Assembly: GCF_022768985.1 (NCBI RefSeq) | Contig: NZ_JALEKL010000011.1 | Location: 1 to 64,000 of the forward strand | Direction: 5' to 3' | DNA length: 64,000 nucleotides | From: Methanosphaera sp. | GTDB taxonomy: Archaea > Methanobacteriota > Methanobacteria > Methanobacteriales > Methanobacteriaceae | Part shown: positions 1 to 64,000 of the stretch, piece by piece | Layout: every line of letters starts with the position of its first letter | How positions within the stretch are numbered: the first letter of the stretch is position 1 | Program-made: the position numbers and the translations under genes | Notes under the pieces: generated by a model | Told to the model about the DNA's origin: nothing | The model's input: the letters and a program-made list of their open reading frames with translations, nothing else | Database searches by the model: none

Positions 1-5
1 ATAAA

Positions 6-80
6 TGCTCCGACCGGGATTCGAACCCGAGTCTTCGGCTCGAAAGGCCGAAATGATTGGCCGGACTACACTATCGGAGC
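6..80 (-). tRNA. tRNA-Glu (UUC), copy 1
   Basis: Read on the minus strand, the gene begins GCTCCGA and ends TCGGAGC plus discriminator A, giving a seven-pair acceptor stem. The anticodon stem TCGGC/GCCGA encloses loop CTTTCGA, so the anticodon is UUC (Glu). The T arm contains GGTTCGAATCC. CCA is not encoded. This is one of three copies that read as identical within 700 bases. Confidence 0.96.
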
Positions 81-171
81 AGATACAATTAAAAAGTTAT
101 CCATCATTAACAATTATTATTAAAATATGAAATAATAATTAAAAATAATTAAAATTTAGAATAAGGATAAA

Positions 172-246
172 TGCTCCGACCGGGATTCGAACCCGAGTCT
201 TCGGCTCGAAAGGCCGAAATGATTGGCCGGACTACACTATCGGAGC
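172..246 (-). tRNA. tRNA-Glu (UUC), copy 2
   Basis: The sequence is identical to the copy at 6-80, with acceptor GCTCCGA/TCGGAGC and anticodon UUC in loop CTTTCGA. It lies 91 bases from copy 1 across an AT-rich spacer. CCA is not encoded. Confidence 0.96.
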
Positions 247-310
247 AAATACATTAAAAACTATTTATTATTATCAATAGAAAATAGAACTATCTATTTT
301 TTTTAAATGG

Positions 311-382
311 GGCCTGGGCCGAGAATCGAACCCGAGTCACGGGATCCACAGTCCCGAAGAATAACCACTATCCTACCCAGGC
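311..382 (-). tRNA. tRNA-His (GUG)
   Basis: Acceptor GCCTGGG pairs with CCCAGGC, and the discriminator is C, as expected for histidine tRNA. The anticodon loop CTGTGGA, between CGGGA and TCCCG, gives GUG. The base 5' to G1 is T, so the extra G at position -1 that histidyl-tRNA synthetase needs is not genome-encoded and must be added after transcription (inference from known tRNA-His biology). Confidence 0.95.
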
Positions 383-413
383 ATTTAAAAATATATCATT
401 CATTATTTTAAAG

Positions 414-497
414 TGCGGGAGCAGGGATTCGAACCCTGGGAGGCCTACGCCAACAGGTCCTAAGCCTGTCCCCTTTGACCAGCTCGGGCACCCCCGC
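414..497 (-). tRNA. tRNA-Leu (UAG)
   Basis: This is a class II tRNA of 84 bases with a long variable arm. Acceptor GCGGGGG pairs with CTCCCGC, the anticodon stem ACAGG/CCTGT holds loop CTTAGGA (anticodon UAG, Leu), and the T arm is CAGGGTTCGAATCCCTG. CCA is not encoded. Confidence 0.95.
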
Positions 498-613
498 ATA
501 TAAAAGCTCGAGGCACCCCTTATAACCTGTACTTTATATAAGGAATGTATCGCTTAAATGAACTCTAGAAACTAAATCTTGTATAATAATTTAAATAAAA
601 AAGTTCTAGAAAA

Positions 614-688
614 TGCTCCGACCGGGATTCGAACCCGAGTCTTCGGCTCGAAAGGCCGAAATGATTGGCCGGACTACACTATCGGAGC
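614..688 (-). tRNA. tRNA-Glu (UUC), copy 3
   Basis: This is a third copy that reads the same as those at 6-80 and 172-246, separated from them by the His and Leu genes. The anticodon is UUC, with acceptor GCTCCGA/TCGGAGC and discriminator A. Three identical genes suggest recent duplication or gene conversion. Confidence 0.96.
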
Positions 689-709
689 AAATGTTGGATT
701 ATAAATATT

Positions 710-787
<78 letters not shown>

Positions 788-800
788 AAATAATGAGAAG

Positions 801-873
<73 letters not shown>

Positions 874-1073
874 ACGATATTTTTTCATCCTATAATAGTT
901 TATTTATAATAACTTATATATAAACTTACCTACAAAGCAATTTACTTAATGACATACATAAAGTATTATACTTATGTAAGCACAATATAAACTTTAATCT
1001 TCATAGTATATAAAGGTTACGGTTATGATTTTATTTTTCAAAAAAATATAAAAAAGAACAGTTAACTAAATAA

Positions 1074-2084
1074 CTAAATCTTCTTAATGTTTATGTTATC
1101 ATAACACATATCAATATATCTTTGAATAAATGGATCAAGTTCAGGTCTTAAATTGTTCTCACATTCTAGTAAACTTAAATCTGAAAAACTTCCCTTCAAT
1201 TTACGATCTGCCCAACGTACTTCTTCTTCAACACGTCTACCATATCTATTTCCATACATCTTAAATAATGGGAATTTTGTAAGACCATTACTTCCAGCTT
1301 TTAGAAGAACACCTATATTTGCAAGATTATCAGTCCATGTACCTGTAATAATTTCAATATGAGGGAATCTAATTCTTACAGCTGCAACAATACTTGCATA
1401 ATATAATGATGCAGGTTGTGGTGTTAGATTATATTCAGTATCAGGATGTGGATTTAATGAATAGAAAATAATTCTATCAATATCTAATTCTTCAATTAAA
1501 TCAAATAAATCATTAAGATGATCAAGTTCCTCACCAAGACCAATAATTATTGTTATTGCCTTTTTAAATCCTAATTCTTCTGCATTAACAAGCATTGATT
1601 TAATATCATCCATTGACTTACTTGGACATACTTCATCATGGAATTCTGGATTTGCAGTTTCAACAGCACCAGTAATTCCAATAATTTCTTCACCATACTT
1701 ATCAAGTTCATCTGTGATTCCTATATTAAGCCATACAGGATTATCTGTTATATCATATATTGTTTCTGAAATTTCCTGAATTTCTTCTGTTGAATATACA
1801 CCATATCCACCTGATAAGAATTCAATATTCCATCCCATACGTTTTGTAAGTTCTGCCTCTGCATAAATACCCTTTACATGTCGTCTTGCCTTGTTTGGTT
1901 CATCAATTCTATCTTTTTGTGATGACATGTAACAGAATTTACAATCTCCTTTTTCACAATACCATGAAAGAAATATAGCACGTTCAAGTGTTACATCTGT
2001 TGAATGATATTTTCGTGTTATTTTATCAGATTCAGCAAGTAATTCAAGTACTTCTTTATTTCGTATTTTTTCAATAACATCCAT
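1074..2084 (-). CDS. radical SAM protein, BioB/HmdB-like, function unknown
   Basis: The 336-residue protein has a CX4CX2C cluster (C43, C48, C51 in SWYCEKGDCKFCYMSS), which should bind a [4Fe-4S] cluster and S-adenosylmethionine. A glycine-rich stretch SGGYGVYS follows near residue 91, as in radical SAM TIM barrels. Overall length and layout resemble the BioB/HydE/HmdB group of methanogen enzymes. The CX4CX2C spacing differs from the classical CX3CX2C of BioB and from the CX5CX2C reported for HmdB, so I give no specific reaction. The ATG at 2084 is preceded by GGGAGAA. The gene stands alone, with the tRNA array downstream. Confidence 0.8.
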   Translation of the reverse strand: MDVIEKIRNKEVLELLAESDKITRKYHSTDVTLERAIFLSWYCEKGDCKFCYMSSQKDRIDEPNKARRHVKGIYAEAELTKRMGWNIEFLSGGYGVYSTEEIQEISETIYDITDNPVWLNIGITDELDKYGEEIIGITGAVETANPEFHDEVCPSKSMDDIKSMLVNAEELGFKKAITIIIGLGEELDHLNDLFDLIEELDIDRIIFYSLNPHPDTEYNLTPQPASLYYASIVAAVRIRFPHIEIITGTWTDNLANIGVLLKAGSNGLTKFPLFKMYGNRYGRRVEEEVRWADRKLKGSFSDLSLLECENNLRPELDPFIQRYIDMCYDNINIKKI

Positions 2085-2321
2085 TTTATTACAATTCTCC
2101 CTATTAAAAAATGAAAAGTTTTATGAAACTTTTTTTTAACTTCTATTATATATTATATCTAGAGTTTTTTAATATTAAAAATTCATCATAATATAGTTAG
2201 AATATATTTAAATAAAATAAAAATTTAAATTAACAGAAATATAAATATAAATATAATATAAAATTATTTATTATCAATTTTAGATTTTAGTCAAAATTAT
2301 ATAATTAATAGGAATATTTTT

Positions 2322-2336
2322 GGAGGAATTAATATT
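2322..2336 (+). promoter_or_regulatory. gatB ribosome binding site placed for an AUU start
   Basis: GGAGG at 2322-2326 is the only good Shine-Dalgarno sequence before gatB. The first ATG (2343) is 16 bases downstream, too far for normal use. An in-frame ATT at 2334 sits at a 7-base spacing, with no stop between it and ATG 2343. AUU initiation is an inference from spacing only. Confidence 0.45.
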
Positions 2337-2342
2337 ACAGAT

Positions 2343-3701
2343 ATGATGTGTGGACTCGAAATCCACGTACAATTAGATACAAACTCAAAGCTATTTTGTA
2401 GCTGTCCTACAAACTACCAATCTGCACCAACAAACACAAACATATGTCATGTATGTTTAAATCAGCCAGGTGCAAAACCATTTCCACCAAACCAGTATGC
2501 TATAGACAATGCAATTAAAGTAGCATTAATGCTTGGATGTGATATATCAGAAGATGTTATTTATTTCATGAGAAAACACTATGACTACGCTGATTTATCA
2601 AGTGGATATCAGAGAACTTCAGTTCCTGTTGGAATTAATGGTGAACTAAATGGAGTAAGAATCCATGAAATACACGTTGAAGAAGATCCAGGACAATATA
2701 AACCTGACCGTGGAACTGTTGACTTTAACAGATCTGGAATTGCTCTTATTGAGATTGTAACAGAACCAGATATGAAATCACCAGAAGAAGCAAGAAGCTT
2801 CCTTAATGAACTTATACGTGTACTTAACTACAGTGGATGTGCTCGTGGAGAAGGTACCATGAGAGCAGATGTAAACATCTCAATTGAAGGTGGAAAAAGA
2901 GCTGAAGTTAAAAATGTAAACTCTATACGTGGAGCATACAAAGTTCTTAAATTTGAACTTGTAAGACAAAAAAATATCCTACGTAGAGGAGGAACAGTAC
3001 AACAAGAAACACGTGCATATCTTGAATCTCAGATGATTACAGTTCCTATGAGACTTAAAGAAGATGCTGATGATTACAGATATATACCAGATCCAGATCT
3101 TCCACCAATAAAAATAGATCCTGCACATGTTGAAGAAATTCGTCAAAATATGCCAGAACCTGCTCATCTTAAAACAGCAAGATTTGTAGAAGAATATGGT
3201 ATTGATGAAGCTGATGCTAAAGTATTAACTTCTGAACTTGAACTTGCAGATGCATTTGAAGAAGTTGCAGCTAAAGTTGATGCAAATACAGCAGCAAGAC
3301 TTATGCGTGATGAATTAAAACGTGTTCTTCACTACAATAAAATACAGTACAAAGATAGTAAAATTACACCAGATGATATTGTTGAACTTATCAACTTAAT
3401 TGAATCAAAACAAGTAACACCTGAAGCTGCACATAAACTTATTGAACAAATGCCAAATAATGAAAAATCACCAAAACAAATAGGTGAAGAAATGGATATT
3501 ATTGGTGTTGTTGAAGATGATGCTATAGAAAATGCTATTAATGAAGCTATTGAAGCTAACCCTGCAGCTATTGAAGATTATAAAAATGGAAAAGAAAATG
3601 CTGTTAACTTCCTTGTAGGTCAAGTAATGAGACTTACAAAAGGTAAAGCTAATGCAGGAGAAACAAATAAGATGATTCGTGAAAAACTTGATGCATTATA
3701 A
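2343..3701 (+). CDS. gatB: Asp-tRNA(Asn)/Glu-tRNA(Gln) amidotransferase subunit B
   Basis: GatB is the tRNA-binding and kinase subunit of the GatCAB amidotransferase, which converts misacylated Asp-tRNA(Asn) or Glu-tRNA(Gln) to the amide form. The N-terminus MMCGLEIHVQLDT, the HYDYADLSSGYQ region and the HVEEDPGQ motif are typical. The C-terminal ~150 residues form the YqeY-like tail domain. Length (452) is normal for the family. The start is open to doubt: the strong GGAGG at 2322-2326 lies 16 bases from this ATG but 7 bases from an in-frame ATT at 2334, which would add three residues. gatA and gatC are not in this window. Confidence 0.96.
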   Translation: MMCGLEIHVQLDTNSKLFCSCPTNYQSAPTNTNICHVCLNQPGAKPFPPNQYAIDNAIKVALMLGCDISEDVIYFMRKHYDYADLSSGYQRTSVPVGINGELNGVRIHEIHVEEDPGQYKPDRGTVDFNRSGIALIEIVTEPDMKSPEEARSFLNELIRVLNYSGCARGEGTMRADVNISIEGGKRAEVKNVNSIRGAYKVLKFELVRQKNILRRGGTVQQETRAYLESQMITVPMRLKEDADDYRYIPDPDLPPIKIDPAHVEEIRQNMPEPAHLKTARFVEEYGIDEADAKVLTSELELADAFEEVAAKVDANTAARLMRDELKRVLHYNKIQYKDSKITPDDIVELINLIESKQVTPEAAHKLIEQMPNNEKSPKQIGEEMDIIGVVEDDAIENAINEAIEANPAAIEDYKNGKENAVNFLVGQVMRLTKGKANAGETNKMIREKLDAL

Positions 3702-3844
3702 GCATCTTAAGTTTTCATTTTTTTTAAAGACTAAATTCTTATTTAGTTTTCTTTACTTAAACTTCCAAAAACTCACATTACTACATAATAGTGTATGATT
3801 TTTTTGAGTTTTATGATAAATAAATTCCAAGGGAGAGATAAAGC

Positions 3845-4651
3845 ATGAGTGATGATTATAAAAAAGTAAAAGATTACATGACAAAGGATGTTATTACAGT
3901 TACACCAGATATGGCTATTGATGAAATTAGAAACATAATCAAAAAGACAGGACACGATGGTTTTCCAGTGGAAAAAGACGATGAAATTGTAGGTATAATC
4001 ACTGCTTCTGATCTTCTTATACGTGATGTTACCCCTACTGTTGAGGGTATGATGTCTGATGATATTGTTATTGCAAATGAGGATTTGTCAATTAATGATG
4101 CATCAAGAGTTATGTTTCGTTTAGGTATTTCAAGACTTCCCGTTACTGATGAAAATAGAAAAGTTCTTGGTATTATAACAAATACAGATATTTTAAGATC
4201 ACATATTGAAAGATCTACACCTGCTAAGGTAAATGAGTTTAGAAAAACACTTGAAGGTCTTTATAATATTAAAACTACTGTCATTAAGAAGAAAGTTAGA
4301 ATTGATGCACTTCATCCTACACAGGATAAGGTATATGCTGATGAACTTCAAGGTCGAACTTATGAAATTGAACGTGGACTTGCAGAACCTATTATTGTAG
4401 TTGAAAAAGATGAAAATAACTATGTTGTTATTGATGGTCATCATCGTCTTGTTGCATCACATCAGATGGGAAAAGATGAACTTACAGCAAATGTTATTAA
4501 GCTTAGTAAGGATATAAAACTTGGAGTTGAAAAGACTGCAGAAAATAGTGGAATTTTTACAATTGATGATATTGAAATTATATCTGATGCTCAACATCCA
4601 CTTATTGCTGTAACTGGAAGTTTAAGAGATAAAAATACAACAATAAAATAA
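3845..4651 (+). CDS. CBS-domain protein with C-terminal ParB-like domain
   Basis: The 268-residue protein has two CBS motifs (about residues 6-58 and 64-120, starting VKDYMTKDVITVTPDMAIDEI and VEGMMSDDIVIANEDLSI) that probably sense an adenine nucleotide or S-adenosylmethionine. The C-terminal half has a ParB/Srx-type fold signature, including EPIIVVEKDENNYVVIDGHHRL. DGHHR-type ParB domains also occur in ADP-dependent free serine kinase (SerK) of archaea, so a small-molecule kinase is possible, but I cannot assign it. The GGGAGAG Shine-Dalgarno sequence supports the ATG at 3845. hisE follows after 9 bases, so the two are probably co-transcribed. Confidence 0.82.
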   Translation: MSDDYKKVKDYMTKDVITVTPDMAIDEIRNIIKKTGHDGFPVEKDDEIVGIITASDLLIRDVTPTVEGMMSDDIVIANEDLSINDASRVMFRLGISRLPVTDENRKVLGIITNTDILRSHIERSTPAKVNEFRKTLEGLYNIKTTVIKKKVRIDALHPTQDKVYADELQGRTYEIERGLAEPIIVVEKDENNYVVIDGHHRLVASHQMGKDELTANVIKLSKDIKLGVEKTAENSGIFTIDDIEIISDAQHPLIAVTGSLRDKNTTIK

Positions 4652-4660
4652 GATGATAAA

Positions 4661-4948
4661 ATGAAAGAAGAAATTTTAAGAGAAGTTTATGAAACATTAG
4701 TTGATAGAAAGGAAAATCCTACAGATTCATATACATCTAATCTTATGAAAGATTCACATAAAAAGGCTGAAGATAAAATTCTTGAAAAACTAGGTGAAGA
4801 AGCTACAGAAGTTATTCTTGCTTCTAAAAATAATGAAGACTTAGTTCATGAAACAGCTGATTTATTATTTTTCATGATAGTAAATCTTGTATATAAAGGA
4901 ATACCTATTGATGATGTATTTGATGAATTAATTGAAAGACACAAATAA
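4661..4948 (+). CDS. hisE: phosphoribosyl-ATP pyrophosphohydrolase
   Basis: The 95-residue MazG-like all-alpha protein hydrolyses phosphoribosyl-ATP to phosphoribosyl-AMP in the second step of histidine synthesis. Metal-binding motifs are visible as [14 protein letters not shown] and [12 protein letters not shown]. Size matches stand-alone archaeal HisE. It starts 9 bases after the CBS-ParB gene and is probably translated from the same mRNA. No other his genes are nearby. Confidence 0.93.
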
Positions 4949-4970
4949 ACACACATCAAAATTTTACTAA

Positions 4971-4986
4971 CCTCCACCTTTTTTTT
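4971..4986 (+). terminator. C-rich patch plus T8 tract after hisE
   Basis: CCTCCACC followed directly by TTTTTTTT lies 22 bases after the hisE stop. The same C-rich-then-T arrangement recurs after many genes here. Archaeal termination on U-rich tracts is established; the role of the C-rich patch is inferred. Confidence 0.55.
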
Positions 4987-5200
4987 AGTTTTAATTTTTT
5001 TAGAATTAGTTTTAACACTTTTTTTGTGAAGATTTTTTTTGTAATTTATAAAAAAAGATTTAAAAAAAATAAAAAGAAAAATGGGAGATTTAATTTATAC
5101 ACTACTTTATTATTTTTCCCATATCTTTTTTTTTGATTTGAATTTAAGGATAAAACTAGAAAATTAAGTTTTACTTTTACTTTATTATTTTTATGAAGAT

Positions 5201-5266
5201 TAATCTTTCCACTACTAAAAGAGTAATCTTTCCACTACTTATTTGAAATTAACCTTTTCCACTACT
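5201..5266. repeat. three short direct repeats ending CCACTACT
   Basis: TAATCTTTCCACTACT occurs at 5201-5216 and again, identically, at 5224-5239. A variant TAACCTTTTCCACTACT is at 5250-5266. Start-to-start spacing is 23 and 26 bases. Nothing shows whether they bind a protein. Confidence 0.7.
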
Positions 5267-6002
5267 AATAAAAGATTAATTTTCTTTATTTTTTGAAATT
5301 TTAAGGAGGAGGTTAGGTAATTTAAAGAATCACTTTTTTTTTAATTTTAAAAAAATTTACTTCAAAGAGACTCTTGTTTTTCTTCTTCGTGTTGTGATAA
5401 ATGATACAATCTTATTTGTATAACACGAAAATATAATATTTTTTTTATCTAAAAAAAATTGTAAATAACTACACTAGTTTTCTTTTTTTGATTTTTTTTT
5501 AAATGAAAATTAGTGAATGTTTTTTTTACATATTCACTTTTTAAATAATTTAAACTATTAAAAATAATTAAATTTTAGATTTAACTTAAGTTTTTAATAG
5601 TAATTATATGTCTTATGTTTCTTATATATAAAATATCTCTTTATTTTGTTTTTAATTAAAAAATTCTTTGTTTTACATATAACTAACCATAAAGACGTTA
5701 TTTTTAATATAATAATCTTATTAAACAGTTTAAATAAGTAAATAAAAAGATTAGAAACAATAATTTTTTATTAAATTGATTAATAATTACCTAATTTTAA
5801 TTAAAAGAAACTAATTAAATTAACTTTAAAAGTTCATTAAATTAATTTTAAAAAGTTAGTAATGAAATAAAAATAGAAATATGATTATACCATTTTTATA
5901 AAAAAAATTAGACATTTAATATAATTTAGACAAAACCACACATTATTATATAAAAGTTTATATTTACAATTAGTAAAAATATTAAAAAATATTAATTCAA
6001 AA

Positions 6003-6083
6003 GAAAAAGCAAGATTTACATGTCCAATTGATAAAGCTGTTGTTCTTTTTAATAAAAAATGGACAATTCAAATAATACATTAA
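6003..6083 (+). pseudogene. fragment of an HxlR-family transcriptional regulator
   Basis: The frame encodes ...KARFTCPIDKAVVLFNKKW and then TIQIIH before a TAA at 6081. This matches the start of HxlR winged-helix regulators (conserved Cys-Pro then Gly/Lys-Lys-Trp). No start codon or ribosome site precedes it, and nothing of the rest of the domain follows, so it appears to be a relic of about 26 residues. The identification rests on a short match and could be chance. Confidence 0.5.
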
Positions 6084-6085
6084 GA

Positions 6086-6123
6086 GACCAAATAACCTTT
6101 AAGTGACTAAATAACCTTTTAGT
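6086..6123. repeat. tandem 19-base repeat
   Basis: GACCAAATAACCTTTAAGT (6086-6104) is followed immediately by GACTAAATAACCTTTTAGT (6105-6123), identical at 17 of 19 positions. It lies directly after the HxlR relic, so it may be part of that gene's old control region. Confidence 0.75.
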
Positions 6124-6130
6124 AATGAGA

Positions 6131-6144
6131 TTACCATTTGGTAA
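6131..6144. promoter_or_regulatory. perfect inverted repeat, operator-like
   Basis: TTACCATTTGGTAA has perfect six-base arms around a TT centre. It follows the tandem repeat and lies about 125 bases beyond the 3' end of the minus-strand gene at 6272. The size fits a winged-helix dimer site; the binding protein is unknown. Confidence 0.4.
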
Positions 6145-6271
6145 CCTACCTTGTTTTTCTATTATATAATAAGTGAAAATTTATGATAAAAAAAAGTTGG
6201 TCAGATTATTTAAATAAGAATTTATCTAATAAAAAAAAAGAAAGAATGGGAGGTTGAATTTTAAAGTATTC

Positions 6272-6994
6272 TTATCCTAGAATACTATTTATTCCTTCAT
6301 ATGTTACAAATTTTGCAAATTTATCTTCTGGTGTAACTTTAATATTTCCCTGTGAATATTGATCAAGTGCTGCTTTTATAAGGTCACCTTTTTTACCATT
6401 TTTATCTGCAGCATCCCTAATTCCATCTGCTAGATTTTCAATTGCATCTCCACGAGTTGCTCCATGATTTGATTGATCTTCACGTAGGAAGTCTATTGAA
6501 CTTACATTTGAAACTTCCTGTCCATTTGATTGTACAGGTCCCACAGCATTAAGCATTGCATCTATTGCTGTTGGTGTTACCACTACCACCATATCTGTTG
6601 AGATATTTGTATGATATTTAACAATTTCTTGTGCTATTTTTGTACCATTTTCTAAGTCTGAACTCCATAGTGAATCATGTAAATACCACTGATTAAGTCC
6701 TTCAGCTTGCATATCTGCTGTTGGTTTTAATGTTGGATGTGCAAGTCCTCCAGGATAAACTGGTGTAATATTACCAATTGAGCTATCTTTTAAGTTTATT
6801 ACAAATGCCATGTCAACAGCACCTATTCCTGGTCTGTTTTCTGATGGATCTGTACATAATACTAATACATTTTGTTCACCAGAGAAAGTTTCTTTACCTT
6901 CATTATAACTTGTCATAAAGTATACTCCAGCAACAGCCATAACAGCTACAATTGCAAGTATTACTACTAACAAGATTTTCTTTTTTGAAACCAT
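6272..6994 (-). CDS. membrane-anchored DUF4012-type protein
   Basis: The 240-residue protein has one N-terminal membrane segment (about residues 7-28) and an extracytoplasmic domain. The region DMVVVVTPTAIDAMLNAVGPV, preceded by an aspartate-containing GAVDMAFVINL strand, resembles DUF4012 proteins related to LytR-CpsA-Psr-like enzymes, which are often found near cell-envelope polysaccharide genes. Its position beside the glycosyltransferase cluster fits a role at the cell surface. The reaction is unknown. The ATG at 6994 has GGGATT upstream. Confidence 0.7.
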   Translation of the reverse strand: MVSKKKILLVVILAIVAVMAVAGVYFMTSYNEGKETFSGEQNVLVLCTDPSENRPGIGAVDMAFVINLKDSSIGNITPVYPGGLAHPTLKPTADMQAEGLNQWYLHDSLWSSDLENGTKIAQEIVKYHTNISTDMVVVVTPTAIDAMLNAVGPVQSNGQEVSNVSSIDFLREDQSNHGATRGDAIENLADGIRDAADKNGKKGDLIKAALDQYSQGNIKVTPEDKFAKFVTYEGINSILG

Positions 6995-7106
6995 GATTAA
7001 TCCCTAATATTTTTTTAAATTTATAATATTCTATATTATATATTAAATTATAAATAAATAATTAAGAAAAAGAATTATTTTATCTAAATTAAATTATGAG
7101 GTTTTA

Positions 7107-8999
7107 GTGTTGCAAATATCAGGAAAAATTAAAGATAAGAAGGGTTTTAATAAGCTTAGACGTATGAAAAACTCACTTCATGACAAAAAAGAAATCTACA
7201 AAGAACAAAAAGTTATTAAAAACACAGAAAAACGGCAAATAACACCGATAAGCCAACAATTAAAAGATGAAATAGATCATAAAATCAGAGATGAATATAA
7301 TAATTTTAAATGCAACACTTATGAACCTAAAATATCAATTATTATCCAAAATACTGATTCTATTGATGAGGTTATCGACTGTATTGGGAATGATGGATAT
7401 TCTAATTTTGAATTAATTATAATCTGTGATGATGATAGTTTTAATTTAGATGATAATTTAGATTATAGAACTATTATAAAAAATGATGATATGAATATGG
7501 CTGAGTGTCTTAATTGTGCCTTTGATGTTGCATGTGGTGAATATCTTCTATTTTTAGATAGTAGTATAACTTTTTTTAGTGGATTTATCACGGCAATTGC
7601 TGGATTTATTGACACAGTTGATGATGCTGGATTTATTAGTTGTGAAATTCTAGATTCAAATACATATAATATTGAAAGTGTTGGTGTTAAATTTAGAAAA
7701 ATAGAAAATAGCATTAAAGCTATTAATAATAAATATGAAAGTACTCCTCAATTTAATGGAGATGTTATCAAAACAATTAGTGTTTCATCAACTGTTGCTT
7801 TAATTAAATCTGACATACTTAGGAAATGTGAATTATTTGATGATAAATGTAGTTCATGTGATATTTTCCTTGATGTTTCATTAAAACTACACAAGGCAGG
7901 TTATCATAATTATATTCTTCCAATTAAAGCAATACATCATAAACACACATGTGAGGTCATATCAGATTGTAGAGATAAATACATCAATGATAAATGGTAT
8001 GATATGATCTATGAAAACTTCTACTATGATAAGATATATGCAAAAAATATCTTCACAGACCCATTATGTATAGCATTTTGTGTTACACAATCAGATAACA
8101 ATACAACAGCAGGTGATTATTTTACAGCAAAAAGCTTTGCATCAAATATCAAAGAAGAACTCAAATGGAATGTAGTGTATCTTGCACAAAATCCAACAAC
8201 TAACCAGAAAAACTGGTATTTTATAGATGAGGATGTTGATGTTATAGTATCACTTCTTGAAAGATATAATATAAACAATATTCAATCAGATAACAATCCA
8301 CTTCTTATTGCTTGGCCTCGTAACTGGTTTGAAAGATGGATAGATCAACCATTTTTCATAGACTTTGACATCATACTTGCAAGTAGTATGAAAGCATGTA
8401 AATTAATTGAAAAAATAACAGATAAAAAAGCACATCTTTTCCCAATTGCAACAGATACAAAGATGTTTAAAGAAGAAAATAATAGCTGTAATGAATTTAT
8501 ATGTGATTACTGCTTTACAGGTAGCTATTGGGGTGCAAAACGTGAAATTACAGGTTGTCTTGCACCGGGTGAATGCACATATAAATTCCACCTCTATGGA
8601 TCTAACTGGGAAGATAGTGAATTTAAAGATTATTCAAAAGGATTTATATCATATGAGATGATGCCACAAATCTATGCATCAACAAAAATAGTAGTAGATG
8701 ATGCAAATCATGCAACAGCAAAGTATGGATCTGTAAATAGCAGAGTATTTGATACAATAGCTGCAGGAAAACTAGTCATTACCAATGGAACACTGGGAAA
8801 TAATGAATTATTTAGTGGCTTAATACCTGAATATCACACAAAAGATGAACTTAAAAATCAGATAAACTACTACATGCAACATGAAGATAAATATGAAAAT
8901 AAGATAAAACAACTACAGCAAATTGTATTAAATAATCATACATATAAAATACGTGCATATAAACTACGTCAAATAATACATGATTATTATTTTAAATAA
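7107..8999 (+). CDS. two-domain glycosyltransferase (GT2 + CgeB-like)
   Basis: The 630-residue protein has a GT2-like N-terminal domain (about residues 70-280; KISIIIQNTDSIDEVIDC, then FELIIICDDD and YLLFLDSS). A second domain (about 320-630) resembles CgeB/YkvP GT-B enzymes, with CFTGSYWGAKRE, KFHLYGSNW and the donor-site region SVNSRVFDTIAAGKLVI. The start is GTG 7107 or TTG 7110; the GAGGT at 7098-7102 favours TTG. Codon style changes from T-ending to A-ending near the domain boundary (about 7.95-8.05 kb), which may mark a gene fusion. It should build surface glycans; the sugar is unknown. Confidence 0.85.
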   Translation: MLQISGKIKDKKGFNKLRRMKNSLHDKKEIYKEQKVIKNTEKRQITPISQQLKDEIDHKIRDEYNNFKCNTYEPKISIIIQNTDSIDEVIDCIGNDGYSNFELIIICDDDSFNLDDNLDYRTIIKNDDMNMAECLNCAFDVACGEYLLFLDSSITFFSGFITAIAGFIDTVDDAGFISCEILDSNTYNIESVGVKFRKIENSIKAINNKYESTPQFNGDVIKTISVSSTVALIKSDILRKCELFDDKCSSCDIFLDVSLKLHKAGYHNYILPIKAIHHKHTCEVISDCRDKYINDKWYDMIYENFYYDKIYAKNIFTDPLCIAFCVTQSDNNTTAGDYFTAKSFASNIKEELKWNVVYLAQNPTTNQKNWYFIDEDVDVIVSLLERYNINNIQSDNNPLLIAWPRNWFERWIDQPFFIDFDIILASSMKACKLIEKITDKKAHLFPIATDTKMFKEENNSCNEFICDYCFTGSYWGAKREITGCLAPGECTYKFHLYGSNWEDSEFKDYSKGFISYEMMPQIYASTKIVVDDANHATAKYGSVNSRVFDTIAAGKLVITNGTLGNNELFSGLIPEYHTKDELKNQINYYMQHEDKYENKIKQLQQIVLNNHTYKIRAYKLRQIIHDYYFK

Positions 9000-9182
9000 A
9001 AATTAACTTCTTTTTTATTTTTTTCTTAAAAAAATTCTATTTATATATAAAATATATTAAACTTTGATTATAAAAATAATAATATTATATAATTTTTAAT
9101 GAAGATTTCTTTTTTATTATAAAACTTATTTTTTCATAGATTATAATAAAAAATAGGAAATTATATTGAGGCATTGTAAAAA

Positions 9183-9965
9183 ATGAATATGATAAGTGAG
9201 ATAATTCATGATCTTAAAAGTTACAGATCATTATTAAGTGAATTAATAAGAAGAGATATTAAGATAAAATATCGCCGATCAGTTCTCGGAATCTTATGGA
9301 GCTTCTTAGATCCTTTATTATCCATGATAGTTTTAACAATTGTATTTTCTACGTTGTTTCATCGTATTCCAAACTACCCAATATACTATCTTTCAGGACT
9401 TCTTGCATTCCAACTATTTAGTGGTGGATCTAAAACTGCAATGAAATCCCTTGTAGGATCATCAGGTATTTGGAAGACAATCTATGTTCCAAAGTTTTTA
9501 TATGTTCTATCGGCAGTACTGTCAAACTTTGTTACATACCTACTTTCATTAGTTGTTCTTCTTGTACTAATGGCAGTGTTAAATGTTCACTTTACAATAT
9601 ACATAATATTTGCAAGTCTACCAATACTTGGACTTATTATAATGACAGTAGGTGCAGGACTTATAATGGGAACATTAAATGTGTTCTTTAGAGATATGGA
9701 ATATTTATACAACGTATTTTGTATGATGTTAATGTATGGTATGCCTATATTTTACCCAGCAGATATTGTACCTGCAGCATTCAGATTTATACAAGATTAC
9801 AATCCATTATATCAGTTAATTTCATGTTTAAGAGATTGTTTCTTATATGGACAGATGTATCCAATATCCACACTTCTATTTGGATTTGGATGTGCAATAC
9901 TATTATTAATAGTTGGTATACTATTACTATACAAATATCAAGATAGATTTATATTATATGTATAA
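9183..9965 (+). CDS. polysaccharide ABC exporter, permease (Wzm/TagG type)
   Basis: The 260-residue ABC-2 permease has about six membrane segments. The N-terminal signature LIRRDIKIKYRRSVLGILWSFLDPLL is diagnostic for O-antigen/teichoic-acid exporters of the Wzm/TagG family. It pairs with the ATPase gene starting 36 bases downstream to move a lipid-linked polysaccharide across the cytoplasmic membrane. Translation may start at ATG 9183 or ATG 9189; GAGG lies upstream of both. Confidence 0.92.
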   Translation: MNMISEIIHDLKSYRSLLSELIRRDIKIKYRRSVLGILWSFLDPLLSMIVLTIVFSTLFHRIPNYPIYYLSGLLAFQLFSGGSKTAMKSLVGSSGIWKTIYVPKFLYVLSAVLSNFVTYLLSLVVLLVLMAVLNVHFTIYIIFASLPILGLIIMTVGAGLIMGTLNVFFRDMEYLYNVFCMMLMYGMPIFYPADIVPAAFRFIQDYNPLYQLISCLRDCFLYGQMYPISTLLFGFGCAILLLIVGILLLYKYQDRFILYV

Positions 9966-10001
9966 ATTAGACTTTTAAATTTTATAAAAGGGAGATTATT
10001 T

Positions 10002-10751
10002 ATGGATGATGACATAGTTGTTGATGTAAAACATGTAGGTATGGAATTTAATCTTAACCAGGAAAAAACAGATAACCTTAAAGAATACGTCATTAAAGCT
10101 ATTAAAAAAGAACTTAGATTTCAATCATTCTGGGCTTTGAAGGATATTTCATTACAGATACATAAGGGTGAAAAGGTAGGATTTATAGGATTAAATGGTG
10201 CAGGAAAAAGTACTCTACTTAAGATAATTGCACAAGTTATGAAACCAACAAAAGGAGATGTGAAGGTTAAAGGAAGTCTTGCACCTCTTCTTGCATTAGG
10301 TGCAGGTTTTGACCTAAATTATACAGGTAGTGAAAATATATTTCTTAATGGTTCACTTCTAGGACATTCAAAATCTTATATGAATAAGAAGTTTGATGAA
10401 ATTGTTGAATTTTCAGAGATAGGTGATTTTATTGATGTTCCTGTTAAAAACTATTCATCAGGTATGAAATCACGTCTTGCATTTTCAATTGCAACATCTG
10501 TAAATCCAGACATTCTTATACTTGATGAGGTATTATCAGTAGGAGATGCATCTTTCCAGAGAAAATCAAAAGAAAGAATGCGTAATTTAATGGATAATGA
10601 TGTTTCCCTCTTATTTGTATCACACTCAATAAGTCAGGTACGTGACTTATGTGATAGAGCAATATGGCTTGATCATGGAAATATTGTGGCAGATGGAGAA
10701 GTTAATGAAATCTGTGATAGATACATGAAATTTGTAGATCAAAAGAAATAA
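10002..10751 (+). CDS. polysaccharide ABC exporter, ATPase (Wzt/TagH type)
   Basis: The 249-residue ABC ATPase has Walker A GLNGAGKST (about residues 63-71), the signature YSSGMKSRLAFS, Walker B DILILDEVLSVGD and switch His in FVSHS. The N-terminal helix region before FWALKDISLQIHKGEK is typical of Wzt/TagH. It ends just after the nucleotide-binding domain, so it has no C-terminal carbohydrate-recognition domain; chain-end sensing as in E. coli O9a Wzt is not expected. A GGGAGA site precedes the ATG. It is the partner of the upstream permease. Confidence 0.93.
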   Translation: MDDDIVVDVKHVGMEFNLNQEKTDNLKEYVIKAIKKELRFQSFWALKDISLQIHKGEKVGFIGLNGAGKSTLLKIIAQVMKPTKGDVKVKGSLAPLLALGAGFDLNYTGSENIFLNGSLLGHSKSYMNKKFDEIVEFSEIGDFIDVPVKNYSSGMKSRLAFSIATSVNPDILILDEVLSVGDASFQRKSKERMRNLMDNDVSLLFVSHSISQVRDLCDRAIWLDHGNIVADGEVNEICDRYMKFVDQKK

Positions 10752-10753
10752 TT

Positions 10754-10776
10754 CACCACCCCTATTTTATTTTTTA
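10754..10776 (+). terminator. C-rich patch plus T-tract after the exporter ATPase
   Basis: CACCACCCC directly after the stop codon is followed by TATTTTATTTTTTA. It matches the recurrent stop-proximal C-rich/T-tract pattern of this window. Confidence 0.45.
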
Positions 10777-10840
10777 CTTTTTTTTATTTAAGTTAAAAAA
10801 ATATACATTGAAGTATATATAATTTATTTAGCTGATTTAT

Positions 10841-11794
10841 ATGGAAAATAAGGTAACAGTTATAATACCAAATTATAATAATAGACAACTACTTGAAAAT
10901 CTTCTAAAATCACTAGATGATGCACAACATAAATATCCATTTTCTATACTTATAGTAGATGATAACTCCCAAGATGACAGTGTAGAGTTTATAAAAGAAA
11001 ACTATCCTGACATAGAACTTATTGCAAATACACAAAATCATGGCTTTGCATACACTGTAAATTGTGGAATAAGAAATACAACATCAGAATTTATATATCT
11101 TCTAAATAATGATACAACAGTAAATGAGGACTTTCTAATAGAGGCACTTAAAACAATAAATAGTGAGAATAACATATTTGCAGTATCATCTAAGATGCTT
11201 CAGATGAACAATCCTGGATTTATTGATGATGCAGGTGATGAATATACAATAATGGGCTGGAGTAAAAAAAGAGGAGATGGAAAGCCTATTATAAAATATG
11301 CACATGATAGTGAAGTTTTCAGTGCATGTGCAGGAGCAGCACTATACAGACGTGATATCTTTGATGAAATTGGATATTTTGATGAAAACTTTGGAAGTTA
11401 TGTTGAGGATATGGACTTATCTTTCAGGGCAAAATTACATGGATATAAGATATACTACAGTGCAAATTCAATAGTTAATCATTATGGAAGTGCAGCTACA
11501 GGTTCAAGATATAATGCTTTTAAAGTTGAAATATCGGCAAGAAACAATATTTATATGATATATAAAAATATGAACATATTTATGTTAGTTTTAAATTTCA
11601 TATTTATATGTCTTGGAATTATAATAAAATACCTATTTTTCCATCATAAGGGATTTGAAAAACAATACATAAGTGGAATAAGAAAAGCTATGAAAAGTCG
11701 TGGAAATCTTAAGAAAACTGAAAATATCAAAGCTAAAAACTACTTAAAAGTTGAATTTGAAATGATAAAAAATACATTAACATACATATTCTAA
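10841..11794 (+). CDS. family 2 glycosyltransferase
   Basis: The 317-residue protein has the GT2 nucleotide-sugar fold: VTVIIPNYNNRQLLENLLKSL at the N-terminus, ILIVDDNSQDDSVE, the acceptor-side ENFGSYVEDMDLSFRAKLHG (ED-type motif) and a hydrophobic segment near residues 240-262. It resembles rhamnosyltransferases of the WbbL/RfbN type, but the donor cannot be read from sequence. It lies in the exporter-linked glycan locus. Confidence 0.9.
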   Translation: MENKVTVIIPNYNNRQLLENLLKSLDDAQHKYPFSILIVDDNSQDDSVEFIKENYPDIELIANTQNHGFAYTVNCGIRNTTSEFIYLLNNDTTVNEDFLIEALKTINSENNIFAVSSKMLQMNNPGFIDDAGDEYTIMGWSKKRGDGKPIIKYAHDSEVFSACAGAALYRRDIFDEIGYFDENFGSYVEDMDLSFRAKLHGYKIYYSANSIVNHYGSAATGSRYNAFKVEISARNNIYMIYKNMNIFMLVLNFIFICLGIIIKYLFFHHKGFEKQYISGIRKAMKSRGNLKKTENIKAKNYLKVEFEMIKNTLTYIF

Positions 11795-11826
11795 ATTTAG
11801 AAAAAAATAAAGGGGGTTTATTTATC

Positions 11827-12690
11827 TTGGATCTTTCAATTATTATTGTTAACTATGCAACATATCAGATGACATCAGATACAATACATTCAGTTATAGA
11901 TACAGTGTATGATATTTCATATGAAATTATTGTTGTTGATAATGATTCACCAGATGATAGTGCACAAAAACTTATAGATGAATTTAAAGATTATGAAAAT
12001 ATTAATATTATTCTTAATTCATCAAATGATGGATTTGCTGTTGCAAACAATATTGGATTTAGAAATGCAAAAGGTGAATATACTCTTCTTTTAAATAGTG
12101 ATGTTATAGTAAAAGATGATACAATAAACAATACTCTTAGCTATATTAAAGATCATCCTAATGCTGGAGCTGTTGGATGTCGTATTCTTCTTGCTGATGG
12201 TTCACTTGATAAGGCTTGTAAACGTTCATTTCCAACTGTTGATGTGTCATTTTATAGAATGTGTGGTCTTTCAAAGCTATTTCCAAATAGTCCACGTTTT
12301 AATAGATATAATCTATCATATCTTGATGAGTGTGAAATTCATAGTATTGACTGTCTTGTTGGAGCATACATGTTAATGCCAAGTAGTCTTTATAAAGAAG
12401 TTGGTGGACTTGATGAGGATTACTTCATGTATGGTGAGGATATTGACTTGTGTTATAAAATTAAGAAGCTTGGATATGATGTAATTTACTATGGTAAAAA
12501 TACTATAACACATTATAAGGGTGCAAGTGGTAAAAATAAGCGTTTGTTATATGAGTTTTATAATTCCATGGATATATTCTACAGGAAACATTACAAAGAT
12601 GAAAATAATTTCATAGTAAATACATTTATTCATGCCTCTATCTGGCTTATGTACTATGTTAAATTAATATTAAGTTATATACGAAGATAG
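11827..12690 (+). CDS. family 2 glycosyltransferase
   Basis: The 287-residue GT2 enzyme has LSIIIVNYATYQMTSDTI, IIVVDNDSPDDSA, LLLNSDVIV and YFMYGEDIDLCYKIKKLGYD (catalytic ED motif). The C-terminus is hydrophobic (about 265-283) and may sit at the membrane. The start is TTG at 11827 after GGGGG about 10 bases upstream. It is likely in one transcript with its neighbours and adds a sugar during surface-glycan assembly; the sugar is unknown. Confidence 0.9.
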   Translation: MDLSIIIVNYATYQMTSDTIHSVIDTVYDISYEIIVVDNDSPDDSAQKLIDEFKDYENINIILNSSNDGFAVANNIGFRNAKGEYTLLLNSDVIVKDDTINNTLSYIKDHPNAGAVGCRILLADGSLDKACKRSFPTVDVSFYRMCGLSKLFPNSPRFNRYNLSYLDECEIHSIDCLVGAYMLMPSSLYKEVGGLDEDYFMYGEDIDLCYKIKKLGYDVIYYGKNTITHYKGASGKNKRLLYEFYNSMDIFYRKHYKDENNFIVNTFIHASIWLMYYVKLILSYIRR

Positions 12691-12794
12691 TTGTATTTCT
12701 TCTATTTCTTATTTTTTTTTTATTTTAATAATTCTTATTACTTATAAAGAATATAAATTATACTATTAGTAAATTATGGGAGAACATCTTTAAA

Positions 12795-14204
12795 ATGATT
12801 CGTGAAAATCAACAATTATTTAATATCTTAAATGTTATTTTTGATGTTAATGTAGTTTTAATATCAATATTTTCAATATGTTCTTTTATAATAGCAAATT
12901 TAAATAGCATTACTGGTATATCATTAACATTAACATATGAATTACCATACTTATTTTTTATACTTTTAATTCCAAGTTATCTTATACTTTTTTATGAATT
13001 AAAGTTATATATGCCTCAGCGTACAAATAAGAGTATTTTTTCTGAAGCATCAAAGATAATGGAGGCAAACTTTCTTGAATTTTTATTTTTAACTATGATG
13101 TCTACATTTGGCATACTAAAAGTTACAAGTGAGTTTCTTGCAATATTTTTAGTTGTAAATACAATTCTTGCAATAATTGAACGTGCAATGGTACGTGTTG
13201 TTCTTCGTGCTATGCGTTCTCGTAACTTCAATATTAAATATATTCTTGTTGTTGGAGCAGGACAGTATGGTCGTAAGTTTGTTGAAACAATTGACCGTAA
13301 TCCATACCTTGGATATAGAGTAATTGGATTTCTTGATGATAATGTTATAGGAAATGTTTCAGGTATTGATGTTATAGGTAAACTTGATGATATTGAAGAT
13401 GTTATTGAAGATAATATTGTTGATCGTGTAGTTATTAGTATTGCACCACATCATTTTAAGGTATTTGAAGATCTAACACAAAGATGTGAAAAGATGGGTG
13501 TTCGTGTTGATATAATACCTGACTACTACAGATATATTACATCACATCCTAGTATTGAGATGATTGATAATATTCCACTTATCAGTGTTAGATATCTTCC
13601 ACTTGATATTTCATATAATAATTATACTAAGAGAATTTTTGAAATATTATTTGTTATTATTGTTTCTATAATAATTTCACCTCTTCTTTTAGTTGTTGCA
13701 GTTATTATTAAGTTAACATCACCAGGTCCTGTTATATATAAACAGGATCGTGTAGGTCGTGATGGTGAAATATTTAAGATGTATAAATTTAGAAGTATGC
13801 GTGTTGATGAAGATGACAATGATAGTAATGATCATCTTACATGGACACAAAGAGATGATCCGCGTATTACAAAGATTGGACATTTTATACGTAAAACTAG
13901 TATTGATGAATTACCACAGTTTTATAACATTCTAAAAGGTGATATGAGTCTTATTGGTCCTAGACCTGAACGTCCATTTTTTGTAAATAAATTTAAAGAA
14001 TCAGTTCCTAAGTATATGATTAAACATCATGTACGTCCTGGTATGACAGGTTGGGCTCAGATTCATGGTTATCGTGGAAATACTTCTATTGTTCGTAGAA
14101 TTGAGTATGATATTTATTATGTTGAAAACTGGTCTTTAATGCTTGATATTAAGATATTTTTTAAGACTCTTGTTATTCTTTTAACTGATAAAAATGCATA
14201 CTAA
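12795..14204 (+). CDS. polyprenyl-phosphate sugar phosphotransferase (WbaP/WcaJ type)
   Basis: The 469-residue protein has four N-terminal membrane segments, a CoA-binding-like Rossmann domain (ILVVGAGQYGRKFVETI, about residues 150-270), a fifth hydrophobic segment, and the catalytic bacterial-sugar-transferase domain. The last carries YKQDRVGRDGEIFKMYKFRS, KTSIDELPQFYNILKGDMS, LIGPRPERPFFV and RPGMTGWAQIHG. It should transfer a sugar-1-phosphate from UDP-sugar to the lipid carrier, the first step of glycan assembly. The ATG at 12795 follows GGGAGAA. Confidence 0.94.
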   Translation: MIRENQQLFNILNVIFDVNVVLISIFSICSFIIANLNSITGISLTLTYELPYLFFILLIPSYLILFYELKLYMPQRTNKSIFSEASKIMEANFLEFLFLTMMSTFGILKVTSEFLAIFLVVNTILAIIERAMVRVVLRAMRSRNFNIKYILVVGAGQYGRKFVETIDRNPYLGYRVIGFLDDNVIGNVSGIDVIGKLDDIEDVIEDNIVDRVVISIAPHHFKVFEDLTQRCEKMGVRVDIIPDYYRYITSHPSIEMIDNIPLISVRYLPLDISYNNYTKRIFEILFVIIVSIIISPLLLVVAVIIKLTSPGPVIYKQDRVGRDGEIFKMYKFRSMRVDEDDNDSNDHLTWTQRDDPRITKIGHFIRKTSIDELPQFYNILKGDMSLIGPRPERPFFVNKFKESVPKYMIKHHVRPGMTGWAQIHGYRGNTSIVRRIEYDIYYVENWSLMLDIKIFFKTLVILLTDKNAY

Positions 14205-14250
14205 TTAGAAAAAAAGTATAGTAAAAAAATTTAGAGGTGTCCTTTTTTAA

Positions 14251-15822
14251 ATGAATATTCAGATAGATAAAAGAGCTTACTGGTTAATTCCCATACTTAT
14301 GGTGTTAATATTTACACTTGCAATAAGCTTAAATTATGCTTGGCCACTAAGTTGGGATATTTTTATTCATATTAACTATGCTCTTACTTATATTAATCAT
14401 GGAATTACTACTATTGATCCACTTCTTAATGCACCTGGTGGGAAGGCAATTGGTTATCCACCAATGTTTCATGCATTACTAATACTGGTATCAAAACTTA
14501 CAGGTCTTAGCTTGTTTGATTCTGCTAAGGTTTTCCAGGTTGTAATTCCTGTTATATTTATGATCATATGTATGTATGTTTCATATAGAATGTATAATGA
14601 AATTTCAGCACTTGTGACAGGTTTAATTCTCGTTTCAAGTTATATCTTTACAAGATTATATCTTCCAATTCCTGAATCTGTTACAATGGTATTGTTCTTT
14701 GTTGGAATTTACTTATTCCATCTTGCATGCAGATATGGTAAGGCAAAGTATGTGCTTGTTTCGGCTATTATTTCACTGCTTATTGTTTCAATACATTTTT
14801 CATCATTTATTTATTATATCATACTTCTTAGTGTGCTTATGGTTGTTGAATTATTTATTGAAAGAACATCCAGACCATTTAAAAGTTATATTTACTTTTT
14901 ATGTGTTCTTGCTGTTGTAGGATTAATTGGTGCTGTATTATTATATATTATTAGTCCATCACATCTTATGGATCTTATAGGTGGTGCAGTGTCTATAATT
15001 TCAGATCCTATGTCTATTTTCATGGGACAAAAAGCTATGGGTCTTGAAAGATATATTAAATGTCTTGGAGTTATAGTGCTTGTTTGTGGTATTGTTGGTC
15101 TTTATTATTCATTTAAAGATAGACGACTTTTATTTGTATCTATGTGGACTTTAGTTGCATTTGTTCTTAGTAATCTTCACTGGTTTGGAATTCCTGTATA
15201 TACATATAGGATGTTAATTTATGTTCTTATGCCAGCTGTTATTGTGGGTGGTTATGGTGTTGCACGCCTAGTTGAAAAACTAAATACTAAAAATAAATCA
15301 TATAGCATAATATTAATTTTAGCTTTAATAATTTTATCATTTATAGCTGGATATAATAATATAAATGATCCTGCATTAACTACAACATCAGCTACCACTG
15401 AAGCTTCAACATATCAGATAGCTCCACCTACATCAAGTGAAGTAGAAGTTATAAATTGGTTTGAAAATGCAGATCATAACAAGTCAATACTATCAAATAA
15501 CATGTTTTTTGCAACTGTAATATCATCAACAGATCAAATGCCAATACATTATAAATTTGACACATACATTGCACAAAACCATACAACAACACAAAAATCA
15601 ATGCATAAAGAAAAAATAGGATACATACTATATGATAAAAATCTTGTTGTTAACAATTCAAGCAGCTATGCACATCAAGATGTAATATGTATCAATGGAA
15701 GCTTCTATCCAACATACTACTTTACAAACAAAATAACAGATGAAAACTTCCATGCAATACAACCAGAATATACAACAAAAGTATTTGAAAATGACAGATT
15801 TATAATTTGTCAAGTACAATAA
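14251..15822 (+). CDS. polytopic membrane protein, GT-C glycosyltransferase-like
   Basis: The 523-residue protein has roughly 11-12 membrane segments and a C-terminal outer domain of about 130 residues (from about 385) rich in Thr/Asn. The first outer loop has WPLSWDIFIHINYALTYI, an Asp in the position typical of catalytic residues in GT-C lipid-linked sugar transferases, followed by GGKAIGYPPMFHAL. It could transfer or polymerise lipid-linked sugars. The family is not certain. The C-terminal third uses more A-ending codons than the membrane part. It lies between the sugar phosphotransferase and UDP-glucose dehydrogenase. Confidence 0.72.
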   Translation: MNIQIDKRAYWLIPILMVLIFTLAISLNYAWPLSWDIFIHINYALTYINHGITTIDPLLNAPGGKAIGYPPMFHALLILVSKLTGLSLFDSAKVFQVVIPVIFMIICMYVSYRMYNEISALVTGLILVSSYIFTRLYLPIPESVTMVLFFVGIYLFHLACRYGKAKYVLVSAIISLLIVSIHFSSFIYYIILLSVLMVVELFIERTSRPFKSYIYFLCVLAVVGLIGAVLLYIISPSHLMDLIGGAVSIISDPMSIFMGQKAMGLERYIKCLGVIVLVCGIVGLYYSFKDRRLLFVSMWTLVAFVLSNLHWFGIPVYTYRMLIYVLMPAVIVGGYGVARLVEKLNTKNKSYSIILILALIILSFIAGYNNINDPALTTTSATTEASTYQIAPPTSSEVEVINWFENADHNKSILSNNMFFATVISSTDQMPIHYKFDTYIAQNHTTTQKSMHKEKIGYILYDKNLVVNNSSSYAHQDVICINGSFYPTYYFTNKITDENFHAIQPEYTTKVFENDRFIICQVQ

Positions 15823-15889
15823 GGAAATATTAATTAAAAAATAATAATATAATATATTTATAATAAAAGAAAAAAAGGGAAATGAAAAA

Positions 15890-17209
15890 ATGAACATTAC
15901 AATGATAGGAACAGGCTATGTGGGACTTGTAACAGGTACATGCTTCTCTGAAATGGGAAATGAAGTATACTGTGTTGATGTAATTGAAGAAAAAATAGAA
16001 TCATTAAAACGTGGCGAAGTTCCAATATATGAGCCAGGACTTGAAGTACTAATTGAAAATAACTACAAAAATGGAAATCTTCACTTTACAACAAATCTTG
16101 CAGAAGCACTAGAAAATTCAGAAATATGTTTCATAGCAGTAGGAACACCAATGGGTGAAGATGGAAGTGCAGACTTACAATATGTAAAACAAGTAGCAAA
16201 ACAAATTGGAGAAGCAATAATACATGACATGATAGTTGTAAATAAATCAACAGTACCAGTTGGAACAGCAGATATTGTAGATTCAATAATTAAAGAAGAA
16301 CTAGAAAAAAGATCTGTAGATTATAATGTATCTGTCGTATCAAATCCAGAATTCCTAAAAGAAGGAAGTGCTGTTATGGACTTCATGAAACCTGAACGTG
16401 TAATTGTTGGTACAGATGATGCTGATGCAATAGAATACATGAAAAACCTTTATGAACCATTTACAAAAAATCATGAAAGAATGATAATAATGGATGTTCG
16501 CAGTGCAGAGATGAGTAAATATGCATCAAATTCAATGCTTGCAAATCGTATATCATTTATGAATGAAATAGCAAATATCTGCGATAAGGTAGGAGCAAAC
16601 GTTGATAATGTACGTAAAGGTATGGGTAGTGATACAAGAATAGGACATAGTTTCCTCTATCCTGGATGTGGATATGGTGGAAGTTGTTTCCCTAAAGATG
16701 TAATAGCACTTATTAAAACTGCAACAGACAATGGATACGATGCAAAACTACTTAAAAGTGTAGAAGATGTAAATAATTCCCAAAAACACTACGTTGTAAA
16801 CAAGATAAAATCAGTACTTGGTGATGACCTAACAGGTTATACATTTGCAATATGGGGACTTGCATTTAAACCTGAAACTGATGATATGCGTGAAGCATCA
16901 TCAATTGTAATAATTAATGAATTAATAGATGCAGGTGCAAAGATAAATGCATACGATCCTAAAGCTATGGATTCAGCAAAAGACTTCTATCTTAAAGACT
17001 TAGATATTAACTACTGTGATAGTAAATATGAAGTACTTGAAGGTGCAGATGCACTTGTTTTAATTACAGAATGGAAAGAATTTAGAAGTCCAGATTTCAA
17101 TAGAATTAAATCATTACTTAAAAATAACATTATATTTGATGGAAGAAATCAATTTAAAAATAGTTTCATGAATAAAAATGGATTTGACTACTATGCTGTA
17201 GGAAAATAA
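15890..17209 (+). CDS. ugd: UDP-glucose 6-dehydrogenase
   Basis: The 439-residue enzyme oxidises UDP-glucose to UDP-glucuronate with NAD, supplying an acidic sugar for surface glycans. The N-terminal NAD fold shows MIGTGYVGLVTGTCFSEMGN; VGTPMGEDGSAD, NPEFLKEGSAV and the catalytic cysteine loop GYGGSCFPKDV (about residue 260) follow; the C-terminal domain has WGLAFKPETDDMREA. The motif GGSCFPKD fits UDP-glucose better than UDP-ManNAc dehydrogenases. The symbol aglM is used for some archaeal homologues. Confidence 0.93.
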   Translation: MNITMIGTGYVGLVTGTCFSEMGNEVYCVDVIEEKIESLKRGEVPIYEPGLEVLIENNYKNGNLHFTTNLAEALENSEICFIAVGTPMGEDGSADLQYVKQVAKQIGEAIIHDMIVVNKSTVPVGTADIVDSIIKEELEKRSVDYNVSVVSNPEFLKEGSAVMDFMKPERVIVGTDDADAIEYMKNLYEPFTKNHERMIIMDVRSAEMSKYASNSMLANRISFMNEIANICDKVGANVDNVRKGMGSDTRIGHSFLYPGCGYGGSCFPKDVIALIKTATDNGYDAKLLKSVEDVNNSQKHYVVNKIKSVLGDDLTGYTFAIWGLAFKPETDDMREASSIVIINELIDAGAKINAYDPKAMDSAKDFYLKDLDINYCDSKYEVLEGADALVLITEWKEFRSPDFNRIKSLLKNNIIFDGRNQFKNSFMNKNGFDYYAVGK

Positions 17210-17355
17210 ATCCAAAAAAATTAAATAAATAAAAATTAGTAAAACTCCCTTCAAAGAAAAAATAAAGAAAGGGAGAAAATACATTAATAGAAATTTTATT
17301 TCTTTTCTATTAATTAACTCTTTTTTTTAAAATCTCTTATTTTATAATAATTTAA

Positions 17356-18627
17356 TTAATTTCCACTATCAGATGCTGAAGCATCACTACTTGATGATGC
17401 TGATGTATCAGATGTTGTAGTATCTGAATATGAGTAATCATCCATATAATCTGATACTGAAACTTTAAGATGTCGTATTACAACTGGATTGTTATCTTCA
17501 TCATATAATATAAACTGAATATCCTTATTTCCAGGACTCATTGTAATATTTGTTGTAATTGTTGTTGATTCATTGTTTTTAAGTGATACTTTATGTTCTT
17601 CAAGTACCTTATTTGTTGTATCATTATTAATTACAATTTTCATTACATAGTTTTTATCATTAAATTGATGATTTGCAACATCAATTGATAGATTCATTAC
17701 TTCTCCATTTGTAAAGTTGACATATCCATCCTCATTTGCTGTTTTATTAATTCCATTAACATCAAGTGTTGCATTTCCAGAACTTTCCTGATCCTGGATG
17801 TGAATTCCACTTAGAAGTACAGCAATAAGTGCAACAATTGTTATAACTTTAAGTACATCATTTGTCTTTTTATGATAGAATAACTTGTATTTTCCAACAG
17901 TTCTTGTTTTTGAAACATAATATATCATTGAAACAATTGTTACCATGATCATTATAAGTGAAAGATGTGCTATGTCAAGTTCTCCTACTACTTCCATTAA
18001 TATAATTCCAATAACAGATGTCATAAGTGCACTTATAAATATTGCAGCTACTGCACGTTCTGTATATGAAAATTCATCCTTTTGAGGAATAAGACCATTA
18101 AATACATAGTATCCTGGTAAAAATACCATAAATGGTAAAGCAAAAGCAGCCCATCCTAAAACCCTATTAAATGGTGGTACAAATATTCCTACAATTGCAA
18201 CGATACTTAATGATATAACTGTATAGATATTATGAATTATTTCAAGAGATTCTTCTTTATCTTCTACCATGAGCTTTTGTTGTCTGTAAAGTGCAATGTA
18301 TGAAAATATAACAGCAAATGCAGATAGTACAGTTACAACGTTCATAACTCTTGTTTTAAGAAGATAAATTGTTATTATCATACTTATTAATGTAGATATA
18401 ATACTAAAGGCAACTATTAATATTGGCTTTCTTGTAATTTCTTTAAATGAAATATCAGGATAAAACAGGCATGTTACACTAATTCCTACAAGTAAAAATT
18501 CTATTGTAAATAACAAGATTGTTATATAATCAGGAAAATCTAATGTTAACAATAAAATAAATGGCAATAATGAAATCAATGAAACCATTAGCATATATCT
18601 TGATGATTGTTTAAATATAAAAAGCAT
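17356..18627 (-). CDS. DUF1616 membrane protein
   Basis: The 423-residue protein has about eight to nine membrane segments, a DUF1616 core (LPFMVFLPGYYVFNGLIPQ, then FSYTERAVAAIFISALMTSV) and an outer beta-rich C-terminal domain (about 270-390). The C-terminus ends in a Ser/Asp/Thr-rich tail. Several Asn-X-Ser/Thr sites are present. DUF1616 proteins often accompany archaeal surface-glycan genes; function unknown. GGAGG abuts the ATG at 18627 directly, which is too close. The next Met (residue 12) or an in-frame ATA at codon 4 could be the real start. Confidence 0.78.
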   Translation of the reverse strand: MLFIFKQSSRYMLMVSLISLLPFILLLTLDFPDYITILLFTIEFLLVGISVTCLFYPDISFKEITRKPILIVAFSIISTLISMIITIYLLKTRVMNVVTVLSAFAVIFSYIALYRQQKLMVEDKEESLEIIHNIYTVISLSIVAIVGIFVPPFNRVLGWAAFALPFMVFLPGYYVFNGLIPQKDEFSYTERAVAAIFISALMTSVIGIILMEVVGELDIAHLSLIMIMVTIVSMIYYVSKTRTVGKYKLFYHKKTNDVLKVITIVALIAVLLSGIHIQDQESSGNATLDVNGINKTANEDGYVNFTNGEVMNLSIDVANHQFNDKNYVMKIVINNDTTNKVLEEHKVSLKNNESTTITTNITMSPGNKDIQFILYDEDNNPVVIRHLKVSVSDYMDDYSYSDTTTSDTSASSSSDASASDSGN

Positions 18628-18813
18628 CCTCCTTATTTTTATTTAAAAAAAAAATAAAAAAATTCTATATTGTATTATATTTATTTTTATTTTAATTTTT
18701 AAAGTTTACTTATATATAATAAAAGATGAAAATTCACTTATTTAAAGAAAGAAATATTAATTTAATATTTTATAAATATATATTATACATACTAATTTAG
18801 TAGTTGATGACTT

Positions 18814-19278
18814 ATGGAAGAAAAAAAACTAATAACATTAGTATTATTACCAATAATTATCATACTTTCCCTTATTTGTGTTAATGCGATAATGGCAGGA
18901 GTATTTAATGAAAACAGTACATTATTTAATGATTCTGTAAATCTAAGTGGAAATAATACTACAAATACTACTAATGAAACAATACAAGACAATCAAACAA
19001 CACAGACAGTAAGTTCTGATACTTCATCAGACAATTCACAACAATCAATACAACAATCATCAAATACAAATCAAAACTCAAATAGCTACTCTCAATCAAG
19101 CAACTATCAAAAACGTAGCAGCAGCAGTAGCAGTAGTTCACAACGCCATCATTATAATGGTGGTAGTGGATCAAGTAGTAGTGGATCAAGTAGTAGTGGA
19201 TCAGGTAATGGTGGATCAAGTAGTGGAAGTTCAGGTGGTAGTGATGAACCTAGCCCTGAAATTGAAGTAACAGAATAA
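18814..19278 (+). CDS. anchored Ser/Asn/Thr-rich low-complexity surface protein
   Basis: The 154-residue protein has one N-terminal membrane segment (about residues 6-28), then Asn/Thr/Gln-rich sequence with several Asn-X-Thr sequons (NNTTNTTNET), and a Ser/Gly repeat tail (SSSSGSSSSGSGNGGSSS). It ends with an acidic EPSPEIEVTE. It is probably a secreted, glycosylated stalk-like protein. It adjoins the surface-glycan locus and is divergent from the DUF1616 gene. No enzymatic domain is present. Confidence 0.7.
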   Translation: MEEKKLITLVLLPIIIILSLICVNAIMAGVFNENSTLFNDSVNLSGNNTTNTTNETIQDNQTTQTVSSDTSSDNSQQSIQQSSNTNQNSNSYSQSSNYQKRSSSSSSSSQRHHYNGGSGSSSSGSSSSGSGNGGSSSGSSGGSDEPSPEIEVTE

Positions 19279-19384
19279 AAAAAAATGAATTATAAATAAA
19301 CTTAACCTCCCAAAAAATTTTATTTTTTTAAATACTAATAGAATATTATATTAAATTAACTTATTTTAAAAGGAAATACATATC

Positions 19385-20635
19385 ATGTTAAATGCAGAAA
19401 CATTCATAACAAACACCAAACCAACAGGTGGAATAATAAGAGAAGAAAATGAGGACTTCTATGTAGAGGAAGTTCCACTACAGATGCCTACAGGTGAAGG
19501 ACAAAATACATGGATTCAAATTGAAAAAAATGGAAGAACAACACTAGATGTAGTACTTGACATTGCAAAAATACTTCATATCAGCCGTAAAAGAACAGGA
19601 TTTGCTGGAATGAAGGACAGATCTGCAATAACCAGACAATGGCTATGTGTAAGTAATATGACAAAAGAAGAACTTCCAAATTTAGAGGATCAACTTCATA
19701 ATGTTAAAATTCTTGACATACAACAAAGTCAGAAAAAGCTTAGAATGGGACAACTAAAAGGAAATAAGTTCAAATTAAATATTAAAAATACAAACAATCC
19801 TGCTGAGGATAAAGAAATTGCCGAAGAAGTTCTTGAATCACTAAAAAAGACTGGTGTTCCTAACTATTATGGATATCAACGTTTTGGTGAATTAAGATCA
19901 ACAACACATCTTGTTGGAAAATGTCTAGTTGAAGGAGACATTAAAGGTGCTGTTGATACATACATTGGAAATCCTAATGAAAATGAAAAAGGAATCCATT
20001 ATGATTCAAGAAAACTCTATGATGAGGGAGATCTTAAAGGTGCATATGAACTTATGCCAAAAAGTATGAGATATGAAAAGTCAATGATTAAAGTTTTAAT
20101 TGATGCTGAGCGTAAACGAGGAGATGTTGATGAAAAAGATTATATTAAAGCTATTGAATCTCTTCCAAAACCTCTTAAAAGAATGTTTGTAAATGCATAT
20201 GAATCATATCTCTTCAATAAGGTTATTAATGAACGTGCAAAGGTTGGAATTAACAAGTATCTCCCTGGTGATATTATAATTGATGGTGAGGAAAGATGGG
20301 TTCATGATGTAGATGAAAAGACAATACAGGATGATATTGATAATTTTAAAGTTAATCCTACAGCACCACTTTATGGATCTAAAGTACCTCTTGCAGATGG
20401 AGTTGAAGGTGAAATTGAAAGACGAGTAATGGATGAAGAGAACATTACAAAAGAAGCATTCCAGTGTCCTAAAACACCTAAACTTGGAAGTCATGGTGTA
20501 AGACGATCTGTTCGTTTTAAAATTGAAGATACAAATGTTACACAAATTGATGATGGAATATGTGTTGAATTCTTCATACCAAGAGGATGTTATGCAACTG
20601 CTGTTCTTCGTGAAATAATAAAACATAATGTATAA
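19385..20635 (+). CDS. truD: tRNA pseudouridine(13) synthase
   Basis: The 416-residue TruD makes pseudouridine at tRNA position 13 in archaea (and 35 in some tRNAs, as with Pus7). The catalytic motif GFAGMKDRSAITRQW (about residues 76-90) carries the active Asp. NYYGYQRFGELRSTTHLVGK, NAYESYLFNKVINER and a C-terminal RSVRFKIED...CYATAVLREI are characteristic. Length fits archaeal TruD. It is flanked by the surface-glycan genes and, convergently, the copper ATPase. Confidence 0.94.
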   Translation: MLNAETFITNTKPTGGIIREENEDFYVEEVPLQMPTGEGQNTWIQIEKNGRTTLDVVLDIAKILHISRKRTGFAGMKDRSAITRQWLCVSNMTKEELPNLEDQLHNVKILDIQQSQKKLRMGQLKGNKFKLNIKNTNNPAEDKEIAEEVLESLKKTGVPNYYGYQRFGELRSTTHLVGKCLVEGDIKGAVDTYIGNPNENEKGIHYDSRKLYDEGDLKGAYELMPKSMRYEKSMIKVLIDAERKRGDVDEKDYIKAIESLPKPLKRMFVNAYESYLFNKVINERAKVGINKYLPGDIIIDGEERWVHDVDEKTIQDDIDNFKVNPTAPLYGSKVPLADGVEGEIERRVMDEENITKEAFQCPKTPKLGSHGVRRSVRFKIEDTNVTQIDDGICVEFFIPRGCYATAVLREIIKHNV

Positions 20636-20714
20636 AAAAAAAGTTTTTTAATAATCAAAGAAGGGGAGAATATATAAGGAAAGAATAAATTCTTCCCTCA
20701 TTCTATTTTTATTT

Positions 20715-22916
20715 TTATTTTCTAAGTACTTCTGGTGTGTATCTTTTAAGTAGTAATGATAGTGTTATTACACTTACAGAGCTTAGTGCCATTGCAAGTG
20801 CTCCATATTCTGGCATAAATACTACATGCCATGGATATAGTATTCCTGCAGCTATTGGTACTAGTATTATGTTATATGCAAATGCCCAGAAGAGGTTAAG
20901 TTTTACCCTTGATATTGTCTTTTTACTTATTTGAAGTCCTGCAACAGCATTAAGCAGATCACCATTAATAAGTATAATATCACCTGAATCTATTGCAACA
21001 TCTGTACCTGTACCTATTGCAATTCCTACATTTGCCTGACTTAATGATGGTGCATCATTAATTCCATCACCAATAAATGCAACAACTTCTCCTTTATCTT
21101 GTAATTGTTTTACATAGGCTAGTTTTTCACCTGGAAGAAGTTCTGCTTTTACCTCATCAATACCTACTTTTTGTGCAATAATCTGGGATGTATTTATATT
21201 ATCTCCACTAACCATTGTAGTTTTAATACCCATTGAATGTAAGTAGTCTATTGCCTTTTTACTGTTATCTTTAATTACATCAGCAACAGAAATAAGTGAA
21301 ATAACTCCACTACTTTTTGATGCCATAATAATTGTAGTTTTCATTTCAAGTTCTTGAGCTTTAAGATCTGTTAGTAGTTTATCTGAAATTGTGATATTTT
21401 CTGATTCTATTAATTTCTTATTTCCTATATAGTACTCATCATCACATATTTTTCCAACTATTCCTTTTCCTGAAATATTTTCAAAATCATCTACATCATA
21501 CAATTCAAATCCATTTTTATCTTCATTATTAAAGAGTGCTTCTGCTATTGGATGTTGTGAATGTATCTCTAGTGATCTTGCAATTTTTATTATTTCATCA
21601 TCACTTAAGTTTGAATAATTAATTACATCAGATAATACTGGTTGTCCTACTGTTATTGTTCCTGTTTTATCAAATAATATGTGTGTTATCTTATCTGATA
21701 CTTCTATTGTTTCACCATCTTTAATTAAAATACCATGTTTTGCTCCAAGACCTACACCTACTGTTAGTGCTGTTGGAATTGCAAGACCTAATGCACATGG
21801 ACATGCAACAACTACTACTGATATAAAGATGCTAAGACTATACATGAAGCCATTTCCTATTATTACATACCATATTATGAATGATATAAATGCAATTAAT
21901 AGTATTGCTGGTATAAATATTCCAATAACTTTATCAGCAAGATGTTGTATTGGTGGTGTTGAATTTTGAGCTTCTTGAACCATTGTAATAATCTGTGAAA
22001 GTACTGTTTTTTCACCAGTATTTGTTACATAGATCTTAAATGATCCATCCTTATTTATTGATCCTGCTACTACTTCATCATCTACATCTTTTAGTATTGG
22101 TATTGATTCACCTGTTATTAATGATTCATCAACATAGCTTCTTCCTTCAATTATACGTCCATCTGCTGGTATTTTTTCACCAGGTTTTATAACTAAGATA
22201 TTGCCTTTTAGAACATCGTTTATGTCAACTTTTTGTTGTATAATTTTTCCATCAATTTTCTTTTCAACTGTTGCCTCTGTTGCTTTAAGTTGCATGAGTG
22301 AATCTATTGAATCTGATGTTTTTGATTTTGCCTTATCTTCTAGGTATTTACCAAGCATTAGAAATGATCCAAGCATTAATGTTGTATCATAAAGCATAAA
22401 ATTTGAATTTCCAAGTAAATGGAATGTACTTAGTAAGCTTGCAATAAATGCTATACCAATTCCTAGTGAATACATAACATCCATGTTAAGATTCTTATTT
22501 TTTAGTGAAAAATAGCCTGATTTAAAGATTGGATATGATACATAAATAAGTGGAATTATACAGATAATAAGTGATATTATTGATTTTTCATTATGTCCAA
22601 TTCCAAGATCTGCAAACATTATAAACATTAAAATTGCTGAAAATATAAATCCTACAACTAATCTATTTAGTTTTTCTTTCAGATTCTTTTCATGTAACTG
22701 TTTGATCTTATCATTATTTATGGAATTTTTATCTACAACACCAAGATATTTAAACCCAATTTTGTTAATTCTATCTGCTATATCATCTAACTGGACAACT
22801 GTTGGATTATAAAGTATGTCTGCTGTTTGTGATACTAAATTAACATAAATTGAGTAAACTCCTGGCATTCTTGATACTGCGGTGGTTATTGATCTTGAAC
22901 ACATGACACAGGTCAT
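20715..22916 (-). CDS. copA: Cu(I)-exporting P1B-type ATPase, split from its first HMA domain
   Basis: The 733-residue (as read from ATG 22916) P1B ATPase exports Cu(I). It shows the HMA motif MTCVMC, TGES (about 268), the metal-site CPC in VACPCALGLAIP (about 372), phosphorylation motif DKTGTIT (about 416) and GDGINDAP (about 628). The ATG falls inside the HMA domain: upstream in-frame codons read T-I-N-I-G-G before MTC, exactly the missing first strand, back to a TAA created by an A9 tract shared with the end of the CopZ-like gene. There is no ribosome site at this ATG. A -1 shift on A9 would join both genes into a standard two-HMA CopA. Confidence 0.93.
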   Translation of the reverse strand: MTCVMCSRSITTAVSRMPGVYSIYVNLVSQTADILYNPTVVQLDDIADRINKIGFKYLGVVDKNSINNDKIKQLHEKNLKEKLNRLVVGFIFSAILMFIMFADLGIGHNEKSIISLIICIIPLIYVSYPIFKSGYFSLKNKNLNMDVMYSLGIGIAFIASLLSTFHLLGNSNFMLYDTTLMLGSFLMLGKYLEDKAKSKTSDSIDSLMQLKATEATVEKKIDGKIIQQKVDINDVLKGNILVIKPGEKIPADGRIIEGRSYVDESLITGESIPILKDVDDEVVAGSINKDGSFKIYVTNTGEKTVLSQIITMVQEAQNSTPPIQHLADKVIGIFIPAILLIAFISFIIWYVIIGNGFMYSLSIFISVVVVACPCALGLAIPTALTVGVGLGAKHGILIKDGETIEVSDKITHILFDKTGTITVGQPVLSDVINYSNLSDDEIIKIARSLEIHSQHPIAEALFNNEDKNGFELYDVDDFENISGKGIVGKICDDEYYIGNKKLIESENITISDKLLTDLKAQELEMKTTIIMASKSSGVISLISVADVIKDNSKKAIDYLHSMGIKTTMVSGDNINTSQIIAQKVGIDEVKAELLPGEKLAYVKQLQDKGEVVAFIGDGINDAPSLSQANVGIAIGTGTDVAIDSGDIILINGDLLNAVAGLQISKKTISRVKLNLFWAFAYNIILVPIAAGILYPWHVVFMPEYGALAMALSSVSVITLSLLLKRYTPEVLRK

Positions 22917-22927
22917 GCCCCCAATAT

Positions 22928-23155
22928 TTATAGTTTTTTTTTAATAGTTGCTGGGAATCCTACCATGTCAAGTGTACTGATAATTTCCTCTGCATCTACA
23001 TTTTCATCATCATATGTTACATCTACATTTTTTGTTTGAAGATCACAGTTTACTGATTCTATATTTTCATTGTTTGTTAGTGTTTTTGTTATTGTGTTTA
23101 TGCATGCATCACACATCATATCTTCAACTTTAAATGTTTCAGTTTTTTGAGCCAT
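22928..23155 (-). CDS. copZ: CopZ-like copper chaperone / first HMA domain of CopA
   Basis: The 75-residue heavy-metal-associated domain has the Cu(I)-binding loop MMCDAC (about residues 14-19) and the ferredoxin-like fold pattern ending GFPATIKKKL. It has a good ribosome site (GGGGTGA, 7 bases before ATG 23155). It terminates right after AAA AAA AAA CTA. The ATPase gene reads in the -1 frame from that point, so this peptide may be both a free chaperone (0 frame) and the N-terminal domain of full CopA (-1 frame). Confidence 0.9.
   Translation of the reverse strand: MAQKTETFKVEDMMCDACINTITKTLTNNENIESVNCDLQTKNVDVTYDDENVDAEEIISTLDMVGFPATIKKKL
22934..22942 (-). other. A9 slippery tract between copZ and copA
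   Basis: On the minus strand, codons ATT AAA AAA AAA CTA TAA end the CopZ-like frame. A -1 slip on A AAA AAA continues as ACT ATA AAT ATT GGG GGC ATG ACC, i.e. T-I-N-I-G-G-M-T, in the ATPase frame. A 6-bp hairpin (CATGAC/GTCATG, 22902-22917) lies about 16 bases downstream. A single missing A in the assembly would produce the same picture. Confidence 0.6.
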
Positions 23156-23346
23156 TATACTTTCACCCCGTTTTAATTTAATTTCTTATAAAATAATTTA
23201 GTATTTTGTTATAATTTATTTAATTTTTTTTTATGTAAAATTTTTTACATTAGTAATTTATTAACTCAGCTCTTAATATACTTTTAGGTATAACTAAATT
23301 AGGTTTTATAAAAAAAGAAAAAGATGGTTGAAATGACAATGCAACC

Positions 23347-23754
23347 TTAATTAATTACAATAGTTGCATCATCAGCATCTACTGTTATATTATCATTATC
23401 TGATACTGTTGCGACAATATCAACATTAGGATTGTCAACCATAGGTATTTTTGAAATAATAGCACCTATTGCAATAATAGGTTCAGCATTCTGACAAATA
23501 ATAGCCTTTGGTGCTGTATTATTTTTTGCCATTTGGTAGATAACATAGGATCCAACAGTTGAACCTTTACCTGATGGCATAACTAAAATCTTATCTGTGA
23601 TACATTTATCAAATAATTCATTATTTTTATCTATCACAATACCAGTTTTTGGATCTACTCCACCAAGAAAACTAATAGGATCTTTTGTTACTATTGCATC
23701 ACCTGTTATTTTTCCTTTTGATATCTGTCTACAGTTTATAGTTGTATCTGACAT
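23347..23754 (-). CDS. aconitase-X swivel-domain (DUF126) small subunit
   Basis: The 135-residue DUF126 swivel domain has CRQISKGKITGDAIVT, PISFLGGVDPKTGIV and the PSGKGSTVGSYVIYQM loop. In archaea, AcnX small and large subunits form phosphomevalonate dehydratase of the modified mevalonate pathway to isoprenoid lipids, which is the likely role here. The large catalytic subunit is not in the window. It follows the repeat protein at 23796-25535 by 41 bases on the same strand. Confidence 0.87.
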   Translation of the reverse strand: MSDTTINCRQISKGKITGDAIVTKDPISFLGGVDPKTGIVIDKNNELFDKCITDKILVMPSGKGSTVGSYVIYQMAKNNTAPKAIICQNAEPIIAIGAIISKIPMVDNPNVDIVATVSDNDNITVDADDATIVIN

Positions 23755-23795
23755 AACAAATAATACTCTCCTTAAAATGATAAATCACAGAAGGT

Positions 23796-25535
23796 TTATA
23801 ATAAACCTTGTGATCTTAAGTATTCAGGGAATGTTAAGTTTTCACCATCTGCAGATTTAGCTGATGGTTTTTCTGCAGGTGCTTCTTTAATGTCACAGTC
23901 ATCTGCTTTATCACATACATCACAGTTTTCTGCTTCCTGACATTCTTGTTCATCTTTAGCTTCTACTTCTGTTTTTGGTGCTTCAGCTGCAGGTGCATCA
24001 GATCCTTCGATAAGACCTTGTGCTCTGAGAGATTGTGTGAATGATCCACCAGCAGGAGCAGCTTTAGGAGCATCAGCTTTAGGTGCAGCTTTAGGTGCTT
24101 CTTCTACTTTTTCTTCACATTTACATTCATCTTTAGGTGCTTCAGCTACAGGTGCATCAGATCCTGCAATAAGACCTTGTGCTCTGAGAGATTGTGTGAA
24201 TGATCCACCAGCAGGAGCAGCTTTAGGAGCATCAGCCTTAGGTGTTTCTTTAGTTTCACATTTACATTCATCTTTAGGAGCTTCTTCAGATTTTGGAGCT
24301 TCAGCTTTAGGTGCATCGGATCCTACAATTAATCCTTGTTCTCTGAGAGATTGTGTGAATGATTTTCCATCTGTATTTTCTTGTGTATTTGCTTTAGCTT
24401 TCATTTCTCCAACATCCTCTTTTACTTCTTTTACTTTTTCTTCAACATCTTTTGTTATTTCAACCATTTTTTGTGTTGTTTGTTTTGTTTGTTCAATTAT
24501 TCCATCTGCAACTTCTTTTACTTTTTCAGTTACTCCTTGTTCTTTTAGAAGTTGTGTGAATGAAACATTTTTAGATTTTGATGAAGCTTCTTTTACTTTT
24601 TCTGCTACTTTATCAATTTCTTTTTCTACATTTTTAATGCTTTCTTTAGCTTTAGCTTTAGCTTTTTCTGATTTTTCTTTTGCTTTAGCTTCTTTTTCTG
24701 CTTTTGCTTTAGCTTTTGCTTCTGCTTTAGCTGCATCTTCTTCTTTGATTCTTTGTTCTACTTTTTCTTCTCTTGCTTTTTGTTTTGCAAGTTTTCTTTT
24801 CTCTTTTTCTTCTTTATTTTTAAGTCTTTCTTCTTCTTCATCTTTGATTTGTTCTGCTTCTTGTGCTGCTTCTTCAGATTCTAGAAGTGCTTGTTGAAGA
24901 TCTGCATTTTCTTCAAAATTGTATTTATCTACTACTTTTTCTGCTTTTGCTTTTGCTTCTTTTTCTGCTTTTGCTTTTGCTTTTGCTTCTCTTTCTTGTT
25001 TTTGAATTTCTGCTATGTATTTTTTAGCATTTTCTACATCTTCTTTTGTAGCTTTCATAGATTCATCCCCAGTTTCTTCCTCAACAACTTCTTCTTCAGA
25101 TTCTTCTACAACTTCTTCTTTAGTTTCAACAACAGGTTCCTCTGCAGATTCAGATTCTTCTACAACTTCCTCTTTAGTTTCAACAACAGGTTCCTCTGTA
25201 TCTTCAGATTCTTCTACAGGTGCTGATTCTTCTTCAGATTTTGCTGCTTCTTCTGCTTCTGCTTTAGCTTCTGCTTCTGCTTTAGCTTTAGCTTCTGCTT
25301 CTGCTTTTGCTTTAGCTTCAGCTTCTTCTTTATTTTTTCTTATGATGATTTTAGATAAACCTGGTGCAACTCTTTTTTTAAGTTTAATTCCTGTATTTTT
25401 TAAGAGATTTGGTTTTTTACTTACGTATTTATCTTCACCTTTATCGTTAGGATCAACATCTTTTTTCTGTGATTTTGGTTTTATGTGATTTTTAAAAAGT
25501 ACATTTGATGTTTTTGTATTTCTTTTTTCACTCAT
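23796..25535 (-). CDS. Lys/Glu/Ala-rich repeat protein with five SFTQ-type motifs
   Basis: The 579-residue highly charged protein starts at ATG 25535 (MSEKRNTKTSN). It has a basic N-terminus, long KAKAEAEAKAE-type helix or coiled coil, acidic EEVVEESE repeats, and a C-terminal half with five spaced copies of a peptide: SFTQLLKEQG, SFTQSLREQGLI, SFTQSLRAQGLI (twice) and a terminal LTFPEYLRSQGLL. Linkers contain Cys pairs (ECKCE). Two units are a 159-bp near-perfect DNA repeat. There is no membrane segment. I do not recognise the family. It may be a scaffold with repeated docking peptides; a related peptide occurs in the protein at 62745. Confidence 0.8.
   Translation of the reverse strand: MSEKRNTKTSNVLFKNHIKPKSQKKDVDPNDKGEDKYVSKKPNLLKNTGIKLKKRVAPGLSKIIIRKNKEEAEAKAKAEAEAKAKAEAEAKAEAEEAAKSEEESAPVEESEDTEEPVVETKEEVVEESESAEEPVVETKEEVVEESEEEVVEEETGDESMKATKEDVENAKKYIAEIQKQEREAKAKAKAEKEAKAKAEKVVDKYNFEENADLQQALLESEEAAQEAEQIKDEEEERLKNKEEKEKRKLAKQKAREEKVEQRIKEEDAAKAEAKAKAKAEKEAKAKEKSEKAKAKAKESIKNVEKEIDKVAEKVKEASSKSKNVSFTQLLKEQGVTEKVKEVADGIIEQTKQTTQKMVEITKDVEEKVKEVKEDVGEMKAKANTQENTDGKSFTQSLREQGLIVGSDAPKAEAPKSEEAPKDECKCETKETPKADAPKAAPAGGSFTQSLRAQGLIAGSDAPVAEAPKDECKCEEKVEEAPKAAPKADAPKAAPAGGSFTQSLRAQGLIEGSDAPAAEAPKTEVEAKDEQECQEAENCDVCDKADDCDIKEAPAEKPSAKSADGENLTFPEYLRSQGLL
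24021..24338 (-). repeat. 159-bp in-gene tandem repeat
   Basis: The unit carrying SFTQSLRAQGLI-GSDAP plus its Ala/Pro/Lys linker is repeated with a 159-base offset (for example the same TGCTCTGAGAG string at 24021 and 24180). A more diverged third unit with SFTQSLREQGLI lies around 24310-24370. It encodes 53 residues per unit and suggests recent internal expansion. Confidence 0.75.
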
Positions 25536-25976
25536 CTTATATTCCAACCTATTTTATTAATTCCCCAAATTTTTTATAACTTAATGTAAATTCCATTTAA
25601 ATTTAAATTAAATCCGTGATAATTTAATTTAAGAAAATAATATTTTCTGTTATTATATTAAGTTTTGTTAATTGATTATAATGAATTTTTTTAAACTAAA
25701 GACTATTATTATGAGTTAAATTAGTTTAAAATTATAAGTTAATATTTTTCTGTAAATACTCCTACATTATTTTATGAAATAAAAATTATCATAATTAATC
25801 ATAATTAATAATTATATTTAAATTTATATTGTTTGTTTATTATTAACTTATCTAATAATAATGTAATATTTAATATAAAATATTCAAAAAAAGTCCTGTT
25901 AATTAATTGAGATATTTTTAAAAAAAAGAAAAGTTGATTATAAAAAATAAAATAATTAAAAAAAAAAGTTTAAAAT
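25536..25976. other. intergenic region upstream of the repeat-protein gene
   Basis: About 440 bases of AT-rich sequence lie between secG and the repeat-protein start. I see no coding sequence. It should hold the promoter of the repeat-protein gene, but no TATA box stands out from the AT-rich background. Confidence 0.5.
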
Positions 25977-25995
25977 TAGACTATCAAAGAGTCTA
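25960..25995 (-). terminator. hairpin plus T-tract overlapping the secG stop
   Basis: TAGACT/AGTCTA arms (25977-25995) overlap the secG stop codon and, on the minus strand, are followed within a few bases by a run of about ten T. It resembles a weak intrinsic terminator. Confidence 0.45.
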
Positions 25996-26160
25996 AATTG
26001 CAACATTTGTTGTAAATCTTAATGCTATACAAACAAGCATTATAATAATTGTTCCTACAATAACTTGATTTGGTGAAAGTGAGAGTCCGAAACTGTCATC
26101 ATTGAAGTATCTTACAAGACCTGCACCACTTGCTGGTAATGTTTTTTTATCTTTTGCCAT
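25993..26160 (-). CDS. secG: preprotein translocase subunit SecG (Sec61-beta type)
   Basis: The 55-residue archaeal Sec61-beta/SecG starts MAKDKKTLPASGAGLVRYFN, has the conserved cytoplasmic GLVRYF(N/D) region and a single C-terminal membrane helix (VIVGTIIIMLVCIALRF). It associates with SecY and SecE in the protein-conducting channel. GGGAG lies about 10 bases before the ATG. It is encoded alone between thiC and the repeat protein. Confidence 0.93.
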   Translation of the reverse strand: MAKDKKTLPASGAGLVRYFNDDSFGLSLSPNQVIVGTIIIMLVCIALRFTTNVAI

Positions 26161-26303
26161 TTTTGTATTCTCCCATATTTTTCCATTATTTTAAACTGAA
26201 AATTAATCTCTACTTTAAAAAATCATTTAAAAAAGAAAGATTTTATATTATATTACTATTTTCTTTTTTAAATATATTAAATCTTTTTATATAGATGTAA
26301 TTT

Positions 26304-27587
26304 CTAGAGTTCTTTATGATGATCTTTTATCATTTTTATTGCACAGAAATCTCCACACATACTACACATTTCATCATCATCAGCTTTCTGACTTTCATAG
26401 TATTCTCTTGCTTGTTGTGGATCAACTGAAAGTTCAAATTGCTTGTCCCAGTCGAAATCTTCTCTTGCATGAGCCATGTCTTCTTCACGTTTAATTGCTG
26501 ATGGTAATCCTTTTGCAACATCTGATACTTGTGCTGCTATTTTTGATGCTATTACTCCTTGTTTTACATGTTCTTTATTTGGAATACATAAGTGTTCTGC
26601 TGGAGTTACATAACAGAGGAAGTCTGCACCTGATGCTCCTGCAATTGATGCTCCTATTGCTGCTGTTATATGATCATATCCTGGTGCAATATCTGTTACT
26701 AGTGGACCTAGCACATAAAATGGTGCTCCATCACATATTGTTTTTTGTATCTGCATATTTGCTTGTACTTGTGTTATTGGTACATGTCCTGGACCTTCTA
26801 CCATTACTTGTACTCCTGCATTTTTTGATCTTTTAACAAGACGTCCAAGTGTTGTAAGTTCACGAATTTGTGCTATGTCTGTTGCATCATGTGTACATCC
26901 TGGTCTTAGTCCATCACCAAGTGAGAGTGTTACATCATATTCACGGCAGATGTCAAGAAGATAGTCATATTCAGAATATAGTGGATTTTCACACTCGTTA
27001 TGCATAATCCATGCTGCTGTTAGTGCTCCTCCACGACTTACAATTCCCATTAAACGTTCTGAATCATCCACTGCTTTTACTGAATCTTTTGTAATACCAC
27101 AGTGTACTGTTATGAAGTCAACACCTTCTTTTGCCTGGTTTTCTATGGTTTTAAATAGTATGTCTGGATCCATATCCACCATTGCTTTTTCATCTTTTAG
27201 TGTTACTGCTCCTGCTTCATATAATGGTACTGTTCCTAGTGGTATGTCTGTTTTTGCTCGTATTTTCTGTCTTATTTCATTAAGTTTTGGTCCTGTACTT
27301 AGATCCATAACTGCATCTGCACCATATTTTAGTAGTATGTCAAGCTTTTCTAGTTCTCCTTCTACACTTTCTTGTTCTGTTGAAGATCCTATATTTGCAT
27401 TAATTTTTGTATGAAGATCTTTTCCAACACCTGTTGGTTTTGTATTTGCCACTTCATTTTTTAGTATAACCACTTGTCCACAAGCAACGTTTTTTCGTAG
27501 TTTTTCAACGTCAATATTTTCTTTTTCTGCTACATATTCCATTTCAGGTGTGATATTTCCCTTTTTTGCTTGTTCTAGTTGTGTCAA
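26304..27587 (-). CDS. thiC: phosphomethylpyrimidine synthase ThiC, copy 1
   Basis: The radical SAM enzyme converts aminoimidazole ribotide to hydroxymethylpyrimidine phosphate in thiamine synthesis. The C-terminal CX2CX4C cluster motif CSMCGDFC is present, with EGPGHVPITQVQAN and the CYVTPAEHL loop. I choose TTG at 27587: it sits 7 bases after GGGGAT and gives MTQLEQAKKGNIT, aligned with the start of the second ThiC at 47565; an upstream ATG (27602) overlaps the ribosome site. Length is then 427 residues. It lies downstream of the marker-8 gene, 107 bases apart. Confidence 0.95.
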   Translation of the reverse strand: MTQLEQAKKGNITPEMEYVAEKENIDVEKLRKNVACGQVVILKNEVANTKPTGVGKDLHTKINANIGSSTEQESVEGELEKLDILLKYGADAVMDLSTGPKLNEIRQKIRAKTDIPLGTVPLYEAGAVTLKDEKAMVDMDPDILFKTIENQAKEGVDFITVHCGITKDSVKAVDDSERLMGIVSRGGALTAAWIMHNECENPLYSEYDYLLDICREYDVTLSLGDGLRPGCTHDATDIAQIRELTTLGRLVKRSKNAGVQVMVEGPGHVPITQVQANMQIQKTICDGAPFYVLGPLVTDIAPGYDHITAAIGASIAGASGADFLCYVTPAEHLCIPNKEHVKQGVIASKIAAQVSDVAKGLPSAIKREEDMAHAREDFDWDKQFELSVDPQQAREYYESQKADDDEMCSMCGDFCAIKMIKDHHKEL

Positions 27588-27694
27588 ATTTATTATCCCC
27601 ATTAATAAGTTTTTAAATTCATATAAATTTTTTTATTAAATTTTTTTTTTATTTGTTATATATTATATTAGTATTATTTATTTACTATAATTTT

Positions 27695-28540
27695 TTATTT
27701 TAAAGGATGTGGAATATTTGATTGATCCTGTGGATAATCATTAATACTTAGTTTTTTATTTGTTTTTCTAAGTCTGTTATCAAGAAGTGTGCGTCCATCT
27801 TCACTTATTGCATACATTGGTACGTTATTTCCATAGTAGTATGACTTATTTTTTTGTGCATATAATCGTACATATTTTGATGCACATGAGGATATTATAT
27901 CTGCATATTTAAATGCATCTTTTATTAATTCTTCTGGTGCTGATGTTGTATGTGCTACTAGTATGTATATTTTAACATCATCAGGTAGTTGCATTTGTCT
28001 TATTTGTTTTATTAGTGGTGAGGGGAGTATTGTTACTGCTATATTTTTATATCCTAGTTGTACTGCTTTTTTTATTCCTTCAATTGGGTTGAGTGTTGCA
28101 TTTTCAGGATCTATTACATTTTGCCGTCCTACTTTTTCTATTACTTCATCTATTGGTGTTGTACTTATTAGTGCTGATACTCGTCCTCCTACTCCTTGGA
28201 TTATATCAGGATCTGTCATTAGTAGTGTTCCTACTCCTTCACATGCACCTACTACCACATCTATTATTCCCATTTCTGTGTTTGTTTTTAGTATTTCTGA
28301 TATTCCTACACTTAGCATGTCATCTAGTTTTATTTGTCGGTCTTTTGTGCACATTCCAAATTTTTTTATTCTAAATTCTATGTTGTTTTTTATTTCATCT
28401 TTTGTTATTTCTTTGATGTTATGATATTTATTAAATATTGGACAGTAGTCTATGTCTGGTTCTTCTACATTTACTACTTTTGAATCTTCTATTGTTACTT
28501 TTGCATTTCCTAGTGCTTCAATTACGTGCCTATCTTTCAT
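27695..28540 (-). CDS. methanogenesis marker protein 8 (DUF2099)
   Basis: The 281-residue protein resembles the DUF2099 family found in methanogens and annotated as marker 8. Typical stretches are DRHVIEALGNAKV, DYCPIF, KFGMCTKDRQI, VVGACEGVGTLLMTDPDIIQ and GGRVSALISTTPI. Conserved Cys residues suggest a metal or cofactor role, but the function is not established. It lies just upstream of thiC copy 1 on the same strand. Confidence 0.88.
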   Translation of the reverse strand: MKDRHVIEALGNAKVTIEDSKVVNVEEPDIDYCPIFNKYHNIKEITKDEIKNNIEFRIKKFGMCTKDRQIKLDDMLSVGISEILKTNTEMGIIDVVVGACEGVGTLLMTDPDIIQGVGGRVSALISTTPIDEVIEKVGRQNVIDPENATLNPIEGIKKAVQLGYKNIAVTILPSPLIKQIRQMQLPDDVKIYILVAHTTSAPEELIKDAFKYADIISSCASKYVRLYAQKNKSYYYGNNVPMYAISEDGRTLLDNRLRKTNKKLSINDYPQDQSNIPHPLK

Positions 28541-28707
28541 TTTAATCCAATCCTTCCCTAGTTTTACTATATTATTATATAACTTATGTTGCTATTTTAA
28601 TAATTTTAGATTGGTTGTGGGTATTTCTTTTTTGAATTTTATATTTTAGTTTAATAAACCATAAAGTATATATATTACTTCAAATATAATTATTACTAAG
28701 CAGCCAC

Positions 28708-28818
<111 letters not shown>

Positions 28819-29026
28819 TATATTAAAAATAATATAAGTTAAAATCCTAATAAAATGTTTGAAACATTTTATTTTTTCCAGGTTTTTTTTAAAATTCTTT
28901 TTTTATTGATAATTACATTTAATTTTAATTTTTATACTTACAAAATTAACAATTGTTATATAATTCTTTTTTTATAAATATAATATATCCCAAAAAAAAA
29001 TAAATCAACAAGGAGTATGAAATAAT

Positions 29027-29761
29027 ATGGAAAATCTATATGAACAAATGATACAAAGACAAACTGAAATATTCACCAAAGAACAACAACAAATCATAAA
29101 AACTACACCAGTATGCATAATAGGCTGTGGCGGACTAGGTGGAATGGTAATAGAACAACTTATAAGGACAGGATTTGAAAAACTAACAATAGTAGATGAA
29201 GACGTATTTGACAAAACAAACCTAAATCGTCAACTAAGAAGCAACCTTAAAACAATAAACAAATCAAAATCACAAACAACAAAAGAACATGCACTAAATA
29301 TAAACCCAGATGCACAAATAGATGCATATGACATACACATAACAGAAGATAACATAGATGAAATAATTAAAAACTCCACAATAATAATAGATGCAGTAGA
29401 TAATGTATACACACGAGTATTAATATCAAGAGCAGCAGAAAAACAACAAAAAACATTCATACACTCAGCAGTAGAATCTACATCAGGACAACTAACAATA
29501 TTTGACAAAACCACACCAACATATGAACAACTCTTTAAACTAAAATCACAAGATAAACCACTAGATGAGGCAAAAGAATACCTTCTATCAATAAGCTCAA
29601 AAAAACCACAAGTACTAGGAACAACACCAGCAATATTTGCAGCACTAGAAGTTAATGAAACAATAAAATACATACTAGATCTTGAAAATCAAATACTAGC
29701 ACCAGAAGTAATGATGTGGGACATATTTGACATAACATCACTAAGAACAATAGAATTCTAA
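29027..29761 (+). CDS. ThiF/HesA-family E1-like adenylyltransferase
   Basis: The 244-residue E1-like enzyme adenylates the C-terminus of a ubiquitin-like or sulfur-carrier protein. It has the nucleotide motif IIGCGGLGGMVIEQLIR (about 26-42), the catalytic region DEDVFDKTNLNRQL and Asp in IIIDAVDNVYTR. The zinc Cys-X2-Cys pairs of MoeB/ThiF are absent. The partner carrier is not in the window, so thiamine, tungstopterin or another pathway cannot be chosen. Codons are strikingly A-ending compared with many neighbours. GGAGT precedes the ATG. Confidence 0.85.
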   Translation: MENLYEQMIQRQTEIFTKEQQQIIKTTPVCIIGCGGLGGMVIEQLIRTGFEKLTIVDEDVFDKTNLNRQLRSNLKTINKSKSQTTKEHALNINPDAQIDAYDIHITEDNIDEIIKNSTIIIDAVDNVYTRVLISRAAEKQQKTFIHSAVESTSGQLTIFDKTTPTYEQLFKLKSQDKPLDEAKEYLLSISSKKPQVLGTTPAIFAALEVNETIKYILDLENQILAPEVMMWDIFDITSLRTIEF

Positions 29762-29839
29762 AAAAAAACAATAAAATAATATATAAATTACTCCCTCTTT
29801 AAATATATATTAAAAAAAATAAAGAGGTGGTAGATTGTC

Positions 29840-30616
29840 ATGTTTCATCTAAAACAATATCTTAGTCGTGATTATCTAAAAGAATACTTCAAAGTATCAA
29901 AAAAATACCTGCTTGTATCACTTATATTTGCAATTATTATAACAACACTTGGAGCATTAAGTGTTAGTATAGGTGCTTTACCTGATGATATAGCATACCA
30001 GTATGATGAAGTAGTTGATGAAGGATATGCTGATGGAAACTATGACTTATATGATGATGCAAGTTATGATGATAAGTATAATATATATGATGATATAGGA
30101 TATGAGGGAATAAGTAGTGAAGATGTTGAAAACATCCAACCACCTCAAGATAACACATCAGATAATGAAGATAATGATCTTGATGCTCTATCACTTTTTA
30201 TTCATAACTTCTCAATTGATGCAAGTGTCCTGATAAGTGGACTGTTTTTGTCAATATATGGAATAATGGTTTCAGCTTATAATTATATAATAATAGGTGC
30301 AACATTTGCAACAACAGATCCAATATTAATATTATTATTTGTAGTGCCACATGGAATCTTTGAAATACCATCAAGTATATTTGCACTAGCAGGAGCATTA
30401 ATGCTAACACACTTCACAATTAACATGGCAAAAGCAGCACTATCAAAAAACAATACAATGAAAGATGAATATCATAATAATTCATGCTACCTACTTGAAG
30501 CATATATTGTAACATTTATAATATGTTTCATACTACTTGCAGTTGCAGCATTTATTGAAGGAAACATAACAGAACCACTAGGATATCTTGGACTTTTCAT
30601 GCTGGGAATACTATAA
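29840..30616 (+). CDS. SpoIIM-like membrane protein, paralogue 1
   Basis: The 258-residue protein has about five membrane segments and the conserved PHGIFEIPSSIFALAGALMLTH segment of the stage II sporulation protein M-like family. The loop after the first helix carries an extra Asp/Tyr-rich region (about residues 50-105) absent in the two following paralogues. The family is widespread in archaea, with unknown function. GAGGTGG lies upstream of the ATG. It is first of three adjacent paralogues, each with its own intergenic gap. Confidence 0.78.
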   Translation: MFHLKQYLSRDYLKEYFKVSKKYLLVSLIFAIIITTLGALSVSIGALPDDIAYQYDEVVDEGYADGNYDLYDDASYDDKYNIYDDIGYEGISSEDVENIQPPQDNTSDNEDNDLDALSLFIHNFSIDASVLISGLFLSIYGIMVSAYNYIIIGATFATTDPILILLFVVPHGIFEIPSSIFALAGALMLTHFTINMAKAALSKNNTMKDEYHNNSCYLLEAYIVTFIICFILLAVAAFIEGNITEPLGYLGLFMLGIL

Positions 30617-30755
30617 ACTTATAATCTAATATCCCCTCCTTTTCTTTTTTTAGTCTCTTTTTTTCACTATTATATCCATTATAGAATATAATAAAGTAAT
30701 TAAACTATAAACTTTAGATATAATTCTAATAAAAAAGTAGTGGGAGGTGAATATT

Positions 30756-31376
30756 TTGTCATTTACTGATAAATATTTAAATTTTAATTATTTAAAGTCA
30801 TATCTTAGCTTTATTAAGAAATATGCAATCTGTTCTATTGTTATACTTATTATTTCATTTATTCTTGGTATCATGTATAGTGGTGATATCAGCTATTTAA
30901 TGAATATGATAATGGCTGATATGGCAGATTCTATGGAAATATTTGGAATTGCTGGATTTATTGATATTTTTACTCATAATCTTCAAAGTGATCTTATAAT
31001 GATATTTGGTGGAGTACTTTTTTCAATAATTAGTATATTTGGAATGTTTATTAATGGTGCAATGCTTGGATATGTTGCAACAATTACACCAATTTTTGAT
31101 TTTCTCTTACTTATAATTCCACATGGTATATTTGAAATTCCATCATGGATACTTTCACTTTCTGCAGCATTTATGATAACAACACTTATTATAAGACTTC
31201 TTTCATCACTTGTATCAGATGAAAAAACAATAAAAGATGAAATTAATGATTCAAAAGATTTAATTGAAGCTATTATTGTTAGTATAGTATTAGTTGTTAT
31301 TCTCTTACTTATTGCAGGATTTATTGAAAACTTTATAACTGGAGCACTTTATCAATTTATAATGTCAATAATATAA
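30756..31376 (+). CDS. SpoIIM-like membrane protein, paralogue 2
   Basis: The 206-residue protein (TTG start at 30756, 5-6 bases after GGAGGTGA; the GTG at 30747 lies inside that site) has about five membrane segments and PHGIFEIPSWILSLSAAFMI. It follows paralogue 1 by 139 bases. Same family and general layout as its neighbours; function unknown. Confidence 0.77.
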   Translation: MSFTDKYLNFNYLKSYLSFIKKYAICSIVILIISFILGIMYSGDISYLMNMIMADMADSMEIFGIAGFIDIFTHNLQSDLIMIFGGVLFSIISIFGMFINGAMLGYVATITPIFDFLLLIIPHGIFEIPSWILSLSAAFMITTLIIRLLSSLVSDEKTIKDEINDSKDLIEAIIVSIVLVVILLLIAGFIENFITGALYQFIMSII

Positions 31377-31510
31377 TGAAAATTTAACCCTCTTTTTTTC
31401 TCTTTTTTTTGATTAGTTAGTTTGATTTTATATGAATCTCTAATAACTATTAATTATTTAGAATATTAAAAGAAATAGTATATACTCAAAAAGTAGTGGG
31501 TGAAAATAAA

Positions 31511-32113
31511 TTGTCTTTTATTAATAAAGTAAAAAATGAATTAAAACAGTATTTTAAAACATCAAAAAAGTATTTAATTGTAGCATTTATAGTGGCTGTT
31601 ATAATAGTTATATTAGGATATGTATTTGCAGCTGATTTAAGTGTATTTTTTGATTCAGCAGCTCAGATGGGAGGTGAGTCTGAAACTGTATTTTCAATAT
31701 TTACAAATAATTTTGCTATAGCTCTTGGAATGATTTTTGGAGGAGCATTACTTTCAATACCTTCATTGTTCTTTTTTGGTAGTTCTTCATTTCTTTTTGT
31801 TGGATATTGTATGATGTTGTATGGTCCTGTAATGTTTTGGATAATTGTTGCACCACATGGAATATTTGAAATTTCATCATTTATAATTGCACTTGCTGGT
31901 GCACTTATGTTAACACATGTTGAGGTACGTATAATAAAAGCAGCATTAAATAAGGAAAAATCAGATAAAGATGAACTTAATAATTCACATGATTTAATTA
32001 AAGCTGTGGGAGTGACTGTTATAATATGTTTTATATTGCTTGCTATTGCAGCATTTATTGAAACTTATATTACTGGTTATTATGCTATAGTTATTTTATC
32101 TTTAATGTCGTAA
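31511..32113 (+). CDS. SpoIIM-like membrane protein, paralogue 3
   Basis: The 200-residue protein starts at TTG 31511 (LSFINKVKNELKQYF) after GTGGGTGA; the upstream GTG at 31496 is within the ribosome site. It has about five membrane segments and APHGIFEISSFIIALAGALMLTHVE. Its C-terminal half is closest to paralogue 1 (LLAIAAFIE). Function unknown. Confidence 0.77.
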   Translation: MSFINKVKNELKQYFKTSKKYLIVAFIVAVIIVILGYVFAADLSVFFDSAAQMGGESETVFSIFTNNFAIALGMIFGGALLSIPSLFFFGSSSFLFVGYCMMLYGPVMFWIIVAPHGIFEISSFIIALAGALMLTHVEVRIIKAALNKEKSDKDELNNSHDLIKAVGVTVIICFILLAIAAFIETYITGYYAIVILSLMS

Positions 32114-32117
32114 TTTT

Positions 32118-32133
32118 CTCCTCCCTTTTTTTT
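32118..32133 (+). terminator. CTCCTCCC plus T8 after SpoIIM paralogue 3
   Basis: CTCCTCCC followed by TTTTTTTT lies 5 bases after the stop codon. It is the clearest example of the recurrent C-rich/T-tract signal. Confidence 0.55.
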
Positions 32134-32442
32134 ATTATTTTTTTAATTTGGTTATTTGTGTATTTTTTAGAAATTAGATAATATTTTTGATATTTAATGA
32201 AATGTGTTTAGTGATGTTTTTATTAAATTAAGTTTTTTTCTATTTTTTCTATATAAAAAATATTTATTTGTCTATTTTTTTATTATTTTTTTTAGATAAA
32301 TGTTTAAATATTATTTAATTTCATAGTATTATATATAGAAGGAAATATGGTGTTTACCATTTATTTAAGTTGATAGATGCTATTTTATAGATTATTTGTT
32401 TAATTATTCATTTCGGGGTTTATTTTTTTATTTTTCAAAACG

Positions 32443-32450
32443 TTTATATA
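32443..32450 (+). promoter_or_regulatory. glnA TATA box
   Basis: TTTATATA with an upstream AAAACG BRE-like flank lies about 200 bases before glnA and about 30 bases upstream of the NrpR-type operator. It predicts a start near 32472-32476 and a 5' leader of about 175 bases. Confidence 0.6.
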
Positions 32451-32479
32451 CTATTAGTTTATAAAATAATCATTAAGTA

Positions 32480-32493
32480 GGAAAAGGACTTCC
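32480..32493 (+). promoter_or_regulatory. NrpR operator of glnA
   Basis: GGAAAAGGACTTCC fits GGAA-N6-TTCC, the NrpR operator known from Methanococcus maripaludis nif and glnA. It sits just after the predicted transcription start. nrpR itself is the gene after glnA. Under nitrogen sufficiency NrpR should bind and repress; 2-oxoglutarate should release it (established for M. maripaludis; inferred here). Confidence 0.75.
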
Positions 32494-32648
32494 GACTAAA
32501 ATGTGTTTAATTAAAAAAAAGAAAAAATAATCTACAATACAACAAAAATATCTTAGAATAAAAAAGATTATTAGATTAACAAATACCCTCCATATACATT
32601 AAAAAAACAATATAACAACAATAAAAAAAATATATAGGTGAAAGATTT

Positions 32649-33986
32649 ATGTCAGAACGTGATGACAGAATAGATGAAATAGTAAAAACAATAGATGAAT
32701 ACGGATCTAAATTTTTAAGATTCCAATTTGTAGACATACACGGAATTCCTAAAAACTTATCAGTATCACTAAATAGACCAGACGATGTAGAAGATGTAAT
32801 AGAAGACGGATTACTCTTTGACGGATCATCAGTACCTGGATTTGTAGGAATTAACGACAGTGACCTTGCATTAAAACCAGATCTCAGTACATTTTCAACA
32901 CTTCCATGGAGACCAGATGAAAAAGGTGCATGTAGATTTATCTGTGATGTATACAACATCGATGGAACACCATTTGAAGGAGACCCAAGAGGAGTACTTA
33001 AAAAATCACTTAAAAAAGCAGAAGATAGAGGATACCAATTCAACATAGGACCTGAACCAGAATTCTTCCTTATAGAACAAGATGAAAACGGAGAATATGT
33101 ACCTGCAGATTCAGCAGAATACTTCGATGTAGAACCACTAGATCAAGGTATTGACATAAGAAAAGAAATCGTACTCGGACTTGAAAAATTAAACTTCAAC
33201 ATAGAAGTAAGTCACCACGAAGTAGCACCAGGACAACACGAAATTGACTTCAGATTTGATGATGCACTAAAAACAGCAGACGCTGTAGTAACATTCAAAC
33301 AAGCAATTAAAGCAATGGTAGATAACCTCGGATGTCAAGTAACATTCATGCCAAAACCATTCTTCGGAATTAATGGTAGTGGAATGCACTGTAACCAAAG
33401 TCTATTTAAAGATGGAGAAAACATCTTCTACGACCCAGATACAGAAACACAACTATCACAAGAAGCAATGTACTTCATTGGAGGATTACTTGAACACGCA
33501 AAAGCATTATCAGCAATTCTTTCACCAACAATTAACTCATACAAAAGACTTGTACCAGGATATGAAGCACCATGTTACATAGCATACGGACTTAGAAACA
33601 GATCAACACTTCTAAGAATCCCAGCATCAAGAGGAGTTGGAACAAGAGTAGAATGCAGATCAGCAGATCCATCATGTAACCCATACCTTGCATTTGCAGC
33701 ACTTCTTGAAGCAGGACTTGACGGAATGGACAACCAAATTGATCCAGGAGCACCAACAGAATTCAATGCATTTGAATTAACACCAGATGAACTTGCAGAA
33801 AAAGGTATTGACACACTACCAACAAGTCTCTGGGAAGCATACCATGCACTTGAAAAAGATGAAGTTGTACAAAATGCACTTGGTGAGTATGTATACAACC
33901 AATTCTACAACATAAAAAGAGCAGAATGGGATGACTACAGAATACAAGTATTTGACTACGAACGTGATAAATTCTTAAACATATAA
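32649..33986 (+). CDS. glnA: glutamine synthetase, type I
   Basis: The 445-residue GSI-alpha type enzyme makes glutamine from glutamate, ammonia and ATP in the cytoplasm. Key stretches are FDGSSVPGF, the metal-binding EPEFFL and [20 protein letters not shown] and [20 protein letters not shown]. No adenylylation site like the NLYDLP motif of enteric enzymes is seen, so control should be transcriptional and by feedback. Codon use (many C- and A-ending) suggests high expression. GGTGAAAG precedes ATG 32649. It is under the NrpR-type operator at 32480. Confidence 0.97.
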
Positions 33987-34145
33987 ATGTTTAATTAAAA
34001 CCTAACCCCCCACTATTTTATCTTTTTTTTAAAAACTAAACACATGAACACTTTTTTTGTTAAAAAGGCAAAGTCGTCCTTTAAACTTGTAAATCAAAAA
34101 AAATATATGAAAAATATCATAACAAAAAAAATTAGCCCCAAGTAA

Positions 34146-34163
34146 GGAGGATATGATACTATT
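34146..34163 (+). promoter_or_regulatory. nrpR ribosome binding site placed for an AUU start
   Basis: AAGGAGG ends at 34150. The ATG at 34153 right after it opens a five-codon frame only. The NrpR frame has no ATG, GTG or TTG until 34185, but has ATT at 34161, 10 bases away. The start assignment is inferred from spacing. Confidence 0.4.
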
Positions 34164-34184
34164 TCCATAAAACAAGAAACAGAT

Positions 34185-35858
34185 ATGAAAATGATGGAAA
34201 TCTTACGTATTCTATATAGCAAAAATGAAATTCTAGGTGCAAAAGTAATATCAGAAGAACTTGAAAAAAGAGGATATTCACTAGGAGAAAGAGCTGTAAG
34301 ATACCATATGCATATCTTAGATGAAAAAGAACTTACCCAAAAAGTAGGATATAAAGGACGTAAAATAACAAAAAAAGGAATTGAAGAACTAAAAGAAGGA
34401 TTAATCTATGACCAAGTAGATTTTACATTTTCAAGATTTCAAGAGAAAATGTATAATGTATCAATTAATCCACTAACAGGAAAAGGTTCTGTAATTGTAA
34501 ATATGTCATCAATAGATGATCATGAAGCAATGCAATCAACACTAAATGAAGTCCTAGAAAAGGGATTAGCAGTAAGTGACAGATACAACATAGTAGAACA
34601 TAATGAAAAAAAATACATAGAAACAGTATGTGGTACAACAATAGATGGAGTATTCCAACAAAAAGGTATTATAACAAAGCCAATATGTGGAGGACTTCTG
34701 AAAGTTGAAGATAACACACCAATATCATTTATTGAACAAATATCATATACAAAAACATCACTAACACCACTTGAAGCATTTACAGGAGAAGATACAACAT
34801 CAGTACTTGATGTAATGAATTCAGGAACAGGAATTATACCTGCAAACTTCAGAATAATACCAGCCGTTATGAAAGATAAGGCAACATCAATTCTCCGGCA
34901 ACTTGAAAAGATAGGAATTGGTGGAGTAATAAGTATTGGAGATGTTGGAAAACCAGTACTTGGAATACCTGTTCGTGATCAAATGATAGGAATTGTAGTT
35001 ATTGGAGGTGTTACACCACTATGTGCTGCACAAGAGGAAGGATATGATCTTGATGTGAAAGTTGCAGATTCCTATGCAAATTATGAATCTATGCAATCAT
35101 CAAATATCTACAATACAAAACTTCCATTTAATGAAATAAATCCTGACATATCAATGGAAGTAGAATTTTTAATGAACAAGATTTATAATTTAATATCTAA
35201 TGTTTCATTTGATCCTGAAACTCAACAAGGAGATGTTCTTGCAAATACATCATATATTGATAAAAAATATGTTGATGATGCAATTGAAATTATGAATAGT
35301 GTTTATAAAAATAAGCCTGAATTTTGTGTTGGAAACAGATATGCTCTAGTTGATGTGCCAAATTCAGATAAAGTTGGTATTGCTACAATTTGTAGTCTTA
35401 CACTTGATGGAATTCTTACAAACTTTGGTATAAATTCCATACCTAAATATAGTGGTGTTCTAGATATTTATGGTAATAATAAGAGATTTATTGAATTAAT
35501 ATCATATCAGGGTTCATCTCTTGATCCTCATGAAATATTCATTAAAAAGAATATGCAAAATGTTACAGATGCAATTGATGATAATGGTAAAATTCTTGCA
35601 AGTGTTCATACAGTACCATATATTGCACGTGAAAAAACCGTATCAATATTTGAAGAACTTGAAAGTACAGGACTTGATGCTCTTTGTATTGGAAAACCTA
35701 ATGAATACACATACAATGCAAGAATTGAAAAGTATAACTTTGGATATGTCTTATCTGGAGGATTAAATCCTGTTGTTGCAATAAAAGAAAATGGTATACC
35801 TGTTGAAGTTAAAACTCTTGAAAGTATTATGAATTATAATGAATTTGAAGAATTATAA
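34185..35858 (+). CDS. nrpR: global nitrogen repressor NrpR
   Basis: The 557-residue protein has an N-terminal winged helix (about 1-70; GAKVISEELEKRGYSLGERA) and two tandem NrpR (DUF128) domains (about 80-320 and 325-555), the two-domain form that senses 2-oxoglutarate. It follows glnA, its likely target. The best ribosome site, GGAGG at 34146-34150, is 34 bases from this ATG; an in-frame ATT at 34161 lies 10 bases from it and would add eight residues (ISIKQETD), matching the longer N-termini of homologues. Codon style shifts from A-ending to T-ending around 35.15 kb, near the domain boundary. Confidence 0.94.
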   Translation: MKMMEILRILYSKNEILGAKVISEELEKRGYSLGERAVRYHMHILDEKELTQKVGYKGRKITKKGIEELKEGLIYDQVDFTFSRFQEKMYNVSINPLTGKGSVIVNMSSIDDHEAMQSTLNEVLEKGLAVSDRYNIVEHNEKKYIETVCGTTIDGVFQQKGIITKPICGGLLKVEDNTPISFIEQISYTKTSLTPLEAFTGEDTTSVLDVMNSGTGIIPANFRIIPAVMKDKATSILRQLEKIGIGGVISIGDVGKPVLGIPVRDQMIGIVVIGGVTPLCAAQEEGYDLDVKVADSYANYESMQSSNIYNTKLPFNEINPDISMEVEFLMNKIYNLISNVSFDPETQQGDVLANTSYIDKKYVDDAIEIMNSVYKNKPEFCVGNRYALVDVPNSDKVGIATICSLTLDGILTNFGINSIPKYSGVLDIYGNNKRFIELISYQGSSLDPHEIFIKKNMQNVTDAIDDNGKILASVHTVPYIAREKTVSIFEELESTGLDALCIGKPNEYTYNARIEKYNFGYVLSGGLNPVVAIKENGIPVEVKTLESIMNYNEFEEL

Positions 35859-36050
35859 TTCCCTTATTTACTATTTTTTCCATATTTTACATAACTACCC
35901 TTATTTAAACTAATTAAAGTATTAAATTATTTTTTTATATAAAAAAGCTTTTTATATTTTTAGAAATTAATATATTAGTATAAAAAAAAATTTATTTAAA
36001 TTATATATTCAAAAAAAATATGGAATATATATCAAAAATTTGGTGTAATA

Positions 36051-36239
36051 ATGGTTGTAACAATTTACAAAGATAGATGTAATGGAATAGAAAAATGTCC
36101 TGGAAATGGAGTGTGCATAATGGTTTGTGCACTAGATGCTATAGATGATGTTAATGGATATCCTGTAATTAATGAGGCAGCATGTACTTCATGTGAATTA
36201 TGTATAAGAAACTGCCCAAATGAAGCATTAACATTATAA
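36051..36239 (+). CDS. small ferredoxin, two cluster motifs
   Basis: The 62-residue ferredoxin has a canonical C-terminal CX2CX2CX3CP motif (CTSCELCIRNCP) and an expanded first motif (CNGIEKCPGNGVCIMVC) with longer spacing than the usual CX2CX2CX3C. It probably carries one regular [4Fe-4S] cluster plus one in an atypical site. The partner is unknown; it is a monocistronic gene between nrpR and hexulose-phosphate isomerase. Confidence 0.88.
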   Translation: MVVTIYKDRCNGIEKCPGNGVCIMVCALDAIDDVNGYPVINEAACTSCELCIRNCPNEALTL

Positions 36240-36268
36240 ATAAATTAAAGCCTTTTAATTTAAATTAA

Positions 36269-36298
36269 CCCCCACACATAATTTTTTTATTACTTTTT
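36269..36298 (+). terminator. ACCCCCAC patch plus T-tracts after the ferredoxin gene
   Basis: CCCCCACAC followed by TTTTTTTATTACTTTTTTT begins 30 bases after the stop codon. It fits the recurrent C-rich/T-tract pattern. Confidence 0.45.
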
Positions 36299-36417
36299 TT
36301 ATGAAAATAAACCTAGATTTAACACAACTAAATTAATAATATAAAAAGATTATAATATAAAATTCAACATATAAGTATATATACAAAACGTTAATAATTT
36401 TATGGGAATTAAATAAA

Positions 36418-37002
36418 ATGATTTTTGATGATGCATTAAATGACATAATAGAAAATGTAAACAAAACAACACACGGTGTTAAAGATGAAGATGTCACACA
36501 AATGACACAAATGATTAGAGAAGTTGAAAATATATTTGTTATGGGATTAGGTCGTTCAGGACTTGTAGCAAAAGCATTTGCTATGCGTTTAATGCACCTT
36601 GGATTAAGTGTTGCTGTAGTAGGGGAAACAACAACACCAGCAATAGGACCAAATGATTGTCTTATTGCAATATCAGGATCAGGAGAAACAAGTCACATAC
36701 TTAGTGCTGTGGCAACATCAAAAGATATAGGATCAAAAATAATAGCAATCACATCCTATACTAATAGTTCTCTTGCAAATGAAGCAGATATCATAATTCA
36801 ACTTAAAGGAAGAACAAAAATAGATGAAGATAACAACTACACATCCCGTCAAATAAGTGGACTTCACAGCACACTCTCACCAATGGGAACAATATTTGAA
36901 ATTAGTAGTTTAATCTTCCTTGATTCAATAATTGCACAGCTTATGGAAGATTTACATCAAACAGAAAAAGATCTTAAAGCAAGACATACTGTGCTTGAAT
37001 AA
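36418..37002 (+). CDS. hxlB: 6-phospho-3-hexuloisomerase
   Basis: The 194-residue SIS-domain enzyme interconverts hexulose-6-phosphate and fructose-6-phosphate. In archaea lacking the pentose phosphate pathway this supplies ribulose-5-phosphate in the reverse direction. Motifs are VMGLGRSGLVAKAFAMRLMH, ISGSGETSHILSA and LSPMGTIFEISSLIFLD. Length is typical. The partner hexulose-phosphate synthase is not in the window. Confidence 0.9.
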   Translation: MIFDDALNDIIENVNKTTHGVKDEDVTQMTQMIREVENIFVMGLGRSGLVAKAFAMRLMHLGLSVAVVGETTTPAIGPNDCLIAISGSGETSHILSAVATSKDIGSKIIAITSYTNSSLANEADIIIQLKGRTKIDEDNNYTSRQISGLHSTLSPMGTIFEISSLIFLDSIIAQLMEDLHQTEKDLKARHTVLE

Positions 37003-37085
37003 ATATATAAAAAAAATAGTAGGGTAAAGGATTTTATAATTAAATCCTTTTTCTATAAATTTAAACTCCAAAACTAATTTAAAGC

Positions 37086-37364
37086 TTATTTTATAACTAG
37101 AATTGTTTCATTATCATCATATGTATAACATATTTCAATGATATCATCTAGTATATTGTTAATATTAATATCAACAACTTGACTTAGAAGTTCACCTTGA
37201 AGTTGTAATGTTAAAATAAGATCACCATCATCATATTCAAAATATAATAGTTTTCCAGGAATAAAAACACGATTATATGTTATTTCAATAAGTGCTCCTT
37301 CCCTGAAATTATGATCAATATAGTCTATAACTTCACATTCTTCTAATATAACTTCATCTGCCAA
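37086..37364 (-). CDS. small protein of the fwd operon, unknown (DUF2097-like?)
   Basis: The 92-residue acidic protein with alternating beta strands (ALIEITYNRVFIPGKLLYFEY) starts at TTG 37364 after AGGAGTGG. It follows fwdC by 14 bases, so it is probably the last gene of the fwd transcript. The ITYNRVFIPG stretch recalls small methanogen proteins of the DUF2097 type, but I am not sure. It has no Cys motif for iron-sulfur clusters beyond isolated cysteines. A chaperone or assembly role is possible only by context. Confidence 0.7.
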   Translation of the reverse strand: MADEVILEECEVIDYIDHNFREGALIEITYNRVFIPGKLLYFEYDDGDLILTLQLQGELLSQVVDININNILDDIIEICYTYDDNETILVIK

Positions 37365-37378
37365 ATATATCCACTCCT

Positions 37379-38167
37379 CTAGTTTTTAATCCAAAGTTGT
37401 GCTTTTCCTCGTACTGTTACATCACCCACATAGAGAGTGTATGATCCAATGTGATATTTACCATTAATTAGTGGATTTGCAACTGTCTCTTTTTTAGTAA
37501 ATCCTTCAAGAATTTCACCAACAGATCCATTAATTACAACAGTACCTTTTTTCATCTGTCCTGCAGGCCATCTGTCAACATCACCATCAATTTGAACATA
37601 TCCACCCATCATGTGTATTGCAAGAAGCTTTCCACAATTACCTTTTACATAGATTTCACCAGATGACATACATTCAGCAAGTTGCTCTCCAACATCTCCA
37701 TTAATGATAATTTTTCCACCAGACATTCCTCTCCATTCACCCATATAGGATGCACCACAGAACTCTTTAGTGCTACCATTAACTTCAATAAGTCCACCTT
37801 TCATTTCACGTCCAACATAGCTTTCAGCATCACCATTTACTATGATATGTCCACCACTCATTTGTGCTCCAAGATGTAAATCTACACCACTATTTACCTC
37901 AATCATACCTTCTGACATGTTAAGTCCTATGTATTTTACACGTTCAAGATTTCCATTCATTATGATTTTACAATCAGATGCACAATTACATTCACCTTCA
38001 ACTGCAACATCAAAGTATTCACTAAGAGCACACTGCGAATTTCCACGATAAACAATTACATCCCCTATTTCTTTGAGTGTTTTATCATATAATAGCTCTG
38101 GTAGAACATTATCAAATTCTAGTGGAATTTGGGAATACTTTATCATAGATAATGTTATAATTTTCAT
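37379..38167 (-). CDS. fwdC: formylmethanofuran dehydrogenase subunit C
   Basis: The 262-residue protein is built of GxxVGxxMxxGxIxVxG repeats (about 75-240), the right-handed beta-helix that packs FwdA and FwdB in the complex; it is homologous to the C-terminal domain of glutamate synthase. The ATG overlaps the fwdA stop (TAATG), indicating coupled translation. There is no catalytic centre of its own. Confidence 0.95.
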   Translation of the reverse strand: MKIITLSMIKYSQIPLEFDNVLPELLYDKTLKEIGDVIVYRGNSQCALSEYFDVAVEGECNCASDCKIIMNGNLERVKYIGLNMSEGMIEVNSGVDLHLGAQMSGGHIIVNGDAESYVGREMKGGLIEVNGSTKEFCGASYMGEWRGMSGGKIIINGDVGEQLAECMSSGEIYVKGNCGKLLAIHMMGGYVQIDGDVDRWPAGQMKKGTVVINGSVGEILEGFTKKETVANPLINGKYHIGSYTLYVGDVTVRGKAQLWIKN

Positions 38168-39894
38168 TAAATATCACATCCAGGTTTTACATCTACTCTA
38201 TTTTCACATTCAAGATAATGATCTGAAACTCCATAGTTTTCATATTTTATTGTATAGAATCTATTAAAGTCAGGTTTTATTCTATTAATTAATTCTTCTT
38301 CTTTATCTTCAAGTCCACATACATTAGTCCATACATGTCTACTACCAACAAGTTTTGTAATTTCACCATCCTTTACAAGAATTTCACCATCTTTAATAGT
38401 ATAAAGACTATTTAGGAGTTTTTCCTCAACAATTGGTGAATTACATTTACGTGTTGCATCAAAATCATTTACATCAATATCATATACTGATATATCAGCT
38501 TTAGCACCAACACCAAGATGTCCACGATCAGTAAGACCTAAAATCTTAGCAGGTGATGCACGTGTAATTGTTGCAATTTCATTCCATGAATATTCACGGT
38601 CATACTCTGCAAGTGTTGTTCGTCTTGTAGCCCAGCTGTGAACTTCATTATCAAGCATGTCATTAAGTTTTTCATTACTCATAAGCCAGGATATAATTTT
38701 TGGATAACGTATAAATGGTCCACCATTAGGTGAATCTGTTGTAAGAACAATCTTCCATGGATCTTTAATACCATATAGGAATTCAAGACCTACAGCCCAC
38801 TGGAATGCTCCAACAGGAGATCTACTTGAATATATTGTTGGTATAAGACCTGATGCTGTTTCAACTTCAATATCCTTATTTGCCCATTTAAGACCTGTGA
38901 GTTTATATAAGTCATACTCCATAGGTGCATCTGCTGTCATTGTTGTTGTTTCATCAAATGTTACCTGTCCAATATCACCTGTAACATGATCATGTTTATT
39001 TATATAATCAATAATTTTATCAGCAGCAGATGTTACATCACGCCAGTTTGTTCCATCATATGCATGGAATTGAAGGTGTGTTGAATGCATTACCTGGTTT
39101 CTTTCAACATTTGGATTTTTCTTAATATCTTTTATACAATCAAATGTCTTAAGTGTTGTTTCATAATTTCCTGGATGTCCAAGATCGTTTGTATGAACAT
39201 GTATTGAATGTGGAAGTGCAAGATTTTCATTAGCCATACAAAGAGCACGTATAACTTCACGTCCTGTTACATTCCAGTTATCTTCAGGATCATCTATTCC
39301 ATGAACATTACGTCCCCATCCCCATGCTTCACTTCCACATGGATTTACAATCTTTACACCGTATCCTTTTGCAAGTTTAAGCCATTTTGATATGAAAAGT
39401 GTAAGATCTTCAATATTGTTTTCTTTTACAAACTTAAGCATAAACCAGTTGTTACCAAAGAGTGTTAATGTTGGAATATCAAGATTTGGAATACTGTTAA
39501 TTTCCTCATGTGCATGTTTTGCCTCAAGTGGTGGAACAGCTGCCTCTGTAACTGTTGTATATCCCATCTTTGTGTATCTGTATCCTATTGTTGGACATGT
39601 TGGTAGTGAAAATCCTGCCTCAAATCCTTGAACTTTTCCCTTAACAGGTGGTTTTATTCCACGTCTTATATCTTCTGGACGATAAATTCTTCCAACTGAT
39701 AACTTTGGACCTGCAATGTGTGAGTGTGCATCAACACCACCTGGCATAACAAGTTTTCCTGTTACATCTATTGTTTTTGCAGATGATGTGACATCCTCTA
39801 CTATAAATCCATCACGCACATGGATGTCCATCATATCTCCATTGATATTATTTGCTGGATCAAATACTATACCATTTTTTAAAGTATATTCCAT
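38167..39894 (-). CDS. fwdA: formylmethanofuran dehydrogenase subunit A
   Basis: The 575-residue amidohydrolase-type subunit condenses formate with methanofuran at a binuclear metal site. It shows the first metal motif DAHSHIAG (about 55-62), the presumed carboxylysine [10 protein letters not shown] (about 178), His residues in [11 protein letters not shown] and STHLQFHAY, and catalytic Asp in [12 protein letters not shown]. All expected metal ligands appear intact. It lies between fwdB (2-base gap) and fwdC (1-base overlap). Confidence 0.96.
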
Positions 39895-39896
39895 AA

Positions 39897-41228
39897 TTAA
39901 TTACCATCCTCATCTTGTTGTAGTTTTTCATATAATTTTGTTAAAATCCATTCATCTGAATGACAATTTTCTGGCTTTTCAATTACCTTTTTCATATATA
40001 TTGGTACTGAATCCATACGATATCCTGTTCCTGCAGTTTCAACACCTACTCTTGTACTTGGAAGTACTACATCTGCAATTTCTGTATATGGTCCCCAGTG
40101 TGTATCTATCTGTACTGTTGGAATATTAGCTAGGTGTTTTATTGAATGTCCTGGGAATTGTATTACAGGATCTGCTGCAATTGCTGCAAAGAAGTCTACT
40201 TCACGACGGTTTAGAAGATCGATTGTTGTTGTCTCTCCTATCATATATCTTGGATATCCTCGTGCAAAGTCTACTCCATATGGATATCCTGTTTCTGTTG
40301 TCATTGCTATGTTAAATCCATTAACATTGAAAAATCCACGCATTGGAAGCATTGACCATTTAGAGTATGCATTAAGATCTTCTACTATTTGGATAAGTAT
40401 ATCTATGTTACGTTTCATCTCAGATTGTGTAAGTCCAAGTCCAAAGAACAGTGCTCCATTTTCTGCATTTTTCATAATTTCAGCTAGTTCATAGATTTCT
40501 TCACGTTTTATTCCGGCAATTTCTTCAGATTTGATTTCTTTTGATTGTATTGCTACACGAAGTGCATTTAGGAATGCATAATCTTCTCCCATTGCGTAGC
40601 TTATTACACGATCTGATACTTTTGCTGTGTTTGTATATTTTGGATCTATTGTTATGATTGTTCTATCATCACGTCCATTTTCTCTGAAAAATCCTTTTGG
40701 AAATGCACTGTAGCGTGACAGGTGTCTTGGATGATCATCCATTGGATTTGTTCCAAAGTATATTATTACATCTGAACGATTTTTTACCTCACCTAGTGTC
40801 ATTACAGGATGTCCAATGTTTTGAAATGCCTGTATTGATGCTCCATGACATATTGTTGACTGGTTATCCATTACTGCTCCTGTTTTTTGTGCAACTTTTA
40901 TTCCACATTTTATTGCTTCAACTGATGTTTCACCCCATCCATAAAATAGTGGTCTTACACTTTCCTTTAGTAGTGATGCTGCCTTATTTAGTGCTTCATC
41001 CCAGCTTACTTCCTTGAGTATTCCTTCCTCATTTCGTATCATTGGATTTAGTAGTCTTTGATCTTCATCATTTATTATTTTACTTGCACCTAAACGACAT
41101 GCATGTCTTACTGCTACAATTTTTTTATCTTTTAGAAGATATGTTATATCATCACAGTTATTTCCACAGTATGAACATGAACAGTTTCTTATTTCTTCAT
41201 CATAATCTTCTACTGGTTTTTGTATCAT
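39897..41228 (-). CDS. fwdB: formylmethanofuran dehydrogenase subunit B
   Basis: The 443-residue catalytic subunit carries the tungsto- or molybdopterin and a [4Fe-4S] cluster and reduces CO2 to formate. The N-terminal cluster motif is CSYCGNNC with a further Cys at about 44. The metal ligand is cysteine (C127 in STICHGAS), not selenocysteine: there is no in-frame TGA. Pterin-binding stretches [14 protein letters not shown] and [16 protein letters not shown] are present. Intact in length. Confidence 0.95.
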
Positions 41229-41234
41229 ACGCTT

Positions 41235-41687
41235 TTATTCCCCTTTTTTTATAAATACTGGCTTTTGTCCTAGTGATTTTTCACACTTTCCATATTTATT
41301 ATATGTTTGACTTATTAAATCTGCAACTAGAAGTACTTCTTTGTCTGTTTTTGTTATTTTTGCATCAATTCCCTTATATGTTGGTATACTACAGCAGTGT
41401 GTTTGTGGACTTATTATTATGTTTGCCCATGGTCCTTTTGGTATGAATATCATTCCCTCATGTGGTGCATCGTGTGATTTATCAACAAATACAACTACTT
41501 CTCCCCACTGTGTTTTTATTTCTATTTTATCTCGTGGTTTTAATGATAACTTTTCCATGTCACGTAGGTCCATAAATGCTACAGCTGTTGATTGTCTGTA
41601 TTCATCTTTTAGTGTTGAACCCTTTTTTTCATAAAATGCTTGAATTATACTTGTTCCTGTATTTATTTTAACATCTAATGATTGCAT
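41235..41687 (-). CDS. fwdD: formylmethanofuran dehydrogenase subunit D
   Basis: The 150-residue molybdopterin-dinucleotide-binding domain corresponds to the C-terminal domain of larger formate dehydrogenase-like enzymes. AVAFMDLRDMEKLSLKPRDKIEIKT and GMIFIPKGPWANIIISPQTH are typical. It lies 3 bases after fwdG and 6 bases before fwdB. Confidence 0.93.
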   Translation of the reverse strand: MQSLDVKINTGTSIIQAFYEKKGSTLKDEYRQSTAVAFMDLRDMEKLSLKPRDKIEIKTQWGEVVVFVDKSHDAPHEGMIFIPKGPWANIIISPQTHCCSIPTYKGIDAKITKTDKEVLLVADLISQTYNKYGKCEKSLGQKPVFIKKGE

Positions 41688-41690
41688 TAT

Positions 41691-41924
41691 CTATTCACTT
41701 CCATGATATATTGCTTTTGTTGGACAGGTTTTATTACATATCATACATTCTTGACATTTTTCAGGATGGAAGAGTTTTATTACTCCATTTTCAACAAGCA
41801 TTATTACATCTGTTGTATCAGGTCCATTTCCACCTGTTATTTCAGGACAGATCTGCTCATTTACAGGACATACTATTACGCATGCTCCACATCCTAGACA
41901 GTGATCTTGATTGATTTTTAACAT
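41691..41924 (-). CDS. fwdG: formylmethanofuran dehydrogenase ferredoxin subunit G
   Basis: The 77-residue 2[4Fe-4S] ferredoxin subunit has CLGCGACVIVCP and CQECMICNKTCP. It feeds low-potential electrons to FwdB. It is first in the fwdGDBAC operon; AGGAGTAT lies upstream of ATG 41924. fwdE, fwdF and fwdH are not next to it. Confidence 0.9.
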   Translation of the reverse strand: MLKINQDHCLGCGACVIVCPVNEQICPEITGGNGPDTTDVIMLVENGVIKLFHPEKCQECMICNKTCPTKAIYHGSE

Positions 41925-42458
41925 TTAAAATTATACTCCTAAAAAATAATTTTCTTCTTTTTTTTATAATTTCTTACTTTTAGATATGAAAAATTCTAAT
42001 TATCACATTTTTTTTAGATTGGATGATTTTATTTTATAGAAAAAAATATTGAAGATTTGATAAAAGAAAAAATAAAAAAATAATTTCAAACTTTCTTTGC
42101 ATCTCTAAAGTAAGGATACTTAGAATTCATATTAAAAAAATAATAAATCTTTTCATATTATATTAAACATTTTTCATTTTATTACAATAGAAAAGAGATT
42201 GATATAAAACATTGTATGTTTTTAGTAATTCCCATTATAATTTTATATAATCATTACTATGTTTTTTTTAATTAATAAAATTTACAATAAAGCTAACTTA
42301 AAATTAATATTTTTTGATTGAATTTAGAAGTTTAATAGATTTTAATATTAATTCATTAAATTATCATGTTTTATAATCTATCTAATATAATAATGATAAA
42401 TTATAGAATTATAAACATTACTTATAAAAAAAAGAACTTAATTAGGTTGGTAAATTTT
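41925..42458. other. divergent intergenic region between fwd operon and purP
   Basis: Five hundred AT-rich bases must hold promoters for the minus-strand fwd operon and plus-strand purP. TATA-like strings are frequent and no single one stands out. I see no RNA gene and no strong palindrome. Confidence 0.5.
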
Positions 42459-43550
42459 ATGGGAAAAGTTAAAAAATCAGATATAATGGAAATTCTTGAT
42501 AGTTATGATAAAAGTGATATAACAATTGCAACACTTGGAAGTCACACAGCACTTCACATTCTTCGTGGAGCAAAACAGGAAGGATTTAAAACAGCAGTTG
42601 TTTGTGAAAAAGGAAAAGAAGTACCATATGAAAGATTTGGTGTAGCTGATGAATTTATCTTTGTAGATGAATATAAAGATATTGTAAAAGAAGAAGTACA
42701 AGAAAAACTCAGAAGTCTTAATGCTATTGTTGTACCTCATGGATCATTTGTTGCATATGCAGGACTTAGTAATGTTGAAGATAAATTTAATGTTCCAATG
42801 TTTGGAAACCGTGACATTCTAAGATGGGAAGCAGAAAGAGACAAAGAAAGAGAAATGATTACAAAAGCAGAAATCAGAATGCCTAATAAGTATGATAAAC
42901 CAGAAGACATTGATAAAGCTGTAATGGTAAAATTCCCTGGTGCACGTGGTGGACAAGGATACTTTATATGTTCAAGCTTTGATGAATTTAATGAAAAAAT
43001 TGATGAAATGAAAGCAAGAGACTGGATTACAGATGATGATGTAAAAGATGCACATATTGAAGAATATGTATGTGGTACTAACTTCTGTATACACTACTTC
43101 TACTCAGCATTAAATGATGAAGTTGAAGTTCTTGGTATGGACAGCAGATATGAAACAAACATTGATGGTATTGTAAGAATTCCTGCTCAAGATCAAATTG
43201 AAGCAAACTTAAGTCCATCATACGTTGTAAGTGGAAACCATCCTGTTGTTATTCGTGAATCACTCCTTCCAAAAGTATTTGAAAATGGAGATAAATTAGT
43301 TGAAAGTGCAAAAGAACTTGTTGCTCCTGGAATGAATGGTCCTTTCTGTCTACAATGTCTTGTAAATGATGACCGTGAAATTGTTATCTTTGAAATGAGT
43401 GCAAGAATTGATGGTGGTACAAACAGTTTCATGAATGGATCAGCATACTCCTACATCCAGTTTGGTGAAGAAATGAGTATGGGTCGTAGAATTTCAAGAG
43501 AAATTAAAAATGCAATTGCTCAAGATAAACTTGATGTAATCATAACATAA
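42459..43550 (+). CDS. purP: FAICAR synthetase PurP (formate-dependent)
   Basis: The 363-residue ATP-grasp enzyme makes FAICAR from AICAR, formate and ATP in archaeal purine synthesis. It shows ATLGSHTALHILRGAKQEGF at the N-terminus, KFPGARGGQGYF (ATP-grasp) and VIFEMSARIDGGTNSFMNGS near the C-terminus. I place the start at ATG 42459, preceded by AGGTTGGT and giving the usual MGKVKKSDI; the open frame extends 31 codons upstream without family similarity. Confidence 0.95.
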   Translation: MGKVKKSDIMEILDSYDKSDITIATLGSHTALHILRGAKQEGFKTAVVCEKGKEVPYERFGVADEFIFVDEYKDIVKEEVQEKLRSLNAIVVPHGSFVAYAGLSNVEDKFNVPMFGNRDILRWEAERDKEREMITKAEIRMPNKYDKPEDIDKAVMVKFPGARGGQGYFICSSFDEFNEKIDEMKARDWITDDDVKDAHIEEYVCGTNFCIHYFYSALNDEVEVLGMDSRYETNIDGIVRIPAQDQIEANLSPSYVVSGNHPVVIRESLLPKVFENGDKLVESAKELVAPGMNGPFCLQCLVNDDREIVIFEMSARIDGGTNSFMNGSAYSYIQFGEEMSMGRRISREIKNAIAQDKLDVIIT

Positions 43551-43582
43551 GAATAATTAAATTACACAGATTATATTTTTAA

Positions 43583-43618
43583 CCCCCTCTTATATCTTTT
43601 TATTTTTTTTTATAACAT
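43583..43618 (+). terminator. CCCCCTC patch plus T-tracts after purP
   Basis: AACCCCCTCTTATATC followed by TTTTTATTTTTTTTTA lies about 32 bases after the stop. It fits the recurrent pattern. Confidence 0.45.
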
Positions 43619-43706
43619 TTTTTAATAATAATTACATAACATATATTTTAGTAATAGAATCTAATTTTAAAATTTTAATATAAAAAGGGTTATGATGTAG
43701 GTTATT

Positions 43707-44588
43707 ATGAAAGACATGAAATTAAGTATGTATATTAAAGATGTTTTATTTGATTATAAGTTCTTTGAAACTTTAGATGCAATTAATAAAACTCATTCTC
43801 AGCGTGCTGCTGCAAAGTCTCTTGGAATTTCTCATTCTGTTCTTAATAGACGTATTATTAATGCTGAGGCAAAACTTAATGAGAGTCTTGTTTGTGTATC
43901 ACGTGGTGGATCATATCTTAGTGATTTTGCATTTAATGTTCTTGATGAATATGAAACTTATAGTCTTAGGCTTAATGATTTTGATGGTGATATTACAGTT
44001 GCAGGAGGTCCTATTAGTTGTGAATTTCTAAAGGCTCTTGCTATTGGTTATAATCTTGATAATATTCGTGTTATTGAAACTGATATTGACACAGCATATG
44101 ATCTTGCAAATCGTGGTATGGTTGATATTTTAGGTTTTGATGATCCTGTTCAAGCATATATTTATGATATTGAACCTGTTGCTCTTGGTCGTGATTTTCT
44201 TAGTCTTGTTGCACATGAGAATGAAAGTTTTACATCAATTTATGATCTTGATGGTTTGTCTTTTATTGAAGTTGAAAATTCTGCTCAACGTCTTGTATGG
44301 AATAGTCTTGTTGATTATGATGTTAATTTTGATATTGTAGGAAGTGTCCATTCATTTCATGAGGCTTTAAAGATTACTGAAGGTGATGAAAACATCTATA
44401 CTTTTATAAATAATAGTATGTCCTATAGATCACAGCCTACATTTGATATATTAAAACAACATACCAGTCATATTATTAGTGCTTTGAATGTTAAAAATGA
44501 TAGTTTAGTTGAAAGTTTTCTTAATTTTGCATCACATAATGCACAAAATACAACTGTTGATTTTGGTTTCAAACACTTACTTGAATAA
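43707..44588 (+). CDS. LysR/ModE-type transcriptional regulator
   Basis: The 293-residue protein has an N-terminal helix-turn-helix (about 15-75; SQRAAAKSLGISHSVLNRRI) and a substrate-binding-like C-terminal domain (about 90-285) as in LysR regulators (ITVAGGPISCEFLKALAIGYNL). The ligand is unknown. In methanogens such ModE/LysR-like proteins often sense metals or oxyanions; its closeness to the fwd operon makes molybdate or tungstate a guess only. Codons are strongly T-ending. Confidence 0.82.
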   Translation: MKDMKLSMYIKDVLFDYKFFETLDAINKTHSQRAAAKSLGISHSVLNRRIINAEAKLNESLVCVSRGGSYLSDFAFNVLDEYETYSLRLNDFDGDITVAGGPISCEFLKALAIGYNLDNIRVIETDIDTAYDLANRGMVDILGFDDPVQAYIYDIEPVALGRDFLSLVAHENESFTSIYDLDGLSFIEVENSAQRLVWNSLVDYDVNFDIVGSVHSFHEALKITEGDENIYTFINNSMSYRSQPTFDILKQHTSHIISALNVKNDSLVESFLNFASHNAQNTTVDFGFKHLLE

Positions 44589-44633
44589 TCTAATAAAAAA
44601 ATAAAAAAAAGTTAAAGTTGGGGTTTAAAATAT

Positions 44634-46223
44634 TTATTCTTCAAATCTGAATCTTTTAATAACAAAGTCCTTATCAAGTGAAAGAACAAATGATGCAGCT
44701 CTAGGTCCTTGTTTTTTACCAATAATGGTTTTATAAATAGCCTGGAATGCTTTTTGTGGTTTCATTTCAAGAGCTTCAAGAACTTCATACATTCTATCGT
44801 GGAATGCTACATCATTATCAAATGTTTCATTTTCAAGAACATCTGCAAGTTGTGAGAGGAACTCTTTCTGATCATCTGCAAGTTCAAGACGTGGCATTTT
44901 CTTCATAACTTGGAATTTAACAAATTTAGGTGCGTATGTATCAAGCCAGTTTTTGATATATCCAAGTCTTGCAATGAAATCTGTGCGATCTGTATCATTT
45001 AATTCATCAAATTCAACATCAGCAAGTCTTGATTGTAGTTGATTGTTCTTTTTAAGAATTTCATAAACTTTTGCTTCATCACCATTTGCAATTTGATATG
45101 CAACAGATAAGAATCTGTATGATGCCTGGAATGGCATTTCTTCAGCCATTTCTCCAAGTTGTGAAACTTCATAGATTTTTGAAAGTTTTTCTTTTTCTTT
45201 TTCATTACTTGCTTCTTCTTCACCATAGGTGATTCTTTCCATTCTATCATATTGATCCATTAAGTCAAGGAATCCCATTTTTGGTGTGAAATCTTTTGGT
45301 TTTAATGGTTTGTTTCTGAAGATGTAGTAGTTTAATGTTTCAGGTTTTGCAATTTTAAGCCATGCATCAGGTGAGAAGAATACTCCTTTTGATTTACTCA
45401 TTGCATCACCATCAAGTGTGATCCATTCATATGGTACTGGGAATGGTGCAGGATAATCAAATATTTCTTCTGATATAATTTTACTTACATCGTATGATCC
45501 ACCACTTGCTGCGTGATCTTTTCCAAATGGTTCACATACAATATTTAGGATTTTCCATCTTGCAGCCCATTCAACTCTCCATGTGAGTTTTCCTTCAGCT
45601 TTTGTATAATCTACTTCTCCTTCATGTCCACATTGACATCTGTATTTTACATTTACTCCATCATAATCATATGCTTCTGTTGTATTTAAACGACCACACT
45701 CAGAACATATTGCATTATATGGAAGCCAATCTTCTTTAAGAGGATGTTCTCTGTATTGATTAAATATTTCACGGATACGATCAGCATTTTCAAGTGCAAT
45801 TTTTGTAGCTTCTATATATGCTCCACTTTTATACATTTGAGCTCCACTTTTAATTTCAAGTTCTTCAATATCAAACTGATCAAGTGTTGATGTGAAAGGT
45901 TTTTGGAAGTGTTCTACAAAGTTGTCACAACATCCTTCTGGACATGGAATTTCATAGTATGGCTGTCCTAGATATTTTTCATATGATTCAGGTAATGGAT
46001 ATGGTACTTTACGTAGAGGATCATAATCATCAGCAATCCATAATGTCTTAGAGTTTGCTCCAAGTTTTCTTAACTCCTTACTTATAGCATTTGCTATAAA
46101 TACATCACAACTGTTTCCTATGTGTATTGATCCTGAAATAGATGTTCCACTACCTACTATATATTCATCTTTACCTTGTTTATATAACTCCTCAGCTATT
46201 CTTTCTGTCCAATGTTTAGTCAT
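44634..46223 (-). CDS. lysS: lysyl-tRNA synthetase, class I
   Basis: The 529-residue class I (archaeal-type) LysRS charges tRNA-Lys. It has the HIGH-like HIGNSCDVF (about 36), zinc-type Cys pairs around 173-200 (CSECG and CQCG), and AMSKSKG (KMSKS, about 288). The C-terminal helical anticodon-binding domain is complete. It is convergent with the LysR-like gene. Confidence 0.96.
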
Positions 46224-46524
46224 TTATATCACAAAAATATATTAGTTTTAATTTAGTAAATTTCCTATAAAAATTTATTATTTCATATTAATTTTTTTTA
46301 TTTTATCCCATGTTAAAGAGATCATAAATTAAAAAAAAATTCATTATAATAAAAAAAAGTTAGTTTTTTATATATTTTAATATTTATAATATGTAATATA
46401 ATTACTTTTATGAAAAAAATAATTTTCTAAATACAAATATTATTTAATAATAATAAAATTAACATATTAATATAATATAACTAAAATGAATATATTTTAA
46501 TAGAAATATGAGGGTGATATTAAC
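46224..46524. other. divergent intergenic region between lysS and the TrkA-type gene
   Basis: Three hundred AT-rich bases should contain promoters for both divergent genes. No coding sequence or clear palindrome is seen. Confidence 0.5.
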
Positions 46525-47181
46525 ATGTATGTAATCATTGTAGGAGCAGGAAGAGTAGGATTAAACCTTGCAAATTCACTAATAAAACAGGGAATAACAG
46601 TTACTCTTATTGAAAATGATGAAAATAAATCAGAAGAAGTTGCAAATGAAGTAAATGCAATGGTAATTCATGGAGATGCAACATCAATACAAATACTTGA
46701 AGATGCAGATATTAGTGAAGCAGACGTATTTGTAGCAGCAACAGGACATGATACAGTAAATCTTCTAACATCAGTACTTAGCCAGAAATATACAAATATT
46801 CAAAAAAGAATTGCAAGAGTAAATGACCTTGAACATGTAGAAGCATTTAACAGGGCAGGAATTCAAATTACAGTAAGTCCAGAATCAACAGTTGCAACAT
46901 ATCTTGAACGTATCATAACCAGACCAAAAATTGCAGATCTCATAGTTCTTGGACGTGGAACAACAGAACTTCTTGATCTTAAAATTGAAAATAAGGATTT
47001 GTTTGGAGAATATGTTCTTGACCACAGCCCTACTGAAAACTTCATAGTATGTGCTGTATATGATGAAGATAATGAATTAATAATACCTCAAAAAGATACA
47101 AAATTCAGTGAAAATCAGAAAATATCAGTACTTACAAAGTCAGACTATGTAGATGAAGTAACAAAATTCTTTGCATCATAA
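46525..47181 (+). CDS. trkA: TrkA-type potassium transport regulator
   Basis: The 218-residue protein has an N-terminal RCK domain with NAD(H)-binding GAGRVGLNLANSLIKQG (about residues 6-22) and acidic ENDENK at strand two, and a C-terminal RCK_C domain (about 135-218). It is the cytoplasmic gating subunit of a Trk/Ktr potassium transporter. The membrane subunit is not adjacent. GAGGGTGA precedes ATG 46525. Confidence 0.9.
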   Translation: MYVIIVGAGRVGLNLANSLIKQGITVTLIENDENKSEEVANEVNAMVIHGDATSIQILEDADISEADVFVAATGHDTVNLLTSVLSQKYTNIQKRIARVNDLEHVEAFNRAGIQITVSPESTVATYLERIITRPKIADLIVLGRGTTELLDLKIENKDLFGEYVLDHSPTENFIVCAVYDEDNELIIPQKDTKFSENQKISVLTKSDYVDEVTKFFAS

Positions 47182-47564
47182 AATTAATACTATAAAAAAA
47201 ATAATACACCCCAAAAAAAGGATCATAACCACCTAATTTACTTTTTTTTAATTTTTTTTATTATATTTAAAGTTAATAATTTCCTTAAAATAATAAATTT
47301 TAGTAGTAATAATAAATTTAAGATAAGTTTTTAAAAATAAGTTTTTGAAAAAATTAGCTTCTTTCTTGAAAAAAAATAATATTGTGTGTCATATTACACA
47401 CATTCCTAATATTTGAATTTTAGATTCAGATAGTAAATATGACTTATAATTATTTTTTTTGTGTTTGTGTATTGTGATATTTAATTAATAATTTTTTTAT
47501 AATGCTTATAAAAAAAAGATTTACAAATAGGAGTAGAAAATTACTCCTAAGTTACCTTCCAAAT
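47182..47564. other. convergent intergenic region with palindrome
   Basis: This 383-base stretch between two convergent genes includes C-rich/T-tract terminator elements after the TrkA-type gene (47207-47260) and an isolated perfect palindrome at 47383-47402. No coding sequence is evident. Confidence 0.55.
47383..47402. repeat. inverted repeat TGTGTGT-N6-ACACACA
   Basis: Perfect seven-base arms surround CATATT. It lies between convergent genes, so it is not an obvious promoter operator; it could be a hairpin in either 3' untranslated region. Confidence 0.6.
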
Positions 47565-48869
47565 CTAGTTATCGAAAGCGTCTTTGTCAGCTTTATCTAA
47601 CCATTGATTTACGATTTTAATTGCACAGTAGTTACCACACATTGTACAGGTATCATCTGCTTCAGGTGGTCTTTTATCTCTGATAGCTCTTGCATCTTCT
47701 GGCCAGAGTGCGTGTTTGTATTGTTCTTCCCAGTTAAGTTCTTTTCTTGCATCTGCCATGAGAATGTCTTCTTCTCCGAATCTTTCGAGATCAATTGCAA
47801 GGTCTCCTGCGTGAGCTCCGATTCTTGTAGCAATTACTCCTTCTCTTACATCTTCAGGACCTGGTAATGCAAGGTGTTCTGCTGGTGTTACGTAACATAT
47901 GAAGTTTGCTCCGTATCTTGCACATTGTGCTGCTCCGATAGCAGATACTATGTGGTCGTATGCTGGTGCAATATCTGTTACAATAGGACCGAGCATGTAG
48001 AATGGTGCGTTTCTACACATTTTCTTTTGTATGTTGATGTTTGTTTCAATTTCATTAATTGGGATGTGTCCTGGACCTTCTACGATGGTTTGAACTCCTC
48101 TTTCTCTTGCTCTGTCTACTAATTCACCAAGTACAATTAGTTCTTGTATTTGAGCTCTGTCTGTGGAGTCTGTAAGTGCTCCTGCTCTCATAGCATTTGC
48201 CATACTTAAACATACATCGTATTCTTCTACAATATCTAAAACTTGGTCGTAGTTTTCATATAATGGGTTTTCACAGTCGTTGTGTACCATCCATGAGGAT
48301 ATGAATGATCCTCCTCTACTTACAAGTCCACCTTTACGTCCTTGTCTTTTGAGTCTTTTTAATGTTTCACGGTTTACAGAACAGTGGATAGCCATAAAGT
48401 CGATACCATCTTTTGCTTGTTTTTCGATGTTTTTAAGCATATCATCTGGGTCCATTGTGATAGCTGATCCATCTTTTTCAATTGCTTCTACAGCTGTTTG
48501 GTAGATAGGTACGCTTCCTACAGGTTTGTCTGTGTTTTTAAGTACTGTTCTTCTTATGTTGTCAAGATCTCCACCGATACTTAATTCCATAAGTGTATCT
48601 GCACCTGCTTCTTCTGCAATTTTTGCTTTTTCAAGTTCCATGTCAAGGTCGTTAATATCAGTTGATGTTCCGATTGTTGCGTTAACTTTTGTTCTTAAGT
48701 TTTCACCTATACCAACTGCTACAGTTTCTCTCTGATTGTTATCAGGTATTGCAATGTATCCTTTTGCAACCATTTTTCTGATGTATTCAGGATCTAATTT
48801 TTCATCTGCAGCTACAGCTTTCATAGCATCTGTAATGTTTCCTTTCATAGCTTCTAACATTTGTGTCAT
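47565..48869 (-). CDS. thiC: phosphomethylpyrimidine synthase ThiC, copy 2
   Basis: The 434-residue paralogue of the enzyme at 26304 has [31 protein letters not shown] and the C-terminal cluster CTMCGNYC. Its codon use includes more C/G-ending codons than neighbours, consistent with higher expression. A leader of about 155 bases is predicted from a TATA box at 49052-49059. Why two full ThiC genes exist is unclear; one may be regulated differently or have another substrate. Confidence 0.95.
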
Positions 48870-49275
48870 ATCTATAAACTCCTATGTTTTATTTCATGTC
48901 TAAGATAGTTTATTTTAACTTCCAAATATCTGGGATAAAAAAGAAAGTTACACATCTAATGTTAATAATCCATTTTTTTGATAATTTTTAATTTTAACAC
49001 TTGATTTTTTGCCTATCTTTTAAGACTTACTAATAGATGTTTACAAAATAGTATTTAAAGAGTTTGATTTTTTTGCCCAAATTTTTTAAAATTTAGTTGA
49101 AAAACTGGGAATTTATAGATTTTATGTAAAAAATATTAACAGTTTCAAACTTTTTTCAAGTAATTTGTAAAAAAGTAAAAATCACCAAAATATTACAATT
49201 AAATTTATTAAAAATAATATTCAAAAAAGATAAAAAAAAATAAGAATTAGGGGTGATGATGATTAAAATTTATTT
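48870..49275 (-). promoter_or_regulatory. long leader and promoter of thiC copy 2
   Basis: On the minus strand, TTTAAATA (49052-49059) is a good TATA candidate, leaving about 155 bases of leader before the AGGAGTTT ribosome site. I looked for TPP-riboswitch core elements (CTGAGA and its partner) and did not find them. The remaining 200 bases toward the kinase gene hold no coding sequence. Confidence 0.45.
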
Positions 49276-50196
49276 TTAGTTATTAAATGAATCATTCATT
49301 TTTTCAAGTGCTTGTTCTGTTGTTGGAATATTTGTCTGTGTTCCTTGTGCTTGTACAATGTATGATGCAACAGTTGATGCAAACTCTCCACTATATCGTA
49401 TATCATTTCCACGTATGTATTGTACAAGGAATGCTGCACGGTATGAATCTCCTGCTCCTGTTGGATCTTGTGCATCTACTACTACTGGATCAATTTCTAC
49501 TGGATCTTCTCCATCAACATAGATTATACTTCCTTTTTCTCCAAGACTTTTTACTATAATTTCAGGACCATATTCTATTAATTCATCAATATTTTTTTCC
49601 ATTAAATCACAAATACAGTCAATTTCATGTTCATTTCCAAAGAGAATGTTACAGTTTGCTATTATTTCTTCTAAGTTTTTTGTTGAATATAAGTTTAAAT
49701 CTTGTCCTGGATCAAATGATACAAGTTTATCATTTTCATATGCAAATTTTGCTGATTTTATATTAAATTCAGGATCTCCTGTTGCAATGTGTAGTGCTTC
49801 TGCATTAAGTATTGCATCTTCTGGAACTGGTGTTGTTTCATATTTTTCTGCTGCTCCCCAGTAGAAGTAGAACATTTGTTGATCATCAGGATCTGTTAGA
49901 ACAAATGCTGTTGGTGTGTTAAGATTTTCATCTAGGATCATGTTTGAAATTTCAACATTGTTTTGTTTTAATTGATCTTCATAGTCACTGTTTTTGAAAT
50001 CTTTTCCTATACATGAGATAAGTTCTACATCAAGACCAAGTTTTGCTGCAATAACTGCTACATTTCCTGCTGCTCCACCATATAAACGATCCATTTTATT
50101 AACTCTTGCTGATGTATTTACTTTTGAAAACTGTTTTACCTGCATGATATAATCAAAGCATGTATGTCCTATTACTAGTAAATCTGTATTTGCCAT
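49276..50196 (-). CDS. PfkB-family kinase, nucleoside-kinase-like
   Basis: The 306-residue ribokinase-fold enzyme has an N-terminal GGAAGNVAVIAAKLGL substrate motif and the C-terminal catalytic DPTGAGDSYRAAF (anion hole and Asp base). Methanogen relatives (such as MJ0406) phosphorylate nucleosides; sugar specificity cannot be decided by reading. AAGGAGG precedes ATG 50196. Confidence 0.88.
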   Translation of the reverse strand: MANTDLLVIGHTCFDYIMQVKQFSKVNTSARVNKMDRLYGGAAGNVAVIAAKLGLDVELISCIGKDFKNSDYEDQLKQNNVEISNMILDENLNTPTAFVLTDPDDQQMFYFYWGAAEKYETTPVPEDAILNAEALHIATGDPEFNIKSAKFAYENDKLVSFDPGQDLNLYSTKNLEEIIANCNILFGNEHEIDCICDLMEKNIDELIEYGPEIIVKSLGEKGSIIYVDGEDPVEIDPVVVDAQDPTGAGDSYRAAFLVQYIRGNDIRYSGEFASTVASYIVQAQGTQTNIPTTEQALEKMNDSFNN

Positions 50197-50595
50197 TTTT
50201 ATAATCCTCCTTATGGATTTTACTAAAAAAGTTTTTTTTGAATTTATTTTCTAAATTTGCTACTACTAATTTATTATTTTCACATATTTTTTCCATAGTA
50301 GTTTTATGGAATCTTATTTTACATTTATATAAAAAAAGACTTTTTTTTCTTAAAGGTAAATGTTGTAAATATTGATCTATTAAAAAATATGATTTAAGTA
50401 TAATTATTTATTATTTTTTATAATTCATAAGTAGTTTATTATTAAATTATAATAATAGTAAATTTTTATTATAAAGATAATTATCTATTTTTTGAAATAA
50501 ACTTATCCATATTTTGATTAATAAAGATTAATAATTTAACTCTATAAAAACTATATATTATTATTTAAAATGAAAAATTAATTTTTGATGATAAA
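50197..50595. other. divergent intergenic region between the kinase and YbjQ-domain genes
   Basis: Four hundred AT-rich bases with T-tracts and several TATA-like strings; no coding sequence, RNA gene or palindrome stands out. Confidence 0.5.
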
Positions 50596-51417
50596 ATGTT
50601 TGAAAAGTTATTTAATAAGAAAACTGGAATTCATCTTTTTGCAATTATTATAGGAACAATTGCAGGACTGCTTTCTGTTGAGGTATGTCTTAGATTTAAT
50701 TTAGCATTGTTTGGATTTAATATTTGTATTATTTTATCTCCTGTTATTGCAGGATTTGTTGAAACTGTACTTGCACGTTATTTTACACAACAGACATCTG
50801 GTGCTATAAGTGCTATTATTTTATTTATTGTTACAAATATTATTGGATGGTTTTTCCCGGCAAATCCTATTAAATTTAATATTTTTACAGTTGGTGGACT
50901 TCTTCTTATGATCCAGGCAGCATTTCCTCTTACAATAAATTGTATTCTTATTGGTGTTCTTCTTTTTATTGTTAATAATATTGGACGTTGTATTTCATGG
51001 ATTCGTCGTAAGCTTAATTTATCAGGGCGTAGTAATGTTATTGAATTTAATGCTATTGATGATATTAAAGATGAGTATAATATCTTAATTTTTAATGAAG
51101 ATAATGGTATTGATATTAAAAAGTATCTTGGTATGATTGTTGTTGAAGATATTATTGAATTTGAGGAACGTTCAAAAAGTGAAGTTATGGATTATATTGG
51201 AAGTTCTCTTGATGATAAGATGAAAATTAAGCATGATGATTATCTTAAGGCTAAGGATTTTATTATTAATGAATTGAAAAAAAAGGCACATGATATAGGT
51301 GCTAATGCTATTGTTAATCTTAAAGTTGAATATACTAATTATAATCAACAACTTCCACCTGATATGCTGATAATTGCATATGGAACTGCTGTTATTATTG
51401 ATGAGAAATATCTTTAA
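50596..51417 (+). CDS. membrane protein with C-terminal YbjQ-like domain
   Basis: The 273-residue protein has four membrane segments (about 10-145) and a cytoplasmic YbjQ/DUF74-type domain (about 165-270), with ILIFNEDNGIDIKKYLGMIVVEDII and KKKAHDIGANAIVNLKVEY. YbjQ domains are small pentameric folds sometimes called heavy-metal-binding, but the function is not proven. The gene appears monocistronic. Confidence 0.75.
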   Translation: MFEKLFNKKTGIHLFAIIIGTIAGLLSVEVCLRFNLALFGFNICIILSPVIAGFVETVLARYFTQQTSGAISAIILFIVTNIIGWFFPANPIKFNIFTVGGLLLMIQAAFPLTINCILIGVLLFIVNNIGRCISWIRRKLNLSGRSNVIEFNAIDDIKDEYNILIFNEDNGIDIKKYLGMIVVEDIIEFEERSKSEVMDYIGSSLDDKMKIKHDDYLKAKDFIINELKKKAHDIGANAIVNLKVEYTNYNQQLPPDMLIIAYGTAVIIDEKYL

Positions 51418-51496
51418 AATAAGTTCAGATTTTAAGTTGTAAATAAAATAAAAAAAAATAAAAGAAAAAAAGGTTTGTCTAATTTTTAAATTAATT

Positions 51497-51507
51497 CCCC
51501 TTTTTTT
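51497..51507 (+). terminator. CCCC plus T7 after the YbjQ-domain gene
   Basis: CCCCTTTTTTT lies about 80 bases after the stop codon. It fits the recurrent C-rich/T-tract pattern. Confidence 0.4.
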
Positions 51508-51621
51508 ACTTTTGATTAATATTCTACACCATTTTTCTTTAGAATAATAATATGTCTTTAATTTTTAGAATAATAATTTAAGTGAAGGTTAAATTTAGGG
51601 GGTCAGGGCGTGATGAAAACT

Positions 51622-53940
51622 CTATTGAGTTTCCCATCTTTTTCTGTCCATTAATTCTTGTTTTTTACCTGCATTCCATCCACCGGATGAACTTTCTGCA
51701 TGACCTACTTGTTGTACATATCCTGTTATACGGTCATACCATTCCACATTTCTTGTTTCTCCACAGTGTGTACAGGTTGTTTGAAGTCCTTTCATTAATG
51801 TTTTACAGTTGATACAGAAACTTAATGCACTACTGTATGCCCAGAATCCAATATCTGTTTTTCTTGTAATTTTATTTGTAAGACTCATTAAACTGTCAGG
51901 GTCACTGTATGATTCTCCCATAAATGCATGGAATATGTGTCCACCTTGTGTTAATGGATGGTATTCTGATTCTATTTTTATTTTTTCAGGAAGACTCATT
52001 GCTGTATCTACAGGTACGTGACTACTGTTTGTGTAGTATGAAGCATCACTATCACCATTACATATTACTTGATCTGGGTATCTTTCACGATCCATTGTTG
52101 CAAATCTGTATGCTGTACTTTCTGCTGGTGTTTGGATTACTCCCCATCTTAGGTGTGTTTCATCTTTAAGTTCATCTACTCTTTCATTGATGTATTTTAT
52201 TACTTTAAGTCCGAGTTTGTTTGAACTTGGATCTTCTAGTCCTGCTCCTGTTTGTGCAAGAAGCATTTCATTAAGTCCTACAAATCCAAATGATAATGTA
52301 CTGTTATCTACCATGTAGTATGGATCTTCTCCCATTTTCTGTGTAAGGAATGGTAAGATTTTGTAGTCATTTAGACATTTAAGTGCTCTTTGACGTCTTA
52401 GCATGAGTACATCTTGTGATATTTGCATGTAATCATCAAGATAGTCAAATATTTCATTTTCATCTCTTGCATCGTATCCTATTCTTGGTAGGTTCATTGT
52501 TACATATGCGAGGTTTCCTGTTCTAAGACAGTCTTTTTCCCAGTCACCTGTCCAGTTATCTGAAAGTCTTGTACGACATCCCATGTAGTTTGCCATGTTT
52601 CCCATGTAGTCTGGTAGCATGTTTATGAAGTATGCTGTTCCAAATTTAGCTGATAGGTAGTGTACACGGTTTATGTCTTCTTCAAATTCTGGTGTTAGAC
52701 ATTCTTTTCTTAGGTAGTAGATTGTGTTAGGGAAAAGGTGTGGTTTTCCTTCTGAATCTCCTTTAATTAATGCTTCTGTAAATGCTCTTTGGAGAAGTCT
52801 TACTTCTTTTTCAAAGTCTCCATATACTCCTACTACTTTTCCTCCAGATCCGTATGCTGGTTCATTTTTAAGGAAATCTGGTACTGTGAATTCAAGTCCT
52901 ATACTTGTAAATGGTACTTGTCCTCCACGTGCTGCATATGCCATGTTGAGGTTGAATATAAGCATTTCTACTGCTTGTTTTATTTTTTCATATGGAAGTC
53001 CTACAGCAAATGGTGCTACAAATACGTTCCATAGACTCATTGCTTGTCCTCCACTCATGTTTTGCTGTGCTGCAAGCATTATTTCTCCTGAGTGGTTCAT
53101 GAGTGTTTCAATATGATTTGGTGCTCCTGCTACACTTGTGTGATCTCCTGTTCCATCTACTTTTAATCCATATCTTATGAATTGTCTTAGGTCGTGTTGG
53201 AGACAGTTTATTGGTCTTCCTGCAAAGAATTCAAGGTCGTGTATGTGGATTGTTCCATTCATGTGTGCATCTGCAAGATTGTGTGGTAAGATGTTAAGTA
53301 GTGCGTATTGTTTTAGTGATTCATCTGCTACGTATTTGTGGATTGTTTCAGGGTTATGCATCATGTTTGCATTGTCTTTGTTTCCTGCTTCAATTAGGTT
53401 TGTTATGTTGTATACTGGCATTCCTAGTCTTGTGTATTTGCGTCTTAGTGATTCAAGTCCGTTTTCTGTGAGTTTGGTGTTTACCATTTCTCTTATTATT
53501 GGTGCTGTTAGGTAGTCTAGTTCTAGTTTTTTAAGTTCTTTGTATACTTCGTTTGCTATTTTATTTGCAAGTTTTGGTGTTGTTTGTGTTTCTTGAACGA
53601 GTGTGTTTACGATTTTTGATTTGTCGAATGGTTCTATTGTGTCTCTTGCTGTTCTTACACGTAGTGTGTTGTAGTTGTAGTATTTGTCTGCTAGTGTTTC
53701 GTTTTCATCTTTAAGGAAGTTGTATATTTTATTTTTTATTTCCTTTGTTGTCATATCTTCGTGTGCTTCTTTGGACACTTTGTATGCTATTTTTTCAGCT
53801 AGTCCTAGTGGAATGTTTATCATTATACAGGATTTTACTAGTTTTTCGTAGCTGAATTTTTCTTTTATACCATCGTTTTTCATTACATATATGTCGTTTA
53901 GATTGTATGTATCTTGTATGGTTTCAGGATCTTTCATCAT
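51622..53940 (-). CDS. nrdD: anaerobic ribonucleoside-triphosphate reductase
   Basis: The 772-residue class III reductase makes deoxyribonucleotides with a glycyl radical. It has an N-terminal ATP-cone (about 10-100; EKFSYEKLVKSCIMINIPLGL), the core with QHDLRQFIRYGL and NMSGGQAMSLWNVF, a C-terminal zinc site (CINCKTL...CTHCGE) and the glycyl radical loop DRITGYVQQVG. The activase NrdG is not adjacent. A possible operator, GTTC-N10-GAAC, lies just upstream of its TATA box (54011-54020). Confidence 0.96.
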   Translation of the reverse strand: MMKDPETIQDTYNLNDIYVMKNDGIKEKFSYEKLVKSCIMINIPLGLAEKIAYKVSKEAHEDMTTKEIKNKIYNFLKDENETLADKYYNYNTLRVRTARDTIEPFDKSKIVNTLVQETQTTPKLANKIANEVYKELKKLELDYLTAPIIREMVNTKLTENGLESLRRKYTRLGMPVYNITNLIEAGNKDNANMMHNPETIHKYVADESLKQYALLNILPHNLADAHMNGTIHIHDLEFFAGRPINCLQHDLRQFIRYGLKVDGTGDHTSVAGAPNHIETLMNHSGEIMLAAQQNMSGGQAMSLWNVFVAPFAVGLPYEKIKQAVEMLIFNLNMAYAARGGQVPFTSIGLEFTVPDFLKNEPAYGSGGKVVGVYGDFEKEVRLLQRAFTEALIKGDSEGKPHLFPNTIYYLRKECLTPEFEEDINRVHYLSAKFGTAYFINMLPDYMGNMANYMGCRTRLSDNWTGDWEKDCLRTGNLAYVTMNLPRIGYDARDENEIFDYLDDYMQISQDVLMLRRQRALKCLNDYKILPFLTQKMGEDPYYMVDNSTLSFGFVGLNEMLLAQTGAGLEDPSSNKLGLKVIKYINERVDELKDETHLRWGVIQTPAESTAYRFATMDRERYPDQVICNGDSDASYYTNSSHVPVDTAMSLPEKIKIESEYHPLTQGGHIFHAFMGESYSDPDSLMSLTNKITRKTDIGFWAYSSALSFCINCKTLMKGLQTTCTHCGETRNVEWYDRITGYVQQVGHAESSSGGWNAGKKQELMDRKRWETQ

Positions 53941-54010
53941 TTTTTATCACACACCCATATATTTTTTTTAGTCATATTTTCTTTGTATTATTAATTTTGA
54001 TTAAAAGATT

Positions 54011-54020
54011 ATATATATTT
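54011..54020 (-). promoter_or_regulatory. nrdD TATA box candidate
   Basis: AAATATATAT on the minus strand lies about 70 bases upstream of the nrdD ATG, directly downstream of the 54032-54049 palindrome. Confidence 0.45.
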
Positions 54021-54031
54021 AACTAAAAATA

Positions 54032-54049
54032 GTTCAAAGTTATACGAAC
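54032..54049. promoter_or_regulatory. palindrome GTTC-N10-GAAC, site 1
   Basis: TAGTTCAAAGTTATACGAAC contains four-base arms with a 10-base spacer and shares flanks TAGTTCAAA and CGAACAT with site 2 at 54340-54357. It lies just upstream of the nrdD TATA box. Confidence 0.5.
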
Positions 54050-54339
54050 ATAATTAGTAGTTAAACAAACAATTAAATGAATAAAAATGAAGTTAAAAAA
54101 TAATAAAAAATATAGTGAAATAGGATTTATACTAATTTTTTAACATAATAAAACATTAATTTTAATTTATTTATTAAATTAAGTTATTTAAAGTATTATT
54201 TTTTAATTTAAAAAATTTAAAATCCATTTTTAAAATAATTTTGTGCAATATTTTTAATTAAAACTAGATTTATTTCTAAGATAATATTTTTTTAAAATGT
54301 CAAATTTTGCAATAATTTCAAGAATTTAAGTAATATTTA

Positions 54340-54357
54340 GTTCAAAAACTAGCGAAC
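54340..54357. promoter_or_regulatory. palindrome GTTC-N10-GAAC, site 2
   Basis: TAGTTCAAAAACTAGCGAAC has the same arms, spacer length and flanks as site 1, 308 bases away. It lies about 50 bases past the polC stop codon. Confidence 0.5.
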
Positions 54358-54407
54358 ATTATACGGGTATGGGTATACTAAATTTTTAATAAAAAAAAGT
54401 AGATGTA

Positions 54408-57400
54408 TTAGAAAAATACATCAAGAGAACTCTGCTTAGATTTATCACTTTCAAAGAGAGAATTAATAGAAGTTTCAAGAACCTCAATACGCTCAACAAC
54501 ATAAGGATTAATAGGATAACGATGTGCTAAATCCTTAGAAATCTCCAAGTACTTAAGAACAGAACCCTTAGAAATACTTAAAATCAAGTTATTACCACAA
54601 CTACACTGACCTGAAAGTGGAATACGTCTATACTTCTCACCACATTTGGTACAACGAACCTTCTGTCTTGAAAAAGCACGAATATTACCAGTCATATCAG
54701 GAAGGAAGTGAGAATTAAGAACACCCTCAACTACACCCTTCTGATCAACAGCACGAAGAAGCTCAGCAAGAGCAATCTGACTTTCAACTTTCTCTGTCAT
54801 AGAATCAAGAGACTTATAAAGACAAATCTTAGGACCTGCATGAATAGATGATGTTGGATGTGAATACATAATACCATGATACTGCTCATCAGTACCAAGT
54901 CTTGATTCAACATTATCAATAAGATCATTTACATCAGAAGGTTTCACACCACCTTCCTCTGTTTTATGATAAATTTCAAGAGGAATTCTCCACATACAAT
55001 CAATATTATGTGATTCATCATCTATCTCTTCAGGATCAATACGACTACTTAAAACCAGTGGTGCATCCATACTACCACCACGAGTACTTGGAAGATAAGT
55101 TTTTCCAAAGTTAAGCAGAGCATCAAGAAGAAGCATTACAGCATCCTCATCACTATCACAATTACGTCTTTTAGCTGAATGGAAATAAGGATGAGCATAA
55201 CAACCTGCAGCCTTAGTATAACCTACAATACGACCAAGAACACCAGCAGATGTATGCGGTGCAAGACCAGCAATAAGTTCACCTACAAGATCAAGACGAC
55301 TTTCTGCATTATAAAATGGTTCCATATTATAATACTTAACTAGAAGATCATCAATAAACTTTGAAACCTTAAGAAGATAATCTCCACAACTTTCACTTAC
55401 AACAACATCCTGAATCTTAATTTCAATAATCTGATCATCATTTTCAATAGGATTACCATAAATATCTTCTGTATATCCTAACTCCTTAATTTTTTCATAT
55501 GGAACACCGATCTCACTAGGAATAAAATGTGTAAGTGGAAGATCAGTTGAATCATGACGTACAGTACCATCACGATATGTGTAAATTCCATTACGAGCAC
55601 GAAGAATACCCTTCTCTAGTGGTTCAGGATATTTATCTTCTGATATTAATCCTTTAACACCTTTTACCTCATCAAGACGTCTAATATTTACATTTTCAAA
55701 TGCACGATTAAGTTCCTTGTCAAGATTTATAGTTTTAAGACCAGAATTTTGAAGTTCTGTACGTTCACCACAAACAGGACAAATTGACCTATATGATGTT
55801 ACAAGACAGTCAGGATTTGTACATCTACACTTTGCAAGTGTAACTTTTATCTTTCCTTTCTTTGATGCTTCAACTATATTACGTATATTTCCTGCATAGT
55901 TTCCAATTGGAAATAGTGAATGTGGTGCAGGTCTCATAAGTCTTTCCTTTGTTTTCTCTGGACGACCAACACGACCACCAATATATGTAGGAGCTTTAGC
56001 TTTAATAGTTGTTGGACTTATCATATTTAATGCATCAATTGTATTAATATTCTCATCATCTGAAAGATGAGCTGGTATAGTCATCATTAAAGCATAAAGA
56101 TCATCATTTGAAACTATAATATTATTATCTTCTACTTTGTGTGTAACACCAAGTACTTCTAGTATTCTTTTATGATATGTACGTGGCAGTGGATTTACAT
56201 CACAATTAAATACATCATCTGGTGATTGTATATTTTCATATAAAAAGTCATGTAACTTATTTAATTCCTCTTTTGTCACATCATGATAGTAGAATGTATA
56301 CTTTGGATGAAGTGGTGTATCAGTTAATTGTGCTATTTCAAATGCCTTTTTAGCATCAATATCTAAAGCAAGTAGATCATCAACTTCAAGTTCTTCCCTG
56401 AAATTTATGCCAAAATCATCATGACTTTCTTTATAGTAATCTGATACTTCAACTTCCTGTGCCCACCATTCCTCACACCATGCTGATACATCAAGTGGAA
56501 TATTACCACGTAGATATTCACCAAATGCAACAAGCATATCACCAAGGAATATGATCTCGACAACATCACGTCTTATCTTTATTGCCTCAGATACACTACT
56601 TACCTGTACTACATCTCCATTTGATAGTTTAACAATAGGTCCTTCAACACAGTCACATGGAACAACACAGTTACCTTTTCCTGGTTTTTCAATCTTCATC
56701 TGTGTTCCAACAGCAAGGAATTGTACAATTTCCATTGTTGCAGGATGTATTGCCATTGATGCAAGACCACTATCACGTGTTCTTCCATAACGTAGACGGA
56801 ATCCTCCTTTTGCCCCAGGATAGGACATTACAGGACGTCCACCAATTATATCTTCCATGTATTTTGCTTTCTTTTTAGGCTTAATTTTTACCTCTTCATC
56901 TTTCTTTTCATCTTCTACAGGTTTCTTCTCAGATTTTGGTGCTGTGAAATCTTCAAGCCATTTCCATCCATCAATTTTAAGAGTATTTGCATATTTAACT
57001 ATCTTTCTTGACTTCTGAATAATACCTTCAGCTATAGCAAGAAGTGCCCCTCCACGAATATGATTTGTTTCAACACGTGGAAGATCCCTATTTTGTACCT
57101 CGATTGGATCTGTTTGTTCTCCTGTTACTTCTACTGGTATTCCACGAACAGCTTTTCTTACCTCATCTGATGTTGGTGAATACTGAAGATTTGTAACTTC
57201 TGATTCATATAATTCAACTTCTTCTACATATCTTTCAATTTCATCATCAGTAGGCTTATATCTGTCAAGTCCCTGTGCCATCCTAATATAATCACCAAGA
57301 AGTACACTTAGTGCTGCAGCTGTTCCTCCTGCACTACGTATAGGACCTGCAAAGTATACACCAAAACATTTAGTTCCATCTGGATTATCTTTAATTTTTA

Positions 57401-57752
57401 CCTTAGCAATACCCTCAAGTGGTGCTGCAACTACTCCTTCTGTAAGAATAGCAAGTGCTGTACGTATTGCACTATCTGCATTTTTTTCCTGTACTTCATA
57501 GTCATTTTCACCCTGGTCAACATCATCACGTGTTGCAATTTCCTTTGCTATTTGAAATGCAACTTCCTCACGTGACATTGACTCTTCAAGCTCTTTTATA
57601 CGTTTTGCCACACCTTCAGGACCTACAAGCCCCTCTACACGTTCTGCAAGATCCTTTGCAAGTGGAATTTCTGGGGCTAATTCCAAATCTTTTCCCTGAC
57701 TACGTGCTTTTTTTGCTATATCATAAAGTTCATGAGTTTTTTCCTCTAACAT
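54408..57752 (-). CDS. polC: DNA polymerase II (PolD) large subunit DP2
   Basis: The 1114-residue DP2 is the polymerase subunit of archaeal replicative PolD. It includes PEGVAKRIKELE, GVYFAGPIRSAGGTAAALSVL, GGRPVMSYPGAKGGFRLRYG, GRVGRPEKTKERLM, zinc motifs (CRCTNPDC...CPVCGE; CTKCGEKYRRI...CSCG) and the double-psi barrel catalytic region SAKRRNCDSDEDAVMLL. No intein interrupts it. It ends with KQSSLDVFF, a PIP-box-like tail for PCNA. From this ATG the family's usual DYF-MLEEKT start is cut: in-frame codons for L/M-D-Y-F-D lie just upstream, and CTG at 57765-57767 is 7 bases after GGGGG, so CTG is the likelier start. Confidence 0.96.
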   Translation of the reverse strand: MLEEKTHELYDIAKKARSQGKDLELAPEIPLAKDLAERVEGLVGPEGVAKRIKELEESMSREEVAFQIAKEIATRDDVDQGENDYEVQEKNADSAIRTALAILTEGVVAAPLEGIAKVKIKDNPDGTKCFGVYFAGPIRSAGGTAAALSVLLGDYIRMAQGLDRYKPTDDEIERYVEEVELYESEVTNLQYSPTSDEVRKAVRGIPVEVTGEQTDPIEVQNRDLPRVETNHIRGGALLAIAEGIIQKSRKIVKYANTLKIDGWKWLEDFTAPKSEKKPVEDEKKDEEVKIKPKKKAKYMEDIIGGRPVMSYPGAKGGFRLRYGRTRDSGLASMAIHPATMEIVQFLAVGTQMKIEKPGKGNCVVPCDCVEGPIVKLSNGDVVQVSSVSEAIKIRRDVVEIIFLGDMLVAFGEYLRGNIPLDVSAWCEEWWAQEVEVSDYYKESHDDFGINFREELEVDDLLALDIDAKKAFEIAQLTDTPLHPKYTFYYHDVTKEELNKLHDFLYENIQSPDDVFNCDVNPLPRTYHKRILEVLGVTHKVEDNNIIVSNDDLYALMMTIPAHLSDDENINTIDALNMISPTTIKAKAPTYIGGRVGRPEKTKERLMRPAPHSLFPIGNYAGNIRNIVEASKKGKIKVTLAKCRCTNPDCLVTSYRSICPVCGERTELQNSGLKTINLDKELNRAFENVNIRRLDEVKGVKGLISEDKYPEPLEKGILRARNGIYTYRDGTVRHDSTDLPLTHFIPSEIGVPYEKIKELGYTEDIYGNPIENDDQIIEIKIQDVVVSESCGDYLLKVSKFIDDLLVKYYNMEPFYNAESRLDLVGELIAGLAPHTSAGVLGRIVGYTKAAGCYAHPYFHSAKRRNCDSDEDAVMLLLDALLNFGKTYLPSTRGGSMDAPLVLSSRIDPEEIDDESHNIDCMWRIPLEIYHKTEEGGVKPSDVNDLIDNVESRLGTDEQYHGIMYSHPTSSIHAGPKICLYKSLDSMTEKVESQIALAELLRAVDQKGVVEGVLNSHFLPDMTGNIRAFSRQKVRCTKCGEKYRRIPLSGQCSCGNNLILSISKGSVLKYLEISKDLAHRYPINPYVVERIEVLETSINSLFESDKSKQSSLDVFF

Positions 57753-57764
57753 GTCAAAATAATC

Positions 57765-57779
57765 CAGATAAATTCCCCC
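57765..57779 (-). promoter_or_regulatory. polC ribosome binding site placed for a CUG start
   Basis: GGGGG (57775-57779) is 7 bases from CTG (57765-57767) but 22 bases from the first ATG. The codons between CTG and that ATG encode D-Y-F-D, matching the conserved DP2 N-terminus, so the region is translated. Confidence 0.6.
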
Positions 57780-57882
57780 TAAAAAATGGTAAAGTTTTAC
57801 TAGTAATATAATATATTTCTTATCTACAATAAATTTTTAATTAATAATATATTATACTAGGTTTAAAAATTAAATTTAAAAT

Positions 57883-58539
57883 CTAATAAAAAAATATGTA
57901 GGGTAGTGGATACATTACATGTATTGTAATATATGCTAATGTAAGTACTATGAATAGAAAAGTTCCTCCCACATAATTTATGAAATCTCTACAATTTAGT
58001 GGAATACTTACAACAATAGGCTTGTTTTGTTGCATGTTTTTTGCACATTTATATGTATCATAAAGACAGTAGCAAATAAAAGCCCAATTTAAGATTGTGT
58101 AGATGTAGAAGTTAACATGTACATCTATCCAAAGGAAAAGTAATCCCCATAGTAATCTTTTTATAAATCTTCTATAAAGTCCTAGATATAGAAGACCTAC
58201 ACCTGCTATGTCTACTACTGAAAATATGGCAGATATTACCACTGCAACTTTCAGATTTTTAGAATCATCATATTCTTCAAATGGTTCAAATATGAATTTT
58301 ATTATTTTTGGAATATTTTTACTTCTTTTTTGTTTATATCTATTTTCTATGTATATTTCTGGAAGATCTTCATCTTTTAATTTTAAAATTTTAGAATATA
58401 ATCTTCTACATTCTTTTACATATTCTAATATTCCTAGTTGTTCACATTGAGAATTACTTTCTAGGGGTTTTCCACATACACTACATATCTCATCTTTGCT
58501 TTCATTGATATGAAAACATCTAAGACATCTTCTCTTCAA
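57883..58539 (-). CDS. zinc-ribbon membrane protein with TM2-like segment
   Basis: The 218-residue protein has an N-terminal zinc ribbon CX2CX10CX2C (C5, C8, C19, C22), a helical linker, and three to four membrane segments. The stretch GLLYLGLYRRFIKRLLWGL, followed by CLYDTYKCAKNMQQNKPI, matches the small TM2-like proteins at 60655-62659, so it looks like a fusion of zinc ribbon plus that module. Start TTG 58539 follows GGGAGAA. Function unknown; first listed member of a minus-strand cluster running to 63.0 kb. Confidence 0.72.
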   Translation of the reverse strand: MKRRCLRCFHINESKDEICSVCGKPLESNSQCEQLGILEYVKECRRLYSKILKLKDEDLPEIYIENRYKQKRSKNIPKIIKFIFEPFEEYDDSKNLKVAVVISAIFSVVDIAGVGLLYLGLYRRFIKRLLWGLLFLWIDVHVNFYIYTILNWAFICYCLYDTYKCAKNMQQNKPIVVSIPLNCRDFINYVGGTFLFIVLTLAYITIHVMYPLPYIFFY

Positions 58540-58577
58540 TTAAATTATTCTCCCTATTTTCTTTTTTTATTAAATAT

Positions 58578-60173
58578 TTAATAAATTATAGTTATGTCTT
58601 TGAAGTCAAAGTCATCATCTTCACATAATTTTCTTACTTCATTAAGATATACTTCAAATATATTTTCATTATCTTTAAGATTTTTAGATTCTGCAAAATC
58701 ATTTATGAATTTTACTATATTTCCCACACCATTTCTTAGATATATTTCTAGCTTTCCACCATCTTTTAGTTCTATTTCATCAAAGTCTTTTGTAGGATTA
58801 ATTTTTTCATCTGATTCATAGTAATCATCTTCTATCTTATCATATTGTTGTTGTGTGTATAATTTAGATTCATACCAATCTATATAGTAAAGGATATTTC
58901 CTCTTTTATCTTTTTTATCATCACCAAAGATGCCATCACCAAATTTAAATTTGAAAGTATCCATGTGAAGATTATAGAAGGCTGTATCATAGTATAAATT
59001 ATATGCATCATCAACTTCCATGTAGTATTTCTTATTGAATTTTGCATTTAATTTAAAGTCTTCTTCATAGAATTCATCGTCAAAGTCGTCATCGTCAAAG
59101 TCATCATCTTCATCGTCGAAATCGTCATCGTATCCTGCATTACCTATGGTTATTGTAATACTTCCATCTGATCCATAATGAACAGTTCCTGATTTATCTG
59201 GACCTGCATATTGTTCAACTAATTCTTTTATAGCTTCATCAGTTATTGTACCATTTTCTACCAGTTTTTGTATTTGGTCGAATTGTCCTATTTCCTGATC
59301 TAGTTGTTCTATTTCTTGATCTAATTGTTCTATTTCCTTGGCTAGTTCTTCTTGTGTTAATGAATCAAAATCATCTACATCATCATCGAAGTCATCGTCG
59401 AAGTCATCATCTATGTCATCTTCAGGTATTATATTATTAGTTGCCTGGAATTGTTCTAGGGCTTTTTGTTCTTGTTGTCTTCTTTGTTCTATGACTTTCT
59501 GTGATTCCATATATTTTAGTTGATTTCTTCTTTCAAGTTCTTGTTGATTTTCTTCATGTGTATCATCAAGTTGTGACATTCCATCAGCAATATTGTATAT
59601 TAAAAATATTGGATATATGAATAGTAAAGCAGAATTCACTGTCATAATTGCAAAAAATAGTATTATTCCAACTAGAAACATCTTAAGTGCTTTTTGTCTG
59701 TTTCCTGCATATAGTTGCCCTAGTCCACATATTCCAAAAATTCCAATAAATCCTAATGCTACTGCTACTTCTGGACTTTTACTTGGTATTGCTGTGTTAT
59801 CATAGTAGTTTGGATGTATTTGTTGATATTTTTGATATGATTTGTATTCTCTGTTGCTGAATTCTTCAAATTCATTTTCACTCATACATCTTCCATCTTC
59901 TAGGTAGAATTCTATTAGATTTACATTACAATAGTTACATACTAGGTCACTTGCTAGGTTGTCATTTCCACAGTTCATACATATTTTTGAATGATTGTTT
60001 GGATTTGTTATATGATCTTGTGGAAAATTTGGATCTTCTAGTAGTTGTTCATATGCACTTTCTGTGTATAGTTGTCCATCTTCTGTGTAGAATATGTATA
60101 ATTCTTTTTGACATCCATAGCATTCATATTCAAAGTCATAGTTTTGTGTGTTACAATATGGACAGATTTTCAT
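58578..60173 (-). CDS. large zinc-ribbon/TM2 protein with Asp-rich coiled coil
   Basis: The 531-residue protein has two N-terminal zinc ribbons, each CX2CX10CX2C followed by an aromatic/acidic hairpin (LYIFYTEDGQLYTESAYE and LIEFYLEDGRCMSENEFE). A TM2-type segment follows (about 135-200; GLGQLYAGNRQKALKMFLVG), then a Gln/Glu coiled coil (about 205-300) with Asp-rich stretches (DDDIDDDFDDDFDDD) and an unassigned C-terminal domain (about 370-531). The zinc-ribbon/hairpin unit also occurs alone in the 50-residue gene just upstream. Probably a membrane-tethered adaptor; function unknown. Confidence 0.72.
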   Translation of the reverse strand: MKICPYCNTQNYDFEYECYGCQKELYIFYTEDGQLYTESAYEQLLEDPNFPQDHITNPNNHSKICMNCGNDNLASDLVCNYCNVNLIEFYLEDGRCMSENEFEEFSNREYKSYQKYQQIHPNYYDNTAIPSKSPEVAVALGFIGIFGICGLGQLYAGNRQKALKMFLVGIILFFAIMTVNSALLFIYPIFLIYNIADGMSQLDDTHEENQQELERRNQLKYMESQKVIEQRRQQEQKALEQFQATNNIIPEDDIDDDFDDDFDDDVDDFDSLTQEELAKEIEQLDQEIEQLDQEIGQFDQIQKLVENGTITDEAIKELVEQYAGPDKSGTVHYGSDGSITITIGNAGYDDDFDDEDDDFDDDDFDDEFYEEDFKLNAKFNKKYYMEVDDAYNLYYDTAFYNLHMDTFKFKFGDGIFGDDKKDKRGNILYYIDWYESKLYTQQQYDKIEDDYYESDEKINPTKDFDEIELKDGGKLEIYLRNGVGNIVKFINDFAESKNLKDNENIFEVYLNEVRKLCEDDDFDFKDITIIY

Positions 60174-60218
60174 TTACTCCATCCTCCCTCTTTATTAAAG
60201 TACTACTCCTACTTTTTT

Positions 60219-60371
60219 TTAGAAGTAGCCCATCATTTCATCGTATTCTTCTTTTGTATAGATGTGTTCATCATCATCGCTTATGTAGAATTCATCTAGT
60301 ACTTCACGACATCCACCACATTCTGTTTCTGTATCTTCATTTTGATAGCCACAATATAGACAGATTTTCAA
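60219..60371 (-). CDS. 50-residue zinc-ribbon/hairpin protein
   Basis: Starting at TTG 60371 after GGGTGAT, the gene encodes a zinc ribbon (C4, C7, C18, C21) followed by VLDEFYISDDDEHIYTKEEYDEMM. It is the stand-alone form of the module repeated in the 531-residue protein downstream (46-base gap). It has a ribosome site and normal codons, so I take it as a real gene. Confidence 0.6.
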   Translation of the reverse strand: MKICLYCGYQNEDTETECGGCREVLDEFYISDDDEHIYTKEEYDEMMGYF

Positions 60372-60654
60372 TTAAATCACCCTTTTTTGATTATTTAAAA
60401 GTATTATTAAAATTAGATTTATTAGTTAATACATATCTAGATGTCTATATTTTAGAATTTAATTAACACATATCTTAAAATTAGATGTGTGTATTTAGAT
60501 TATTGTTTTATTTAGAAAATTAGTTGATTAAATTAATAGTTTATGTAAAATAAGTTGGATGTTAAAAATTCTATAAAAAAAGTAGTTTTGTAATTATAAA
60601 AAATAAAAAGAGATGAAGTTGGGATTAGTTAGTTTATATTTTCTGTATATTTAT

Positions 60655-60918
60655 CTATTGTAAATCTTGTCCTAAGAAAGCTGGAATAGCTTGGTTACCA
60701 TTTATTGCATCTGTACATTTAAGTGAATCATATGCTGTGTATATGTTCCAGATTAATGCTATGTATGTTCCTATAGGACCTATAACAAATACGAGACATG
60801 ATAATATAAGTCCAATTACAAGTTGTACTACGAATCTTTTGTATAATCCTAGGTATGCTTGTCCAAGTCCTGGTATGAAGAAGGATAAAATTGCACCTAT
60901 CCATTTATTTTTTGCCAT
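60655..60918 (-). CDS. small TM2-like membrane protein 1
   Basis: The 87-residue protein (MAKNKWIGAIL) has two or three membrane segments with the signature GLGQAYLGLYKRFVVQL and a C-terminal YDSLKCTDAINGNQAIPAFLGQDLQ. It is a TM2-like fold of unknown function, with close paralogues at 61298, 61801 and 62381. The 5' leader is shared with the 61298 copy. Confidence 0.82.
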   Translation of the reverse strand: MAKNKWIGAILSFFIPGLGQAYLGLYKRFVVQLVIGLILSCLVFVIGPIGTYIALIWNIYTAYDSLKCTDAINGNQAIPAFLGQDLQ

Positions 60919-61297
60919 GATGTTTCCCTCCCTTTAAATCGAAAGTAAAAGACTTTAATGTATTCAAAATAACTTCTATATTCTAATTTAAGTGAGGTAT
61001 TATAGTATTATTGTTTACTAACTAACTTTATCCCATTCTTTTTATTATTCTTAATACATCTCTTAAATCAAATATCCTTAAATTATTATTAATTAATACT
61101 TAAATATAGTTTGATTTAGTGAATATTTAAATATCCCTATATAATACAAAGTATTATTCAATAAAAATTAAACAATAAATAAAAAAATACGAAAAATATC
61201 AAATATTTAAAAAAAAGCCATATAAATTAAAAGATTTAATAGATTAAATTTTAAAAAAAAAGAAAAATAAGAAAATATTTAATACAATAACACATAA
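60919..61297. other. intergenic region with duplicated promoter/leader
   Basis: No gene is seen. Both the leader next to 60918 (CTCCCTTTAAAT...AAAGTAAAAGACTTTA) and the region 61117-61260 (AATATTTAAATAT and TTCAATAAAAATTAAACAAT) recur in the 61562-61800 spacer, showing that gene plus upstream region were duplicated in tandem. Confidence 0.6.
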
Positions 61298-61561
61298 TTA
61301 TTGTAAATCAATTCCTAATAATTTTGGAATAGGTTGATTGTTGTTAATTGCATCTGTACATTTACTTGCATCATATGCTGAATATAACATTAAAAGTAAG
61401 AGTATGTATGTTGCAATATCACCTACAACTGATATTAAAGATGATAATATGATATCAACTATAATTAATACTATGAATCTTTTATATAATCCAAGATATG
61501 CTTGTCCAATTCCAGGAATTATTAATCCAAGAACTGTTGCAATTGTTTTATTTTTTGCCAT
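61298..61561 (-). CDS. small TM2-like membrane protein 2
   Basis: The 87-residue protein has the same length as the copy at 60655 and MAKNKTIATVLGLIIPGIGQ / AYLGLYKRFIV / YDASKCTDAINNNQPIPKLLG. I use ATG 61561; an upstream TTG (61582) lies before the GGGAGG ribosome site. It is clearly a tandem duplicate of gene 1. Confidence 0.82.
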   Translation of the reverse strand: MAKNKTIATVLGLIIPGIGQAYLGLYKRFIVLIIVDIILSSLISVVGDIATYILLLLMLYSAYDASKCTDAINNNQPIPKLLGIDLQ

Positions 61562-61800
61562 AGTGTTTTTCCTCCCTTTCAATTGAAAGTAAAAGACTTT
61601 AGATATATTAAATATTAATTTAATAAATATTTAAATATTCCTATACAAACTAAACTATTTTTCAATAAAAATTAAACAATGAACAAAAAAAATAAAAAAA
61701 ATATAAAATATCTAAAAAATATACCTGAAAAATTAAAGATTTAATAGTATTAAATTTTAAAAAAAAGATGAAAAAAAAGAGAAGATTAAAATATTTAGTT

Positions 61801-62085
61801 TTATTGGATGTCTTGTCCAAATAGTGGTGGAATTGGTAGTGTTGTATTTACTGCATGTGTACAGAGGTATGCATCATATATTGCATATAATGACCATGCC
61901 ATACTTATAAACATTAAAAGTAGTGCTATTGTTCCAACTTGGAATATAAATACATATAATATGTTTATTAGTACTGTTACTGCTAAAAATACTACAAATC
62001 TTTTGTATAATCCTAGGTATGCTTGTCCAAGTCCTGGTATTATTAAAGATAGAATCATTGATATCCACTGATTTTTTACAGCCAT
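61801..62085 (-). CDS. small TM2-like membrane protein 3
   Basis: The 94-residue paralogue starts MAVKNQWISM at ATG 62085 after GGGAGG (upstream Met codons lie in or before that site). It has the signature GLGQAYLGLYKRFVV and C-terminal YDAYLCTHAVNTTLPIPPLFGQDIQ. Its spacer does not share the leader of copies 1 and 2. Confidence 0.81.
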   Translation of the reverse strand: MAVKNQWISMILSLIIPGLGQAYLGLYKRFVVFLAVTVLINILYVFIFQVGTIALLLMFISMAWSLYAIYDAYLCTHAVNTTLPIPPLFGQDIQ

Positions 62086-62380
62086 TGGTTTGTATCCTCC
62101 CAATTGTTATTTTGTTTAAATTATAATTATTATAAAGATCTCTTATGATTTTATTTTATTTTTTTATTATATAATCATAGTATCTTTTTTTTTAAAATAT
62201 AATATGTATTATTACAAACTATTTTCTAAGAATAATAAAAAGTTTCATATCCTACTTGCTAATTTTATATTAATATTTTCTAAAAATAAGAACTTATCTA
62301 AAGTTTATGTAAAGTTGAATTAATTATTTAATAAAAAAAGAGGATTTAATATACAATATAAGAACTCCCTTTTTTAGGTC

Positions 62381-62659
62381 TTATTGTATATTATGTCCAA
62401 ATAATTCTGGAATAGGTTGATTTTTATTTAATGCCTCAGTACACACATATGCATCATACATTGAATATATTGTCCATATTGTATTTAATGCATTAAATAT
62501 ATTAGCAACAGTTCCACCAGATATATATGCAATTATTAAAAGTATAATCATAACAACTAAAAATACTCCTAATCTATCATATAATCCAAGATATGCCTGT
62601 CCTAGCCCTGAAATTAAAAGAGATAAAATTACTGCTAGCCACTTATTTTTTGCAACCAT
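62381..62659 (-). CDS. small TM2-like membrane protein 4
   Basis: The 92-residue paralogue starts MVAKNKWLAVILSLL at ATG 62659 after GGAGGGGGAT. It carries SGLGQAYLGLYDRLGV (KRF replaced by DRL) and YDAYVCTEALNKNQPIPELFGHNIQ. It lies 85 bases after the acidic protein gene and is probably the first TM2-like gene of the cluster's transcript. Confidence 0.81.
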   Translation of the reverse strand: MVAKNKWLAVILSLLISGLGQAYLGLYDRLGVFLVVMIILLIIAYISGGTVANIFNALNTIWTIYSMYDAYVCTEALNKNQPIPELFGHNIQ

Positions 62660-62744
62660 GATTCTATCCCCCTCCACTTTTTTTAGTAAAATCTTAAAAA
62701 CATGTTCTCTAAAAAAAATTGTATCCACAATTATTTTATTTTTT

Positions 62745-63014
62745 TTATAGTCCTAATGCTTTTTTGATTTTTGAGAAGAATCCTTCATTTTCTTCTTTTT
62801 TATCTTCAATGAGAGGTATTTTTTCCTCCTCTTTAGTTTCAACTTCTTTTTGAGTTTCAACTTTTTCATCTTGTATTTGTTGTTGAGTTTCAACTTCTTG
62901 AGCTTCAACTTCTACTTCTTGTTTTTGTGGTTCATCAGCACATGGCTGTTGACCTATAATCCCATTTTCTTTTCTTAATTTTTGTGTAAATGATAAGTTT
63001 TCGTCGTCTGCCAT
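62745..63014 (-). CDS. short acidic protein with SFTQ-type motif and amphipathic tail
   Basis: The 89-residue protein starts at ATG 63014 (MADDENLSFTQKLRKENGII) nine bases after AAGGAG. A Glu/Gln/Val-rich linker follows, then a C-terminal amphipathic GFFSKIKKALGL that could bind membrane. The N-terminal peptide matches the repeated SFTQxLRxQG motif of the 579-residue protein at 23796-25535, 37 kb away. No known domain. Confidence 0.7.
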   Translation of the reverse strand: MADDENLSFTQKLRKENGIIGQQPCADEPQKQEVEVEAQEVETQQQIQDEKVETQKEVETKEEEKIPLIEDKKEENEGFFSKIKKALGL

Positions 63015-63456
63015 AACATCCAACTCCTTAATTTAAAATATCTTCCCCCTATAAATTTAAGGGAAAATATTTTCTTCTCTTTATTTTAAGAGAAATTTTA
63101 TATCATTTCTAAAAGCAAGTGTCATATTATATTTAATAAGTACTTAATCATATATATGCAACTTTTAAGTATTTAATTATTATTAATAATGACAAATTAT
63201 TTTCAGAGTATATAAATAAAAGATTATCACCCAGAATTTATTAAAAATTTTAAATTAATTCTAAAAATAGTATTTAAATATTAAATATATTTCATAAATT
63301 CATAATAACACCATAAATTAACACAATATATGAAAAGATGCAATTATATGAAGTTTTTAATTATTACTTTTAATAAATAAATATTATCTTATATAGAAAT
63401 AATAATATTACAATTAAAACAATAATAAATAAAGATACTTTAGGAGAATTGAAATA
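63015..63456. other. divergent intergenic region
   Basis: About 440 AT-rich bases hold promoters for the acidic protein (minus) and the partial gene (plus). No gene or clear palindrome is seen. Confidence 0.5.
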
Positions 63457-64000
63457 ATGCTTAATGATAATAATGAACAATGGAAAGTAGACTTTTTTAA
63501 GACATATGCAACAGCACAAGAAGATAAAGACCAACTTAAAGAAGCTACAAATCTAAAATTTGAACACTTCCCACCAGTACTTGGACAATACTACCCCTCT
63601 GATGTAAGTTGTGATGAACTTAAAAATATCTTTGATGGAAAATTAAAACTTCAAAAAGCAAAGAAAATGAATGGATACAACCCATCAATTGTAGATATTG
63701 ACTATGAAAAAACAATAAAAACACAACTTAATGTACTTATGCAAAATCAGATGCAAAAACTTAATGCTGAAGATCCAAACTTCCTTAGTGATGAAGAAGA
63801 AGAAATTATTAACTCTGCAGACTTCCCATTTATTAAACTTATGACACTTGTATATACTAAAGATACACAAGATATGACAGAAGATGAACAAAAACAGTGG
63901 AAGGACTATATGAACCAGTTCATAACACAACAAATAGTATTTAGTATCATAAATATGTACTTTACAATGAATCTATTTGAAGATAATGTATTTAAATGTA
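63457..64000 (+). CDS. partial protein of unknown function (weak DUF2971 resemblance)
   Basis: The open frame starts at ATG 63457 after TAGGAGAAT and runs off the window without a stop, with 181 codons visible. The soluble, acidic sequence contains FEHFPPVLGQYYPSDVSCDE and then LKNIFDGKLKLQKAKKMNGY, faintly like the start of DUF2971 proteins (short strand, then IL-G-L-FS-P-FNDP). The match is weak. It is divergent from the TM2/zinc-ribbon cluster. Confidence 0.75.
   Translation, partial: MLNDNNEQWKVDFFKTYATAQEDKDQLKEATNLKFEHFPPVLGQYYPSDVSCDELKNIFDGKLKLQKAKKMNGYNPSIVDIDYEKTIKTQLNVLMQNQMQKLNAEDPNFLSDEEEEIINSADFPFIKLMTLVYTKDTQDMTEDEQKQWKDYMNQFITQQIVFSIINMYFTMNLFEDNVFKC

Follow-up and report, generated by a model that had tools for sequence, protein, structure and literature searches.

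A nine-adenine tract in Methanosphaera copA as a predicted recoding site for a CopZ-like chaperone and a copper-exporting ATPase

Programmed -1 frameshifting in Escherichia coli copA, giving CopA(Z), is said to have been reported in 2017 by Meydan et al. and by Drees et al. The slippery site of that gene is other than a run of nine adenines (A9) and is accompanied by an mRNA pseudoknot. Passages of three papers describe the chaperone as a product of -1 frameshifting in E. coli copA (PMC5009743, PMC9548414, PMC10187127). In some dnaX genes the long product is made only through the frameshift, and the stop of the 0 frame terminates the short one (Atkins et al. 2016, PMC5009743), and in E. coli dnaX, pairing by a sole tRNA-Lys makes the site shifty (PMC5009743). 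Magnesium chelatase cassettes in E. coli gave 10, 40 and 63% frameshifting at 7, 9 and 11 A's, respectively (Antonov et al. 2013, PMC3711429). Few cases of recoding are on record for ordinary cellular genes of archaea: -1 recoding is proven in fucA1, with magnesium chelatase a proposed case, and a 2021 review, in whose text the words copper and ATPase are absent, names fucA1 and viral genes, with magnesium chelatase as a presumed member, and has one proven -1 case (PMC8211752). Searching the open-access literature for Methanosphaera, frameshifting and the copper pump returned only unrelated papers; recoding of copA in archaea is apparently new as a report, as the original prediction for this locus had supposed, and a report outside that literature may exist.

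Here we analyse a copper locus in a stretch of 64,000 nucleotides of Methanosphaera sp. (the window; positions 1 to 64,000 of contig NZ_JALEKL010000011.1), the features of which are collected in Table 1. Translation bears out the reading frames as first described. The 0 frame ends AAA AAA AAA CTA TAA (...GFPAT I KKK L stop), and the -1 frame, shut just 5' of the tract in the window's genome, reads (KKK)TINIGGMTC... and is open as far as 20718, over 739 codons. The first ATG of the -1 frame (22916) lies 11 bases behind the 0-frame stop and, on inspection, has no Shine-Dalgarno sequence at workable spacing, whereas copZ has GGGGTGA. From comparison of the sequences we consider it highly probable that one gene gives both a CopZ-like chaperone and a two-HMA pump via programmed recoding at A9, by the ribosome or by RNA polymerase. 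Standard decoding of the 0 frame would stop one codon past the tract and yield the free chaperone, and a fraction of events would shift frame on the A tract, giving the two-HMA Cu(I) export ATPase. Either the ribosome, with tRNA-Lys slipping by -1 on A_AAA_AAA, or RNA polymerase, inserting one extra A in the mRNA, could make the shift, and the same protein would result, with the predicted junction ...IKKK-TINIGGM... within the spanning stretch ...ATIKKKTINIGGM.... That the slip occurs in vivo, like any rate it may have, is something we infer from these comparisons.

Table 1. Features of the copper locus, in window coordinates
Feature	Position	Strand	Basis
copZ-like 0-frame ORF, 75 aa, single HMA domain	22928..23155	minus	translation; Pfam HMA
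copZ Shine-Dalgarno GGGGTGA	23163..23169	minus	sequence; similar sites in most congeners
Putative slippery tract, A9, read as three AAA Lys codons in 0 frame	22934..22942	minus	T9 on plus strand
0-frame stop TAA, one codon past A9	22928..22930	minus	TAA or TGA in 18/18 A9 genomes
-1-frame ORF, HMA2 and predicted P1B-1 Cu-ATPase, 739 codons + stop	20715..22934	minus	translation; TIGR01511
TINIGG, six codons from tract to first ATG	22917..22934	minus	conserved as -1-frame codons; AlphaFold
First -1-frame ATG, within GMTC motif	22914..22916	minus	sequence; no usable Shine-Dalgarno
Local hairpin CATGAC-CTGT-GTCATG	22902..22917	minus	original prediction; unconserved, judged outside the signal

The predicted arrangement shares with E. 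coli copA a single gene for a free HMA chaperone and a full pump, with the change of frame after the first HMA domain. The layout is reversed with respect to that of E. coli, in which the 0 frame gives the pump and the -1 frame the chaperone, and the A9 site, at which no structure was found, differs from the other site and pseudoknot of the bacterial gene. Such reversed logic is not unprecedented in recoding generally: in dnaX, too, an A-rich site lets one gene make a short and a long product, and the Chlorobium type has the reversed layout, its 0-frame stop coming right after the site (PMC5009743), although dnaX is a different gene, bacterial, with a known type of slip in E. coli (ribosomal) and in Thermus thermophilus (RNA polymerase). 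Magnesium chelatase resembles the locus in having adjoining ORFs joined by a -1 shift at A7-A11, fused relatives, and archaeal members in Methanocaldococcus and Methanococcus (PMC3711429), but it is another protein family with no pair of chaperone and pump. By analogy, A9 alone may be efficient by one route or the other, because the A9 chelatase cassette reached its 40%. Saccharolobus solfataricus fucA1 is likewise a cellular -1 frameshift in an archaeon, and an experimentally proven one (PMC8211752); the passages on it in that review describe a single functional enzyme and claim neither a second product nor conservation throughout a genus. If our reading is true, Methanosphaera would hold a second, independently built copper-pump gene that makes its own chaperone, archaeal and with the outputs swapped, and gene callers will split such loci into two genes with a truncated pump.

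The 0-frame product matches Pfam HMA (1.4e-14, 54.6 bits) and has the metal site CDAC (CxxC), so that the 75-residue ORF has the form of a CopZ chaperone, a stand-alone HMA domain with CxxC; its best NCBIfam matches are CopZ models, with scores under their cut-offs. P1B-1 Cu(I) ATPases are marked by the motifs CPC, YNxxxxP and MxxSS. All three are present in the translated pump, as in a P1B-1 Cu(I)-exporting ATPase (CopA), and TIGR01511, copper-translocating P-type ATPase, matches it at 571.6 bits against a cut-off of 397. The copper functions of both proteins are predicted from this sequence evidence. The HMA2 profile match starts at the codon that holds the final A of the tract; taken from the first ATG, the match scores 45.2 instead of 52.8 bits and is short of its first six profile positions. 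In an AlphaFold model of the in-frame fusion of one congener (L012, see below; mean pLDDT 90.7), the first strand of HMA2 comprises residues 71-78, KKKTLNIG, wholly before the ATG, and by this model TINIGG supplies most of the first β-strand of the domain. Together with codon conservation, these results agree with the original prediction that a -1 slip restores the strand (TINIGGMTC).

The pump is present in all 20 Methanosphaera genomes of the sample, 18 of which have the exact A9, the same offset and an intact -1 frame; each of these 18 has one sense codon past the tract and then a 0-frame TAA or TGA (NTA-A or CTG-A). The congeners' pumps share 54-76% identity with that of the window, and the frames are intact in all full-length copies. 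In the pump tree, where the outgroup genera fall outside Methanosphaera, L020, an A9 locus on a long branch, forms one side of the first split and the rest of the genus the other. A9 is therefore found on either side of the deepest split of the genus, and in the 10 outgroup rows sampled the frame is unbroken. Because this deepest branch carries it, the tract would most simply be older than the genus crown and have been lost twice. Long-term conservation of both break and site with the two frames intact, as expected of programmed -1 recoding, is thus seen in 18/20 genomes, deep split included. Full-length matches in other Methanobacteriaceae genera have open frames of ~800-870 aa, with both HMA domains in one frame in the rows inspected; the Lys run at the HMA1-HMA2 joint is absent from the rows aligned from these genera, and the Lys residues are therefore not a family trait. 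This comparison of the junction across relatives strongly supports the layout first proposed, chaperone in the 0 frame and pump in the -1 frame, a mirror of E. coli copA. A wider scan, over 84,980 species genomes, for A9 with an HMA motif G-M-x-C-x-x-C 8-26 bases on returned 107 stretches; an HMA that lies upstream and enters the run out of frame was found only at Methanosphaera-type loci, the scan being limited to A9 sites and possibly lacking records near the window's genome.

Synonymous conservation in the gene is highest at the tract (ratio 1.29 in a 12-codon window; mean 1.00, sd 0.09) and only mild downstream (1.19 at codons +19 to +30). Its Lys codons, for which AAGAAGAAG would be a silent alternative, are all AAA; in some of these species AAG takes up to half of the Lys codons, and the AAA share is only 45-65% in L018, L013, L023 and L011. 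The codon preceding the run is ATT, ATC, GTT, GTC or TTT and never ATA in 16 non-duplicate genomes, counts that come from related species and are not independent draws; ATA makes up 44% of Ile codons and before A9 would extend the run. Coding runs of at least nine A's number 8 in the window's genome against 92 expected from synonymous shuffles, with genes called mechanically as the longest ORFs of at least 100 aa, and as the minimum run length rises from 6 to 7, 8, 9 and 10 A's, the ratio of observed to expected runs falls from 0.87 to 0.60, 0.25, 0.09 and 0.04. Among exact A7 runs, those in the A_AAA_AAA phase are avoided most (0.67, vs 0.83 and 0.88 in the other phases). A9 is avoided by the genome yet retained at copA, where, in 1.606 of the 1.608 Mb, stands the sole run of at least nine A's where a frame closes and a long one in -1 carries on.

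As to what slips, the original prediction of a programmed ribosomal frameshift holds for the recoding and is too specific in the word ribosomal. Programmed slippage by RNA polymerase, which would add an extra A to part of the transcripts so that A9 mRNA gives CopZ and A10 mRNA the pump (and, in M. stadtmanae, would supply the chaperone by losing an A), yields the same protein, and we give it somewhat less than an even chance. It would account for the exact retention of nine A's, while a ribosomal heptamer needs seven, and it needs no visible structural stimulator; nine A's or T's are sites of efficient slippage for bacterial RNA polymerases (PMC5009743), the avoidance of A runs holds in all codon phases and grows with length, and the A10 congener would be able to make the same pair by a reverse slip. 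Against it, elongation slippage by an archaeal RNA polymerase was not found documented in the open-access literature, and two observations favour the ribosome: ARAGORN found only one tRNA-Lys gene, with a UUU anticodon, as in E. coli, and avoidance is strongest in the A_AAA_AAA phase. Because of these two, both weak as arguments, we lean slightly to the ribosome between routes that we regard as nearly equal.

A small hairpin just downstream, part of the first description of the locus, is present in the window but was rejected as a stimulator: relatives break the stem (e.g. AATGACTTGTGTAATG), downstream regions of six species show no local folding beyond that of shuffled sequences (z from -1.62 to +0.67), and no Rfam family was found at the locus. 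The hairpin is a by-product of encoding MTCVM. Hairpin conservation, local folds and tract alignments gave no sign of a stimulatory structure that is conserved, or of an upstream signal.

The two genomes without A9 differ from each other. L012 (G016, a single contig of 1,767,403 bases), which we take to be M. stadtmanae DSM 3091, has A10 and a single 810-codon in-frame fusion. Ten A's, the length at which the original prediction expected simply one CopA with two HMA domains, were found in this congener only, and sequence comparison points to a locus state that does toggle between A9 and A10 inside the genus. By HMA domain count this genome is without any further chaperone gene, and because of this and its A10 it would either live without a free chaperone or slip in the opposite direction. 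In the other genome, G018, the joint is GAAAAACAAA, in one frame and with A9 gone (L019); the CxxC of HMA1 is lost (MSDKSS), and the fused copA is closely preceded by a separate copZ that has a ribosome site of its own (L019 and L151; G018:C103, about 1743-1928 and 2100-2315). Here duplication seems to have taken over from the slip, a pattern expected if the slip served to supply free chaperone, and one that serves as an illustration, not a statistic (one genome, 87% complete). HMA domains were counted over 139 Methanobacteriaceae genomes: Methanosphaera genomes have two each, the pair at the copper locus, except G012 (four) and G018 (three), and 18 have no other chaperone gene; many of the family's genomes outside Methanosphaera have, in the rows listed, three, a fused pump and a small separate HMA protein. 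The genus thus offers natural experiments on the purpose of the slip, with A9, with A10, and with a lost site and separate copZ. A more speculative, rather doubtful extension is an RNA polymerase slippage switch at A9, in which drift of the run length within the genus would flip the genome-encoded product, chaperone at A9 and pump at A10 (M. stadtmanae), the partner being made by slippage until duplication, as in G018, ends the need.

Two ordinary genes, with the pump started by reinitiation at the ATG 11 bases behind the copZ stop, would be an alternative arrangement, and translational coupling is common among operon neighbours; an ATG does stand close 3' of the 0-frame stop in all A9 genomes. 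The position of this ATG, however, is fixed by the GMTC metal motif, and it lacks a usable Shine-Dalgarno sequence. The codons from the tract to the ATG, T-I/L-N-I/V-G/A-G, vary in the A9 genomes at six of six third positions, two first positions and one second position. Because variation concentrates at the third positions of the -1 frame, these six codons, which form the first strand of HMA2, are, on this substitution pattern, translated in that frame, and the -1 frame upstream of the junction is without a start codon in many of these species. Separate genes would not require an exact A9 either, and the outgroups and two congeners have in-frame fusions, so that we regard this explanation as very improbable. 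A sequencing error or a recent inactivating frameshift, which the error-prone nature of A9 homopolymers and the A10 of one congener might suggest, merits practically no weight, because A9 recurs in 18 separate genomes, including the deepest branch and the single- or two-contig assemblies G003, G008 and G011, and the pump frame, conserved throughout the genus, is intact in every full-length copy. Recoding at A9 remains by far the best account of the locus.

Some further features were observed. In G012 (L011 and L152, G012:C117) part of copZ-A9-copA is duplicated in tandem; the second pump ends at 179 codons and is followed by an AcnX-like fragment, and the duplication could be an assembly artefact. 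Elsewhere in the window's genome, 15 other A7/A8/A10/T7/T8 junctions of shifted frames occur (e.g. G000:C1 near 24255 and C8 near 82053), which are probably neighbouring genes or due to chance. No copper regulator was seen in the neighbourhood of the copper locus, which is adjoined on the same strand by a small protein with a Pfam aconitase X swivel domain (window 23347-23754). Beyond it, a 583-aa protein rich in Lys, Glu and Ala (window 23796-25547) carries near-terminal repeats, SFTQSLRAQGLI.GSDAP.
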